NCBI RefSeq assembly: GCF_015665295.1
Contig: NZ_JADFAJ010000030.1
Span: 1 to 42,220, forward strand
Direction: 5' to 3'
Origin: Maricaulis sp.
GTDB lineage: Bacteria; Pseudomonadota; Alphaproteobacteria; Caulobacterales; Maricaulaceae
DNA: 42,220 nt
Of the stretch, positions 1 through 42,220 are shown in pieces. A program made the translations under genes and the position numbers. Positions within the stretch are counted from its first letter, which is position 1; the number at the start of each line of letters is the position of its first letter. The notes under the pieces are model-generated. The model was not told where the DNA came from, searched no databases, and saw only the letters and a program-made list of their open reading frames with translations.

Positions 1-52
1 TCTGACCCACCGCAGAGCACCGTCGCCTGCGTTTCTCTTTCCATAACAACAA

Positions 53-64
53 TGTCAAAGAGCC
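53..64 (-). promoter_or_regulatory. boxA-like antitermination site of the rRNA leader
   Basis: The minus strand reads GGCTCTTTGACA, one base from the CTCTTTRACA core of bacterial boxA, which loads the Nus antitermination complex on rRNA transcripts. Its place just before the GAAAGAGAAACG block supports the call. Confidence 0.65.
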
Positions 65-291
65 GGACCCAAACAGCACAAGGCCGCCAAATCCGATAGC
101 CAAAGGGCAAAACATCAATGCCGCCCCCGGCCAAGGAGGGCGGTGTTTAAGCCGCCCAATCTGCGAAGTCAATCGCGTTTCTCAGGGTCGTGCAGTTGCT
201 TTTCAGTGGCTTTGAAACCGGCGAAAACCTGGCTGCCCGGAGCGTTGAATTTGACGCGCCGACCTGACTTAGAAAAACGACAAGACCTCGT

Positions 292-319
292 ATAATAAGC
301 AAACGACGCTGGACCGCAA
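292..319 (-). promoter_or_regulatory. possible rRNA operon promoter
   Basis: On the minus strand TTGCGG (319-314) is followed after 16 bases by TATTAT (297-292). These resemble -35 and -10 hexamers placed to transcribe leftwards into the leader. The -35 match is only partial, so the exact promoter is uncertain. Confidence 0.4.
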
Positions 320-572
320 GAGGAAATCCGCTGCGGCAGCGCCGGTGTGAGCGGGTTTCTACAGCACGCCGCGCAGGACGCAACCCCCTGCTGCGGGATT
401 TCCTGCAGTCCGTTGCATCGGCAAACGGCATCGCCCAATCAGGCAAGGCTTTTCGCCGTGTGCAGAATGTCTTTTGGCGCGGTTGCGGCAGGCACCGACG
501 CGGTCCGGACAGGCGTGGCGGCATCGTCCGGGCCCCGGGACGGCCGCTGATTCCACGAAGCGACGGCAGGGT

Positions 573-1001
573 TTACGAGCGGATATAGGCCTGCAGCGCC
601 GCAGTCTCGGCTTCCATGTCGGCGATCTTGGCCTTGACCACATCGCCGATGGAGATGATTCCGAGCAGGGCATCGCCATCGAGGATCGGGACATGGCGGA
701 CCCGTCGCTCGGTCATCAAGACCATGAGATCATTCAGGCCGGCCGTGCGTCCGGCGGTCACGAAGGCCCGGGTCAGGGCCTGGGCGACCGGCCGATGCAG
801 GCAGGCCGCACCGTTCAGCGCCATCTCTCGGACAATATCGCGTTCCGACAGGACGGCGACGGGCCGCCCCTGCCCGTCCTCGACCAGGAGCGCGCCGATC
901 CCGTGCGCATCAAGCAGGCGTGCGGCTTCCTCCAGGGTCGCCCCATCACGGATCGTGATCACGTCACGGCCCTTCGTTTTCAGTATTGCCTCGACAATCA
1001 T
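573..1001 (-). CDS. CBS domain-pair protein
   Basis: A 142-residue cytoplasmic protein made almost entirely of two CBS domains in tandem (about residues 10-65 and 75-132). The segments GIGALLVED, VAVLSERDIVR, VRHVPILD and GIISIGDVVK are typical of CBS pairs, which bind adenine nucleotides and act as energy or ligand sensors. There is no attached catalytic domain, so the partner is unknown. The ATG at 1001 is chosen because GGGAGG lies six bases upstream; the open frame extends further upstream but that part has no family resemblance. It is divergent from the DUF2157 gene and adjoins the rRNA leader. A short soluble CBS protein is certain; its ligand is not. Confidence 0.9.
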   Translation of the reverse strand: MIVEAILKTKGRDVITIRDGATLEEAARLLDAHGIGALLVEDGQGRPVAVLSERDIVREMALNGAACLHRPVAQALTRAFVTAGRTAGLNDLMVLMTERRVRHVPILDGDALLGIISIGDVVKAKIADMEAETAALQAYIRS

Positions 1002-1195
1002 CGCCAGCCTCCCAATCCGTAGCAGTTGCACGATACCACAAAAAAGCGGTTTGAGCGCGCTGTTGCGCGAGACCGGGCAGCCGCGACACGGCTTGCCGAT
1101 GTGAATCAAGCTTTCGTGGACAGGCCCGCACGCCTCCGCCACTCTTTCCGGCAGATCTGACCGGCCTGTCGGCTGAGACTGGCGGAGGAGCGCCG

Positions 1196-2506
1196 ATGTC
1201 GTACCGCGAACGCCTGACCCGTGATATCGACCGCTGGATCGAGGCCGGCTGGATTGAAGCCGGCCAGCGCGCCCGCATTCTCGCCGATATCGCATCGGGA
1301 CCGTCACGCCCCTCTGCCCTGGGCGCCCTGACGATTCTCGGCGCAGTCCTGCTCGGCCTGTCCGCCCTGACCTTTGTCGGCGCCAATTGGGACGTGATAC
1401 CGCGGCTTGCCCGTTTTGCCCTTTTGCTGGCCTGCCTGTGGGCAAGCCTGCTCGGTGCGGCCGAGGCTTTCCGCAAAGGCCATGGGGGGCTCGGCCATGC
1501 CCTGGGCCTTTTGGGCGTGGTCCTGTTCGGCGCAGCGATCATGCTGACCGCGCAGACTTTCAACATGACGTCCTTCCGCAATACGGCGGTCCTGGTCTGG
1601 GCCGTCGCCGGCGGTCTCACCGCCTGGCTGGCCGGATCGCGGCCGGTGCTGATCCTGGCCACCGGGCTGGGCGCGCTTTGGGCCGGGCTGGAGGCGGCCA
1701 ATCCCTATGTCAGCGGTTCAATCTGGGGGTATTGGCCGGTCGCTGCGGCCGGCGCCATCCTGGCGGTACGGTTGCGCTCGAGCGTTTCCATGCACCTGAC
1801 CGCGCTCGCTGCAGCGCTGTGGACGGCGCATGCGCTCTACCTGTTCGAGCAGGCCCACCCGGTCAGCCATCTCGCCCTGCAGGCCGCAGCCATCCTGATC
1901 TTCGGCGCGGCCGCGCTGGCGGCCGCGCTGCTGCGTGATCGCGGCGTGCCGGGCAGCGGCGTCTTTGCCGGCTGGATGACGGCAATCACCCTGATCGCCG
2001 CCTTCCTCATCCAGTTCCCGCTGGACAATGGCCAAATCGGCGACGAATCGCCGGCCAATCACGCCTATCTCATCCTCGCCCTGCCCGCCCTGGCGGCGAT
2101 CATCGCCCTCACCGCCTGGCGAAGCTGGCGCGGGCGGCTGACCGGCTGGGAAGCCGGGATCCTGATGGCGACGGGCCTGGCGATCGCGGCCCTTCCCCTG
2201 TTGCTGCCGGCCGCCCTTCCGGCGCCCGTCCCGTTGCGCATGGCGATCGGCGCCCTGCTCTATGCCGCCTTCACCGCGCTCATCCTGATCGGCGACCGGC
2301 ACGGGCGCGGCCTGTTGCGGGTCTTCGGCGTCTCCGGCTTCGTGCTGCAGACCCTCTATGTCTATGCCGAAACCTTCGAGGGCCTGCTCGACACCGCGCT
2401 CTTCTTCTTGCTGGGCGGGCTGATCCTGTTCGGGGCGAGTTTCGTGATCTGGCAAATCCGCAAAAACAGCCGCGAACCGCTGCCTGACAAGGAGGCTTTG
2501 CCATGA
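1196..2506 (+). CDS. DUF2157 domain-containing membrane protein
   Basis: A 436-residue polytopic inner-membrane protein. The N-terminal roughly 60 residues are soluble (RERLTRDIDRWIEAGWI) and are followed by a dense run of hydrophobic segments to about residue 420. The N-terminal pattern and the first membrane segment containing GANWDVIPR match the DUF2157 family, whose function is unknown. GGAGGAG lies just upstream of the ATG. The stop codon overlaps the start of the next gene in an ATGA, so the two are translationally coupled. The pairing with a GDYXXLXY protein is a recurrent arrangement of this family and suggests a joint membrane complex. Confidence 0.88.
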   Translation: MSYRERLTRDIDRWIEAGWIEAGQRARILADIASGPSRPSALGALTILGAVLLGLSALTFVGANWDVIPRLARFALLLACLWASLLGAAEAFRKGHGGLGHALGLLGVVLFGAAIMLTAQTFNMTSFRNTAVLVWAVAGGLTAWLAGSRPVLILATGLGALWAGLEAANPYVSGSIWGYWPVAAAGAILAVRLRSSVSMHLTALAAALWTAHALYLFEQAHPVSHLALQAAAILIFGAAALAAALLRDRGVPGSGVFAGWMTAITLIAAFLIQFPLDNGQIGDESPANHAYLILALPALAAIIALTAWRSWRGRLTGWEAGILMATGLAIAALPLLLPAALPAPVPLRMAIGALLYAAFTALILIGDRHGRGLLRVFGVSGFVLQTLYVYAETFEGLLDTALFFLLGGLILFGASFVIWQIRKNSREPLPDKEALP

Positions 2507-3069
2507 CAGCGCACCACCCGACCTTGCATCACCCGCTCCGCCGCCTCGGCCTGGTGGCGGCCCTGATGTCCGGCTTTCTGGTTTTCATGCTGGCCAGCCA
2601 TGCCATGGCCCGCAGCCAGGGCACGGAACTGGTCATGGCGGTGGAGGGCTATGATCCCCGCGACATCTTCCTGGGGCATTATGCCCGGATCCGCACGCCG
2701 CTGAACCTTTTGGCACCGGATATGCTCGCCGGCGACGACAGTTTCGAGCGCCACCAGCCGGTCTTCGTGACGCTGGAGGTCGGCGCGGACGGGCTGGCCC
2801 GGCCGGTCGCTCTCCATGATACCCATCCCGGCGAGGGTCTGGTTGCCGCGGGGCGGGTCGATTTCGTCGGGGATGAGCTGCATGCGCGCTTCAATATCGA
2901 ACGCTATTATGCCGACCGCGACGATGCCCTCGCCCTGCAGGACCTGCTGCGCGGCGGCGTGCCTGATGGGGGCCGGATCCGGATCATCCTGTCGCTGACC
3001 GGATCGGGTCAGCTGATGATCAGGGGGTTCGAGATTGACGGCGAGCGCCGGATCGACCGGATCTGGTAA
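2503..3069 (+). CDS. GDYXXLXY domain-containing protein
   Basis: A 188-residue protein with one N-terminal membrane anchor or signal sequence (about residues 16-36) and a probably periplasmic C-terminal domain. The segment DIFLGHYARIRTPLNLL corresponds to the GDYxxLxY motif that names the family, here in the variant form LGHYARIRT. Its ATG overlaps the stop of the DUF2157 gene by four bases (ATGA). The two proteins are commonly encoded together. The biochemical role is unknown. A stop TAA at 3067-3069 leaves 18 bases before the convergent rhomboid gene. Confidence 0.85.
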   Translation: MTAHHPTLHHPLRRLGLVAALMSGFLVFMLASHAMARSQGTELVMAVEGYDPRDIFLGHYARIRTPLNLLAPDMLAGDDSFERHQPVFVTLEVGADGLARPVALHDTHPGEGLVAAGRVDFVGDELHARFNIERYYADRDDALALQDLLRGGVPDGGRIRIILSLTGSGQLMIRGFEIDGERRIDRIW

Positions 3070-3087
3070 CCGCGACGGGCCGGTTGA

Positions 3088-3765
3088 TCAGGCCTCGTCC
3101 TCGGCAAAGACGGCGATGACAAGCGGGGTCAGGATCATGCCGCCCAGCGTGCCGCCGATATGGGCCAGCCATCCGATCGAGATCGGCATCAGGTCGCCGG
3201 CCACACCGATCAGGAGATTGATCGCGATCCAGGGCAGCGCCAATTGCGCCATGCCGCGCCAGCCACCGCGCACCCATCCGGCGCCGGCAATCAGGCCCGA
3301 CACTGCGGTTGACGCCCCGCCCATCGGAACCGGTGGTCCCTGATGGAAAAGGGTTTCCATGGCGGCGCCGGTGACGGCGCAGGCGAAGAACAGGAAGAAA
3401 AAGCCGACCGAACCGAGCCAGCCATGGCCGAGGCGTTCACCGACCGCGCGGCCGGCTGCGACCAGTACGGCCAGGTTCATGGCGATATGGCCCAGGCTGA
3501 AATGGATGAAGACGTGCAACACCAGCGGCGCAATCGGTCCAAGCGGCTGTTTGGGCAATGACGCCCCGCGCTCGGCCGAGACAAAGACCGCAGCATTGAA
3601 CAGCCAGCCCTGGAAGTCCGGCAGGACCTGACCCGCCAGCGCGGCACCAACGATCGCAAATGCCAGCAGCAGGACGGCCGGCGGCATGGTGTTGAAGACC
3701 GGTGCGCGCGGCGGCGGCGGCCGGTTCCACGGCCCTTCAGACTCGTCCCGCTGCGGCACACTCAT
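3088..3765 (-). CDS. rhomboid family intramembrane serine protease
   Basis: A 225-residue membrane protein with about six hydrophobic segments. The family features are HFSLGHIAMNL in the second membrane helix region, PMGGASTAVSG with the catalytic Ser at about residue 152, and WLAHIGG with the partner His at about residue 202. The usual GxSG is GAST here. Rhomboids cut membrane proteins within the bilayer; the substrate is unknown. I chose the ATG at 3765 because GGGAG lies eight bases upstream; the frame is also open from an ATG at 3795, which has no clear ribosome site and would give 235 residues. The gene is divergent from hfaA, with about 155 bases between starts; a functional link to holdfast proteins is not shown. 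Confidence 0.87.
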   Translation of the reverse strand: MSVPQRDESEGPWNRPPPPRAPVFNTMPPAVLLLAFAIVGAALAGQVLPDFQGWLFNAAVFVSAERGASLPKQPLGPIAPLVLHVFIHFSLGHIAMNLAVLVAAGRAVGERLGHGWLGSVGFFFLFFACAVTGAAMETLFHQGPPVPMGGASTAVSGLIAGAGWVRGGWRGMAQLALPWIAINLLIGVAGDLMPISIGWLAHIGGTLGGMILTPLVIAVFAEDEA

Positions 3766-3828
3766 CGTTCCAACTCCCGCGTCCGACTGGCCCATTCAGG
3801 CATTCACGCCTCAAGGGCGACACGATTC

Positions 3829-3840
3829 CCCCTGCAGGGG
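3829..3840. promoter_or_regulatory. perfect 12-bp palindrome between rhomboid gene and hfaA
   Basis: CCCCTGCAGGGG is a perfect palindrome near the middle of the divergent gap, flanked by TT and AA to give near-symmetric arms TTCCCC and GGGGAA. Its position suits an operator for one or both divergent genes, but no regulator is identified. Confidence 0.3.
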
Positions 3841-3921
3841 AACGCACTTAGGACAACACCCCCTTTGGCATGCCCGTTGCAACCCGGACCACAGAATTCA
3901 CGTCTTAGAGGACATGACACA

Positions 3922-4353
3922 ATGAAAACGCGCAGCTTCGCCACCGTCACCGGCACCGCTTTCGCCCTCGCAGCCCTTTGTGGTGCGACCGAGGCGCAGC
4001 AGGTCCAGACGACGGCCGGCTGGGAGCAGCCCTATGGCGGCACATCGGCCCAGGCCAGCCAGCCCTGGTCGGGCGCCACAGCCAGCGCTGGCGCCGCCGC
4101 GCGCTCGAGCGCCGGCAATCGCGTGATCATCGACGGAATCATCCAGACCGGCGTCGGGGTTTCCACCCGCACCGGCCTGTTTGGCAGCGGCGGGGTTGGC
4201 GCAAACGCCTCCGCTATCGGCAACCAGCTCAATGTCAATGTGAGCGGCCAATGGAACACGGTCATCGTGAATTCCACCCAAATCAATAATGGCGACATCA
4301 ACGCCAGCGCACAGGCCCAAGGCAATGTGAGTACGGACAATGACCAAGACTAA
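3922..4353 (+). CDS. hfaA: holdfast attachment protein HfaA (curlin-like)
   Basis: A 143-residue exported protein. The signal peptide covers about residues 1-25 (cleavage after ATEA). The mature part is rich in Ala, Gly, Ser and Asn and contains NRVIIDGIIQTG and the curlin-like stretch IGNQLNVNVSGQWNTVIV. In Caulobacter HfaA is a surface protein that, with HfaB and HfaD, anchors the polysaccharide holdfast to the cell pole or stalk. The ATG at 3922 follows AGAGGAC; the frame is open 19 codons further upstream but that extension would precede the signal peptide. The end overlaps hfaB by 14 bases. Order, size and neighbours match the hfaABD locus. Confidence 0.87.
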   Translation: MKTRSFATVTGTAFALAALCGATEAQQVQTTAGWEQPYGGTSAQASQPWSGATASAGAAARSSAGNRVIIDGIIQTGVGVSTRTGLFGSGGVGANASAIGNQLNVNVSGQWNTVIVNSTQINNGDINASAQAQGNVSTDNDQD

Positions 4354-5341
4354 GCTTTTGATGGCGACCCTCGCCGGCGCCCTGGCGCTGACCGGGTGTG
4401 CGACCTCGGCGCGCACAGGGGGGGCGGACGGGAATTATGCCACCCCGATCGGCGGAGCACCGGTGACCGCCAATCCGACTCCCTATTCGGAAGCGCTGGT
4501 CTGCCTCGCCAATTATGCCCGCGAGCATAATCTGCAATCCCCCCGCATCGCCGTGGGACGCCTGGCCGATTATACCGGTCGCGCTTCGCTGGAAGGTGGC
4601 GCTGCCGTCACCCAGGGCGCCTCGCTGATGGCGATCTCGGCCTTTGCCAAGGCGGGTGTGCGCCTGGTCGAGCGTTTCGACACCTCGGTGTCCGAGCTCG
4701 AACTGCGCTATGCCAATAATTCGCTGATCGGTGACAATGGCACCCAGCGCCAGATCCGGGCGGCCTCGCTGCCGGGCTCCGACTATCACCTGGTCGGAGG
4801 CATCACCGAGCTCAACTACAATATCCGCTCATCGGGGATCGACGTGCTGGGCGGCGATCGCATCGACAGCGATCCGACCGGCGTCTTCAACCGCCGCATG
4901 TGGGTGATGAATATCGGTCTCGACCTGCGCCTCAATGACACGCGCACGATGGAGACTGTCGACGTCATCTCCTACCAGAAGCAGATCATTGGCCGCGAGA
5001 TCTCGGCCGGCGTCTTTGCCTTCTGGGATGATGCGGTGATCGACATCTCCGGCGGTGGCCGCTCGCTCGAGCCGGTCCAGCTGGCCGTGCGCTCGGTGAT
5101 CGAGCGCGCCGTGCTTGAAGTCTCGGCGCAGATGTATGGCGTCGATCCGGCAGCCGCCTGCCACTACGCCGATCCGATCGGCGGCAGCACCGGCCACACC
5201 AATATTACCGGCGGCGTCAACGCAGCCACCACCTACGGTCAACGGGAGACCTCCAATGTCCAAGCGCGCAGCAATGTTGATCGCGGGCATGAGCGCCGCG
5301 ACGATCACGTGCGCACCTATCTTCGCGGACGATACGACTGA
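4340..5341 (+). CDS. hfaB: holdfast attachment lipoprotein HfaB (CsgG family)
   Basis: A 333-residue outer-membrane lipoprotein with lipobox LALTGC (Cys20). The body is the CsgG fold: PRIAVGRLADYTGRASLEG, QGASLMAISAFAKAGVRLVERFD, SDYHLVGGITELNYNI and a long amphipathic pore region. CsgG proteins form the channel that exports curli subunits; HfaB is the equivalent that stabilises and exports HfaA and HfaD. The last 28 codons overlap hfaD by 86 bases, so the C-terminal tail (Arg/Asp/His-rich) is read in a second frame from the hfaD start. The gene starts inside the end of hfaA. Translational coupling of all three genes is likely. Confidence 0.9.
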   Translation: MTKTKLLMATLAGALALTGCATSARTGGADGNYATPIGGAPVTANPTPYSEALVCLANYAREHNLQSPRIAVGRLADYTGRASLEGGAAVTQGASLMAISAFAKAGVRLVERFDTSVSELELRYANNSLIGDNGTQRQIRAASLPGSDYHLVGGITELNYNIRSSGIDVLGGDRIDSDPTGVFNRRMWVMNIGLDLRLNDTRTMETVDVISYQKQIIGREISAGVFAFWDDAVIDISGGGRSLEPVQLAVRSVIERAVLEVSAQMYGVDPAAACHYADPIGGSTGHTNITGGVNAATTYGQRETSNVQARSNVDRGHERRDDHVRTYLRGRYD

Positions 5342-6494
5342 GATTTTGAACGGCCAGGTCAATCTGGACGCCGCGATCCAGGTCGTGACGGAAGGTGAGA
5401 CCGACCAGGCCAGTTCCGCTTCCATGTCTGCAATCGGCGCGGCCAATGCGCTGACCGTGGACGTGGTGGAACGGCATGACATCCTGTCCGACCAGACCTT
5501 CTCCGGCTCGGTCGACGCCCGCGCGGAAACGCGTGCCACCATTATCGACGGCGCCGCCATCACCACCGCTTCGGCGATGGGCAATTCGGCGAGCGTGATC
5601 AATGACAATGGCATGGATGCCGCGATCAGCCAGACCGCGCTCGACGGCTCGACCGTCAATGCAACGGCGCGTCTGGAAGTCGGCAGCTATGCGATCTCCT
5701 CGGTCACCTCGGCAACGGCGTCGGCCAATGCCTTCCAGGGCACGACCTATGGCAGCGACACCAATCTGGCCCTGCGCCAGGACTCAGGCGCCGATGTCAC
5801 GGCCGACAGCTATGTCCTCGCAAGCGATGGCGGGCTGGGTTACGCGGCCACCCTTCTCGGCGCAGCCAACGGCAATTCGGCGCAGCTGGAAGGCTATCAT
5901 GACAGCCCGTCACAGGTCGTCGATGTCGACCAGGACAATCGCGGCGACATCACCGCCCGCTCGCGCACCGACGCCGGCGGCACCGCGATCAGCCAGACGG
6001 TTGTCGCTTCCGCGAATGGCAATTCGGTATGGATGCAGAACGAAAATGGCTATGCCCATATCCAGGGCGAGCAGGACAATGACGGCGCGGTCACGGCCGA
6101 GTCGGAAATCCTCGTCGGCAATTTCGACGCCGACGTGCTGAGCGTGTCGGCCGAGGGTGTCGGCAATTCGGCCATCATCTCCAATATCGGGGCGGACGCC
6201 TTCATGGGTCTCGACCAGACCAATAATGGCGCCGTCATCGCGCGCGCCAATCTGGACGGCGATGCCGGCGGATCGGCCCTGGTCTCGGCAACCGCCTTCG
6301 GCAATGCCGCGACGACCTATGTCTGCTCCGAATGCCCGGTCACGGCCTGGGGCAATACCAACCAGACCAATAATGCCGCGGTCAGCTCGATCGTCACAGG
6401 CCGCATGAATACCGGCGGAGTCCTCTCCGGCGCGGCTACCGCGATCGGCAATTCCGCCACCTACCAGACAGTGAACCCGTACTCGGGCAACTGA
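5256..6494 (+). CDS. hfaD: holdfast attachment protein HfaD (repeat adhesin)
   Basis: A 412-residue exported protein: signal peptide about residues 1-24 (MSKRAAMLIAGMSAATI, cleavage near PIFA), then tandem degenerate repeats of about 50 residues. The repeated elements are a GNSA block and a QxNxGxVxA block (QDNRGDITARS, QDNDGAVTAES, QTNNGAVIARA, QTNNAAVSSIV), which suggests a beta-solenoid surface adhesin. HfaD is the third member of the holdfast anchor with HfaA and HfaB. The ATG at 5256 is chosen because GGGAG lies seven bases upstream and a proper signal peptide follows. The frame is open to 5115 inside hfaB. A single Cys pair (CSEC) occurs near residue 365. A strong terminator follows. 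Confidence 0.85.
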   Translation: MSKRAAMLIAGMSAATITCAPIFADDTTEILNGQVNLDAAIQVVTEGETDQASSASMSAIGAANALTVDVVERHDILSDQTFSGSVDARAETRATIIDGAAITTASAMGNSASVINDNGMDAAISQTALDGSTVNATARLEVGSYAISSVTSATASANAFQGTTYGSDTNLALRQDSGADVTADSYVLASDGGLGYAATLLGAANGNSAQLEGYHDSPSQVVDVDQDNRGDITARSRTDAGGTAISQTVVASANGNSVWMQNENGYAHIQGEQDNDGAVTAESEILVGNFDADVLSVSAEGVGNSAIISNIGADAFMGLDQTNNGAVIARANLDGDAGGSALVSATAFGNAATTYVCSECPVTAWGNTNQTNNAAVSSIVTGRMNTGGVLSGAATAIGNSATYQTVNPYSGN

Positions 6495-6522
6495 AGAGAT
6501 CCCATAGCCTTGGGAAAACCTG

Positions 6523-6557
6523 GCCCCGGTCGCGTGTTGTGCGACCGGGGCTTTTTT
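6523..6557 (+). terminator. rho-independent terminator of hfaABD
   Basis: A perfect 11-bp stem (GCCCCGGTCGC, 6523-6533, with its complement at 6541-6551), a seven-base loop and six T. It lies 29 bases after the hfaD stop. Confidence 0.93.
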
Positions 6558-6672
6558 CTGTGCCGGTGTCGCGCACGACAAGCGGCCTGAGGCACACCGC
6601 CGCAGGCGCTTTCGTCACATAACCGCGCGGCGCGCGCCGCGATAGCATGAGGGGAGCCTGGAGGAGACCAAC

Positions 6673-6939
6673 ATGAACCACAAACACCGCAAGACGCTGC
6701 ACGCCCTGTTCGCTCATCCCGAACCCGCCAATCTGGCCGCCGCCGATCTGGAAGGCCTGCTGAAAGACCTTGGTGCCGAGCTGCACGAACGCAAGGGTGC
6801 CAAGTTCGCGGTCACGCTGAACGGACATACCGCAAACTTTCACCACGCCCACCACAGCCTGCCCAAGGACGAGATCCGCGCGATGCGCAAATTTCTCGAA
6901 GCGGCCGGGATTGATCCGGAGCGTGATTTCCCGCTCTGA
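6673..6939 (+). CDS. orphan HicA-like protein
   Basis: An 88-residue protein. The layout (helix AAADLEGLLKDLGAEL, strand FAVTLNGHTANFH, then KDEIRAMRKFLEAAGI) matches the alphaproteobacterial branch of HicA/YcfA double-stranded-RNA-binding-fold proteins usually annotated as HicA toxins. The usual Gly-Ser-His active-site motif of HicA is replaced by KGAK, so mRNA-interferase activity is doubtful. A strong ribosome site (GGAGGAG) stands seven bases before the ATG. No hicB antitoxin follows: the next 160 bases contain only short frames and then a truncated barrel gene. It could be a degenerate survivor of a toxin-antitoxin pair or a protein with another role. Confidence 0.75.
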   Translation: MNHKHRKTLHALFAHPEPANLAAADLEGLLKDLGAELHERKGAKFAVTLNGHTANFHHAHHSLPKDEIRAMRKFLEAAGIDPERDFPL

Positions 6940-8239
6940 GGGTTGCGGGGGCGAAACGGGTGACAGCGCCGCCTATTGGGCCAGGCACCGGCCTTGTACA
7001 GGCGCCGCCCGCCATCCCCACCTTCGCCGATGCCGTGTTGATATCCGCGCCACCCGGCGCGGATCGATCCACAGATCACGTGTCGGCCGGGATCCCGCAT
7101 CCGGCTTTGAAGCCCGATTGACTCAAGACGATTCCGGAACGCCCTTGAGCACAGGCATCGTCAACCCGCTCGACGTGCTGCAACTCCATGTCACGCTCGA
7201 TGCGCCGTCCGTCTTTGGCGAGGACGAAGAGGCCAGCCTGGTTCTTGGAAGACAAACCGTCAGCATCGGCTCGAAACGCCAGATCGAGCGGATCAGCTAC
7301 GCCAATGTGATCAAGAGCTATACCGGCGCCTATTACGCGGCGCACCACGCGCAGGGCCATCGCTTCCATGCTTTCATACTGGTTCCTGTCGAGCGACGCC
7401 CCGGGGATCGCGCATCGATCGGCGACAATCGCCTGTCGGGCGATCAGGAGCAATGGAACCGTATTCTCTGGGCGGTCCACTATCAGCGTGCCGATCTTGT
7501 CCCCGCCCACTGGCCCGGCCTGTCCGGCGACCTCTTTGTCTACGGCCTTGACGAACGCGATACCCGATCATCGCCCACGCCCGACCGCCATTATGTGACG
7601 CCGGGCTTGCGGCTGTATCGCGCGCCGACGGCAGGGCAGCTCGATCTCGACCTTGAAACAGCCTGGCGTCTCGGGCGCCGGCGGGCCAGCAGCGCCATCG
7701 GGGACACCACGAACCTGGATGTCAGCGCCGGCATGGCTTTCGCGGCGGTCGGCTACACTTTCCAGCATGACTGGAAGCCCAGGCTGGCGCTGGAATATTA
7801 TTGGGCCAGCGGAGATGACGACCCCGATGACCGCCGTTTCGACCAGTATGAGCGCCTTTTCGGATCACGTCGCACGGATCTGAACAATACCAGCCTGCAC
7901 GGGCCGCTCACGCCGGCCAATCTCCAGGCGCCCGGCGCGCGGCTTGAAGTGGCGCCCGGCCCGAATTGGGACGGCCGGCTGGCCTGGTCAGCCGCCTCGC
8001 TCGACAGCGCCCGTGACAGCTGGGTGATCGCGGGCCTGCGTGATGAAAGCGGCCAGTCGGGACGATTCATCGGTCACACGCTGGACGGCCGTGTGCGTCA
8101 TCGCGGCTGGATCGAAGGCCTCGAAATCGAGGTCGGCGCCTCGCTCCTCCTGCCCGGCAAGTTTGCCGACAATGCCCCCGGCAGCCCGGCTCCCGACCGC
8201 ACAGTGTTTGGTTATGCCCAGGCGACCTTCACATTCTGA
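6911..8239 (+). pseudogene. 5'-truncated alginate-export-type outer membrane barrel gene
   Basis: The frame is open from a TTG at 6911, but only the part from about 7106 (EARLTQDDSGTP) looks like a protein family. From there it follows the alginate export / AlgE-type beta-barrel pattern: NPLDVLQLHV, LVLGRQTVSIGSKRQIER, NVIKSYTGAYY, LALEYYWASGDDDPDD, YERLFGSRR, and a C-terminal Phe typical of outer-membrane barrels. Roughly the first 90-100 residues of the family, including signal peptide and first strands, are missing. The first 65 codons are Arg/Cys/His-rich and resemble out-of-frame DNA. There is no ATG before the middle of the frame and no good ribosome site. The gene overlaps the hicA-like end. 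Probably a remnant; a GTG at 6923 is the only plausible alternative start. Confidence 0.65.
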
Positions 8240-8310
8240 GGCGGGCGCAACAGCCGTTTCCGGCTCTCCGCCCCGCATTTGCGCGGCTGCGGTCGGGAAA
8301 AATGGAATCC

Positions 8311-9049
8311 TTTCCTCCCCACATCGTGGGGAGGTGGCGCGCCCGAAGCGCGGGACGGAGGGGTGCCGCCGCGGGCGGCATGGGTCACGCCACGTACCAT
8401 CCTCGCTCCGCTCGGACCCCATCGACCCTCCTTCGCCAAGGCTACGGAGGGCCACTTCCCCACATCGTGGGGAAGAAAAGTGCGCGCTTATCCCGTTTGT
8501 GCACGCCTTCCTTCTCCCTTGGGAGAAGGTGGCCCGGAGGGCCGGATGAGGGGGATTTGTTCCGCGTTCACCGGGATTTACCCCTCACCCTGACCCTCTC
8601 CCGGGGGCGAGGGAAAGTGTGAGCCGACAACAAAAATCACAAAACTTATCCCTGCCCGTCAAACCTGGCGGATAATCCCCCTGTCCCGCGTCACTCGAGG
8701 CCCGGATTGGTGATCCGGGGGCGTTGGGAGGACGGAGCTCGTCCGGTTGCCTGGCATCACCACCAGACCAACCCGGCGTGGCCATCGGCAGGACGGCGGC
8801 ACAAAGCTCGACCGTTTGTCCCTGTCGGTTTCGAGACGGGGCCGGTAACGGCCCTGACCAAATCTCCGTGTGCGGGGTGCCCGAGGTGCCCATCCACACA
8901 AGACAATAGCCAAACCGGCATCGGCCGGGACCCCGCACCCCTCATCCCGCCAGGTGGAAACACCGTGGCGAGATTGGTGCTGTGCGGGGGACAGGTATGA
9001 TTAACGCCGCATCGCGCGTTAATCATACCTGTCCCCCGCTTGGCGCTGA
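8311..9049 (+). repeat. 0.7 kb intergenic repeat, copy A (inverted partner at 38337-39040)
   Basis: This non-coding stretch matches the reverse complement of 38337-39040. The match is close over about 8399-8983; the segment 8360-8398 is divergent. It is built from hairpins: CCTCCCC/GGGGAGG (8314-8332), TTCCCCAC/GTGGGGAA (8456-8474), CCTTCTCCC/GGGAGAAGG (8508-8527) and CCCGGAT/ATCCGGG (8701-8719). Such short palindromes are typical of REP-like intergenic elements. Several long open frames occur on both strands, but they are open in competing frames in both copies and look like no protein. Copy A alone carries a palindromic insertion at 8984-9039. With that and 8240-8310 this accounts for the gene-free stretch before 9120. 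Confidence 0.85.
8984..9039. repeat. 56-bp perfect hairpin inserted in repeat copy A
   Basis: A perfect 24-bp inverted repeat (arms 8984-9007 and 9016-9039) around an eight-base loop. Each arm begins GCGGGGGACAGG and ends in ATTAACGC. In repeat copy B the corresponding position holds only about seven bases between the shared CTGT and TGGCGCTGA. CTGT occurs at both edges (8980-8983 and 9029-9032). This looks like insertion of a small palindromic element, perhaps a REP-type or miniature element, or a regulatory hairpin. Confidence 0.8.
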
Positions 9050-9055
9050 CGCCAC

Positions 9056-9087
9056 AAAAAAAGCCCCGGCCTGGGTCAGGCCGGGGC
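9056..9087 (-). terminator. rho-independent terminator of the Gly/Asn-rich protein gene
   Basis: On the minus strand GCCCCGGCCT (9087-9078) pairs with AGGCCGGGGC (9072-9063) around a short loop, followed by seven T. It lies 32 bases after the stop of the gene at 9120. Confidence 0.88.
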
Positions 9088-9119
9088 AGTCGGTGGATGA
9101 TGATTTGAAAGCGTCTTGA

Positions 9120-10010
9120 TCAGCGATAACCGCCGACGCCGCCGTCCAGCATGAGGGTCATGGAGACGGTCTGGCTGCGTTCGCGCTCGACTTCGCGGCG
9201 GACCCGCTCGGTGTATCGCTCCTCGCGGCGCATGAAGACCATTTTCACACCCGGTCCGTGCATGCGCAGAAGCGAGCGTTCATTGCAGTTTCGCCGCGGG
9301 ATCTGGGTTTCGCAACGCAGATTGCCGCCAGCCGAATGACGCAGGGCCTCGCCCTTGCGGCACATGATGGTCGGGGCGTCGTCCCAGTCATGGACACCGT
9401 CAATGACCCAGCCGATCGTGGTCTGCATCGCCGTGCCGGCCATGCAGCGGAAGATCTCGCCGTCGAAGGTGGCTCCGACGCGATCTTCGGCATCGACGCG
9501 GGAAGCCGGATGCGGCGTGCCGTTATCGTCGACACAGACAGCGCGCACGACGCGCCATTCCTCGACCCAGCGGGTTCGCTCTTCCTCGTAGTATTCGTAT
9601 TCGGACTCGGTCTCGACACCGACCACGTTGAGACCGGTGATCGCGGTTGCGGCGGGCGCTGTCGTCATCGGCGTGTAGGAGCCACCGCCGATGAAGGTCA
9701 CCGCGCCGGCGCCGGCCCGGGCACCGGCCCCGGCATTGGCGTTCGCCGACGCATTGACATTGACATTGGTGTTCACATTGACCCGCGTCGAGACATTCAC
9801 GCCGACATTGATATTGCCGCCATGGATGTTGATGTTCGGGACATTGACCGTGTGGCCACCACCATGCGTACAGCAGGACGGCGGAGGGGGCGGCGGCGTG
9901 CAGCATCCACCGCCACTGCCGCCGCCTCCACCGGCCGAAGCCGGGGCAGCAAACAGGGCGAACGCAGCGGTCGCTGGAATCAGAAAAGCGTGCCGGGCTG
10001 AAACGCGCAT
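9120..10010 (-). CDS. Gly/Asn-rich exported protein of unknown function
   Basis: A 296-residue protein I do not recognise as a named family. Visible parts: signal peptide about 1-26 (cleavage near APASA); Gly-rich run with two Cys pairs flanking six Pro (CCTPPPPPPSCC, about 36-47); a strictly alternating Val/Asn segment (VNVPNINIHGGNINVGVNVS and on to about 90); an Ala/Gly linker; then a Cys-containing C-terminal domain (about 130-296) with YEYYEEERTRW, FDGEIFRCMAGT and a charged region MRREERYTERVRREVERER. The alternating strand-like region resembles the composition of HfaA/HfaD and of curlin-type proteins, which suggests a surface or fibre role, but this is inference. The ATG at 10010 has AAGGAG seven bases upstream; the frame is open to 10163 without a signal peptide. 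Confidence 0.78.
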   Translation of the reverse strand: MRVSARHAFLIPATAAFALFAAPASAGGGGGSGGGCCTPPPPPPSCCTHGGGHTVNVPNINIHGGNINVGVNVSTRVNVNTNVNVNASANANAGAGARAGAGAVTFIGGGSYTPMTTAPAATAITGLNVVGVETESEYEYYEEERTRWVEEWRVVRAVCVDDNGTPHPASRVDAEDRVGATFDGEIFRCMAGTAMQTTIGWVIDGVHDWDDAPTIMCRKGEALRHSAGGNLRCETQIPRRNCNERSLLRMHGPGVKMVFMRREERYTERVRREVERERSQTVSMTLMLDGGVGGYR

Positions 10011-10216
10011 GGTCGTGCTCCTTACGTATTGCCCCCGACCCTGCAAAGGCAGGGCCAGTTCGCGGCCCCACCCCGGAACGCCGGTTTCGCGCCGCCGATG
10101 AGTGGCGCTCGCCGCCATTCCCGCCACAGGCGTATGGCCCCGTTCTTGAACCGGGACAGGCATGAGCGGCGCGCGCCATGCCGCGATCAGCCGAAACGAA
10201 ACGAGTGGAGACGTCC

Positions 10217-10777
10217 ATGCGCCATGCGCAATCGAAAGCCCTGCATGCCTACTGGCAGACCCGACGCCAGGGCGGCGCGGCGCCGCATCGTGCCGATATC
10301 GAACCGCAGGACATTGCGCGTCTGCTCGGCTATGTCTTCATCCTGTGGCGTGCCGATCCGCAACACCACATCTTCCGCCTCGCCGGCACGCATCTGTGCG
10401 ATCTGTACCAGCGGGAATTCCGCGAGCAGAATTTCCTGTCTCTGTGGCGCGGCCATGACCGGACCCATGTCCAGGCCGTGCTCGAGGCTTCGATCACCGG
10501 CTGCGCCCCGGCCTCGCTGATCGCCCGCGCGTCCAGCCTCGACATGCATCAGCTGCCGGTAGAGATCGCCTTCCTGCCGCTGCGCGGTCCGTCCGGAGCG
10601 ATTGACCGCACGCTGGGCCTGTTCCAGCCGCTCGATTCGACCGAGGCCTTCAAGGGCCGGCCGGTCGTCCGCACCAGCCTGCAGGAAATCCATCCTCCGG
10701 CCGTGCCGGGGCATATCTTCCCCGGCCTCGTCGTCGATAACGGATCACGTGTGCAATTGGTCGCAAACGATCAGTGA
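10217..10777 (+). CDS. PAS domain-containing protein (PAS_5-like)
   Basis: A 186-residue soluble protein that fits the alphaproteobacterial PAS_5 group: [53 protein letters not shown], then a C-terminal strand region VEIAFLPLRGPSG and RTLGLFQPLD. These stand-alone PAS proteins have no output domain, and their role is unknown. The ATG at 10217 has GGAG six bases upstream; the frame is open from 10178. It precedes a PilZ protein by 59 bases in the same direction, so a shared signalling role is possible but not demonstrated. Confidence 0.83.
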   Translation: MRHAQSKALHAYWQTRRQGGAAPHRADIEPQDIARLLGYVFILWRADPQHHIFRLAGTHLCDLYQREFREQNFLSLWRGHDRTHVQAVLEASITGCAPASLIARASSLDMHQLPVEIAFLPLRGPSGAIDRTLGLFQPLDSTEAFKGRPVVRTSLQEIHPPAVPGHIFPGLVVDNGSRVQLVANDQ

Positions 10778-10836
10778 TCGCAAAACCTTTTTAACGCCTT
10801 TGCGCCTAGGGTGTCGGCTCGCAGGAGGTCATTGCG

Positions 10837-11460
10837 ATGCATGACGAACCCGGCCGGCTCGACCGACGCAAAATCAAGATTGCCGCACGCGGCGCCCAGG
10901 AGCGCCGCCGTCATGCCCGTGTCCCGCTGCAGCTGCACGGCCGTTTCTGGTCGGAAGCGAATGGCGAGCACGCCTGCCGGCTGATCGATATTTCCCCTGG
11001 CGGCGCCCGCATCCTCGCCCGGCTGAGCATGCGGGAAGGCACGCGTATCGTCCTCATGATCACCTCGATCGGTCGGATCGAAGGCCAGATCGTTCGCCAG
11101 GATGGCGACGAGATGTCCGTTCGCTTCAATGCGCCGCTGCGCAAGCGCGACAAGCTGGCGGATGCCATCACCTGGCGCTTCAACAAGGACCGGCTCGGCC
11201 TTGACGAGGATCGCACCGCACCGCGCAAGCCCGGTCGCGGCCGCGCCCGCATTCTTCTGGCCGATGGCGTCGTCATCCAGGCCAATGTTGTCGACGTTTC
11301 CGTGACCGGCGCCGCATTCGAATGCCTTGAACGCCCGCGTGTCGGCGAGAGCCTGCGTGTCGGTGAGATGTCAGGACGTGTGGCCCGCATTCTGGACAAT
11401 GGGTTCGCGGTCGTGTTCGATCCGCCCGAGGCCTCGGCATCGGGCCACGAAGCAGCTTAA
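10837..11460 (+). CDS. PilZ domain protein (cyclic-di-GMP receptor type)
   Basis: A 207-residue soluble protein with two PilZ-like domains. The first has both halves of the cyclic-di-GMP binding signature: RRRHAR (RxxxR, about residues 24-28) and DISPGGARI (D/NxSxxG, about 51-56). The second (about 128-200, NVVDVSVTGAAFECLERPRV then GRVARILDNGFAVVFD) keeps the DVSVTG element but lacks an obvious RxxxR, so it probably does not bind ligand alone. AGGAGGT precedes the ATG at good spacing. Cyclic-di-GMP controls motility, stalk and holdfast in Caulobacterales, so a link to surface attachment is plausible, but the target is unknown. Confidence 0.88.
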   Translation: MHDEPGRLDRRKIKIAARGAQERRRHARVPLQLHGRFWSEANGEHACRLIDISPGGARILARLSMREGTRIVLMITSIGRIEGQIVRQDGDEMSVRFNAPLRKRDKLADAITWRFNKDRLGLDEDRTAPRKPGRGRARILLADGVVIQANVVDVSVTGAAFECLERPRVGESLRVGEMSGRVARILDNGFAVVFDPPEASASGHEAA

Positions 11461-11575
11461 ACGAGTCGCAGATCGAATTTTTCTTCGCCCTTCTGGTGAT
11501 TTCCGCCAATGCGGCCCGATTCTTGCCGTATCCGGGTGGTAATCGGTGCGTAACAAAGTGCAAAAGAGATCCGAA

Positions 11576-12100
11576 ATGCCTCGCGATGACGGAATCGCAA
11601 TGTCCTGGTTTGTAAAAGTCGAGGGTCGTGTCTACGGCCCCTATACCCCCCAGCAAATGCGCGCCTTCGTTGGTGAAGGGCGGATTGCGGCACATTCCCA
11701 GGTCTGCCCCGAACGTGATGGCCTGTGGCAACAGGCGTCCGATATCGAGGATTTCCGCGAATGGCTTGGCGAATCAAAGTCATCGCCGGAGCCGGAAAAG
11801 CGTGTCACGCCGGGAGCCCGCCCGGCCAACTTCGTGGTGATCGCCGAGATCCAGTCGGAGAATGGCGCCGAGTTCCGCAATGCCCTGAAGGCCTATGGCG
11901 ATCTCGAATCGATCACCGACAGTGTCTGGCTGCTGCGCGGCCCGACGACCTCGGCAGTGCTGCGCAATGAGCTCAGTCACATTCTGGGACGCGAGGACAA
12001 GCTTCTGGTCATCGACGCTTCGCATGATCGCGCCGCCTGGTTCAATCTGGGTCGCGATGCCGATCAAAATATCCGCGAGCTGTGGAGCCGCGCCCACTAG
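11576..12100 (+). CDS. GYF_2-domain protein with a Cas2/SinR-like C-terminal region
   Basis: A 174-residue protein. Residues about 9-60 (MSWFVKVEGRVYGPYTPQQM to EDFREWLG) are a GYF_2/DUF4339 domain, a peptide-binding fold. A short Pro/Lys linker follows. Residues about 85-160 (ANFVVIAEIQ, AEFRNALKAYGDLESITDSV, WLLRGPTTSAVLRNELSHIL, EDKLLVIDASHDRAAWFN) follow the strand-helix-strand-helix-strand order of Cas2-like/SinR-family ferredoxin folds, including the SVWLLRG and KLLVI elements. The second assignment is by pattern only. Start is uncertain: ATG 11576, ATG 11600 (MSWFVK) and GTG 11546 are in frame and none has a strong ribosome site. It ends 23 bases before the convergent carbonic anhydrase gene. 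Confidence 0.72.
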   Translation: MPRDDGIAMSWFVKVEGRVYGPYTPQQMRAFVGEGRIAAHSQVCPERDGLWQQASDIEDFREWLGESKSSPEPEKRVTPGARPANFVVIAEIQSENGAEFRNALKAYGDLESITDSVWLLRGPTTSAVLRNELSHILGREDKLLVIDASHDRAAWFNLGRDADQNIRELWSRAH

Positions 12101-12123
12101 CCCGCTGCCCCTCGCGCCCGGAA

Positions 12124-12654
12124 TCAATCGATGCGGCGCAGCCCCGCCTTGTGTTTCTTCCAGTTGGCGACGTAGTGATCGGCCGAGGCCTGGAGCAGTT
12201 CGGCCATCTCCGGTCCCAGTGTTTTCATCACCCGTCCCGGCGAACCGACGACGAGGGAATTGTCAGGGATCTCCTTGCCTTCAGTGATCAGGGCGTGAGC
12301 ACCGATCACGCAATTCTTCCCGATCCTCGCGCCGTTGAGAATGGTTGAGCCGATCCCGATCAGACAGCCATCGCCGACCGTGCAGCCATGCAACATGGCC
12401 TGATGGCCGATGGTGACACCCTTGCCGATGGTCAGCGGGATGCCCTCGTCCGTATGCAGGACAGCGCCGTCCTGGACATTGGAGTTCTCGCCGATCGTGA
12501 TCGGGTCATTGTCGCCGCGAATGATCGCGCCGTACCAGACACTCGCGCCCGGCATGAGGACGACCCGCCCCATCACCTCAGCGCTCTCGGCGACCCAGTA
12601 CTGGCCCGCATCCGGCAAGGTCGGGCTCGAATCACCCAATGCATAGATCGCCAT
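12124..12654 (-). CDS. gamma carbonic anhydrase family protein
   Basis: A 176-residue left-handed beta-helix protein of hexapeptide repeats. The gamma-class features are [28 protein letters not shown] and [22 protein letters not shown]. The three zinc-ligand histidines are at about residues 67, 84 and 89. Members hydrate CO2 or act as related acyltransferase-like proteins (PaaY, YrdA group), so activity cannot be fixed from sequence. The ATG at 12654 has GGGAGA upstream. It is divergent from phoH, with a 301-base gap that carries an unusual leader. Confidence 0.93.
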
Positions 12655-12719
12655 TTCCGTCTCCCAGTTTCTTTTGCGTGAAATATTCGCGACAGGCTCG
12701 TTCAGGACTTCTTCACGGG

Positions 12720-12935
12720 GTTACACTGACACTGTAACCGCGATTCGAGACCAGCCCATTTCGGTCCTGTATCGTATCGGCAACTCCAAGGGAGGCTCCG
12801 GGTAGACGGTATGACCAGTCTGAGACCCAGTCCGCCAGGATCGTCCGGATCATCCGGATCCCTGCCCTTCGCGTCCTTCGAATCGTATTCGTTGCAAAGT
12901 GTCTTCGCCCCTCGCCTTCCGGCCGAGGGGTTTTT
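12720..12935 (+). ncRNA. possible small RNA or terminator-bearing leader before phoH
   Basis: This gap between divergent genes has no recognisable protein. It contains a hairpin GGTTACA/TGTAACC (12719-12739) and ends in an intrinsic terminator at 12908-12935, only eight bases before the phoH ribosome site. Nothing upstream on the plus strand needs a terminator, so the region is either an independent short transcript or a 5' leader with attenuation. A 50-codon frame (12811-12963) runs through it and ends just inside phoH, but its GGGAGG lies too far upstream to act as a good ribosome site. The 5' end given is a guess. Confidence 0.35.
12908..12935 (+). terminator. intrinsic terminator directly upstream of phoH
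   Basis: CCCCTCG (12908-12914) pairs with CGAGGGG (12924-12930), followed by five T. It stands eight bases before the GGAGGT of phoH, so readthrough or a promoter after it is required for phoH expression. Confidence 0.7.
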
Positions 12936-12955
12936 CATGTGTGGAGGTTCCAGCC

Positions 12956-13717
12956 ATGGGTAAGCGTATCGTCAAGCGTCGCCAACGTGCCGAGTTCAAC
13001 ACGTCGCATTATCAAACCGAGGAGACCAAGGTCCGCGCTCTCTTCCCCGGGACCAACTGGTCACCGGATACGAAGGACCCAATGCGCGATCAGCGTTTCA
13101 TCAAGAATGTCAAACCGCGATCAGATGGCCAGGCCAATCTGATGAAGTCGATCGACGATCACAATCTCGTCCTCGCTCTCGGACCGGCCGGGACCGGCAA
13201 GACCTTTCTCGCTGTGGCCAAGGGTGTCGAGGCTCTCGAGGCCGGTTCGGTCAGTCGCATCGTCCTGTCACGACCCGCGGTCGAGGCCGGCGAATCCATC
13301 GGCTTCCTGCCCGGCGCCATGGAGGAAAAACTCGCACCCTACCTGCGGCCGCTCTATGACGCCCTCGCCGACCGGCTCAGCCCGAAAAAGCTCAAGGCCA
13401 TGATGGCCGAGGGCCTGATCGAGATCGCCCCGATCGGCTATATGCGGGGACGCACGCTCAACAACGCCTTCGTGGTCGTCGACGAGGCGCAGAACTGCAC
13501 CTATGGCCAGCTCAAGATGCTGCTGACACGGCTGGGCTGGAACTCCACCATGGTTGTCACCGGTGACCCGGCCCAGACCGACCTCTTGCCGGAGATGTCA
13601 GGCCTCGCCCAGATCGCCGACAAGATGGAGCCTCTCGACGATATCGCGGTCTGTCGCCTGGCGGCGGAAGACATTGTGCGCCACCCGCTGGTTGCCACCA
13701 TGCTGACGGTCCTCTGA
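12956..13717 (+). CDS. PhoH family ATPase
   Basis: A 253-residue soluble P-loop protein. The Walker A motif is GPAGTGKT (about residues 76-83), and Walker B is AFVVVDEAQN (Asp176, Glu177). TRLGWNSTMVVTGDPAQTDL is the conserved PhoH segment after Walker B. The length is that of the short single-domain PhoH proteins, without the PIN domain of PhoH2. PhoH proteins are ATPases linked to RNA metabolism and phosphate stress; the substrate is not established. The ATG at 12956 follows GGAGGT by seven bases; the frame extends to 12899 through the terminator and is not coding there. A terminator follows the gene. Confidence 0.92.
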   Translation: MGKRIVKRRQRAEFNTSHYQTEETKVRALFPGTNWSPDTKDPMRDQRFIKNVKPRSDGQANLMKSIDDHNLVLALGPAGTGKTFLAVAKGVEALEAGSVSRIVLSRPAVEAGESIGFLPGAMEEKLAPYLRPLYDALADRLSPKKLKAMMAEGLIEIAPIGYMRGRTLNNAFVVVDEAQNCTYGQLKMLLTRLGWNSTMVVTGDPAQTDLLPEMSGLAQIADKMEPLDDIAVCRLAAEDIVRHPLVATMLTVL

Positions 13718-13762
13718 ACCGAGGCGAAACGATTACAACAAATAACAATCCACGCTGACATC

Positions 13763-13794
13763 AAGGCGCGGGGCTGGCTGGCTCCGCGCCTTTT
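13763..13794 (+). terminator. rho-independent terminator of phoH
   Basis: AAGGCGCGG (13763-13771) pairs with CCGCGCCTT (13784-13792), with GGC/GCT extending the stem inwards, followed by TTTT. It lies 45 bases after the phoH stop. Confidence 0.85.
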
Positions 13795-13805
13795 GTCTGC
13801 TCGGT

Positions 13806-13850
13806 ACAAGGTGACGGTCTCAGTGCAAGGTGACGGTCTCAGTGCAAGGT
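13806..13850. repeat. 19-bp tandem duplication at the 3' end of a gene
   Basis: GACGGTCTCAGTGCAAGGT occurs twice head to tail (13813-13831 and 13832-13850), preceded by a partial third copy (ACAAGGT, 13806-13812). The second copy contains the stop codon of the minus-strand gene at 13839. The duplication leaves the protein unchanged because the repeat lies after the stop. Confidence 0.9.
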
Positions 13851-14336
13851 AACCGGGCGTTTGCGATAGCGCGCCAGGATCCGCAAGGTCAGCGGGTGCC
13901 GCTTGTCGGGATCGAGACCGAGGCGGATCATTTCCGCCCTCGCCCGCTCGCGCAGCCGACGGGCCCGGAGATACTGGATAGCGACAAAGCCGGCGATCGC
14001 GAGATAGGCGACATACTCCGCCACACCATACCAGTCCGGCAGGAAAAGCCAGACGAGCAACGCCGCGAAGCCGGCCAGGATGATGTCGAGCGGCCAGTTC
14101 TCCGACGGATCGAAAAAGGCCAGGACCGGGAAAATCCTTCGATCGATATCGGCTTCCGGGTCGATAATCTCGAGCAGGCGGTCAAACTCGGCCGACTGCG
14201 TCGCCCAGACCCGGTTGAGATGCGTCATTTCGGTATAGGGTTCGGCACCGGGCGGCAGTTCGCGATTGAGATAAAGACAGGCGCGCATCAGCCATTCGCC
14301 GTCCTGGAGCCGTCCGGCTCCGGCATATCCGCTCAT
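13839..14336 (-). CDS. hypothetical membrane protein linked to an ABC importer
   Basis: A 165-residue protein I do not recognise. The N-terminal half (about 1-85) is soluble and acidic (EYT-like TEMTHLNRVWATQSAEFD, IIDPEADIDRRIFPVLAFFD). Two adjacent hydrophobic segments follow (about 88-106 and 108-126: LDIILAGFAALLVWLF and YVAYLAIAGFVAIQYL), then a basic tail ARRLRERARAEMIRLGLDP. Its ATG overlaps the stop of the permease/binding-protein gene in an ATGA, so it is co-translated with the importer. AAGGGG lies eight bases upstream. A role in the importer complex is possible, but nothing in the sequence proves it. Confidence 0.72.
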   Translation of the reverse strand: MSGYAGAGRLQDGEWLMRACLYLNRELPPGAEPYTEMTHLNRVWATQSAEFDRLLEIIDPEADIDRRIFPVLAFFDPSENWPLDIILAGFAALLVWLFLPDWYGVAEYVAYLAIAGFVAIQYLRARRLRERARAEMIRLGLDPDKRHPLTLRILARYRKRPVTLH

Positions 14337-15907
14337 TGTGCTGCCCCTTCCGGACCAATCCGACCGGCCAGCCACGCGGCCGCCTGGGCCGGGGTCTGGC
14401 GATCCAGATCGACCCGGCGATTGGCCTCGCGCATGGCATCATCGTCAATCGTCCCGATCAGTGAAGCCAACACGTCGACCAGCGCCGGATTGGCCGCCGC
14501 CCCGGGCGAGAGGAGGACAACCGCATCATAGGGCGGCAGGACGGCAAGCGGATCGTCAAGCACGACCAGGTCAAAGGCTGCAATCCGTCCATCCGTTGTA
14601 TAGGCCGAGATCAGGTCGACCTGCCCGTCGCGAACCGCGCCGTACATGAAAGTGGCGTCCATGGCCCGTGTCTGCATGGCCGAAAGCCCGTAACTGTCCC
14701 GCGTCATCACCCATTCCGGCCGCGAGAAGACTTCGGCATCGCCGCCGACGGTGAGTTCAGCCGCCAGCGGCGCCAGGTCCGCCAGACTGGCCACCCCCAG
14801 CGCTTCGGCCGACTCCCGGGCCATCGCAAAGCCGTAGGCGTTCTCGAAACCGAGGCTGCCGAGAGCGAGGATGCCGTGCTCTGCCCACAGCCAACCGGTC
14901 ATTTCGGCCAGCATGGCGTGCCGGTTGACGGGTTCGGGGCGGTTCATGACCGTCGCCCAGATCGTGCCGCTATAGTCGACATAGACATCAATCTCGCCGG
15001 ACCGCAGCGCATCAAAGGCAATGCTCGATCCCAGATTGTCGCGCCGCTCGACGCGCCCGCCCGCTCCGGCCAACCGGTCTTCCAGAAGAGCGCCAAGAAT
15101 GTATTGCTCGGTAAAGGCTTTCGCGCCGACCCGGATCGTCGTGTCCGAGAGCCGGGCCATCCGGGCCACTTCGCCGGCCTCTCGCGCGTTGCGACCGGCA
15201 GGTCCGAAATCGACGAAGCGCGGCGCGATCGTGACGGTCAGCAGGACGGCAAGGGCGAGCCCGACAAGACCGGCCAGCCGACTGCGGCGCTCGCGGGCTG
15301 CGACCTCCAGCAGGCGGATCATCTGGTCCAGGATGATGGCCAGGCCGGCCGCAAACAGACAGCCAAAGAGCACTGATAACCAGTTGCGGGTCTGCAGGCC
15401 GGCGAAAATGTAATTGCCGAGGCTGGACGCGCCGACCGGGGTTGCAAGGGTCGCCGCACCGACCACCCAGACCACGGCTGTCCGCAAACCGGCAACGATG
15501 ACCGGCAGGGCCAGCGGCAACTCGACCCGCCACAACTGCTCACGCGCCGTCATGCCGATCCCGCGCGCTGCATCGCGCACGACCGGATCGACGCCCTGCA
15601 GGCCGACAATCGTGTTTCGAAGGATGGGCAGGATGGAATAGAGCATGAGCGCCAGAAAGGCCGGTGCATAGCCGATCGTACCGCCCAGCAGCGGCACCAT
15701 CAGGGCCAGCAGGGCAAGGCCCGGTATGGTCTGGACGATGCTGGCCAGGTTGAGAACGAGGCCGGCCAGGCGTGGCCGCGATGCCGCGTAGATGCCGAGC
15801 GGCAGACTCAGCGTCAGCCCGACCAGGATGGCGGACAGGGAGAGCAGGACATGGCCGGCCAGGAGGTCCGGCAGTTCGGCCCAACGCTCGGCGAGATTGG
15901 CGTTCAT
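14333..15907 (-). CDS. osmoprotectant-type ABC permease fused to substrate-binding domain
   Basis: A 524-residue fusion protein. The N-terminal part (about 1-215) is a permease with the OpuCB/ProW-type helices and the coupling segment VGLQGVDPVVRDAARGIGMT. The C-terminal part (about 255-520) is an OpuAC-type ligand-binding domain (IRVGAKAFTEQYILGALLED, EIDVYVDYSGTIWA, AVRDGQVDLISAYTTDGRI). A membrane segment (about 217-235) joins them, holding the binding domain on the periplasmic face. Such fusions import glycine betaine, choline or related quaternary amines. The ligand pocket cannot be assigned here. Its start overlaps the ATPase gene in an ATGA. Confidence 0.92.
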   Translation of the reverse strand: MNANLAERWAELPDLLAGHVLLSLSAILVGLTLSLPLGIYAASRPRLAGLVLNLASIVQTIPGLALLALMVPLLGGTIGYAPAFLALMLYSILPILRNTIVGLQGVDPVVRDAARGIGMTAREQLWRVELPLALPVIVAGLRTAVVWVVGAATLATPVGASSLGNYIFAGLQTRNWLSVLFGCLFAAGLAIILDQMIRLLEVAARERRSRLAGLVGLALAVLLTVTIAPRFVDFGPAGRNAREAGEVARMARLSDTTIRVGAKAFTEQYILGALLEDRLAGAGGRVERRDNLGSSIAFDALRSGEIDVYVDYSGTIWATVMNRPEPVNRHAMLAEMTGWLWAEHGILALGSLGFENAYGFAMARESAEALGVASLADLAPLAAELTVGGDAEVFSRPEWVMTRDSYGLSAMQTRAMDATFMYGAVRDGQVDLISAYTTDGRIAAFDLVVLDDPLAVLPPYDAVVLLSPGAAANPALVDVLASLIGTIDDDAMREANRRVDLDRQTPAQAAAWLAGRIGPEGAAQ

Positions 15908-16683
15908 CGACCCAGCTCCGCTATCGCCTGCACCTGGCGGCGGGGCGTTTCCAGCAGACCGGTGACATAATCATCCACGGGAGAGGCCATCAGCTCTCGC
16001 GGCGTGCCGCGCTGGACGAGCTGTCCCTCACGCATCACCGCAACCTCATGGGCCATGATGAGGGCTTCCGCCATGTCATGGGTGACCATGACGGCGGCAA
16101 AGCCGAGCTCGGCCTGCAGGGCCCGAAAGTCCTGCTGCAGCCCGTCCCGCGTGATCGGATCGAGGGCACTGAACGGTTCATCCATCAAAACCAGCTCCGG
16201 CTCGCCCGCCAGGGCGCGGGCGAAGCCGACCCGCTGGCGCTGGCCGCCGGACAGTTCTGCCGGCAGGCGTTCACCGAATTCATCCGGATCGAGACGCACC
16301 AGCTCGAGCATTTCGCGAACCCGAAGCTCGACCCGGGCCGGATCCTGTCCGGCCAATTGCGGGATCAGTCCGACATTGCGCCGCACGCTCATGTGCGGAA
16401 ACAGGCCATCACCCTGCATCACCCAGCCGATGCGGCGGCGCAGAGCGACCGGATCCATGCCGTCAATATCCTCGCCGCCGAACAAAATCGAACCGCCTGA
16501 AGTCTCCTCCAGACGGTTGATCATTTTCAGCAGGCTGGTCTTGCCGCACCCGGAGGCCCCGGCCAGAACCAGCAACCGCCCGCGGGCGACCGACAGGGAG
16601 ACGCCCCGCACCGCCTCGACATCGCCTGCATACGTCTTGCGAACGTCACGGACATCAAGGACGGCTGGCGCGTGTTCGATCAA
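15904..16683 (-). CDS. ABC transporter ATP-binding protein, osmoprotectant type
   Basis: A 259-residue ATPase. Walker A is GASGCGKT (about 42-49), the signature LSGGQRQRVGFARAL, Walker B LVLMDEPF, and the switch His is in VMVTHDMAEAL. It resembles ProV/OpuCA but ends without the CBS domains many of these carry. The start is a TTG at 16683 that overlaps the DUF3126 stop (TTGA); no ATG or GTG precedes the first strand in frame. GGAAGA lies just upstream. It powers the permease/binding-protein fusion encoded immediately downstream. Confidence 0.92.
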   Translation of the reverse strand: MIEHAPAVLDVRDVRKTYAGDVEAVRGVSLSVARGRLLVLAGASGCGKTSLLKMINRLEETSGGSILFGGEDIDGMDPVALRRRIGWVMQGDGLFPHMSVRRNVGLIPQLAGQDPARVELRVREMLELVRLDPDEFGERLPAELSGGQRQRVGFARALAGEPELVLMDEPFSALDPITRDGLQQDFRALQAELGFAAVMVTHDMAEALIMAHEVAVMREGQLVQRGTPRELMASPVDDYVTGLLETPRRQVQAIAELGR

Positions 16684-16904
16684 AGATCTTCCAGGTCGAT
16701 ATCCAGGATGGTGATTTCGAACGAATAGGACAATTCGCCCTCATCGATGATCTTGGACACCACGCCCAGGCACTCATCGCCAATATGGATTTCGGCGCAC
16801 TCGTCAGGGCGGTTGCGGCACTGCACAACCATTTCCGGGTTGAGCTTGGCCTGCAGGAACATCTGGAGCTTGGCCGCTTCCAGCTGGGTCATGTTCTTGT
16901 TCAC
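16680..16904 (-). CDS. DUF3126 family protein
   Basis: A 74-residue soluble protein of the alphaproteobacterial DUF3126 family: AAKLQMFLQAKLNPEMVVQ, then AEIHIGDECLGVVSKIIDEG and SYSFEITILDIDLEDL. Function unknown. The GTG at 16904 is preferred because GGAG lies ten bases upstream; an ATG at 16892 (MTQLEAAK) has no ribosome site. It overlaps the TTG start of the ABC ATPase, so it heads that operon. Whether it has any link to transport is unclear, since this family is usually found in varied contexts. Confidence 0.85.
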   Translation of the reverse strand: MNKNMTQLEAAKLQMFLQAKLNPEMVVQCRNRPDECAEIHIGDECLGVVSKIIDEGELSYSFEITILDIDLEDL

Positions 16905-17017
16905 GGGATATTTCTCCGGTCGGGGGATTCGAAGTCGGGGCCAACTAAGCCCATGACAGGGGTGCCCGTCCAGTGTGGCACTGTCCGTCTCCCTGCGCGC
17001 GGCTCGGGACCAAGGCG

Positions 17018-17842
17018 TCAGCCGGAACCTTGCGGCAGGCTCTGGTCCATGCTTCTGGCCGGATCCTTGCCGCAGCCACCCACGACCTTGGCCGGCACGC
17101 CGGCAACCGTGCAGCCGGCGGGCACCGGCTCGAGCACAACAGAACCGGCTGCGATGCGCGCACCATCACCGACCGTGATATTGCCGAGCACGCGGGCACC
17201 GGCACCGATCAGCACACCCTTGCCGATCTTGGGATGACGGTCCTCATGGGCGGCACCGGTACCGCCGAGTGTCACCTCGTGCAGGATTGAACAATTGTCG
17301 CCGACGACCGCGGTCTCGCCGATCACGACCGAGGTCGCGTGGTCGAGCATGACGCCGCGACCGATCCGGGCGGCGGGATGGATGTCGAGGCCGAACCGCT
17401 CGCCGACCCGGCTCTGCAGGTGGAAGGCCAGGGTCTGGCGACCCTGATTCCACAACCAGTGCGCCACACGATGCGCCTGCAGGGCATTGTATCCCTTGAA
17501 GTAGAGGAAGGGTTGAAGAAGGCTCAAACAGGCGGGATCGCGCTCATCGATGGCGATCATGTCGGCAGCAGCGTTCTGAACGATATCCGGATCACCCGCG
17601 ATCGCCTCCTCGGCGACATCGCGGGCCAGCATGGCATCGAGCTGGGCATCGGCAAGTTTGGCGGCAATGCGATAGGCCAGCGCGTCGGAGAATCTGGCAT
17701 GACGCAGGATGGCAGCGTTCAGGAAGCTGGCGAGGATGGGCTCCTCGGCGGCGGCCGACGCGGCCTCGACGCGCAGACGCGCCCAGATGCTGTCGACGCC
17801 AGTGCGTGCCTCGACGGTTGTGTCCACTTGGCTGAGTGACAT
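17018..17842 (-). CDS. cysE: serine O-acetyltransferase
   Basis: A 274-residue enzyme that acetylates L-serine with acetyl-CoA, the first committed step to cysteine. The N-terminal helical domain (about 15-140, including DPACLSLLQPFLYFKGYNAL and AHRVAHWLW) is followed by the hexapeptide left-handed helix (IHPAARIGRGVMLDHATSVV, IGETAVVGDNCSILHEVTLG, GARVLGNITVGDGARIAAGS) with the catalytic His in MLDHATS and ILHEV. The ATG at 17842 has GAGGAG six bases upstream; the frame also offers a GTG at 17845. Its start overlaps the stop of the Nudix gene by one base (TGATG), so the two are coupled. Confidence 0.95.
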   Translation of the reverse strand: MSLSQVDTTVEARTGVDSIWARLRVEAASAAAEEPILASFLNAAILRHARFSDALAYRIAAKLADAQLDAMLARDVAEEAIAGDPDIVQNAAADMIAIDERDPACLSLLQPFLYFKGYNALQAHRVAHWLWNQGRQTLAFHLQSRVGERFGLDIHPAARIGRGVMLDHATSVVIGETAVVGDNCSILHEVTLGGTGAAHEDRHPKIGKGVLIGAGARVLGNITVGDGARIAAGSVVLEPVPAGCTVAGVPAKVVGGCGKDPARSMDQSLPQGSG

Positions 17843-18447
17843 CACGCTCTCCTCGCGCCTTGATCCAGCATCGCGGTGGCCAGCTCAACGGCCAGCTCAC
17901 CCTCCCGCGCCATGTAGTATGCCCGCAGCAGCATCGCTACCGTCAAGGCGTCGGATATCTTGCCCGAACTCACGTCTTCAAGGGCTTCACGAAAATGCAC
18001 AAGGCGCAGAGCGAGCTCCTCGGTACCGTCCGGATCGGGCTCTCCTGCGGTCAGCCCTGTCGCCAGATAGCCGATCGCGGCTTCATCCGTGACCGAGTTC
18101 GACAGCTCCATACGCAGAATTTCCTGCCAGTTTTCCGCCGCATAGCCCGTTTCCTCGCGCAGCTCGCGAACCGCACCTGCCTGGGGATCGGCTCCCAGCG
18201 GACCGCCGCCTTCCGGGATCTCCCAGCTATAGCGGTCCTGCGGAAACCGGTGCTGCCCGACCAGCAGGATACGGCCATCCGGAAAGACTGGCAGGACCGC
18301 CAGCGCCAGATTGGCAAAGCCAACCACGCCGTAAATCCCGGGCGCGCCATCGGGGCGGATCACCGCATGCTCGGTCAGGCTGACCCAGGGGTTGCGATAG
18401 ATCTCACGACTGGATTCGACCTGCCAGGGGCCGCGCCTCTTGCTCAT
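17842..18447 (-). CDS. Nudix hydrolase (ADP-ribose pyrophosphatase-like)
   Basis: A 201-residue soluble hydrolase of nucleoside diphosphate derivatives. The Nudix box is GGGPLGADPQAGAVRELREE then TGY. The catalytic REUXEE part is intact (RELREE), but the upstream Glu of the GX5E element is Ala (GPLGAD rather than GPLGED). The N-terminal part (YGVVGFANLALAVLPVF and ILLVGQHRFPQDRYSWEIPE) is typical of the NudF/ADP-ribose group. Its stop overlaps cysE, and it starts 36 bases after the stop of the RND pump gene, so it probably shares that transcript. Confidence 0.9.
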   Translation of the reverse strand: MSKRRGPWQVESSREIYRNPWVSLTEHAVIRPDGAPGIYGVVGFANLALAVLPVFPDGRILLVGQHRFPQDRYSWEIPEGGGPLGADPQAGAVRELREETGYAAENWQEILRMELSNSVTDEAAIGYLATGLTAGEPDPDGTEELALRLVHFREALEDVSSGKISDALTVAMLLRAYYMAREGELAVELATAMLDQGARRA

Positions 18448-18483
18448 GATGCACCTTCATCACTGCCTTGGACCGGGTCAGGG

Positions 18484-21400
18484 CTAGGCGTGTTCGGGCG
18501 TGGCCGGCAAGTCTTCAGCCCGTTCGCGATGACGGCGCAGGGCTTCGGCCAGACGGCGTTTCTTCTCCGCCAAGCGCGTCAGCAGCGTGAAGGCAGCGGG
18601 CGCAAAGACGAGGGCCAGCAGCGCCGACCCGGCAACACCGCCGACCATGGCGGCGGCGAAGGGAAGCCAGAAACTGTCGCCCGACAGGATCAGCGGGATG
18701 AAACCGCCAATCGTCGTCAGCGTGGTCGAAACGATGTGACGCGTCGCATCCATCACCGTGGCCTGCACCGCACCCGCCTCCAGGGCGACCGCCGCCGGAT
18801 TGGCCCGCAATGCTGACAGCACGACAATGGCGCCATTGATCGACAGCCCCATCAGCCCCATCGAGCCGACGATGGCGTTGAAGCCGAGCGGCGTGCCGAA
18901 AGCCCAGACGCCAAACATGGCCAGGCCGACCGACAGGAAGGCGACGATGAAGATCACGCCGGCATAACGGAAGGAGTTGAAAGCCAGCACCACCGACCCG
19001 ATCATCAGGACCAGCAGCGGCAGGGCCGTTCCGAACAGGCCGGCCATGGCATTGCCGCGTTCAGCGGCCTCCCCGGCGACCTGCAGCTCATAGCCTGGCG
19101 GCAGGATGATGCCAGCCTCGTCCAGCGCGGCGAAGAAATGCTCCAGCGCGGGTGCCGGCAGCGTGTAGGGATCAAGATAGCCGTAGATCGTGTTCACCCG
19201 GCGACCGTCCTCATGCGGAATGCGGGCGACTTGCGGTGCCAGCACGACATCCCCCAGCGCGGCCATCGGCGATGACAGGATGTCGCTGCCTTGTGCAGCA
19301 AGAGGAGAGGCGGAAACGGCTGACAGGCTGGAGCGCCGCGAGTCACGGGCAATGACCCGGACCGGCAATTCCTCCACACCTTCCAACACGCTTCCGCCCA
19401 CAACGCCGTCCAATTCGCCCCGCAACCGGTTGGCGAGGTCATCAAGACGAATTCCGGCAAGTTCGGCAGACGCCTCATCGGCCATGATCCGGGCGACAGG
19501 CTCACCCATTTCCAGCAGGCCGAGCGTATGGGTAATGGTCGGCGTCTGTGCGAGCACGGCACGGATCTCATTGCCTAGGCGGTTGAGTTCGGACAGTTCC
19601 GGGCCCACCAGCACAAGCTCGATCGGCGCCGGGATGGGCGGCCCCTGTTCAAAGGGCAGCGTCAGCAGGCGCGCGTCCGGAAATTCGGACATCACACGGC
19701 GCTGCAGGTCCGGGAGGATGCGCGCCGTCGCCTCGGGAGAGACCGTGTGCACGAAACCGGCCGCATAGCTGGACACGCCGGACTGGTTGCCGACGACATT
19801 GTAGTAAGTCCGCGGGCCACTCTCGCCGATCACCCAGGAGACGCGTTCAACGCCGTCATAGGACTCGATCAGCGCCGAAGCCCGTTCGGTCTGGCGCCGG
19901 GTTTCCGCTATCGAGGTGGAAGACGGCAATTCCATCGACAGCTGGAACATGTCCCGTTCGGTCGGCGGAAAAAACTGCATCGGCAGGGTGGAAGCGGCGA
20001 CGAAGCCTGCGATCGGCAGCAGGAGTCCGCCGACCAGGCCCGTCCAGGGACGCTGTGTCACCGCGTCAAGCACGCCCCTGTACAGACCGGCCAGCGGACC
20101 CGCACCGATCCCGTGTCGCCAGAAGCGACGGGGAGCACCGGCCATTGCCGGATCATCGAACCAGGCCGCGAATGCGCCGACAACGGTCATCGCAAGCACG
20201 AAGGAGGAAACCACCGCAAAGATCACGGAGATGCCGATCATCGAGATAAACTCGCCGGCGGCACCGGGCATCAGGGCAATCGGCGCGAAGGCGAAGACCG
20301 TTGTCAGCGTCGAGGCCAGGAGCGGCGCGAACAGGTGGCGAAGCGCCTTGTCCAGCGCATCGACCGGGCTTGCGCCACGCGCGCGCATCAGCCGGTATTC
20401 GTCAACGACAACAATCGCATTATCGATCAACAGTCCAAGCGCGACGACCAGGCCGGTCACCGACATCTGGTGCAGGGGCTCGTCATAGATCCGGGTCAGC
20501 AGCAGGACAGCCAGAACGGTCAGCGGCAAGGCCGACCCGACGATCAACGCTGCGCGCCAGCCCATCATCACGAACAGCACGGCAAATACGATCAGCGCCG
20601 AATAGCCCAGATCCCGGGCCAGGCCGGAGAGCCGGATGTCGACATAATCGGCCTGGCGGAAAATCGTCTCGACCTGGACCCCCGGCACCGCGGCCGCGAA
20701 CTCGGCGACGACTGTGTCGGCAGCTGCCGACCATGTGTCGACGCGCAATTCGGGCTGGAGATAGGCCGCGACGAAGACCGCGCGGCGGCCATGCGTGGTC
20801 GCCATGGCGTCGACCGGCGTGCGCGCGCCCTTCTCCACCTCGGCAACGTCACCAACGCGGATGAAACCGCCATCGGGACCCTCGCCCAGGGCGATGGCGC
20901 GTATACGATCCAGCCCGTCAAACTCGCCGGCAATCTCGACATTGAGATCAACCCCGCCGGCGCGCAGCTCACCGGCCGGCGATTTCGCGTCAGCGCTGGC
21001 GGTCAGGCGCGCCAGGTCCGCCATGGTGAGACCGAGAGCAGCCAGCGTGTCAGGATCGGCAACAATGCGGATCTCTTCCTCGACCTCGCCGAAAATGGCG
21101 GTCTCCTCGGTGCCACTCATATTGCGCAGGCGCGATTCAAGGTCTGATGCGAGGCGCGACAGGATGGCGAGATTTTCCTCGCCACTCTCGCCCCAGCTTA
21201 GCGAGACGATCATGGTTGCCGCCCCGAGATACTGACGCCGCACATCCGGGGCGATCACACCCTGCGGCAGGGACGGGCGAACACTTTCCACCTGCTCTCG
21301 GATCTGCGTCCAGGCCTGATTTACCTCGGTGGCATTCAGGTCTTCGCGGATCTGCAGCTGTATGACGGAGACACCGGAACGCGAATTGGACGATGTTGAA

Positions 21401-21627
21401 TTGATCTCGGCGAGCTCGTGGATCGCATTTTCAAGCGGCTCGGTGACGAGGGCCTCGACGCGTTCCGCAGAGGCACCGGGAAAGGCCGTCACAACCAGTC
21501 CAAAGCGCTCGGTCAGCGACGGGTCTTCCTGGCGGCCAAGCGACAGCAGGGCTCCGATACCGGCCGCAACCAGCAGGATGACGGCGAGGACGGTCAGGCG
21601 GGAATAGCGATAAAAAATCGTGCTCAT
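18484..21627 (-). CDS. RND efflux pump inner membrane subunit
   Basis: A 1047-residue proton-driven exporter of the RND superfamily. It has the two-fold RND plan: helix 1 (SRLTVLAVILLVAAGIGALL), a first periplasmic domain with AFPGASAERVEALVTEPLEN, helices 2-6, helix 7, a second periplasmic domain, and helices 8-12. The proton-relay helix reads GLVVALGLLIDNAIVVVDEY, a variant of the AcrB LVDDAIVVVE with Asn in place of the second Asp. This places it in a divergent branch. The ATG overlaps the adaptor stop in an ATGA. It probably exports amphiphilic compounds with the adaptor; no outer membrane channel gene is in the window. Confidence 0.93.
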   Translation of the reverse strand: MSTIFYRYSRLTVLAVILLVAAGIGALLSLGRQEDPSLTERFGLVVTAFPGASAERVEALVTEPLENAIHELAEINSTSSNSRSGVSVIQLQIREDLNATEVNQAWTQIREQVESVRPSLPQGVIAPDVRRQYLGAATMIVSLSWGESGEENLAILSRLASDLESRLRNMSGTEETAIFGEVEEEIRIVADPDTLAALGLTMADLARLTASADAKSPAGELRAGGVDLNVEIAGEFDGLDRIRAIALGEGPDGGFIRVGDVAEVEKGARTPVDAMATTHGRRAVFVAAYLQPELRVDTWSAAADTVVAEFAAAVPGVQVETIFRQADYVDIRLSGLARDLGYSALIVFAVLFVMMGWRAALIVGSALPLTVLAVLLLTRIYDEPLHQMSVTGLVVALGLLIDNAIVVVDEYRLMRARGASPVDALDKALRHLFAPLLASTLTTVFAFAPIALMPGAAGEFISMIGISVIFAVVSSFVLAMTVVGAFAAWFDDPAMAGAPRRFWRHGIGAGPLAGLYRGVLDAVTQRPWTGLVGGLLLPIAGFVAASTLPMQFFPPTERDMFQLSMELPSSTSIAETRRQTERASALIESYDGVERVSWVIGESGPRTYYNVVGNQSGVSSYAAGFVHTVSPEATARILPDLQRRVMSEFPDARLLTLPFEQGPPIPAPIELVLVGPELSELNRLGNEIRAVLAQTPTITHTLGLLEMGEPVARIMADEASAELAGIRLDDLANRLRGELDGVVGGSVLEGVEELPVRVIARDSRRSSLSAVSASPLAAQGSDILSSPMAALGDVVLAPQVARIPHEDGRRVNTIYGYLDPYTLPAPALEHFFAALDEAGIILPPGYELQVAGEAAERGNAMAGLFGTALPLLVLMIGSVVLAFNSFRYAGVIFIVAFLSVGLAMFGVWAFGTPLGFNAIVGSMGLMGLSINGAIVVLSALRANPAAVALEAGAVQATVMDATRHIVSTTLTTIGGFIPLILSGDSFWLPFAAAMVGGVAGSALLALVFAPAAFTLLTRLAEKKRRLAEALRRHRERAEDLPATPEHA

Positions 21628-22763
21628 CGGGCCCGCGCCTCAACGGTGGCGGGTACGACATGCTGGCCGGGCGTGATCCGCTGGAGACCCGATGCCAGCA
21701 ATATCTCGCCATTTTCGACGGCGCCGCGCACATAGACCCGTTCAGCCTCGATGCGCACCGTCTCGACGACGCGCGGCTGGAGCCGGTAGTCACCATTGGC
21801 GTCGGGCGTCAGGACATAGACCGACCACAGCCCGCGGCGCCCCTCGGCGAGCGCGGCCGTCGGGACCCAGAAACCCTCCGTGCCAATCGGCGTGGCGACC
21901 GCGAGCCGGACGATCTGTCCGGCGGCCACGGACTGTTGCGCTTCGAGATCGAAAATGGCCGTCACGGTGCGGGTCTGCCGGTCCACGACGCTGGATGAAG
22001 CGCGGAAACGGGCGCGCACCGGCGCAGCCTGGCTATCGACGGCGAAGCTGGCGATATCGCCGGACCGGTACCGGGCGGCCACGCTTTGCGGCAGCCCGAC
22101 CCGGACTTCCAGCGAGTCGAGCTCGACCAGTTCGAGCAGGGGCTGCCCCGGCGAGGCGATGGCGCCCTCATCCGAGCGACGGGCTGTCACCACGCCATCA
22201 AACGGCGCGGTCATGACGGAGAGGTCGAGCTGGATGCGCAGGGCGTCGGCCGCGGCAGCGGCGGCGTTCTGGCGCGCCAGTGCGGCCCGGGTGGATGTTC
22301 GCACCTCGTCGAAACGCTGCTGGGAGATATGACCGCGCTCAAGAAGCTGGGCCTGGCGGGTCTCGGTGTCCGTCGCCAGCGCCGTCTGGGCAGCGGCCTC
22401 GGCGGTCTGGGCATCGGCTGCGGCGATTTGCGCCTGCAAGGCACGGACATCGAGGCGGGCGAGAATCTCGCCCTCGACGACACGGTCACCGACATCGACC
22501 AGGACATTCTCGATCCGGCCCGACCGCTCAAAGCCGAGTGCGCTTTCCCGACGCGCGGTGATCAGGCCGGGGAAGAATTCGGCGATGTTTGCATCGTCAT
22601 CATAATCGGCGGTGATGGTCGAGACGCTCAGGGGGGGCGGCGCACTGGCGATGAAATTGGCTTCGGCCCGCAACGCGGTCACGCCGAACACCAGCACAGC
22701 CACAATGATGGCGGCCAGACCGACTGCAGATCCGGCACCCAGGCGCCGCTTGTAAAGAGACAT
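21624..22763 (-). CDS. RND efflux periplasmic adaptor (membrane fusion protein)
   Basis: A 379-residue adaptor. One N-terminal anchor (about 10-32), then the lipoyl half-motif GRIENVLVDVGDRVVEGEIL, a coiled-coil hairpin rich in Ala/Gln (QAQIAAADAQTAEAAAQTAL to ADALRIQLDLSV), the second lipoyl half (APFDGVVTARRSDEGAIASP), and beta-barrel and membrane-proximal domains. There is no lipobox Cys. It links the pump encoded just downstream (overlap ATGA) to an outer membrane channel. GAGGATG precedes the start. A 15-bp palindrome about 60 bases upstream is the likely TetR operator. Confidence 0.92.
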   Translation of the reverse strand: MSLYKRRLGAGSAVGLAAIIVAVLVFGVTALRAEANFIASAPPPLSVSTITADYDDDANIAEFFPGLITARRESALGFERSGRIENVLVDVGDRVVEGEILARLDVRALQAQIAAADAQTAEAAAQTALATDTETRQAQLLERGHISQQRFDEVRTSTRAALARQNAAAAAADALRIQLDLSVMTAPFDGVVTARRSDEGAIASPGQPLLELVELDSLEVRVGLPQSVAARYRSGDIASFAVDSQAAPVRARFRASSSVVDRQTRTVTAIFDLEAQQSVAAGQIVRLAVATPIGTEGFWVPTAALAEGRRGLWSVYVLTPDANGDYRLQPRVVETVRIEAERVYVRGAVENGEILLASGLQRITPGQHVVPATVEARAR

Positions 22764-22821
22764 GTGAACATCCTCGTCCTGTCACGGTCGAGGATATAGG
22801 GCATCGAATAGCGTTTGAGAA

Positions 22822-22836
22822 GTGAACAGTGTTCAC
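22822..22836. promoter_or_regulatory. palindromic operator between tetR and the efflux adaptor gene
   Basis: GTGAACAGTGTTCAC is a perfect 7-1-7 palindrome lying 59 bases before the adaptor start and 17 bases after the tetR stop. Size and form suit a TetR-family operator. It sits where it would overlap or flank the promoter of the pump genes (TATATC on the minus strand follows it), so repression by the adjacent TetR protein is likely. Confidence 0.7.
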
Positions 22837-22853
22837 GTTTTTTGTAATAATGA

Positions 22854-23501
22854 CTATTCGGATTTGAGAAGGCCCCGCATGATCATGTCTGTATGCAGGT
22901 CGATGACGGCATCGCGGGTGACATGTTCCGAGCCCGGCATGCCATTGGGGAAGTCGCTGATGCTCACGATCAGCATGGTCAGACCATGCAGGCTGGCCCA
23001 GACACTCTTGGACGCAACGCGGGGATCAACCTCGCGGAAAGAGCCTTCCAGCTGACCGGCCTTGATCATGTCGACGAGCTTTTCCTCGGCCTCGAAGGCA
23101 ACTTCCTTTTCATCATGGAGATGCGGCCTTGAGGTCACCGAGGCCGAGAACGCCATCATGTAGTGATTGGGCTCTTCAAGACCGGTCTCGATATAGGCCC
23201 GCATGCAGCGCGAACACAGCGGCGCAATGCCGCCGCCCTCTTCCATCGCGGCATGGATGCGCGACAGGAGGCGTTCAAAGAACATTTCCCGGATCGACGC
23301 AAACAACTCGTCCTTGGAGGCAAAATACTTGTAAATCGCGGCTGGCGAATAATCGATCGCCTCGGCGAGACGGCGCATGGAAATCCCCTCTTCCCCTTCG
23401 GAGGTGAAGATGGTCTCGGCGGCGTCGATGATGGCTTCGCGCACCTTGCGGCGGCGGCGGTCAGCCGGCGTGTCATCTTCGATGGCGATTTCAGCGTTCA
23501 T
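22854..23501 (-). CDS. TetR family transcriptional regulator
   Basis: A 215-residue repressor. The N-terminal helix-turn-helix (about 18-65) reads KVREAIIDAAETIFTSEGEE, ISMRRLAEAIDYSPAAIYKY and FASKDELFASI, a standard TetR DNA-binding domain. The C-terminal helical ligand domain follows (about 75-210; MMAFSASVTSRPHLHDEKEV and a TetR_C-type core). It precedes the adaptor and pump genes on the same strand, and a 15-bp palindrome lies between. The ATG at 23501 starts just before the HTH; the open frame upstream to 24272 is antisense to the nitroreductase. The ribosome site is weak, and a 10-bp palindrome lies in its leader. Confidence 0.92.
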   Translation of the reverse strand: MNAEIAIEDDTPADRRRRKVREAIIDAAETIFTSEGEEGISMRRLAEAIDYSPAAIYKYFASKDELFASIREMFFERLLSRIHAAMEEGGGIAPLCSRCMRAYIETGLEEPNHYMMAFSASVTSRPHLHDEKEVAFEAEEKLVDMIKAGQLEGSFREVDPRVASKSVWASLHGLTMLIVSISDFPNGMPGSEHVTRDAVIDLHTDMIMRGLLKSE

Positions 23502-23505
23502 TCTT

Positions 23506-23515
23506 GATACGTATC
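23506..23515. promoter_or_regulatory. 10-bp palindrome in the tetR leader
   Basis: GATACGTATC is a perfect palindrome four bases upstream of the tetR ATG. It could be an operator or translation-start structure, but it differs from the 15-bp site near the pump genes. Short palindromes also arise by chance. Confidence 0.25.
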
Positions 23516-23615
23516 CCCACAAACTCGATATGCAAGCAGTCCCCGGGCACAGGTATACCGACCACGGACCGATTTGGTCAAAGATAGTCTCGCAGCTGGC
23601 AAGGTGGCCATCATA

Positions 23616-24242
23616 ATGAATGATCCTGAATTCAAGCCGTTTCCGGCGCCCGGCGAACGCCTCGCCCCCTGTCACCCCAGCCCGGATACGCTTGCCCTGC
23701 TGACCCGGCGCAGATCGGCGACCGCAATCACGATGGCGGAACCCGGCCCGTCTGCTGACGAGCTCGACCGCCTCCTGGGAATTGCAGCACGCGTGCCCGA
23801 TCACGGCAAGCTGGCACCCTGGCGGTTCATGGTCTTCCAGGGCGAAGCCCGCGCCAGATTCGGACAGATTCTCGGCAAGGTCTTCAGCGCATCCACGCCG
23901 GATGCCACCGATGCGCAGCGCTGCTTCGAGGCTGAACGCTTCACCCGCGCACCGCTCGTCATCGCCGTCATCTCCACCGTGCTGGAAAGACACAAGGTAC
24001 CGGAATGGGAGCAGATCCTGTCCGCCGGTGCAGTTTGCCAAAACCTTTTGATTGCAGCCTCGGCCATGGGTTATGGCGCGCAATGGCTCACCGAATGGTA
24101 TGCCTTCGACCCTCAGGTGAAGGACGCGCTGGGCCTGCGCTCGGGCGAGCGGATCGCCGGCTTCATCTATGTCGGGACCGTCAATGACCAACCGGTGGAA
24201 CGCCCGCGGCCGCCAGCCCGGATCGATCACTGGATGGAATAG
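23616..24242 (+). CDS. nitroreductase family protein (YdjA-like)
   Basis: A 208-residue flavin enzyme that reduces nitro or related groups with NAD(P)H. Family marks: LLTRRRSATAITMAEPGPS (FMN phosphate-binding Arg/Ser), ARVPDHGKLAPWRFMVFQG (YdjA subgroup), SAGAVCQNLLIAASAMGYGA and RIAGFIYVGT. It lacks the long insertions of larger nitroreductases. The ATG at 23616 has AAGGTGG eight bases upstream; a TTG at 23574 is in frame but lies in the promoter region. It is convergent with queF, and its physiological substrate is unknown. Confidence 0.9.
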   Translation: MNDPEFKPFPAPGERLAPCHPSPDTLALLTRRRSATAITMAEPGPSADELDRLLGIAARVPDHGKLAPWRFMVFQGEARARFGQILGKVFSASTPDATDAQRCFEAERFTRAPLVIAVISTVLERHKVPEWEQILSAGAVCQNLLIAASAMGYGAQWLTEWYAFDPQVKDALGLRSGERIAGFIYVGTVNDQPVERPRPPARIDHWME

Positions 24243-24247
24243 GCAAG

Positions 24248-24283
24248 CGAGACGGGCGCTGCCGGGCGGCAACGCCCGTCTCG
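24248..24283. terminator. shared hairpin between convergent nitroreductase and queF genes
   Basis: CGAGACGGGCG (24248-24258) pairs with its exact complement at 24273-24283, and TGCC/GGCA extends the stem inside. There is no long T tract on either side. It may act as a bidirectional terminator or transcript-end stabiliser. Confidence 0.55.
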
Positions 24284-24302
24284 GTTCTGCAAACCGGACC
24301 GG

Positions 24303-24764
24303 TCAGCCCCGGCCGCGATAGCCCGGCACATCCTGGTCCGGGATCCAAACACCCTTGGGTGGCTCACCGGTCGCGAAGAACACGTCGATCGGAATCCCGC
24401 CACGCGGATACCAATACCCGCCGATACGCAGCCAGACCGGGTCGAGCTCCTTGACCAGGCGCTGGCCGATACCGGTCGTGCAGGCCTCGTGGAAGGCGCC
24501 ATGATTGCGGAAACTACCCAGATAAAGCTTCAGCGACTTGCTCTCGACGATCCAGTCGCGCGGCACATAATCAATCACCAGGTGAGCGAAGTCCGGCGCA
24601 CCGGTCACCGGGCAGAGCGAGGTGAACTCCGGGCACACGAAACGCGTCATGTAAGGCGCGTCACAGGGATTGGCGACGCGCTCGAGCTGCGCGGTTTCCG
24701 GATTGGCGGGCAGCGCGGTTGCGGAGCCGAGCTGGCCCAGATTGTCGTAGCGATCATCTGTCAT
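24303..24764 (-). CDS. queF: preQ1 synthase (7-cyano-7-deazaguanine reductase)
   Basis: A 153-residue enzyme that reduces preQ0 to preQ1 with NADPH in queuosine tRNA modification. The unimodular type I QueF pattern is clear: [15 protein letters not shown] with the nucleophilic Cys51 and Asp58, and the NADPH-binding [20 protein letters not shown]. It lies 37 bases after the Lrp-type regulator gene on the same strand. The short gap has no recognisable preQ1 riboswitch. No other que genes are in the window. Confidence 0.96.
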
Positions 24765-24801
24765 GGCGCGGACTTAGTCCCGGCCTTGCCAACAGGCAAG
24801 T

Positions 24802-25284
24802 CTAAGCTGTGATCTGGACTTCGTCCGGCACCGGCATGGCGGTGCGCGAAAAGACGCGCCGGATGGTGAAGGAGGAGTGCAGGCGGGCGACGCCGGGCAG
24901 GCCGGACAACACCTCGCGGTGCACGCGCTCATAATCATTCGCGTCACGGACCAGAACCCGGATCAGATAGTCTGCCTCACCGCTCATGAGATAACATTCC
25001 ATCACTTCGGACACCTGCTCGACGGACTTCTCGAAGGCAACCAGCGTGTCGCGCTTCTGGTTGTCCAGTGTGACCTGGACATAAACCGTGATGCCGCGGC
25101 CCAGCGCCTTTTCCGACAGGATGGCGACATAGCGGTCGATTATCCCGGCCCCCTCCAGCGCCTTGACGCGGCGGTGGCAGGCCGAGGCCGACAGGCCGAC
25201 ACGCTCGGCCAGCTCGGCATTGGTCAGCCGGCCATGATCCTGCAACTGGTTGAGAATGGAGATATCAACGCTATCAAGACGCAA
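24802..25284 (-). CDS. Lrp/AsnC family transcriptional regulator
   Basis: A 160-residue regulator. The N-terminal winged helix (about 5-60) reads ISILNQLQDHGRLTNAELAE and VGLSASACHRRVKALEGAGI. The C-terminal RAM ligand domain (about 68-150) has ITVYVQVTLDNQKRDTLVAF and MSGEADYLIRVLVRDANDYE, and binds amino acids and oligomerises. The start is a TTG at 25284, supported by GGGAG eight bases upstream and by the family N-terminus. It is divergent from alanine dehydrogenase with a 205-base gap, an arrangement known for Lrp-type regulators of ald, so alanine is a likely effector. Confidence 0.92.
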   Translation of the reverse strand: MRLDSVDISILNQLQDHGRLTNAELAERVGLSASACHRRVKALEGAGIIDRYVAILSEKALGRGITVYVQVTLDNQKRDTLVAFEKSVEQVSEVMECYLMSGEADYLIRVLVRDANDYERVHREVLSGLPGVARLHSSFTIRRVFSRTAMPVPDEVQITA

Positions 25285-25489
25285 GGTACACTCTCCCGGG
25301 CATGGGGACTAAATCCGCAGATCATTCTGGATTATCGAGATGGCTTGGTATATATGTCGCCATCATTGCCGTATGTTGCACGATAATTCACAGCAAACGG
25401 TCCAAGTTGTCAAATTTAATCACGCAGGCCGCTTCTCGTAATCGAATATCGAAGGAAGCGCCGCACTGCCCAGCCCTTGAGGGATGATC

Positions 25490-26605
<1,116 letters not shown>

Positions 26606-26646
26606 CCATGCCGGCTTGATCAGAACCGTCTGACAAAGACAGGCCA

Positions 26647-26680
26647 GGGCAGCCACCGGACAGGGGCTGCCCTTTGCTTT
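26647..26680 (+). terminator. rho-independent terminator of ald
   Basis: GGGCAGCC (26647-26654) pairs with GGCTGCCC (26665-26672), followed by the T-rich TTTGCTTT. It lies 41 bases after the ald stop. Confidence 0.8.
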
Positions 26681-26777
26681 TGCGGCTTGCGCCATTACAG
26701 CGTGAAACTGTCACAAGAATCGTCGAGGGTTCGACTTTGGGGCGGCTGCATGGCTGCAGCGACGGGGGAGTGAAAGC

Positions 26778-27437
26778 GTGGCGAACCGCTATGATCTGGT
26801 CATCTTCGACTTCGACGGCACGCTCGCCGACAGCCTGACCTGGTTTCGCGGCGCGCTCGCCGATGTGGTCGATAAGCACGGGCTGGCGCCGATCGGCGAG
26901 GAGAAGGCAGAATCGCTGCGCGGCCTGACCCCCAAGGCGATCATGGACGAGCTGGACATCCCGGCCTGGAAAATCCCCTTCATCGCCGCTGACGTCCGCG
27001 CGCGTGCTGCCGAGAATATCGACAAGATCCACCTGTTTGACGGCATTCGCGACCTGGTGGAGGCGCTCTCGGACAGGGGTGTTGAACTCGCCGTGGTGTC
27101 ATCGAATGGCGAAACCGCGGTTCGCGCCGTGCTGGGCGAACCGCTCGCCAGTCGTTTCGGCCAGTTCGCCTGTGGCGCGGCCCTGTTCGGCAAGGCATCA
27201 ATCTTCCGCAAGGTGATCAGGCGCGCCAACACGACGCCTGATCGAACCTTGTGTATCGGCGATGAAGTCCGTGACATCGATGCAGCCCGCGAAGCCGGCT
27301 GCCACGCAGGTGCCGTCGAATGGGGCTTCGCCACGCCGGACATCCTTGCAGCCCAGGATCCGCACTACCTGTTTCGAAGACCGTCAGAGATCACCGACAG
27401 CCTGAGCATTGAGGCGCGCCGCCGCTCAGGCGGCTGA
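26778..27437 (+). CDS. HAD family hydrolase (phosphoglycolate phosphatase-like)
   Basis: A 219-residue phosphatase of the haloacid dehalogenase superfamily. Motif I is IFDFDGTLADS with the nucleophile Asp, motif II is AVVSSNGE, the motif III Lys is in ALFGKASIFRKVI, and motif IV is CIGDEVRDIDAA. A helical cap lies between motifs I and II (about 20-85), as in the Gph subgroup. Start is a GTG at 26778 with GGGAG upstream. The substrate cannot be named from the sequence. It stands alone between ald and the convergent nitronate monooxygenase. Confidence 0.88.
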   Translation: MANRYDLVIFDFDGTLADSLTWFRGALADVVDKHGLAPIGEEKAESLRGLTPKAIMDELDIPAWKIPFIAADVRARAAENIDKIHLFDGIRDLVEALSDRGVELAVVSSNGETAVRAVLGEPLASRFGQFACGAALFGKASIFRKVIRRANTTPDRTLCIGDEVRDIDAAREAGCHAGAVEWGFATPDILAAQDPHYLFRRPSEITDSLSIEARRRSGG

Positions 27438-27581
27438 GCCTGCCTGTCTCGACCCGGCCTGGCCTGCTCCGCCCTTGCGACACTTGCTGATGACAGCGCT
27501 GCCAGGTCGAGGCGCCCCCCCCCTGCCCCGCCCGACACAGGCGGGACGGAGCTGTGGAAGGCGCCGCTTCCAGACCTTTGA

Positions 27582-28544
27582 TCAGGCGCAGAGTCGCGCC
27601 CTGGCGGCATCATACTCGGCCTTGAGTTGATCGATATACTCGGCCGCCGGGCGGACGGCCTTGACCGATCCGATACCCTGGCCGGAGCCCCAGATATCCT
27701 TCCAGGCCTTCGCCTTGGAGCCGCCACCGGACCCGAAATTCATCGCCGACGGATCGCTTTCCGGCAAGGCGTCCGGATCAAGGCCGGCATCAATGATGGA
27801 CTTTTTGAGGTAGTTGCCGTGCACGCCGGTAAAGAGGTTCGTATAGACAATGTCTTCCGCGGACCCCTCGACAATACCCTGCTTGTATGCCGCTTCGGCG
27901 CGGGCCTCGGCGGTCGCGATGAAGGCCGAGCCGATATAGGCATAATCCGCACCCATCGCCTGGGCCGCGAGCACGCCGCCGCCGGTCGAAATGGCGCCGG
28001 AACACAGGATGGGACCGTCAAACCAGGACCGCGTCTCGGCAATGAAGCCGAAGGGTGACAGGGCGCCGGCATGGCCACCGGCACCGGAGGACACGCAGAT
28101 CAGGCCGGTCGCGCCCTTCTCGATCGCCTTGTGGGCAAAGCGCTGATTGATGACGTCATGCAGGGTGATGCCGCCCCAGGCCTGCACCGCCTGGTTCACT
28201 TCGGCCTGGGCTCCGAGCGAGGTGATCACCACCGGCACCTTGTATTTTTCGCACAGCTCCAGGTCTTCCTGCAGGCGATTATTGGAGCGGTGGACGATCT
28301 GGTTGACCGCAAACGGCGCGGCCGGCTTGTCCGGATTGGCGCGGTTGTAGCTCTCGAGCTCGGAGGTGATCTGGTCCAGCCACTCATCGAGCTGGCTGAC
28401 CGGGCGGGCATTGAGCGAGGGAAAGGACCCGACAATGCCGGCCTTGCACTGGGCCAGGACCAGGTCCGGGTTCGAGATGATGAAAAGCGGTGCGCCAATG
28501 ACAGGCAGGCGCAGCTTCCCCTTGAGAATGTCGGGTTCGGCCAT
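27582..28544 (-). CDS. nitronate monooxygenase family flavoprotein
   Basis: A 320-residue TIM-barrel FMN enzyme of the nitronate monooxygenase (2-nitropropane dioxygenase) family. Markers are LRLPVIGAPLFIISNPDLVL, AGIVGSFPSLNARPVSQLDE, CVSSGAGGHAGALSPFGF, GAISTGGGVLAAQAMGADYA (phosphate site) and YIGSAFIATAEARAEAAYKQ. Such enzymes oxidise toxic alkyl nitronates; some relatives have other roles. GGGGAG precedes the ATG. The 144 bases between this gene and the convergent HAD gene hold nothing recognisable. Confidence 0.93.
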   Translation of the reverse strand: MAEPDILKGKLRLPVIGAPLFIISNPDLVLAQCKAGIVGSFPSLNARPVSQLDEWLDQITSELESYNRANPDKPAAPFAVNQIVHRSNNRLQEDLELCEKYKVPVVITSLGAQAEVNQAVQAWGGITLHDVINQRFAHKAIEKGATGLICVSSGAGGHAGALSPFGFIAETRSWFDGPILCSGAISTGGGVLAAQAMGADYAYIGSAFIATAEARAEAAYKQGIVEGSAEDIVYTNLFTGVHGNYLKKSIIDAGLDPDALPESDPSAMNFGSGGGSKAKAWKDIWGSGQGIGSVKAVRPAAEYIDQLKAEYDAARARLCA

Positions 28545-28668
28545 GGGAACTCCCCTCTTGATGTCGACCAGGCTCGCGATCGCTTCTTTTGGCGACCCGC
28601 GATTGAACAGGGTTCATGGCGAAGGTTAGAGAGAGCGGTATGGGATGTCGAGCGCGCGGTGAAGCCGC

Positions 28669-28824
28669 TCAGTCATCATGACTGGCAGCCGCCTGCACGC
28701 CCTCGCCTGCGCCGGAAAAGATAAGCGCGAACAACAGGCCGATCAGCGCATTGTCGGTCAGCATCCAGCCCAGGGCCCAACCGCCGACAAACAGGCCGGC
28801 ATCGATGAGAATACGTCGTGTCAT
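28669..28824 (-). CDS. small 51-residue membrane protein
   Basis: A short frame that reads MTRRILIDAGLFVGGWALGW, then MLTDNALIGLLFALIFSGAG and a polar tail ending in SHDD. It starts with positively charged residues and contains two closely spaced hydrophobic stretches, so it is probably a small inner-membrane protein. It lies between the glycosylase and the nitronate monooxygenase genes on the same strand. The ribosome site is weak; an in-frame ATG at 28833 would add three residues. I do not recognise the family. Hydrophobic periodicity and position make chance less likely, but it remains unproven. Confidence 0.5.
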   Translation of the reverse strand: MTRRILIDAGLFVGGWALGWMLTDNALIGLLFALIFSGAGEGVQAAASHDD

Positions 28825-28917
28825 GACCGCCATTCGACCAGCCGAACTCGGCCAAGATAAGGCGTTTTGTAGGCAAGCTCAGCGGGACCGTGGCCGGCCT
28901 GGTCCCGTATGCCCGGA

Positions 28918-29538
28918 TCAGGCCGTCGCGCCGTCCGGCGGTGCATCGACATGCGCCCACATGTAATAGGCCAGCCAGGACCGGTAGGGCTTGAACATGG
29001 CGGCGGTCCGCACCGTCTTGCGGCGCCTTGAGGTCAGGCGCTCGAGTGTCTTGCGGGCGGCAACATCGCCGTCGGGCCAGACATCGCCCTCGCCGAAATA
29101 GAATATGTTCATCATGTCCGCCGTCCACTGGCCCACGCCCCATATCTCGGTCAGGCGGGCGCTGCGCTGGCCGATCGGCAGGGCGCGCAGCACATCCGTG
29201 TCGAGCCCGACCGTTCGGTGGGTTTCGGCGATGGTGATGATGGTGCGGGTCTTGGCGCCCGAGAGGCCGCAGGCTCTCAAGCTTTCGGTATTGCCGGGAC
29301 AGAAATGGTCGAGCAGGTCGGCATCGCCGGCACTGGCTTCAACCCGGCCCCAGATCGCCGCAGCAGCCTTCACCGATATCTGCTGCCCGGCAATGGCCCG
29401 GCACAGATAATCGGGGAAGGCCAGATCATCGCGTCGCGGCAGTTTCAACGCACCCTGATGCCGGATCGCGGCATACAGGTCCGGAAACAGCGGCTCGGCG
29501 GCGGCGAGAAGATGGTCATGGACGGCGCGGTGCGGCAT
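28918..29538 (-). CDS. DNA-3-methyladenine glycosylase II-like (AlkA, HhH-GPD)
   Basis: A 206-residue DNA repair enzyme that excises alkylated purines. The helix-hairpin-helix is LTEIWGVGQWTADMMNIF, followed by the Gly/Pro-Asp segment FGEGDVWPDGDVAARK with the catalytic Asp at about 158. The region DYLCRAIAGQQISVKAAAAI is the conserved first helix pair of this superfamily. It lacks the N-terminal beta domain of E. coli AlkA and matches the shorter MAG form common in alphaproteobacteria. No ada or alkB gene is nearby. Confidence 0.92.
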   Translation of the reverse strand: MPHRAVHDHLLAAAEPLFPDLYAAIRHQGALKLPRRDDLAFPDYLCRAIAGQQISVKAAAAIWGRVEASAGDADLLDHFCPGNTESLRACGLSGAKTRTIITIAETHRTVGLDTDVLRALPIGQRSARLTEIWGVGQWTADMMNIFYFGEGDVWPDGDVAARKTLERLTSRRRKTVRTAAMFKPYRSWLAYYMWAHVDAPPDGATA

Positions 29539-29575
29539 GGGCGCAGGCTAGCGCCCTGCCGCACCGACGTCGATA

Positions 29576-31042
29576 TCAGCGGCTCAGGAAATCAGGCATG
29601 CAGGCCGCATCCCGCGAGCCCGCACAGCCTTGCGCCGCAAACCGGACCAGGATCTCGTCCGGTCCAAAAGCGGCCGTCGCGAGCCCGGCGGTGTCAATCT
29701 CTGCCAGCAAGCCGAACGGATCGAACGGGCCATTGAGCATGGCCAGGATTTCACTGGCGGCGCCGTCGGACCGGGCATCCAGGGCGGCCAGCATGCGGGC
29801 CTGGGAGTAGCGTCGGTCGTCCGCCTCGTAGAGCGAGCGCAGCGCTGCCTCGTAAGACCCGGCGCCATGCAATTCGGTCATGCGCGCATCGAGCAGAAGG
29901 TGAAACAGCGCGCCGCCGCCATAGACCAGGGTCCGGTTCTCCTGCTTGTTCTCGCCGGCCTCGGCCAAGCTGACAGGCCCGCTTTGGATACGCCCAAGCA
30001 GGAAGCGGCGAATCTGTCCTTCGATCATGAAAATGACATCGTCGGCCTCGACCAGCTCCGTGCGGTAGAGGGTTTTCATGGTGAGATAGTCGGTCCCGCC
30101 TTCGGTGAACCATTGCAGCTCGGCATCCGGCTGTCGTGAGATGGCAATGCCGATCCAGGCGTGCAGCGACTCATGTGCGAGCGAGCGAGCCCACATCAGG
30201 CGCTCATGCTCACGGAAGGGCGCAGGCAGGCGTTGCCCGAAACTTTCGGCGAAGGCACCGCCATCATTCATGTCATCCTCGCCGAACGCCACGAGATAGC
30301 GCTCCATCGGAACGCCACCGAAAATCCCGGTGTAGGCGGCAAGGCTGCGGCGCAGCACCTCCGCAAAGGCCGGCCGCGCTTCATCGAAGACGGATTCACT
30401 GATGATCACCACGTCAAGGCCGTCGAGGGTGACCGTTTGCGGCTCGAGGTCCGGGCCAAGGACAACAAGATTGCGGATCAGGCTGTTCAGCCCGGACACC
30501 GCGAACGCATTCGCGTCAACCTCTGCCCAGGGCGTCACGGCCTGCCAGCCTTCCGGCATGATCATGCGGACATCAAACTGGCAGTCTCCCCAACCATAGC
30601 TGACCGCCAGAACAGACTGGAGAACAAAGTAAAAGCCGTCGTCAAACCGATAGGCGATTTCCTCCTTGCCGATATTCCATTCGGCGCGATCATGGTCGGC
30701 AGTCAGCGTGTAGCGGTATCCGTCCCAGCGCGCCTCGCTGTCGCCAGGCAATTGCCAGGTGCCATAGCCGGCATAATCAGCCGCGACGACCACACCGTCA
30801 GACCGCTCAAAGACCATATCCGACAGGAAGTCAGCCTGCCCGTCCTGCGTTCCTGGAGCCTCTCGCCACGAGATGTCGATGGCGCCTTGTGAACCCGGCG
30901 CGGAAACCGCGATATCGAACCGGTTCTCCTCCACGTGCGCAATCCGTACGCGGACCGGATCGGCGGGACACTCGGCCCCGGCCGCGCCCAGGCCGACCGA
31001 AAGCGTCACGGCCAACACGGCCACAGGTTTGACGTATCCCAT
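29576..31042 (-). CDS. exported M61-like zinc metallopeptidase
   Basis: A 488-residue secreted or periplasmic protein. Signal peptide about 1-23. The zinc site is HESLH (His290, Glu291, His294) with the third ligand Glu314 in WFTEGGTDYL, the gluzincin arrangement and spacing of M61 (glycyl aminopeptidase) and M1 relatives. The segment before it (PMERYLVAFGEDDMNDGGAF) and the N-terminal beta region also fit M61. The PDZ domain that follows in many M61 members is not evident. The ATG at 31042 has GGAG seven bases upstream; the frame is open to 31129. Divergent from the PepSY protein gene. The substrate is unknown. Confidence 0.82.
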   Translation of the reverse strand: MGYVKPVAVLAVTLSVGLGAAGAECPADPVRVRIAHVEENRFDIAVSAPGSQGAIDISWREAPGTQDGQADFLSDMVFERSDGVVVAADYAGYGTWQLPGDSEARWDGYRYTLTADHDRAEWNIGKEEIAYRFDDGFYFVLQSVLAVSYGWGDCQFDVRMIMPEGWQAVTPWAEVDANAFAVSGLNSLIRNLVVLGPDLEPQTVTLDGLDVVIISESVFDEARPAFAEVLRRSLAAYTGIFGGVPMERYLVAFGEDDMNDGGAFAESFGQRLPAPFREHERLMWARSLAHESLHAWIGIAISRQPDAELQWFTEGGTDYLTMKTLYRTELVEADDVIFMIEGQIRRFLLGRIQSGPVSLAEAGENKQENRTLVYGGGALFHLLLDARMTELHGAGSYEAALRSLYEADDRRYSQARMLAALDARSDGAASEILAMLNGPFDPFGLLAEIDTAGLATAAFGPDEILVRFAAQGCAGSRDAACMPDFLSR

Positions 31043-31155
31043 ATGGAAACTCCGAAGATTGCGTTTCGCCCAGGATGCGCCTGCACACAGTTTTGGATGC
31101 GATGCCCGGATCCGGTGTACACCTGACATCGCAAAACATTGCCCCGGGAGGCACC

Positions 31156-31869
31156 GTGAAACTCCATCGATTGATGAGCCAGATTCATCTCTGGCTGGGT
31201 GCAGCCTTCGGCGTGCAGGTCATGCTGTGGCTGGTTTCGGGCCTCGTCATGGTGATCATTCCCATCGAGGAAATCCGCGGCGAACACCTGCGCCATGACG
31301 AGGCTGACCACCCGCTCGACTGGGCTGACGAGGCTTTGCCACTGGCCAGCATTCTGGCCGCCCGCGAGACCGAAGTGACAGCCGCGCGGACCGGCTGGCT
31401 GGCCGGACAGCCGGTTTGGCGACTGGAAACGGCAGCGGGACCGGTCATGATCAACGCCCGCACCGGCGTGACGCTGTCGCCGATCAGCGAGGCGCTCGCT
31501 GTCAACATCGCCGCCACCCGCCAGAACGGGCTGGGCGAGATTGCGGACATTGACTGGCTGACCGACCCGCCTCGCGAAGCCGGACTCGCCGTACCGGCCT
31601 GGCGGATCGACTTCGCCGCCGGCGACACCACGCCGCCCGCCACTTTCTACATCAACAGCCAGACCGGCGAGCTGCGCGCCGTGCGCACCACGGCCTGGCG
31701 TGTCTACGACTTCTTCTGGGGCGTCCACATCATGGACTGGTCGAGCCGGGAGAATTTCAATTCCTGGTGGATCAAGGTGACCACCATGATCGCCCTGCTC
31801 TTCGGCATGGCCGGCGCCTATCTGACGGTCTGGCGCCTGTGGATGATGGGACACAATCGGCGGGCTTGA
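31156..31869 (+). CDS. PepSY domain-containing membrane protein
   Basis: A 237-residue protein with one N-terminal membrane helix (about 14-36; QVMLWLVSGLVMVIIP), a large probably periplasmic domain and one C-terminal helix (about 208-226; MIALLFGMAGAYLTVW). The middle holds PepSY-like elements, such as RIDFAAGDTTPPATFYINSQ followed by TGELRAV. The C-terminal DFFWGVHIMDWSSRENFNSW matches PepSY_TM-type proteins. The start is a GTG at 31156 with GGGAGG five bases upstream; the frame extends to 31075 without support. PepSY proteins are tied to peptidase inhibition or metal handling. It is divergent from the M61-like peptidase, which may be its partner. Confidence 0.82.
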   Translation: MKLHRLMSQIHLWLGAAFGVQVMLWLVSGLVMVIIPIEEIRGEHLRHDEADHPLDWADEALPLASILAARETEVTAARTGWLAGQPVWRLETAAGPVMINARTGVTLSPISEALAVNIAATRQNGLGEIADIDWLTDPPREAGLAVPAWRIDFAAGDTTPPATFYINSQTGELRAVRTTAWRVYDFFWGVHIMDWSSRENFNSWWIKVTTMIALLFGMAGAYLTVWRLWMMGHNRRA

Positions 31870-32005
31870 GGCGCGATGACCTGCTGCGGCCTGCCCCGGT
31901 TGTTATGCCCCCGTTGTTTGCCCCCGTCGCACTGCCTGCGGGCAGCACCGCTTCGCCCCGGCGTGCACGCCCTGCCGATGGCTTGCCACCCGAAGCCCGC
32001 AGGGC

Positions 32006-32026
32006 GAAGGGTGAAGGGTGAAGGGT
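32006..32026. repeat. three tandem GAAGGGT units next to tRNA-Leu
   Basis: GAAGGGT is repeated three times head to tail (32006-32026) and abuts the encoded CCA end of the tRNA gene. The surrounding 31870-32025 region holds nothing else recognisable. Confidence 0.8.
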
Positions 32027-32112
32027 GGTGCGGGCGGCCGGACTTGAACCGGCACGACCTTGCGGTCGACAGATTTTAAGTCTGCTGCGTCTACCGATTC
32101 CGCCACGCCCGC
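32026..32112 (-). tRNA. tRNA-Leu (anticodon TAA)
   Basis: On the minus strand the sequence begins GCGGGCGTGGCGGAATCGG and ends in the T-arm GGTTCAAGTCC, acceptor complement CGCCCGC and encoded ACCA. The anticodon arm reads CAGACTTAAAATCTG, giving anticodon TAA. The long variable arm (GTCGACCGCAAGGTCGT region) is the class II form expected for leucine. Length is 87 bases with CCA. No integrase or duplicated 3' end is seen nearby, so it is not an occupied integration site within this window. Confidence 0.97.
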
Positions 32113-32167
32113 GGGAGGGACACGACCATGATCCTACACCGCTTCGGCAGACTGGCCAGCCGGTCGG

Positions 32168-33814
32168 TCAGGCCTCGCGCAGCCAATGACCGTTGGCGTC
32201 GATGACACCGCCCTCTTCCAGAATCGCCCGCATCGGACGGAGCGCCTCGGCATGGCGCTTCCAGCGCCCGATCGAGCTTGAATAGAGCGGCTGGCGGACC
32301 TGGACCGAGCTGGCTGTGGCAACGCTGCCGGCCTGGTTGTGAAAATCAAGGCAGGCCGGTTCCCAGTCGAGGCCGCAATGGGCAATCAGGCGACGCGCCT
32401 CGCCGTCCAGATCGGCGACGACGTCCTCGTAGGCGATCTCGGTATAGCGATCGGGCGGCAGTGTGGCGGCCCAATGGGCCCGCAGCCGGTCAAAGCCGAG
32501 ATAGTAACGGGCGCAATCCTCCAGATCGTAGGCATAGTTGTAATAGGAGAAACTGGTCGCGAAGAGCTGGCGGTAATTGCTGAGGCAGGCATCGATCGGA
32601 TGGCGCCGCAGGCAGATGATGCGGGCGTTCGGCATCGCGCGATGGATCTGGCCTGCCCAGATGATGTTGAGCGGCATCTTGTCGGTGAAGCGGGGGGCAT
32701 CGCCGGCCAGATCAGCAACACTGTCCTCATAGGCCTCTCCCCAGCGGGTCGCTGCGACACCGCTGGCCGCCGACAAGGTGGCCGCATCCATGACATAGGG
32801 TCCGGGCGTTCCCGCCAGGCGCTTGCCGATCAGCGCGAAACTGGACAATTCCCCGACCGGGCGGATGGCGCTGTGGGCACCGAGAATGCGGTCGACCAGT
32901 GTCGTCCCGGTCCGGGGCAGACCGGTAATGAAGACCGCACGCTCGCTTGGCCATCCGGGCGCCGGGTCGCCACCGGCCCCGCCCCGAATTGCGGCGTCAA
33001 AGAGCGCCGCATCAACCGCGCTGTCATAACCCCGACGCTCGCGCACCCCAGCCTTGGCGCGGCCCAGCCAGTCCAGCGCCTCGCCGTCGCGACCGAGATC
33101 CTCCAGCGTCTTGGCGATGGCGTGACCGAGATGAAGTTGCGCGTCCTCATCATCGCCGGCGCGCGCCGCAAAGGCCGCGACCAGAGCATCCAGACGGTTG
33201 TCGGCCTCGGACTGGCGCTTGAGCCCGACGATGGCTGACAGGGCCCGCACATGGCCCGGTGCCAGATCCAGGGTTCGCGCATAGGCGGTTTCGGCAGCGG
33301 CAAAATCACCGGCGAACTGGCGTGAGGCGGCCAGGTTGTAGTGGTAGTCAGGGCGGGCCGGGTCCTGCTTCACCGCCGCCTCGAACAGACCGATCGCGCC
33401 GGCATGATCGCCAAGTCGGGTGAACACCACGCCGATCGTGTCGAAGGTCAGGGCATCGGGCGGTCCGAGCTGCGCCGCCCGGCGGGCGGCCTCACCTGCC
33501 AGCTTGCGATGATTGAGCGCCAGCAGCGACTTGGCGCGATGGGCCTGAAAACGGGCATCGAGCCCGTTGACCGCAATTGCCCGGTCGAAAATCTCGACCG
33601 CCTTGGCGTGATTGTCATGGGCCGCGGTGAGCAGGCCCAGCAGGAAGAAGGCTTCGGCATTCGGCCCGTGCTGCTGCAAGACCGCCACGCAATGGGCATG
33701 TGCTTCCTGATAGCGCTTTGCCGCGAGGGCGGTGGCGGCGCGAGCCAGACGCGATTCTGCCGTGGCCGTCGCGGTCATGCCGGCATCGCCAGGGCGGGAA
33801 GGACGAAGGGGCAT
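32168..33814 (-). CDS. TPR-repeat sulfotransferase family protein
   Basis: A 548-residue soluble protein. The N-terminal half (about 15-270) is built of tetratricopeptide repeats (AKRYQEAHAHCVAVLQQHGP, NAEAFFLLGLLTAAHDNHAK, GDHAGAIGLFEAAVKQDPA). The C-terminal half is a sulfotransferase: the 5'-phosphosulfate loop ITGLPRTGTTLVDRIL near residue 290 and the 3'-phosphate region ARIICLRRHPIDACLSNY. It would transfer sulfate from PAPS to an unknown acceptor, or be a related protein. The ATG at 33814 is chosen; MTATATAE at 33778 is an alternative, and neither has a clear ribosome site. It is divergent from the TonB-dependent receptor. Confidence 0.85.
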   Translation of the reverse strand: MPLRPSRPGDAGMTATATAESRLARAATALAAKRYQEAHAHCVAVLQQHGPNAEAFFLLGLLTAAHDNHAKAVEIFDRAIAVNGLDARFQAHRAKSLLALNHRKLAGEAARRAAQLGPPDALTFDTIGVVFTRLGDHAGAIGLFEAAVKQDPARPDYHYNLAASRQFAGDFAAAETAYARTLDLAPGHVRALSAIVGLKRQSEADNRLDALVAAFAARAGDDEDAQLHLGHAIAKTLEDLGRDGEALDWLGRAKAGVRERRGYDSAVDAALFDAAIRGGAGGDPAPGWPSERAVFITGLPRTGTTLVDRILGAHSAIRPVGELSSFALIGKRLAGTPGPYVMDAATLSAASGVAATRWGEAYEDSVADLAGDAPRFTDKMPLNIIWAGQIHRAMPNARIICLRRHPIDACLSNYRQLFATSFSYYNYAYDLEDCARYYLGFDRLRAHWAATLPPDRYTEIAYEDVVADLDGEARRLIAHCGLDWEPACLDFHNQAGSVATASSVQVRQPLYSSSIGRWKRHAEALRPMRAILEEGGVIDANGHWLREA

Positions 33815-33985
33815 GAGGCCACCGAATGCTGCAGACGCGAAGCCTGTTCGCAGTCGCAGCGTGTCATGCAGGCAACAGGTTCGGGAGGAAAACAGAATTG
33901 TGACATGAATCCGGCGCCCGGCAATTGCTTTCGTTTCACTCAGAAGATCATGATCAGAACACAAATTCATTCGGAGATTTCAGTC

Positions 33986-36481
33986 ATGCCCGCAAAATCC
34001 AAAGCATCGCTTCGCTCGCGCCTGGCCTGTTCGATCAGTGTACTTGCCCTGCCACTTGCCGGCATGTCAGCGATCGGCTCGGCTCACGCGCAGGACAATG
34101 CCTCATCCTCGCAGGACGTGATTGTCGTGACCGCGACACGCCGGGCCGAAGGCGTGCAGGACATCCCGCTCAACATTGCAGCGATCGGCGGCAGCCAGAT
34201 CGAGGAGCAGGGCTTCGAGGACCTCGCTGATGCCCTCGCCTATGTCCCGGGCATCAACATCGTTGATCGCGGCGGCCGCCAGGGCAATCCGATCATCGTG
34301 CGCGGGCTCAATGCCGACCCGATCAACTCCGGCGACGGCAATAATGACGGTGGCGGCACTGTGGCCACCTATCTTGGCGAGATCCCGCTCTTCATCGACC
34401 TCAAGATGAATGACCTCGAGCGCGTCGAAGTGCTGCTCGGGCCGCAGGGCACGCTCTATGGTGCCGGCACGCTGGGCGGCGCGATCCGCTACCTGCCCAA
34501 CCGGCCGGATTTCGACAGCAACATGCTGCAGATCCGCTCTTCCTTCTATCAGTACTCCGAAGCTGAGAGCCCGTCCGCCGACATCGGTTTCACCTTCAAC
34601 CGTTCGGTGTCCGACACTTTCGCCATCCGCGGCTCGCTCGACGTGCTGCAGGATTCCGGCTTCACCGATTACTCCTATCGCGTGCGCCAGCCGGGCGTGT
34701 CCAACCCGAACCCGGATTTCAATGATCCGGCCGACGTCGCTGCCAATCTCGCTCCGGTCCAGGATGCTGACGGCGAAGATACCCTCTCCGGCCGCATCGC
34801 CGCGCGCTGGGTGCCGGTCGACTGGCTCGACGCAACCGCGACCTATTACTTCCAGCGCCAGGACATTGAAGGGCGCCAGATTTCCTCGCGCCGTTCGCCA
34901 ATCCCGGCTGGCGGATACGAGTCCGGCCTGCGCGTTCTCGAGCCGATCGAGCGCAATAACGAGCTCTTCGCCCTGGAAGTCACCGCCGATCTCGGATTTG
35001 CCGAACTCACCTCGGCGACCGGTTTCGGTCGTTATGACGAGGACGGGCAGCGCGACCAGACGGACCTGCTGATCTCCCTGGAATATTCCTATGAGAGCTT
35101 CCCGAACTTCACCGCCTTCACCCATGAGCTGGGCGAGGACGAGTTCTTCAACCAGGAACTCCGCCTGGTCTCGACCTATGAGAGCCAGTTCAACTGGATC
35201 CTGGGTTACTACTACAACAAGGCCGAGTTCGTGAGCTCTTCTTCGGAGTTCACGCCGAACTATTCCGCCTATGTGAACGACAATTTCGGCTTCGGCCTGA
35301 CCGAGAACCCGACCGATCTGGAGTATTTCTCCACCTCCAACACCCAGCTCACCGAAAGCGCCATCTTCGGCGAGCTCGGCTGGGACATCACCGACCGGCT
35401 CTCGATCACGGTTGGCGGACGCTATTACGAGTACGAGCTGGAATCGGTCTCGACGGTCGACTTCCCGCTGTTCGAAGCGCCGACCTATACGCCGCTCACC
35501 CTCGATGAAATCCGCGACCTCGCCTTTGATCCGGCGCTCGCCCAGTCCGATGACGGCTTCCTCTACAAGTTCAACATCGCCTATGACCTGACCGACGACA
35601 TCCTGGCCTATTTCACGGTGTCGGAAGGCTATCGCATCGGCGCCTCGAACGGCCTTGGCCCGTGCCCGGCATTTGACCCGAACGCGAACCAGGGCGCCTG
35701 CGCCCTCGCACCGGGCCAGCAATACGGTCCCAATCCGGGTGACATCGCCGAGTTCGACGAACGCCAGTACGGCCCGGACCAGACGACCAATTACGAGCTC
35801 GGCGCCAAGACGAACTGGGCCGGCGGAGCGGTGACGCTGAATGGCGCCATCTTCCTCGTTGAATGGACCGACCCGCAGGTCTCATCGGCCACGGTCAATG
35901 CCAATATCCCGATCACGGTCAACGCGGCCGGTGCCGAGTCGAAGGGTTTCGAACTGCAGGGCAGCTGGCAGGTCGCGCACAATTTCGAACTGCGCGGCAC
36001 CTATTCCTTCACCCAGTCGGAACTGACCGCCGATGTGCCCTTCCTGATCCGCACCATCACCCCGCCGGGCTTCGCCTCGGCGTTTGAGGATGGTGAAGCC
36101 GGTGACCGCCTGCCGGGCTCGCCGGAGACCCAGGCCTCGGTCTTCGGTCGCTACACCACCGACCTCGCGAGCGGTGCCCAGCTCAACTACAATCTCGGCA
36201 TTTCCTATACGGGTGACATTCTCACCCGCACCGGTGGCCGGGGCAGCAGCGCGACGCTGGACAGCTATTTCGTGGCCAATGGCTCGATCAATTATGATGC
36301 CGGCAACTGGGGCGCGACGCTCTTCATCAACAATATCGGCAATGAGTATATCGAGACCGGTATTCGTGGAACGTCGCTGTCAAACCAGACCATCAACGGT
36401 CAGACGGTGCGCACCCACTACGCCAATGTCGCCCCGCCGCGGACGATCGGCGTGCGCTTCCACTACCAGTTCGGCGATTGA
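33986..36481 (+). CDS. TonB-dependent receptor
   Basis: An 831-residue outer membrane receptor. Signal peptide about 1-36 (cleavage after AHA), TonB box region DVIVVTATRRAEGVQDIPL, plug domain (about 45-165: GFEDLADALAYVPGINI, PIIVRGLNAD, LERVEVLLGPQGTLYG with the typical GxQGTLYG end) and a 22-strand-type barrel to the C-terminus. It belongs to the large FyuA/OMR-like group in Caulobacterales; the substrate (siderophore, cobalamin or glycan) cannot be decided. The ATG at 33986 follows GGAG by nine bases; an ATG at 33950 is in frame without support. No cobalamin or other riboswitch was found in the 170-base leader. A terminator follows. Confidence 0.94.
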   Translation: MPAKSKASLRSRLACSISVLALPLAGMSAIGSAHAQDNASSSQDVIVVTATRRAEGVQDIPLNIAAIGGSQIEEQGFEDLADALAYVPGINIVDRGGRQGNPIIVRGLNADPINSGDGNNDGGGTVATYLGEIPLFIDLKMNDLERVEVLLGPQGTLYGAGTLGGAIRYLPNRPDFDSNMLQIRSSFYQYSEAESPSADIGFTFNRSVSDTFAIRGSLDVLQDSGFTDYSYRVRQPGVSNPNPDFNDPADVAANLAPVQDADGEDTLSGRIAARWVPVDWLDATATYYFQRQDIEGRQISSRRSPIPAGGYESGLRVLEPIERNNELFALEVTADLGFAELTSATGFGRYDEDGQRDQTDLLISLEYSYESFPNFTAFTHELGEDEFFNQELRLVSTYESQFNWILGYYYNKAEFVSSSSEFTPNYSAYVNDNFGFGLTENPTDLEYFSTSNTQLTESAIFGELGWDITDRLSITVGGRYYEYELESVSTVDFPLFEAPTYTPLTLDEIRDLAFDPALAQSDDGFLYKFNIAYDLTDDILAYFTVSEGYRIGASNGLGPCPAFDPNANQGACALAPGQQYGPNPGDIAEFDERQYGPDQTTNYELGAKTNWAGGAVTLNGAIFLVEWTDPQVSSATVNANIPITVNAAGAESKGFELQGSWQVAHNFELRGTYSFTQSELTADVPFLIRTITPPGFASAFEDGEAGDRLPGSPETQASVFGRYTTDLASGAQLNYNLGISYTGDILTRTGGRGSSATLDSYFVANGSINYDAGNWGATLFINNIGNEYIETGIRGTSLSNQTINGQTVRTHYANVAPPRTIGVRFHYQFGD

Positions 36482-36510
36482 TCCCGGACAGGTGGCAAGC
36501 CTGAAACACG

Positions 36511-36540
36511 AAGAGCCGCGCCCCAGGGCGCGGCTCTTTT
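36511..36540 (+). terminator. rho-independent terminator of the TonB-dependent receptor gene
   Basis: A 12-bp stem (AAGAGCCGCGCC, 36511-36522, with its complement at 36527-36538), a four-base loop and TTTT. The stem is symmetric and may also serve the convergent VWA gene, although the minus side has only a weak T tract. Confidence 0.88.
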
Positions 36541-36564
36541 CATGTCGGCTCCAACAATTGTTGA

Positions 36565-38235
36565 TCAGGGCTTGAAACGCGCCGCGTCGGCCGCCTCGGC
36601 CTGGCTGACCAGGTCGAGAAACTCCGCCCGGTATCCGAACGCATCCGCGCCCATTGCGCCTGCCGCGGTCTCGCGGATCGCGGCCCAGTCATACTCATCG
36701 CCGAGATAGGCATCGCCGCGCAGACGCTGGGCAAAACCGGCAACCGCGATCGAGAAGCGCGCCTCCTGCGGCGCATCCTCGAAATCCATGACCCTGTCGG
36801 CATCGGTCACAGGCCGCTCGATCAGCCGGCTGTCATCCTCGCCCGGACGCTTGTAGCGCAGGCGCAGGAAGCCGAACTCGCCATCGAGGTCCGGCTCGAC
36901 CGCCGCGCCGCCACCATAGCGCAGCGGTTCCATCAGCACGCCTTCCGAACCGGGTGCCGCGATCTCGTAGATGGCGGTCACCGAATGACCCGAGCCAACC
37001 TCGCCGGCATCCACCGCGTCATTGTTGAAGTCAGCGCGGTCCAGAAGCCGCGTCTCGTATCCGATCAGGCGATACTCGGCGACCCGCGCCGGATTGAACT
37101 CGATCTGGATCTTGACGTCTTCGGCGATCGGGAAGAGCGCGGAAAAGCTCTCCTCGACCAGCATGCGCCGCGCTTCCTGGCGGCTGTCGATATAGGCCGC
37201 CGTGCCGTTGCCGGCCTGGGCGATCGTCTGCATCATCTGGTCGTTGTAATTGCCGCGACCAAAGCCCATCACCGACAGGTAGATGCCGCTGTCACGCTTG
37301 CGGGCAACGAAATCCTCGAGCCGCTCATCCTGCGTGACGCCGACATTGAAATCGCCATCGGTGAGCAGCATGACGCGATTGACCGCATCGGCGTCGAAAT
37401 TCTGCTCGGCGAGATCATAGGCCAGCGCCAGGCCGGCACCTCCCGCCGTCGACCCGCCGGCGCTCAGACGATCCAGCGCCCGGTGGATGGTGCGGGCGTC
37501 CCGCGCCTCGGTCGGCGGCAAGACCGCACCGGCGGCCCCGGCATAGACGACCAGGGCAACGGTGTCCTCGGGGTGAAGCTCATCGACCAGCATGTGCATG
37601 GCCTGGATCGCCAGCGGCAGCTTGTCCGGATCATTCATCGAGCCGGAGACATCGACCAGGAAGACCAGATTGGCGCGCGGCCTTTCCTCGGCAATGATCT
37701 CATAACCCTGGATGCCGATGTGCAGGAGCTGGGTTCCGGCATTCCACGGCGTCGGCGTCACGGTCACATGGGTCGCAAACGGCGCTTCCGGCCCCGGCGG
37801 CAGGGCATAGTCATAGTCGAAATAATTGACCATCTCCTCGATCCGTACCGCATCGGTCGGCGGCAGTTGGCCGTTTTCGAGTGAATTGCGGACCAGGGAA
37901 TAGCTCGCCGTATCGACATCGATGGAGAAGGTGGAAACGGGTTCATCGGCGGTGGAGACGACCGGGTTGGGATCGACATCCTCATAGCGCTCGCGATCGA
38001 TGACGGGCTGATCGGGCATGGTGAGATTCGAGACACCGGCAATCGCGTCACTGCCATATGCCGCACTTCGGACGCGAGACCCGGTCACGGTCACCATCTC
38101 GGCCATGGCCGGCGGCGGAGGGGGCGGAGGCGGCGCGGGCGGAGGCGGCGATAATGGCGGCGGCGGCGCGACCGTGGTTGTGCAGGCCGCCAGCAAGGCC
38201 AGGCCTGCGGCACTGATCAAAAGAACGCGTTTCAT
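36565..38235 (-). CDS. VWA-domain lipoprotein (YfbK-like)
   Basis: A 556-residue lipoprotein, lipobox LLAAC (Cys18). A Pro-rich stretch (about 24-42) is followed by AEMVTVTGSRVR, which looks like the start of a TonB-receptor plug. Then come the VWA-N region (STFSIDVDTASYSLVRNSLE, then NGQLPPTDAVRIEEMVNYFD), a VWA domain with MIDAS residues in LVDVSGSM (about 195-199), and a C-terminal DUF3520-type region to the end. E. coli YfbK has this order. Its role is not established. The Mg-binding VWA domain suggests protein interaction at the outer membrane. It is convergent with the receptor gene. Confidence 0.87.
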   Translation of the reverse strand: MKRVLLISAAGLALLAACTTTVAPPPPLSPPPPAPPPPPPPPAMAEMVTVTGSRVRSAAYGSDAIAGVSNLTMPDQPVIDRERYEDVDPNPVVSTADEPVSTFSIDVDTASYSLVRNSLENGQLPPTDAVRIEEMVNYFDYDYALPPGPEAPFATHVTVTPTPWNAGTQLLHIGIQGYEIIAEERPRANLVFLVDVSGSMNDPDKLPLAIQAMHMLVDELHPEDTVALVVYAGAAGAVLPPTEARDARTIHRALDRLSAGGSTAGGAGLALAYDLAEQNFDADAVNRVMLLTDGDFNVGVTQDERLEDFVARKRDSGIYLSVMGFGRGNYNDQMMQTIAQAGNGTAAYIDSRQEARRMLVEESFSALFPIAEDVKIQIEFNPARVAEYRLIGYETRLLDRADFNNDAVDAGEVGSGHSVTAIYEIAAPGSEGVLMEPLRYGGGAAVEPDLDGEFGFLRLRYKRPGEDDSRLIERPVTDADRVMDFEDAPQEARFSIAVAGFAQRLRGDAYLGDEYDWAAIRETAAGAMGADAFGYRAEFLDLVSQAEAADAARFKP

Positions 38236-38336
38236 GGAATCCCCTTCCGGTCCCGAAATCCCTCAAATGGCAGCCTGAAAGCGTTCCGCGACCGCGACAA
38301 GTCGAAACCGGGGCAATTGAAAGGCAGGCGGCACAT

Positions 38337-39040
38337 TCAGCGCCAGATGGGGACAGCACCAATCTCGCCACGGTGTTGCCACCTGGCGGGATGAGGGGTG
38401 CGGGGTCCCGGCCGATGCCGGTTTGGCTATTGTCTTGTGTGGATGGGCACCTCGGGCACCCCGCACACGGAGATTTGGTCAGGGCCGTTACCGGCCCCGT
38501 CTCGAAACCGACAGGGACAAACGGTCGAGCTTTGTGCCGCCGTCCTGCCGATGGCCACGCCGGGTTGGTCTGGCGGTGTTTCCAGGCAACCGGACGAGCT
38601 CCGTCCTCCCAACGCCCCCGGATCACCAATCCGGGCCTCGAGTGACGCGGGACGGGGGGATTATGGGGCGCTCGGGACGGGCAGGGATAAGTTTTGTGAT
38701 TTTTGTTGTCGGCTCACACTCTCCCTCGCCCCCGGGAGAGGGTCAGGGTGAGGGGTAAATCCCGGTGAACGCGGAACAAATCCCCCTCATCCGGCCCTCC
38801 GGGCCACCTTCTCCCAAGGGAGAAGGAAGGCGTGCACAGTGTCGGATAAGCGCGCACTTTTCTTCCCCACGATGTGGGGAAGTGGCCCTCCGTAGCCTTG
38901 GCGAAGGAGGGTCGATGGGACCGAGCGTAGCGAGGAAGGCGAAGCGAGGTGGCCGCAAGCGCGGAAAAGCCCCACCGCCTGCGGCGGCCCCTCCGTCCCG
39001 CCCTTCGGGCGCGACACCTCCCCATGGAATGGGGAGGAAA
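38337..39040 (-). repeat. 0.7 kb intergenic repeat, copy B (inverted partner at 8311-9049)
   Basis: This stretch is the reverse complement of copy A. Shared landmarks in reverse order are CCTCCCC/GGGGAGG with a different loop (39016-39037), TTCCCCAC/GTGGGGAA (38863-38881), CCTTCTCCC/GGGAGAAGG (38807-38826) and CCCGGAT/ATCCGGG (38618-38636). It begins 101 bases upstream of the VWA lipoprotein start and ends four bases from the cinA stop codon. It lacks the 56-bp hairpin of copy A. Together with 38236-38336 this fills the gap between the VWA lipoprotein and cinA. No protein function is supported, although a 117-codon frame is open in both copies. Confidence 0.85.
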
Positions 39041-39044
39041 ATCC

Positions 39045-39827
39045 TCAATCCACCGGATCAATCCGCGCGGTGATCCCCAACGCTTCGACCATCGCCGCGA
39101 TCCGCGCGATCACCTGGTCGAGCTGGTCGGCATCGGTGGCGCGGGCGACGAGGTGGGTGCCGCGCTTGATCTCGCCCGCCTTCACTTCAAGGAAATAGGG
39201 ATAGGAACCGATCGAGACATCGGGGAATTCGGTCGCCAATGCGCCGAGCGCCTCGGCGACATCGCCTTCGCGGAGGTTGTCGCCCTTGACCGAGCGCGAC
39301 TGGGTCACCGCCCCGCCTTCCAGCCGATGATCGATATCATTGAGCATGCCGGCGACGATGGAGGGCACGCCCGCCAGGGTGAAGACATTGCCGGTCTGGA
39401 AGCCCGGCGCGCCGGTCACCGGGTTGGCGATCAGGCTGGCCCCGTCGGGGATGCGCGCCATGCGCTTGCGGCTCTCGGTGACCGGGGTCTGGGTCCTGGC
39501 ATACCAGTCCTCGATGATGGCCAGCGCATCGTCGCGGACATCAATGCCGACGCCAAATGCCCTGGCGACCGCATCGGCGGTGATGTCGTCATGGGTCGGG
39601 CCGATGCCGCCGGTGGTGAAGACATAGTCACAGGCGCGGCGCAGCGCGTTGAGCGCGGCGACGATGGTGTCGGTCTCGTCCGGCACGATGCGGCATTCCA
39701 CGACATTGATGCCGATCGGGGCGAGAAAGCGGGCGATCTGGTTGAGATTTCTGTCCTGGGTGCGACCGGACAGGACCTCATCGCCAATCAGGAGCACCGC
39801 CGCCGTCACCCGTTTGCTCGCCGTCAT
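39045..39827 (-). CDS. CinA-type molybdopterin-binding domain protein
   Basis: A 260-residue protein with the MoaB/MogA-like domain of CinA (about 8-175: AAVLLIGDEVLSGRTQDRNL, VFTTGGIGPTHDDITADAVA, GAPGFQTGNVFTLAGVPSIV). The C-terminal nicotinamide-nucleotide amidase domain of full CinA is absent, so this is the short form common in alphaproteobacteria. It may act as an ADP-ribose or nucleotide pyrophosphatase, but this is not certain. The ATG at 39827 has AAGGAC seven bases upstream; the frame is open to 39923. It is divergent from sfsA with 64 bases between starts, and its stop is four bases from the end of repeat copy B. Confidence 0.9.
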   Translation of the reverse strand: MTASKRVTAAVLLIGDEVLSGRTQDRNLNQIARFLAPIGINVVECRIVPDETDTIVAALNALRRACDYVFTTGGIGPTHDDITADAVARAFGVGIDVRDDALAIIEDWYARTQTPVTESRKRMARIPDGASLIANPVTGAPGFQTGNVFTLAGVPSIVAGMLNDIDHRLEGGAVTQSRSVKGDNLREGDVAEALGALATEFPDVSIGSYPYFLEVKAGEIKRGTHLVARATDADQLDQVIARIAAMVEALGITARIDPVD

Positions 39828-39891
39828 GAGAATCGTCCTTAAATGTCGCCTGGATGAGGATATATGAGCCTGCCGCAGGGAAGTCCAAGCC

Positions 39892-40596
39892 ATGAAATTC
39901 GCAAACCCGCTCATCTCCGGCACGCTGGTGAAACGCTACAAGCGCTTCTTTGCGGATGTCGAGCTGGAGGGTGGCGAGATGGTCACCGCGCATTGTGCCA
40001 ATACCGGCGCCATGACGGGCATCAAGGAACCGGGCCTTCCGGTCTGGCTTTCTCGATCCGACAATCCCAAGCGCAAGCTGAAATTCACCTGGGAGCTGGT
40101 CGAGGCGGAAGGCACGCTGATCGGCGCCCTGCCCAATCTCGCCAATGCGCTGGCCGAGGAGGCCGTCGAGGCCGGCATGCTCGCCGAGCTGACCGGCTAT
40201 GACAGCCTGCGACGCGAGGTAAAATATGGGACGAATTCCCGCATCGACCTGCTGCTGGAAGGGGTCGGCAAGCCGCCCTGCTGGGTCGAGGTGAAGAATG
40301 TCCACTGGCAGCGCGGTCCCGGCATCGCCGAATTTCCCGACGGGGTGACCGCACGCGGCGCCAAGCATCTTGTGGAGCTGGCGGGCCAGGTCGCGGCCGG
40401 CGAGCGGGCGGTCCAGCTTTTCATTGTCCAGCGAAGCGATTGCGATGTGTTGCGGCCCGCCGCCGACATTGACCCGGTCTATGCCCGGACCCTGCGCGAG
40501 AGTGCGGCAGCCGGGGTTGAAGTCCTCGCCTATGCCTGCGACGTCTCACCGGCGGCGGTGACAATCACCCGACCGATGCGCGTGGAGCTGGGATGA
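39892..40596 (+). CDS. sfsA: DNA/RNA nuclease SfsA family protein
   Basis: A 234-residue protein. Family signs are MKFANPLISGTLVKRYKRFF, VTAHCANTGAMTGIKEPG, and a PD-(D/E)XK-type core with NSRIDLLLE, CWVEVKNVHW and PDGVTARGAKHLVEL. SfsA proteins bind nucleic acid and some act as nucleases. E. coli sfsA was first described as a sugar fermentation stimulation gene. Its stop overlaps the following gene in an ATGA. Confidence 0.95.
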   Translation: MKFANPLISGTLVKRYKRFFADVELEGGEMVTAHCANTGAMTGIKEPGLPVWLSRSDNPKRKLKFTWELVEAEGTLIGALPNLANALAEEAVEAGMLAELTGYDSLRREVKYGTNSRIDLLLEGVGKPPCWVEVKNVHWQRGPGIAEFPDGVTARGAKHLVELAGQVAAGERAVQLFIVQRSDCDVLRPAADIDPVYARTLRESAAAGVEVLAYACDVSPAAVTITRPMRVELG

Positions 40597-41072
40597 TGAC
40601 CGACGACTGGAATGGCTGGGACCTGCCGGACGCCTATATCCATCGCATCACGGTCGGGGCGAAGGATATCGACAGTTTCGGCCACGCCAATAATGCCCGC
40701 TATCTGGAATGGGCCGACGAGGCCGCCTGGACGCACTGGTTTTCCAAGGGCGAGGCCTACACGATGGAGGCCTGCGCCAAGGATGATCGCGGCATCGCCA
40801 TCATCCGCACCGAGGCCGACTATCTCGGCCATGTCCGGGTCGGCGACGAGATCGACTGCGCCGTCTGGATCAGCCAGTCCGATCGCCGGCTGCGGGCCGA
40901 GCGGCGCTATCAGTTCCGCCGCGTCAGTGACGGGGCAACTGTGTTTCGTGCCCTGACCAAGGTCGTCTGCTTCCAGCTCTCGACCGGCCGCCCGGCGCGC
41001 ATGACGCCAATCTTTTCAGACCACTATTCCGTACTGCCCTCTGTCGCCGCGGCACTTGTGACTGAAAATTAA
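40593..41072 (+). CDS. acyl-CoA thioesterase (hotdog fold, FcbC-like)
   Basis: A 159-residue single-hotdog-domain thioesterase. The catalytic loop is DIDSFGHANNARYLEWADEA, typical of the 4-hydroxybenzoyl-CoA thioesterase/YbgC group, and the strands IIRTEADYLGHVRVGDEIDC, RLRAERRYQFRRV and RALTKVVCFQ follow. It cleaves an acyl-CoA to free acid and CoA; the natural substrate is unknown. The ATG at 40593 overlaps the sfsA stop; the next codon at 40596 is also ATG. GGAG lies upstream within sfsA. Confidence 0.9.
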   Translation: MMTDDWNGWDLPDAYIHRITVGAKDIDSFGHANNARYLEWADEAAWTHWFSKGEAYTMEACAKDDRGIAIIRTEADYLGHVRVGDEIDCAVWISQSDRRLRAERRYQFRRVSDGATVFRALTKVVCFQLSTGRPARMTPIFSDHYSVLPSVAAALVTEN

Positions 41073-41085
41073 CAAACCACCGACG

Positions 41086-41113
41086 TTGTACGTCACCCCG
41101 CCCCCCCTATAGT
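41086..41113 (+). promoter_or_regulatory. predicted sigma70-type promoter of the M28 peptidase gene
   Basis: TTGTAC (41086-41091) and TATAGT (41108-41113) are spaced by 16 bases, 39 bases before the start codon. The spacer contains a seven-C run. A CtrA-like TTAAC half-site at 41069 is too incomplete to call. Confidence 0.5.
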
Positions 41114-41152
41114 CCAGCCAGACACCAACACCTCTTTGGGGGAGGCTTTTAC

Positions 41153-42220
41153 ATGAAGTATCTCATTCCGGCGCTTGCCGGTCTGGCCCTTGCCGCCTGT
41201 ACGGCCGCAACCAATACCGACACCGGCAGCGAAACCGCTGAAGCGGCCTTCACGCCGGATGTGAGCGCGGTGAATATCGAAGCGCATATCCGCTTTCTCG
41301 CCTCGGACTATCTGGCCGGACGCGATCCGGGCACGGATGGCTATGAAATCGCCGCCAATTATGTGGCGGCCCAGATGCGTCTGCTCGGGCTTGAAGCCGC
41401 AGGTGACAATGGTGGTTATTTCGCCGAAGTGCCGCTGCACGAAGTTCGTCCCGATGCCGACTACAACCAGATGACGCTCGATGGTGAAGTCTTCGAACAT
41501 GGCACCGGCGCCTACATCTCCGCCAATCCCAGCGTTCTGGAAGCGGACGTGACCGGCGAGCTGGTCTTTGTCGGCTATGGCGTCTCGGCGGCCAACCGCG
41601 GCCATGACGACTATGCCGACCTTGATGTCGAAGGGAAGATCGTCGTCGTCATGGGCGGCGTCCCGGAAGACGTCTTCGAGGGTCTGTCCGAAGAACGCGC
41701 TCACCACAATTCCGGCACCACCAAGCGGAATGTCGCCGCCGAGCACGGCGCGATCGGCATGATCTCGCTGACCAGCTGGACACCGGAGCAATTGACCGGT
41801 TTCACCGAAGGCTTCGGATCCCGCCCTGCGGTCCGGCTCACCACTGCGACCGGCCCGTCGGGCTATGACAGCGTGGCCGCCTCGGCCAATGTCACGACCG
41901 AGCTGGGGGCCCGCCTGTTCGAAGGTGCGGAGATGAGCCTGGAAGACGTCCAGGCCGCCATGTCGGCCGAAGAGCCGAGCTATCCGCGCTTTGACCTGCC
42001 GCACACCGTGACGCTGCGTCAGCGCACCCTGTCCGAGCCCTTCGACGCTCCGAATGTGGTCGGCATGATCCGCGGTTCTGACCCCGCCCTTGCCGATGAG
42101 TTCCTGATACTCACGGCCCATCTCGACCACCTTGGCACGATTACCGATCACATGCGCGCCGGAGGCTCCTGCCGCTCGTCCGATGACAGCGACCAGATCT
42201 GCAATGGCGCGGTCGACAAT
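41153..42220 (+). CDS. M28 family peptidase lipoprotein (partial, continues past right edge)
   Basis: A lipoprotein with lipobox LAAC (Cys16). The first 356 codons are in the window and the frame is open at position 42220. The N-terminal IEAHIRFLASDYLAGRDPG and EIAANYVAAQMRLLGLEAAG are the opening of M28 zinc aminopeptidases. A protease-associated domain is inserted (VTGELVFVGYGVSAANRGHD, DLDVEGKIVVVMGGVP). The first zinc ligand occurs in ILTAHLDHLG, and the last codons (ICNGAVDN) lead into the expected NGAxDNASG zinc-binding segment. GGGGGAGG precedes the ATG. It would be anchored in the periplasm and remove N-terminal residues from peptides. Confidence 0.93.
   Translation, partial: MKYLIPALAGLALAACTAATNTDTGSETAEAAFTPDVSAVNIEAHIRFLASDYLAGRDPGTDGYEIAANYVAAQMRLLGLEAAGDNGGYFAEVPLHEVRPDADYNQMTLDGEVFEHGTGAYISANPSVLEADVTGELVFVGYGVSAANRGHDDYADLDVEGKIVVVMGGVPEDVFEGLSEERAHHNSGTTKRNVAAEHGAIGMISLTSWTPEQLTGFTEGFGSRPAVRLTTATGPSGYDSVAASANVTTELGARLFEGAEMSLEDVQAAMSAEEPSYPRFDLPHTVTLRQRTLSEPFDAPNVVGMIRGSDPALADEFLILTAHLDHLGTITDHMRAGGSCRSSDDSDQICNGAVDN

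What the first reader, a model, noticed from the sequence alone, without database searches (positions are those of the whole stretch)
8311..9049. Inverted 0.7 kb repeat pair 30 kb apart, built of hairpins
8311-9049 and 38337-39040 are reverse complements of each other, closely matching over most of their length, and lie in opposite orientation at both ends of a 29 kb block. Both are non-coding, consist of several nested palindromes (CCTCCCC/GGGGAGG, TTCCCCAC/GTGGGGAA, CCTTCTCCC/GGGAGAAGG, CCCGGAT/ATCCGGG), and each adjoins a gene end. Recombination between them would invert 9-38 kb. Small REP-like palindromes are known in Proteobacteria; a composite of this size, with a divergent central patch, is worth describing. 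Whether it is mobile, structural or regulatory is inference.
Basis: seen in the sequence. Interest (0 to 1): 0.7.

Follow-up and report, generated by a model that had tools for sequence, protein, structure and literature searches.

The report
Dispersed, swappable, RNA-like intergenic repeat
The two mirror-image stretches are two copies of a widespread non-coding repeat built from exchangeable parts, whose largest part keeps the same complicated fold while its letters change, and whose copies seem to overwrite one another.

Summary
Confirmed: 8311-8983 (+) and 38353-39040 (-) match at 91.8%, but this is no two-copy duplication; the genome search gives 58 matches, the query included. The unit holds palindromic modules I and II, a linker with two boxes at near-fixed spacing, and module III (~290 bp). 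II's palindrome is widespread in bacteria. III has no Rfam match at gathering; one subtype is seen in 18 of 19 genomes of the genus, probably Maricaulis, and III in one genome each of two further genera. Two diverged main subtypes share one multibranched, covarying fold that favours the + strand. Across four species III keeps site and orientation, yet the subtype differs at 7 of 13 sites, and copies mostly resemble same-genome copies more than orthologues. Best reading: an old, once-mobile repeat whose settled copies overwrite each other by gene conversion, with selection on III as RNA or single-stranded DNA; A was probably overwritten from B. The 29-kb block keeps its orientation in 8 of 9 testable relatives; the ninth, G010, is rearranged there and elsewhere carries a 1.28-Mb inversion with II-III at both ends. 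Function and enzyme are unknown.

The parts
8311..8480 (+). copy A, module I: palindromic repeat with end palindromes and an exchangeable side hairpin
   Evidence: (fold z -5.9)
8488..8493 (+). copy A, first TTATCC box (start of the cassette slot)
8504..8620 (+). copy A, module II: palindromic cassette of the slot; other cassettes take its place at other sites
   Evidence: (fold z -4.1)
8645..8678 (+). copy A, linker boxes CTTATCC - spacer - ATAATCC in front of III
8697..8983 (+). copy A, module III (subtype IIIa), multibranched RNA-like element
8730..8871 (+). copy A, central domain of III as matched by covariance model R1
8948..8970 (+). copy A, 3' terminal hairpin of III with a bulged purine
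8984..9040 (.). module IV: separate GGGGACAG...CTGTCCCC palindrome, only in A, not part of the shared unit
38857..39040 (-). copy B, module I
38844..38849 (-). copy B, first TTATCC box
38716..38831 (-). copy B, module II
38658..38691 (-). copy B, linker boxes CTTATCC - spacer - ATAATCC
38353..38639 (-). copy B, module III (subtype IIIa)
38465..38606 (-). copy B, central domain of III as matched by R1

Best explanation
A and B are two copies of a dispersed, modular, non-coding element. SHOWN: II (or another palindromic cassette) sits in a slot in front of III, in the same direction, between TTATCC boxes, at many sites; III exists as subtypes with one common fold; many copies sit at sites shared between species, yet their content differs and is more alike within a genome than between orthologues; inverted II-III copies lie at both ends of a large inversion in one single-contig relative. 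INFERRED: the element once spread as a mobile unit. Settled copies are now rewritten by homologous recombination (gene conversion, occasionally crossing over) with other copies, and copy A received its II-III from copy B or a close copy in this lineage. III's fold is kept by selection on a single strand, either an RNA transcribed in the + direction or a folded DNA strand recognised by an unidentified protein.
For: 58 matches in the genome, the query included. Slot: II directly before III on the same strand in 42 of 66 copies; of 17 others read by eye, 13 hold another palindrome, 3 a short stretch, 1 a partial II that is also among the 42; the same layout in another genus. Fold: 23 of 66 predicted pairs of 26 IIIa copies change on both sides. 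A model trained on IIIa finds 31 of 31 IIIb copies (E<=1.7e-7); on these hits 23 of 37 pairs change on both sides against 2-12 when slid; for the 3' domain 18 of 24 against 3-6. Strand: G-U 76 cells vs A-C 16, and 76 vs 17. Sites. Homogenisation: in 17 of 22 same-subtype orthologue pairs both members have a closer copy in their own genome, in 3 only one does, in 2 neither; the trees need 8 changes of genome label each vs shuffled means 13.9 and 17.1, 0 of 200 as low. A, B and a third copy of this genome group with the G018 copy at site B, 96/93, while site A in G018, G016, G015 and G010 holds IIIb. Inversion. Mobility: G317 has six copies, 91-99% like one of them, in unrelated flanks, while III of that query matched in none of 7 congeners that matched its flanks.
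Against: No transcript evidence. No mobilising enzyme found, and only Y1_Tnp was looked for; no clear target duplication seen by eye in G317. Gene conversion is inferred from patterns, not observed. The A4/A5 alignments are fitted to the model's structure and lean towards it; one IIIb copy (L178) fits the 3' model poorly (E=0.27), one helix-2 pair is unpaired in 30 of 32 rows with letters, another in 18 of 31, and one helix-6 pair in 22 of 31. On helices common to both strands' folds the G-U excess is clear for IIIa (56 vs 11 cells) but weaker for IIIb (55 vs 34). On its own sequence III folds only moderately better than shuffles (z -2.1). Two orthologue pairs behave like plain vertical inheritance.
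Confidence: 0.68

Rival explanations
1. Ordinary non-autonomous transposon (MITE or REP type): the folds are kept only because a transposase must recognise hairpins in DNA; no RNA or cellular role.
For: Intergenic, multi-copy, patchy outside the genus, similar copies in unrelated flanks in G317; side hairpins exchanged whole while the stem stays. REP doublets (REPINs) are reported to show compensatory changes too (PMC3116915, passages read). Five of 22 genomes do have Y1_Tnp genes, among them G010, which has the near-identical IIIb copies and the inversion.
Against: No Y1_Tnp in 17 of 22 genomes checked, including the window's and both outlier genera; no clear target duplication noticed; ~290 nt multibranched fold; many copies sit at old shared sites.
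Confidence: 0.35
2. The covariation is made by mutation, not selection: template switching in imperfect palindromes copies one arm onto the other, and recombination shuffles whole hairpins.
For: Side hairpins of I and II are exchanged in one piece; modules are mosaic; palindrome-rich DNA.
Against: This model predicts no preference of G-U over A-C, but G-U cells exceed A-C cells (weakly for IIIb); the long-range helix that closes the central domain also covaries (helix 1, 4 of 5 pairs).
Confidence: 0.12
3. A programmed or frequent 29-kb inversion switch between A and B.
For: Inverted orientation, about 99% II and III identity; the family does lie at inversion ends in G010, and G010 is broken at site B.
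Against: Same relative strand of the end genes in 9 of 10 genomes with both on one contig, the window's included; five of those nine (G016, G012, G001, G003, G014) show no II-III at site B, so no pair to recombine. An invertase gene was not searched for.
Confidence: 0.03
4. Simple segmental duplication of one non-coding stretch.
For: Two very similar copies on one contig.
Against: 58 matches in the genome, query included; IIIb alone matches in 18 of 19 genus genomes, some of these matches partial.
Confidence: 0.02

Closest known systems
REP / REPIN elements with RAYT transposases
   Same: short intergenic palindromes, compensatory changes in hairpins, clusters of mixed units (PMC3116915, passages)
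   Different: no Y1_Tnp in the window's genome; II-III unit of roughly 500 bp with a ~290-nt multibranched domain; II and III in fixed order
Rhizobium-specific intergenic mosaic elements (RIME) and similar rhizobial palindromes
   Same: named in PMC2573895 (passages) as repetitive intergenic elements of unknown function with conserved sequence and secondary structure; that RIME1 is ~108 bp with two large palindromes is recalled
   Different: could not be compared letter by letter (primary paper not held); I know of no counterpart of module III
CIR elements of Caulobacter (CcrM-associated intergenic repeats)
   Same: strictly intergenic repeats of Caulobacter (PMC10969869, passage); that they are over 100 bp is recalled
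   Different: A and B contain no GANTC site
TIRYT-type terminal repeats (consensus GGGGWSAS)
   Same: module IV holds GGGGACAG, which fits the consensus printed in PMC3733652 (passage)
   Different: no Y1_Tnp gene in this genome; IV is not part of the shared unit
BOX elements of streptococci (recalled)
   Same: modular box order with a variable middle (recalled, not tested)
   Different: different organisms and sizes (recalled); no test made

Membership tests
REP/REPIN-RAYT system | RAYT (Y1_Tnp, PF01797) gene in the genome | tested here: not met
   0 in the window's genome; 5 of 22 genomes checked have one: G003, G005, G009, G010, G012
REP/REPIN-RAYT system | GTAG (or CGTC) tag at the palindrome's foot | not tested
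   no systematic test made
CIR elements | CcrM site GANTC within the repeat (name; the site sequence is recalled) | tested here: not met
   0 in A, 0 in B; 63 in the 42,220-base window, so about one expected per copy
RIME elements | sequence similarity to RIME1/RIME2 | not testable with these tools
   primary paper not held; module II's palindrome pattern occurs in many Rhizobiales records
MITE | target-site duplication at insertion | tested here: inconclusive
   six G317 copies aligned with flanks, no clear duplication by eye
MITE | terminal inverted repeats; related autonomous element or transposase with the same ends | not tested
   no scan for transposases other than Y1_Tnp
Rfam families | match above gathering score | tested here: not met
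   only a tRNA in the window; 24 sub-threshold matches over 8240-9100, the only one lying mainly on III at E=2.4
Structured RNA or ssDNA element (works-like) | covariation beyond shuffled and slid controls | tested here: met
   (0 of 500 shuffles as high on every measure)
Structured RNA gene | transcription | not testable with these tools
   no expression data; a two-box spacing upstream is suggestive only

The most novel reading that the evidence does not exclude
Module III is a previously undescribed mobile structured RNA of the window's bacterial family: transcribed from the two-box linker, folded, and spread or rewritten in place by homing (its product replaces resident copies, including whole subtypes), so that ancient sites are kept while their content is continually swapped.
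Probability: 0.17. Interest if true: 0.87.

Novelty: new variant of a known kind. Interest (0 to 1): 0.6.

Why it matters
Mosaic palindromic repeats are common in bacteria, but how they are maintained is poorly understood. Here conserved sites, swapped subtypes, a swappable slot and an RNA-like fold occur together in species two of which have single-contig genomes, so one can ask directly whether such elements live by transposition, by gene conversion, or by function. It also gives a concrete case of a dispersed non-coding repeat at both ends of a megabase inversion.

Tried and rejected
Segmental duplication (rejected by copy number). RAYT mobilisation as a general explanation (not excluded for the five genomes that have the gene). 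CIR membership (no GANTC). Known Rfam family. Coding sequence: no frame of III open in all copies; the best frame is open in 7 of 24 IIIa and 14 of 31 IIIb. Sigma-70 promoter in the linker: 54 of 56 copies show a CTTATCC-like string and 48 of 56 an ATAAT-like string. Of the 48 with both, the gap is 20-21 bases in 42 and 19 in one; in 5 the script took a later CCTGTCC string, so no gap was measured. The gap is too long for the usual spacing (recalled), so the boxes are left unexplained. Carriage on plasmids or phages: no match to a IIIa query. Paper searches for DNA strings and for the genus with structured RNA or repeats gave nothing to the point in the listings. CIR and RIME primary papers are not held. 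The terminal hairpin with a bulged purine recalled domain VI of group II introns; dropped because Rfam shows no such match.

Weak points of the counts. The identity figures include 15 bases of downstream flank. The list was cut off, so further copies exist. Subtype was assigned by the better profile score, while III is mosaic and 'IIIa' includes a distant group (L145, L150, L151, L170). The gene calls come from a home-made codon score. Searches used stricter filters and scored at most 8 candidates a genome, and R1 matches by construction the genomes it was trained on. A4 and A5 include 3 and 9 weak or reverse-strand matches (one of the nine is L178); one search left all of these out, searches did not.

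Full report
OBSERVATION. The window (a whole contig, C25, of a 3,161,875-base draft genome in 44 contigs) holds an inverted pair, 8311-8983 (+) and 39040-38353 (-), 91.8% alike. The named palindromes are at 8314-8334, 8456-8474, 8510-8529 and 8701-8719. A search of the whole genome with 8240-9060 gives 58 matches, the query itself and copy B among them and most of the rest partial, so the pair belongs to repeat families.

ANATOMY. Partial copies split the unit into module I (8311-8480), module II (8504-8620) and module III (8697-8983), joined by linkers; a fourth palindrome, 8984-9040, occurs in A only. I and II fold far better than shuffles (z -5.9 and -4.1), III moderately (z -2.1). I and II carry a side hairpin that is exchanged whole. 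In II there are 14 distinct inserts: 8 have a stem of at least 4 pairs (shuffled 4%), 5 a stem of 3, one a stem of 2. In I, 10 of 10 have at least 4 (shuffled 21%). On the right arm of II, 4 of 9 inserts form such a stem and the other 5 are three-base links.

SLOT. I fetched 64 regions round III copies in four genomes: 16 in G015, 18 in G010, 16 in G018, 14 in G000. With the two window copies these give 66 copies of III. Module II stands directly before III, on the same strand, in 42 of 66. Of 17 loci read by eye, 13 hold instead a ~130-bp palindrome beginning CCGTCATCC and ending GGATGACGG, 3 a short stretch, and one a partial II (counted in the 42); 8 copies, mostly truncated, were not read. 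TTATCC-like boxes bound the slot. Module I is looser: it lies upstream in most cases but downstream in L149. Of 56 copies with at least 250 bp of III, 54 show a CTTATCC-like string and 48 an ATAAT-like string in the linker, 20-21 bases apart in 42 of these 48. The same layout with other letters occurs in G317, a different genus of the family.

FOLD OF III. RNAalifold on 26 IIIa copies from 12 genomes predicts 66 pairs, 23 with changes on both sides. A second subtype, IIIb, was found by reading the orthologous sites. A covariance model of the central domain made from IIIa only (R1; 21 of the 26 rows) finds 31 of 31 IIIb copies at E<=1.7e-7; the 3' model (R2; 22 rows) finds 30 of 31 at E<=5.3e-5, the last at 0.27. 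On the R1 hits (34 rows, 3 of them weak) 91% of cells pair and 23 of 37 pairs change on both sides; sliding the partner gives 2-12 such pairs and 34-49% paired. For R2 (39 rows, 9 of them weak) the figures are 95%, 18 of 24, 3-6 and 39-46%. G-U cells outnumber A-C cells 76:16 and 76:17 on the strong IIIb rows (the structure came from the + strand of IIIa, which favours G-U somewhat). On helices found on both strands they do so 56:11 (IIIa) and 55:34 (IIIb). The 3' hairpin has at least two letter versions of the same shape, with a bulged purine. So the fold is shared, and the + strand seems to be the one that folds.

SPREAD. IIIa by DNA: 12 of 41 genomes, all 12 among the 19 of the window's genus, 0 of 22 outside. 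IIIb by DNA: 18 of 19 genus genomes, some matches partial; G002 has none. R1 over the order: 18 of 398 genomes, 16 of them of this genus (most of these were in its training set) and one each of two other genera of the family (G227 with 7 matches, G317 with 6). R1 over a sample of the class: only the window's own genome of 385. G317's six copies lie in unrelated flanks and are 91-99% like the one used as query; III of that query matched none of the 7 other genomes of that genus, each of which matched a flank; one of them, G160, has a 38-base match to the cassette part. The genus is probably Maricaulis: among the 80 listed stretches with module II's palindrome, only one, of Maricaulis alexandrii, has III behind it, while a second Maricaulis stretch has not. 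The 3,368,780-base single-contig relative fits the size of M. maris MCS10 (recalled).

SITES. Flanks of the 66 copies were compared (at least 330 bases, E<=1e-20, same side, same orientation). Thirteen sites are linked by both flanks in at least two of the four genomes, and 16 counting one-flank links. The subtype differs between species at 7 of the 13 (8 of 16). Site A holds IIIa in G000 and G006 and IIIb or a IIIb-like mosaic in G018, G016, G015 and G010, each time shortly before the neighbouring gene's terminator-like hairpin. Site B holds IIIa in G000 and G018, IIIb in G015 and G006, and neither in G016 nor in the five more distant species that I read (G012, G001, G003, G007, G014). In 17 of 22 same-subtype orthologue comparisons both members are closer to another copy in their own genome; in 3 only one is; in 2 neither is. 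The trees need 8 changes of genome label each, against shuffled means of 13.9 (IIIa) and 17.1 (IIIb), 0 of 200 as low; the 7 G010 IIIb copies in the tree form one clade, 98/96, while three sites (S2, S3, S13) still pair copies of different species. This is concerted evolution at fixed sites. A groups with B (95/64), then with a third copy of this genome (L180; 88/77), then with the site-B copy of G018 (96/93), so copy A most simply received its IIIa from B or a close copy. II and III of A and B are about 99% alike while module I is 80%, as expected of a conversion tract that starts inside I.

REARRANGEMENT. The genes at the two ends of the 29-kb block keep their relative strand in 9 of 10 genomes with both on one contig, the window's included. 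In G010 they lie 611 kb apart on opposite strands, and behind the site-B gene, after flank shared with G018, comes a ~40-base piece matching the 3' end of many III copies. G010, a single-contig genome, has another event too. The site X-III-Y of G015, G018 and G000 is split into X-II-IIIb-Z (764,871, +) and W-II-IIIb-Y (2,049,476, -), while W and Z are neighbours in G000, G015, G018 and G006 (gaps of 0.5-1.9 kb, read whole, no module) and lie 7 kb apart in G016 (3.2 kb of the gap read, no module). That is an inversion of 1.28 Mb with inverted II-III at both ends. One end lacks III in the other species, so either a copy was inserted there first or the event itself brought one.

CONTEXT. Of 66 copies, 61 have a called gene on both sides: 26 between convergent genes, 18 sense-tandem, 11 antisense-tandem, 6 between divergent genes. 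The element seems to avoid promoter regions, as REP-like repeats do (recalled); the genome-wide shares of gap types were not computed.

KNOWN KINDS. It works like a mosaic intergenic repeat family. It fails the tested defining feature of REP/RAYT systems in this genome (no Y1_Tnp; 5 of 22 genomes have one, G010 among them) and of CIR elements (no GANTC). RIME could not be compared. Rfam has no match at gathering. Papers: passages of PMC2573895, PMC10969869, PMC3733652 and PMC3116915 were seen. The statement that III is undescribed rests on Rfam and on the paper searches only.

MECHANISM. Shown: slot and order of II and III, shared fold, fixed sites, subtype differences, homogenisation, one inversion with copies at both ends. 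Inferred: past mobility, gene conversion as the exchanger, selection on an RNA or single DNA strand. Unknown: the mobilising enzyme and any function.

Noticed in passing
window 8984-9040: Near-perfect palindrome GGGGACAGGTATGATTAACG...CGTTAATCATACCTGTCCCC; it fits the GGGGWSAS consensus printed for TIRYT terminal repeats (passage), though the genome has no Y1_Tnp gene; related palindromes occur elsewhere in the genome.
   Followed up: partly
L191 and L141: Two further copies of III join flanks that are separate in other species (G000 L191: left as G018 L173, right as G018 L172; G015 L141: left as G018 L165, right as G018 L177); possible further rearrangements at III, or in the draft G000 a misassembly.
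   Followed up: no
L085, behind the site-B gene of G010: A ~40-base piece of III's 3' end follows flank shared with G018, so the rearrangement of the window's own region in G010 has a III remnant at the break.
   Followed up: partly
contig ends in G016, G014, G003, G006: Several copies of III lie within a few hundred bases of contig ends, so this element probably breaks short-read assemblies of the genus.
   Followed up: no
loci L138, L147, L150, L165, L168, L169, L172-L174, L176-L179 in front of III: A ~130-bp CCGTCATCC...GGATGACGG palindrome with its own side hairpins occupies the slot of module II; it looks like another dispersed repeat family.
   Followed up: partly
window 9120-10163 (-): Protein with glycine- and proline-rich low-complexity stretches, no Pfam match at E<=0.001, found in 18 of 19 genus genomes.
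   Followed up: no
window 24245-24286 and 36511-36538: Two more palindromes; the second lies between convergent genes and is probably a terminator.
   Followed up: no
window 32026-32112 (-): tRNA-Leu(UAA) gene, the only RNA gene found in the window.
   Followed up: no
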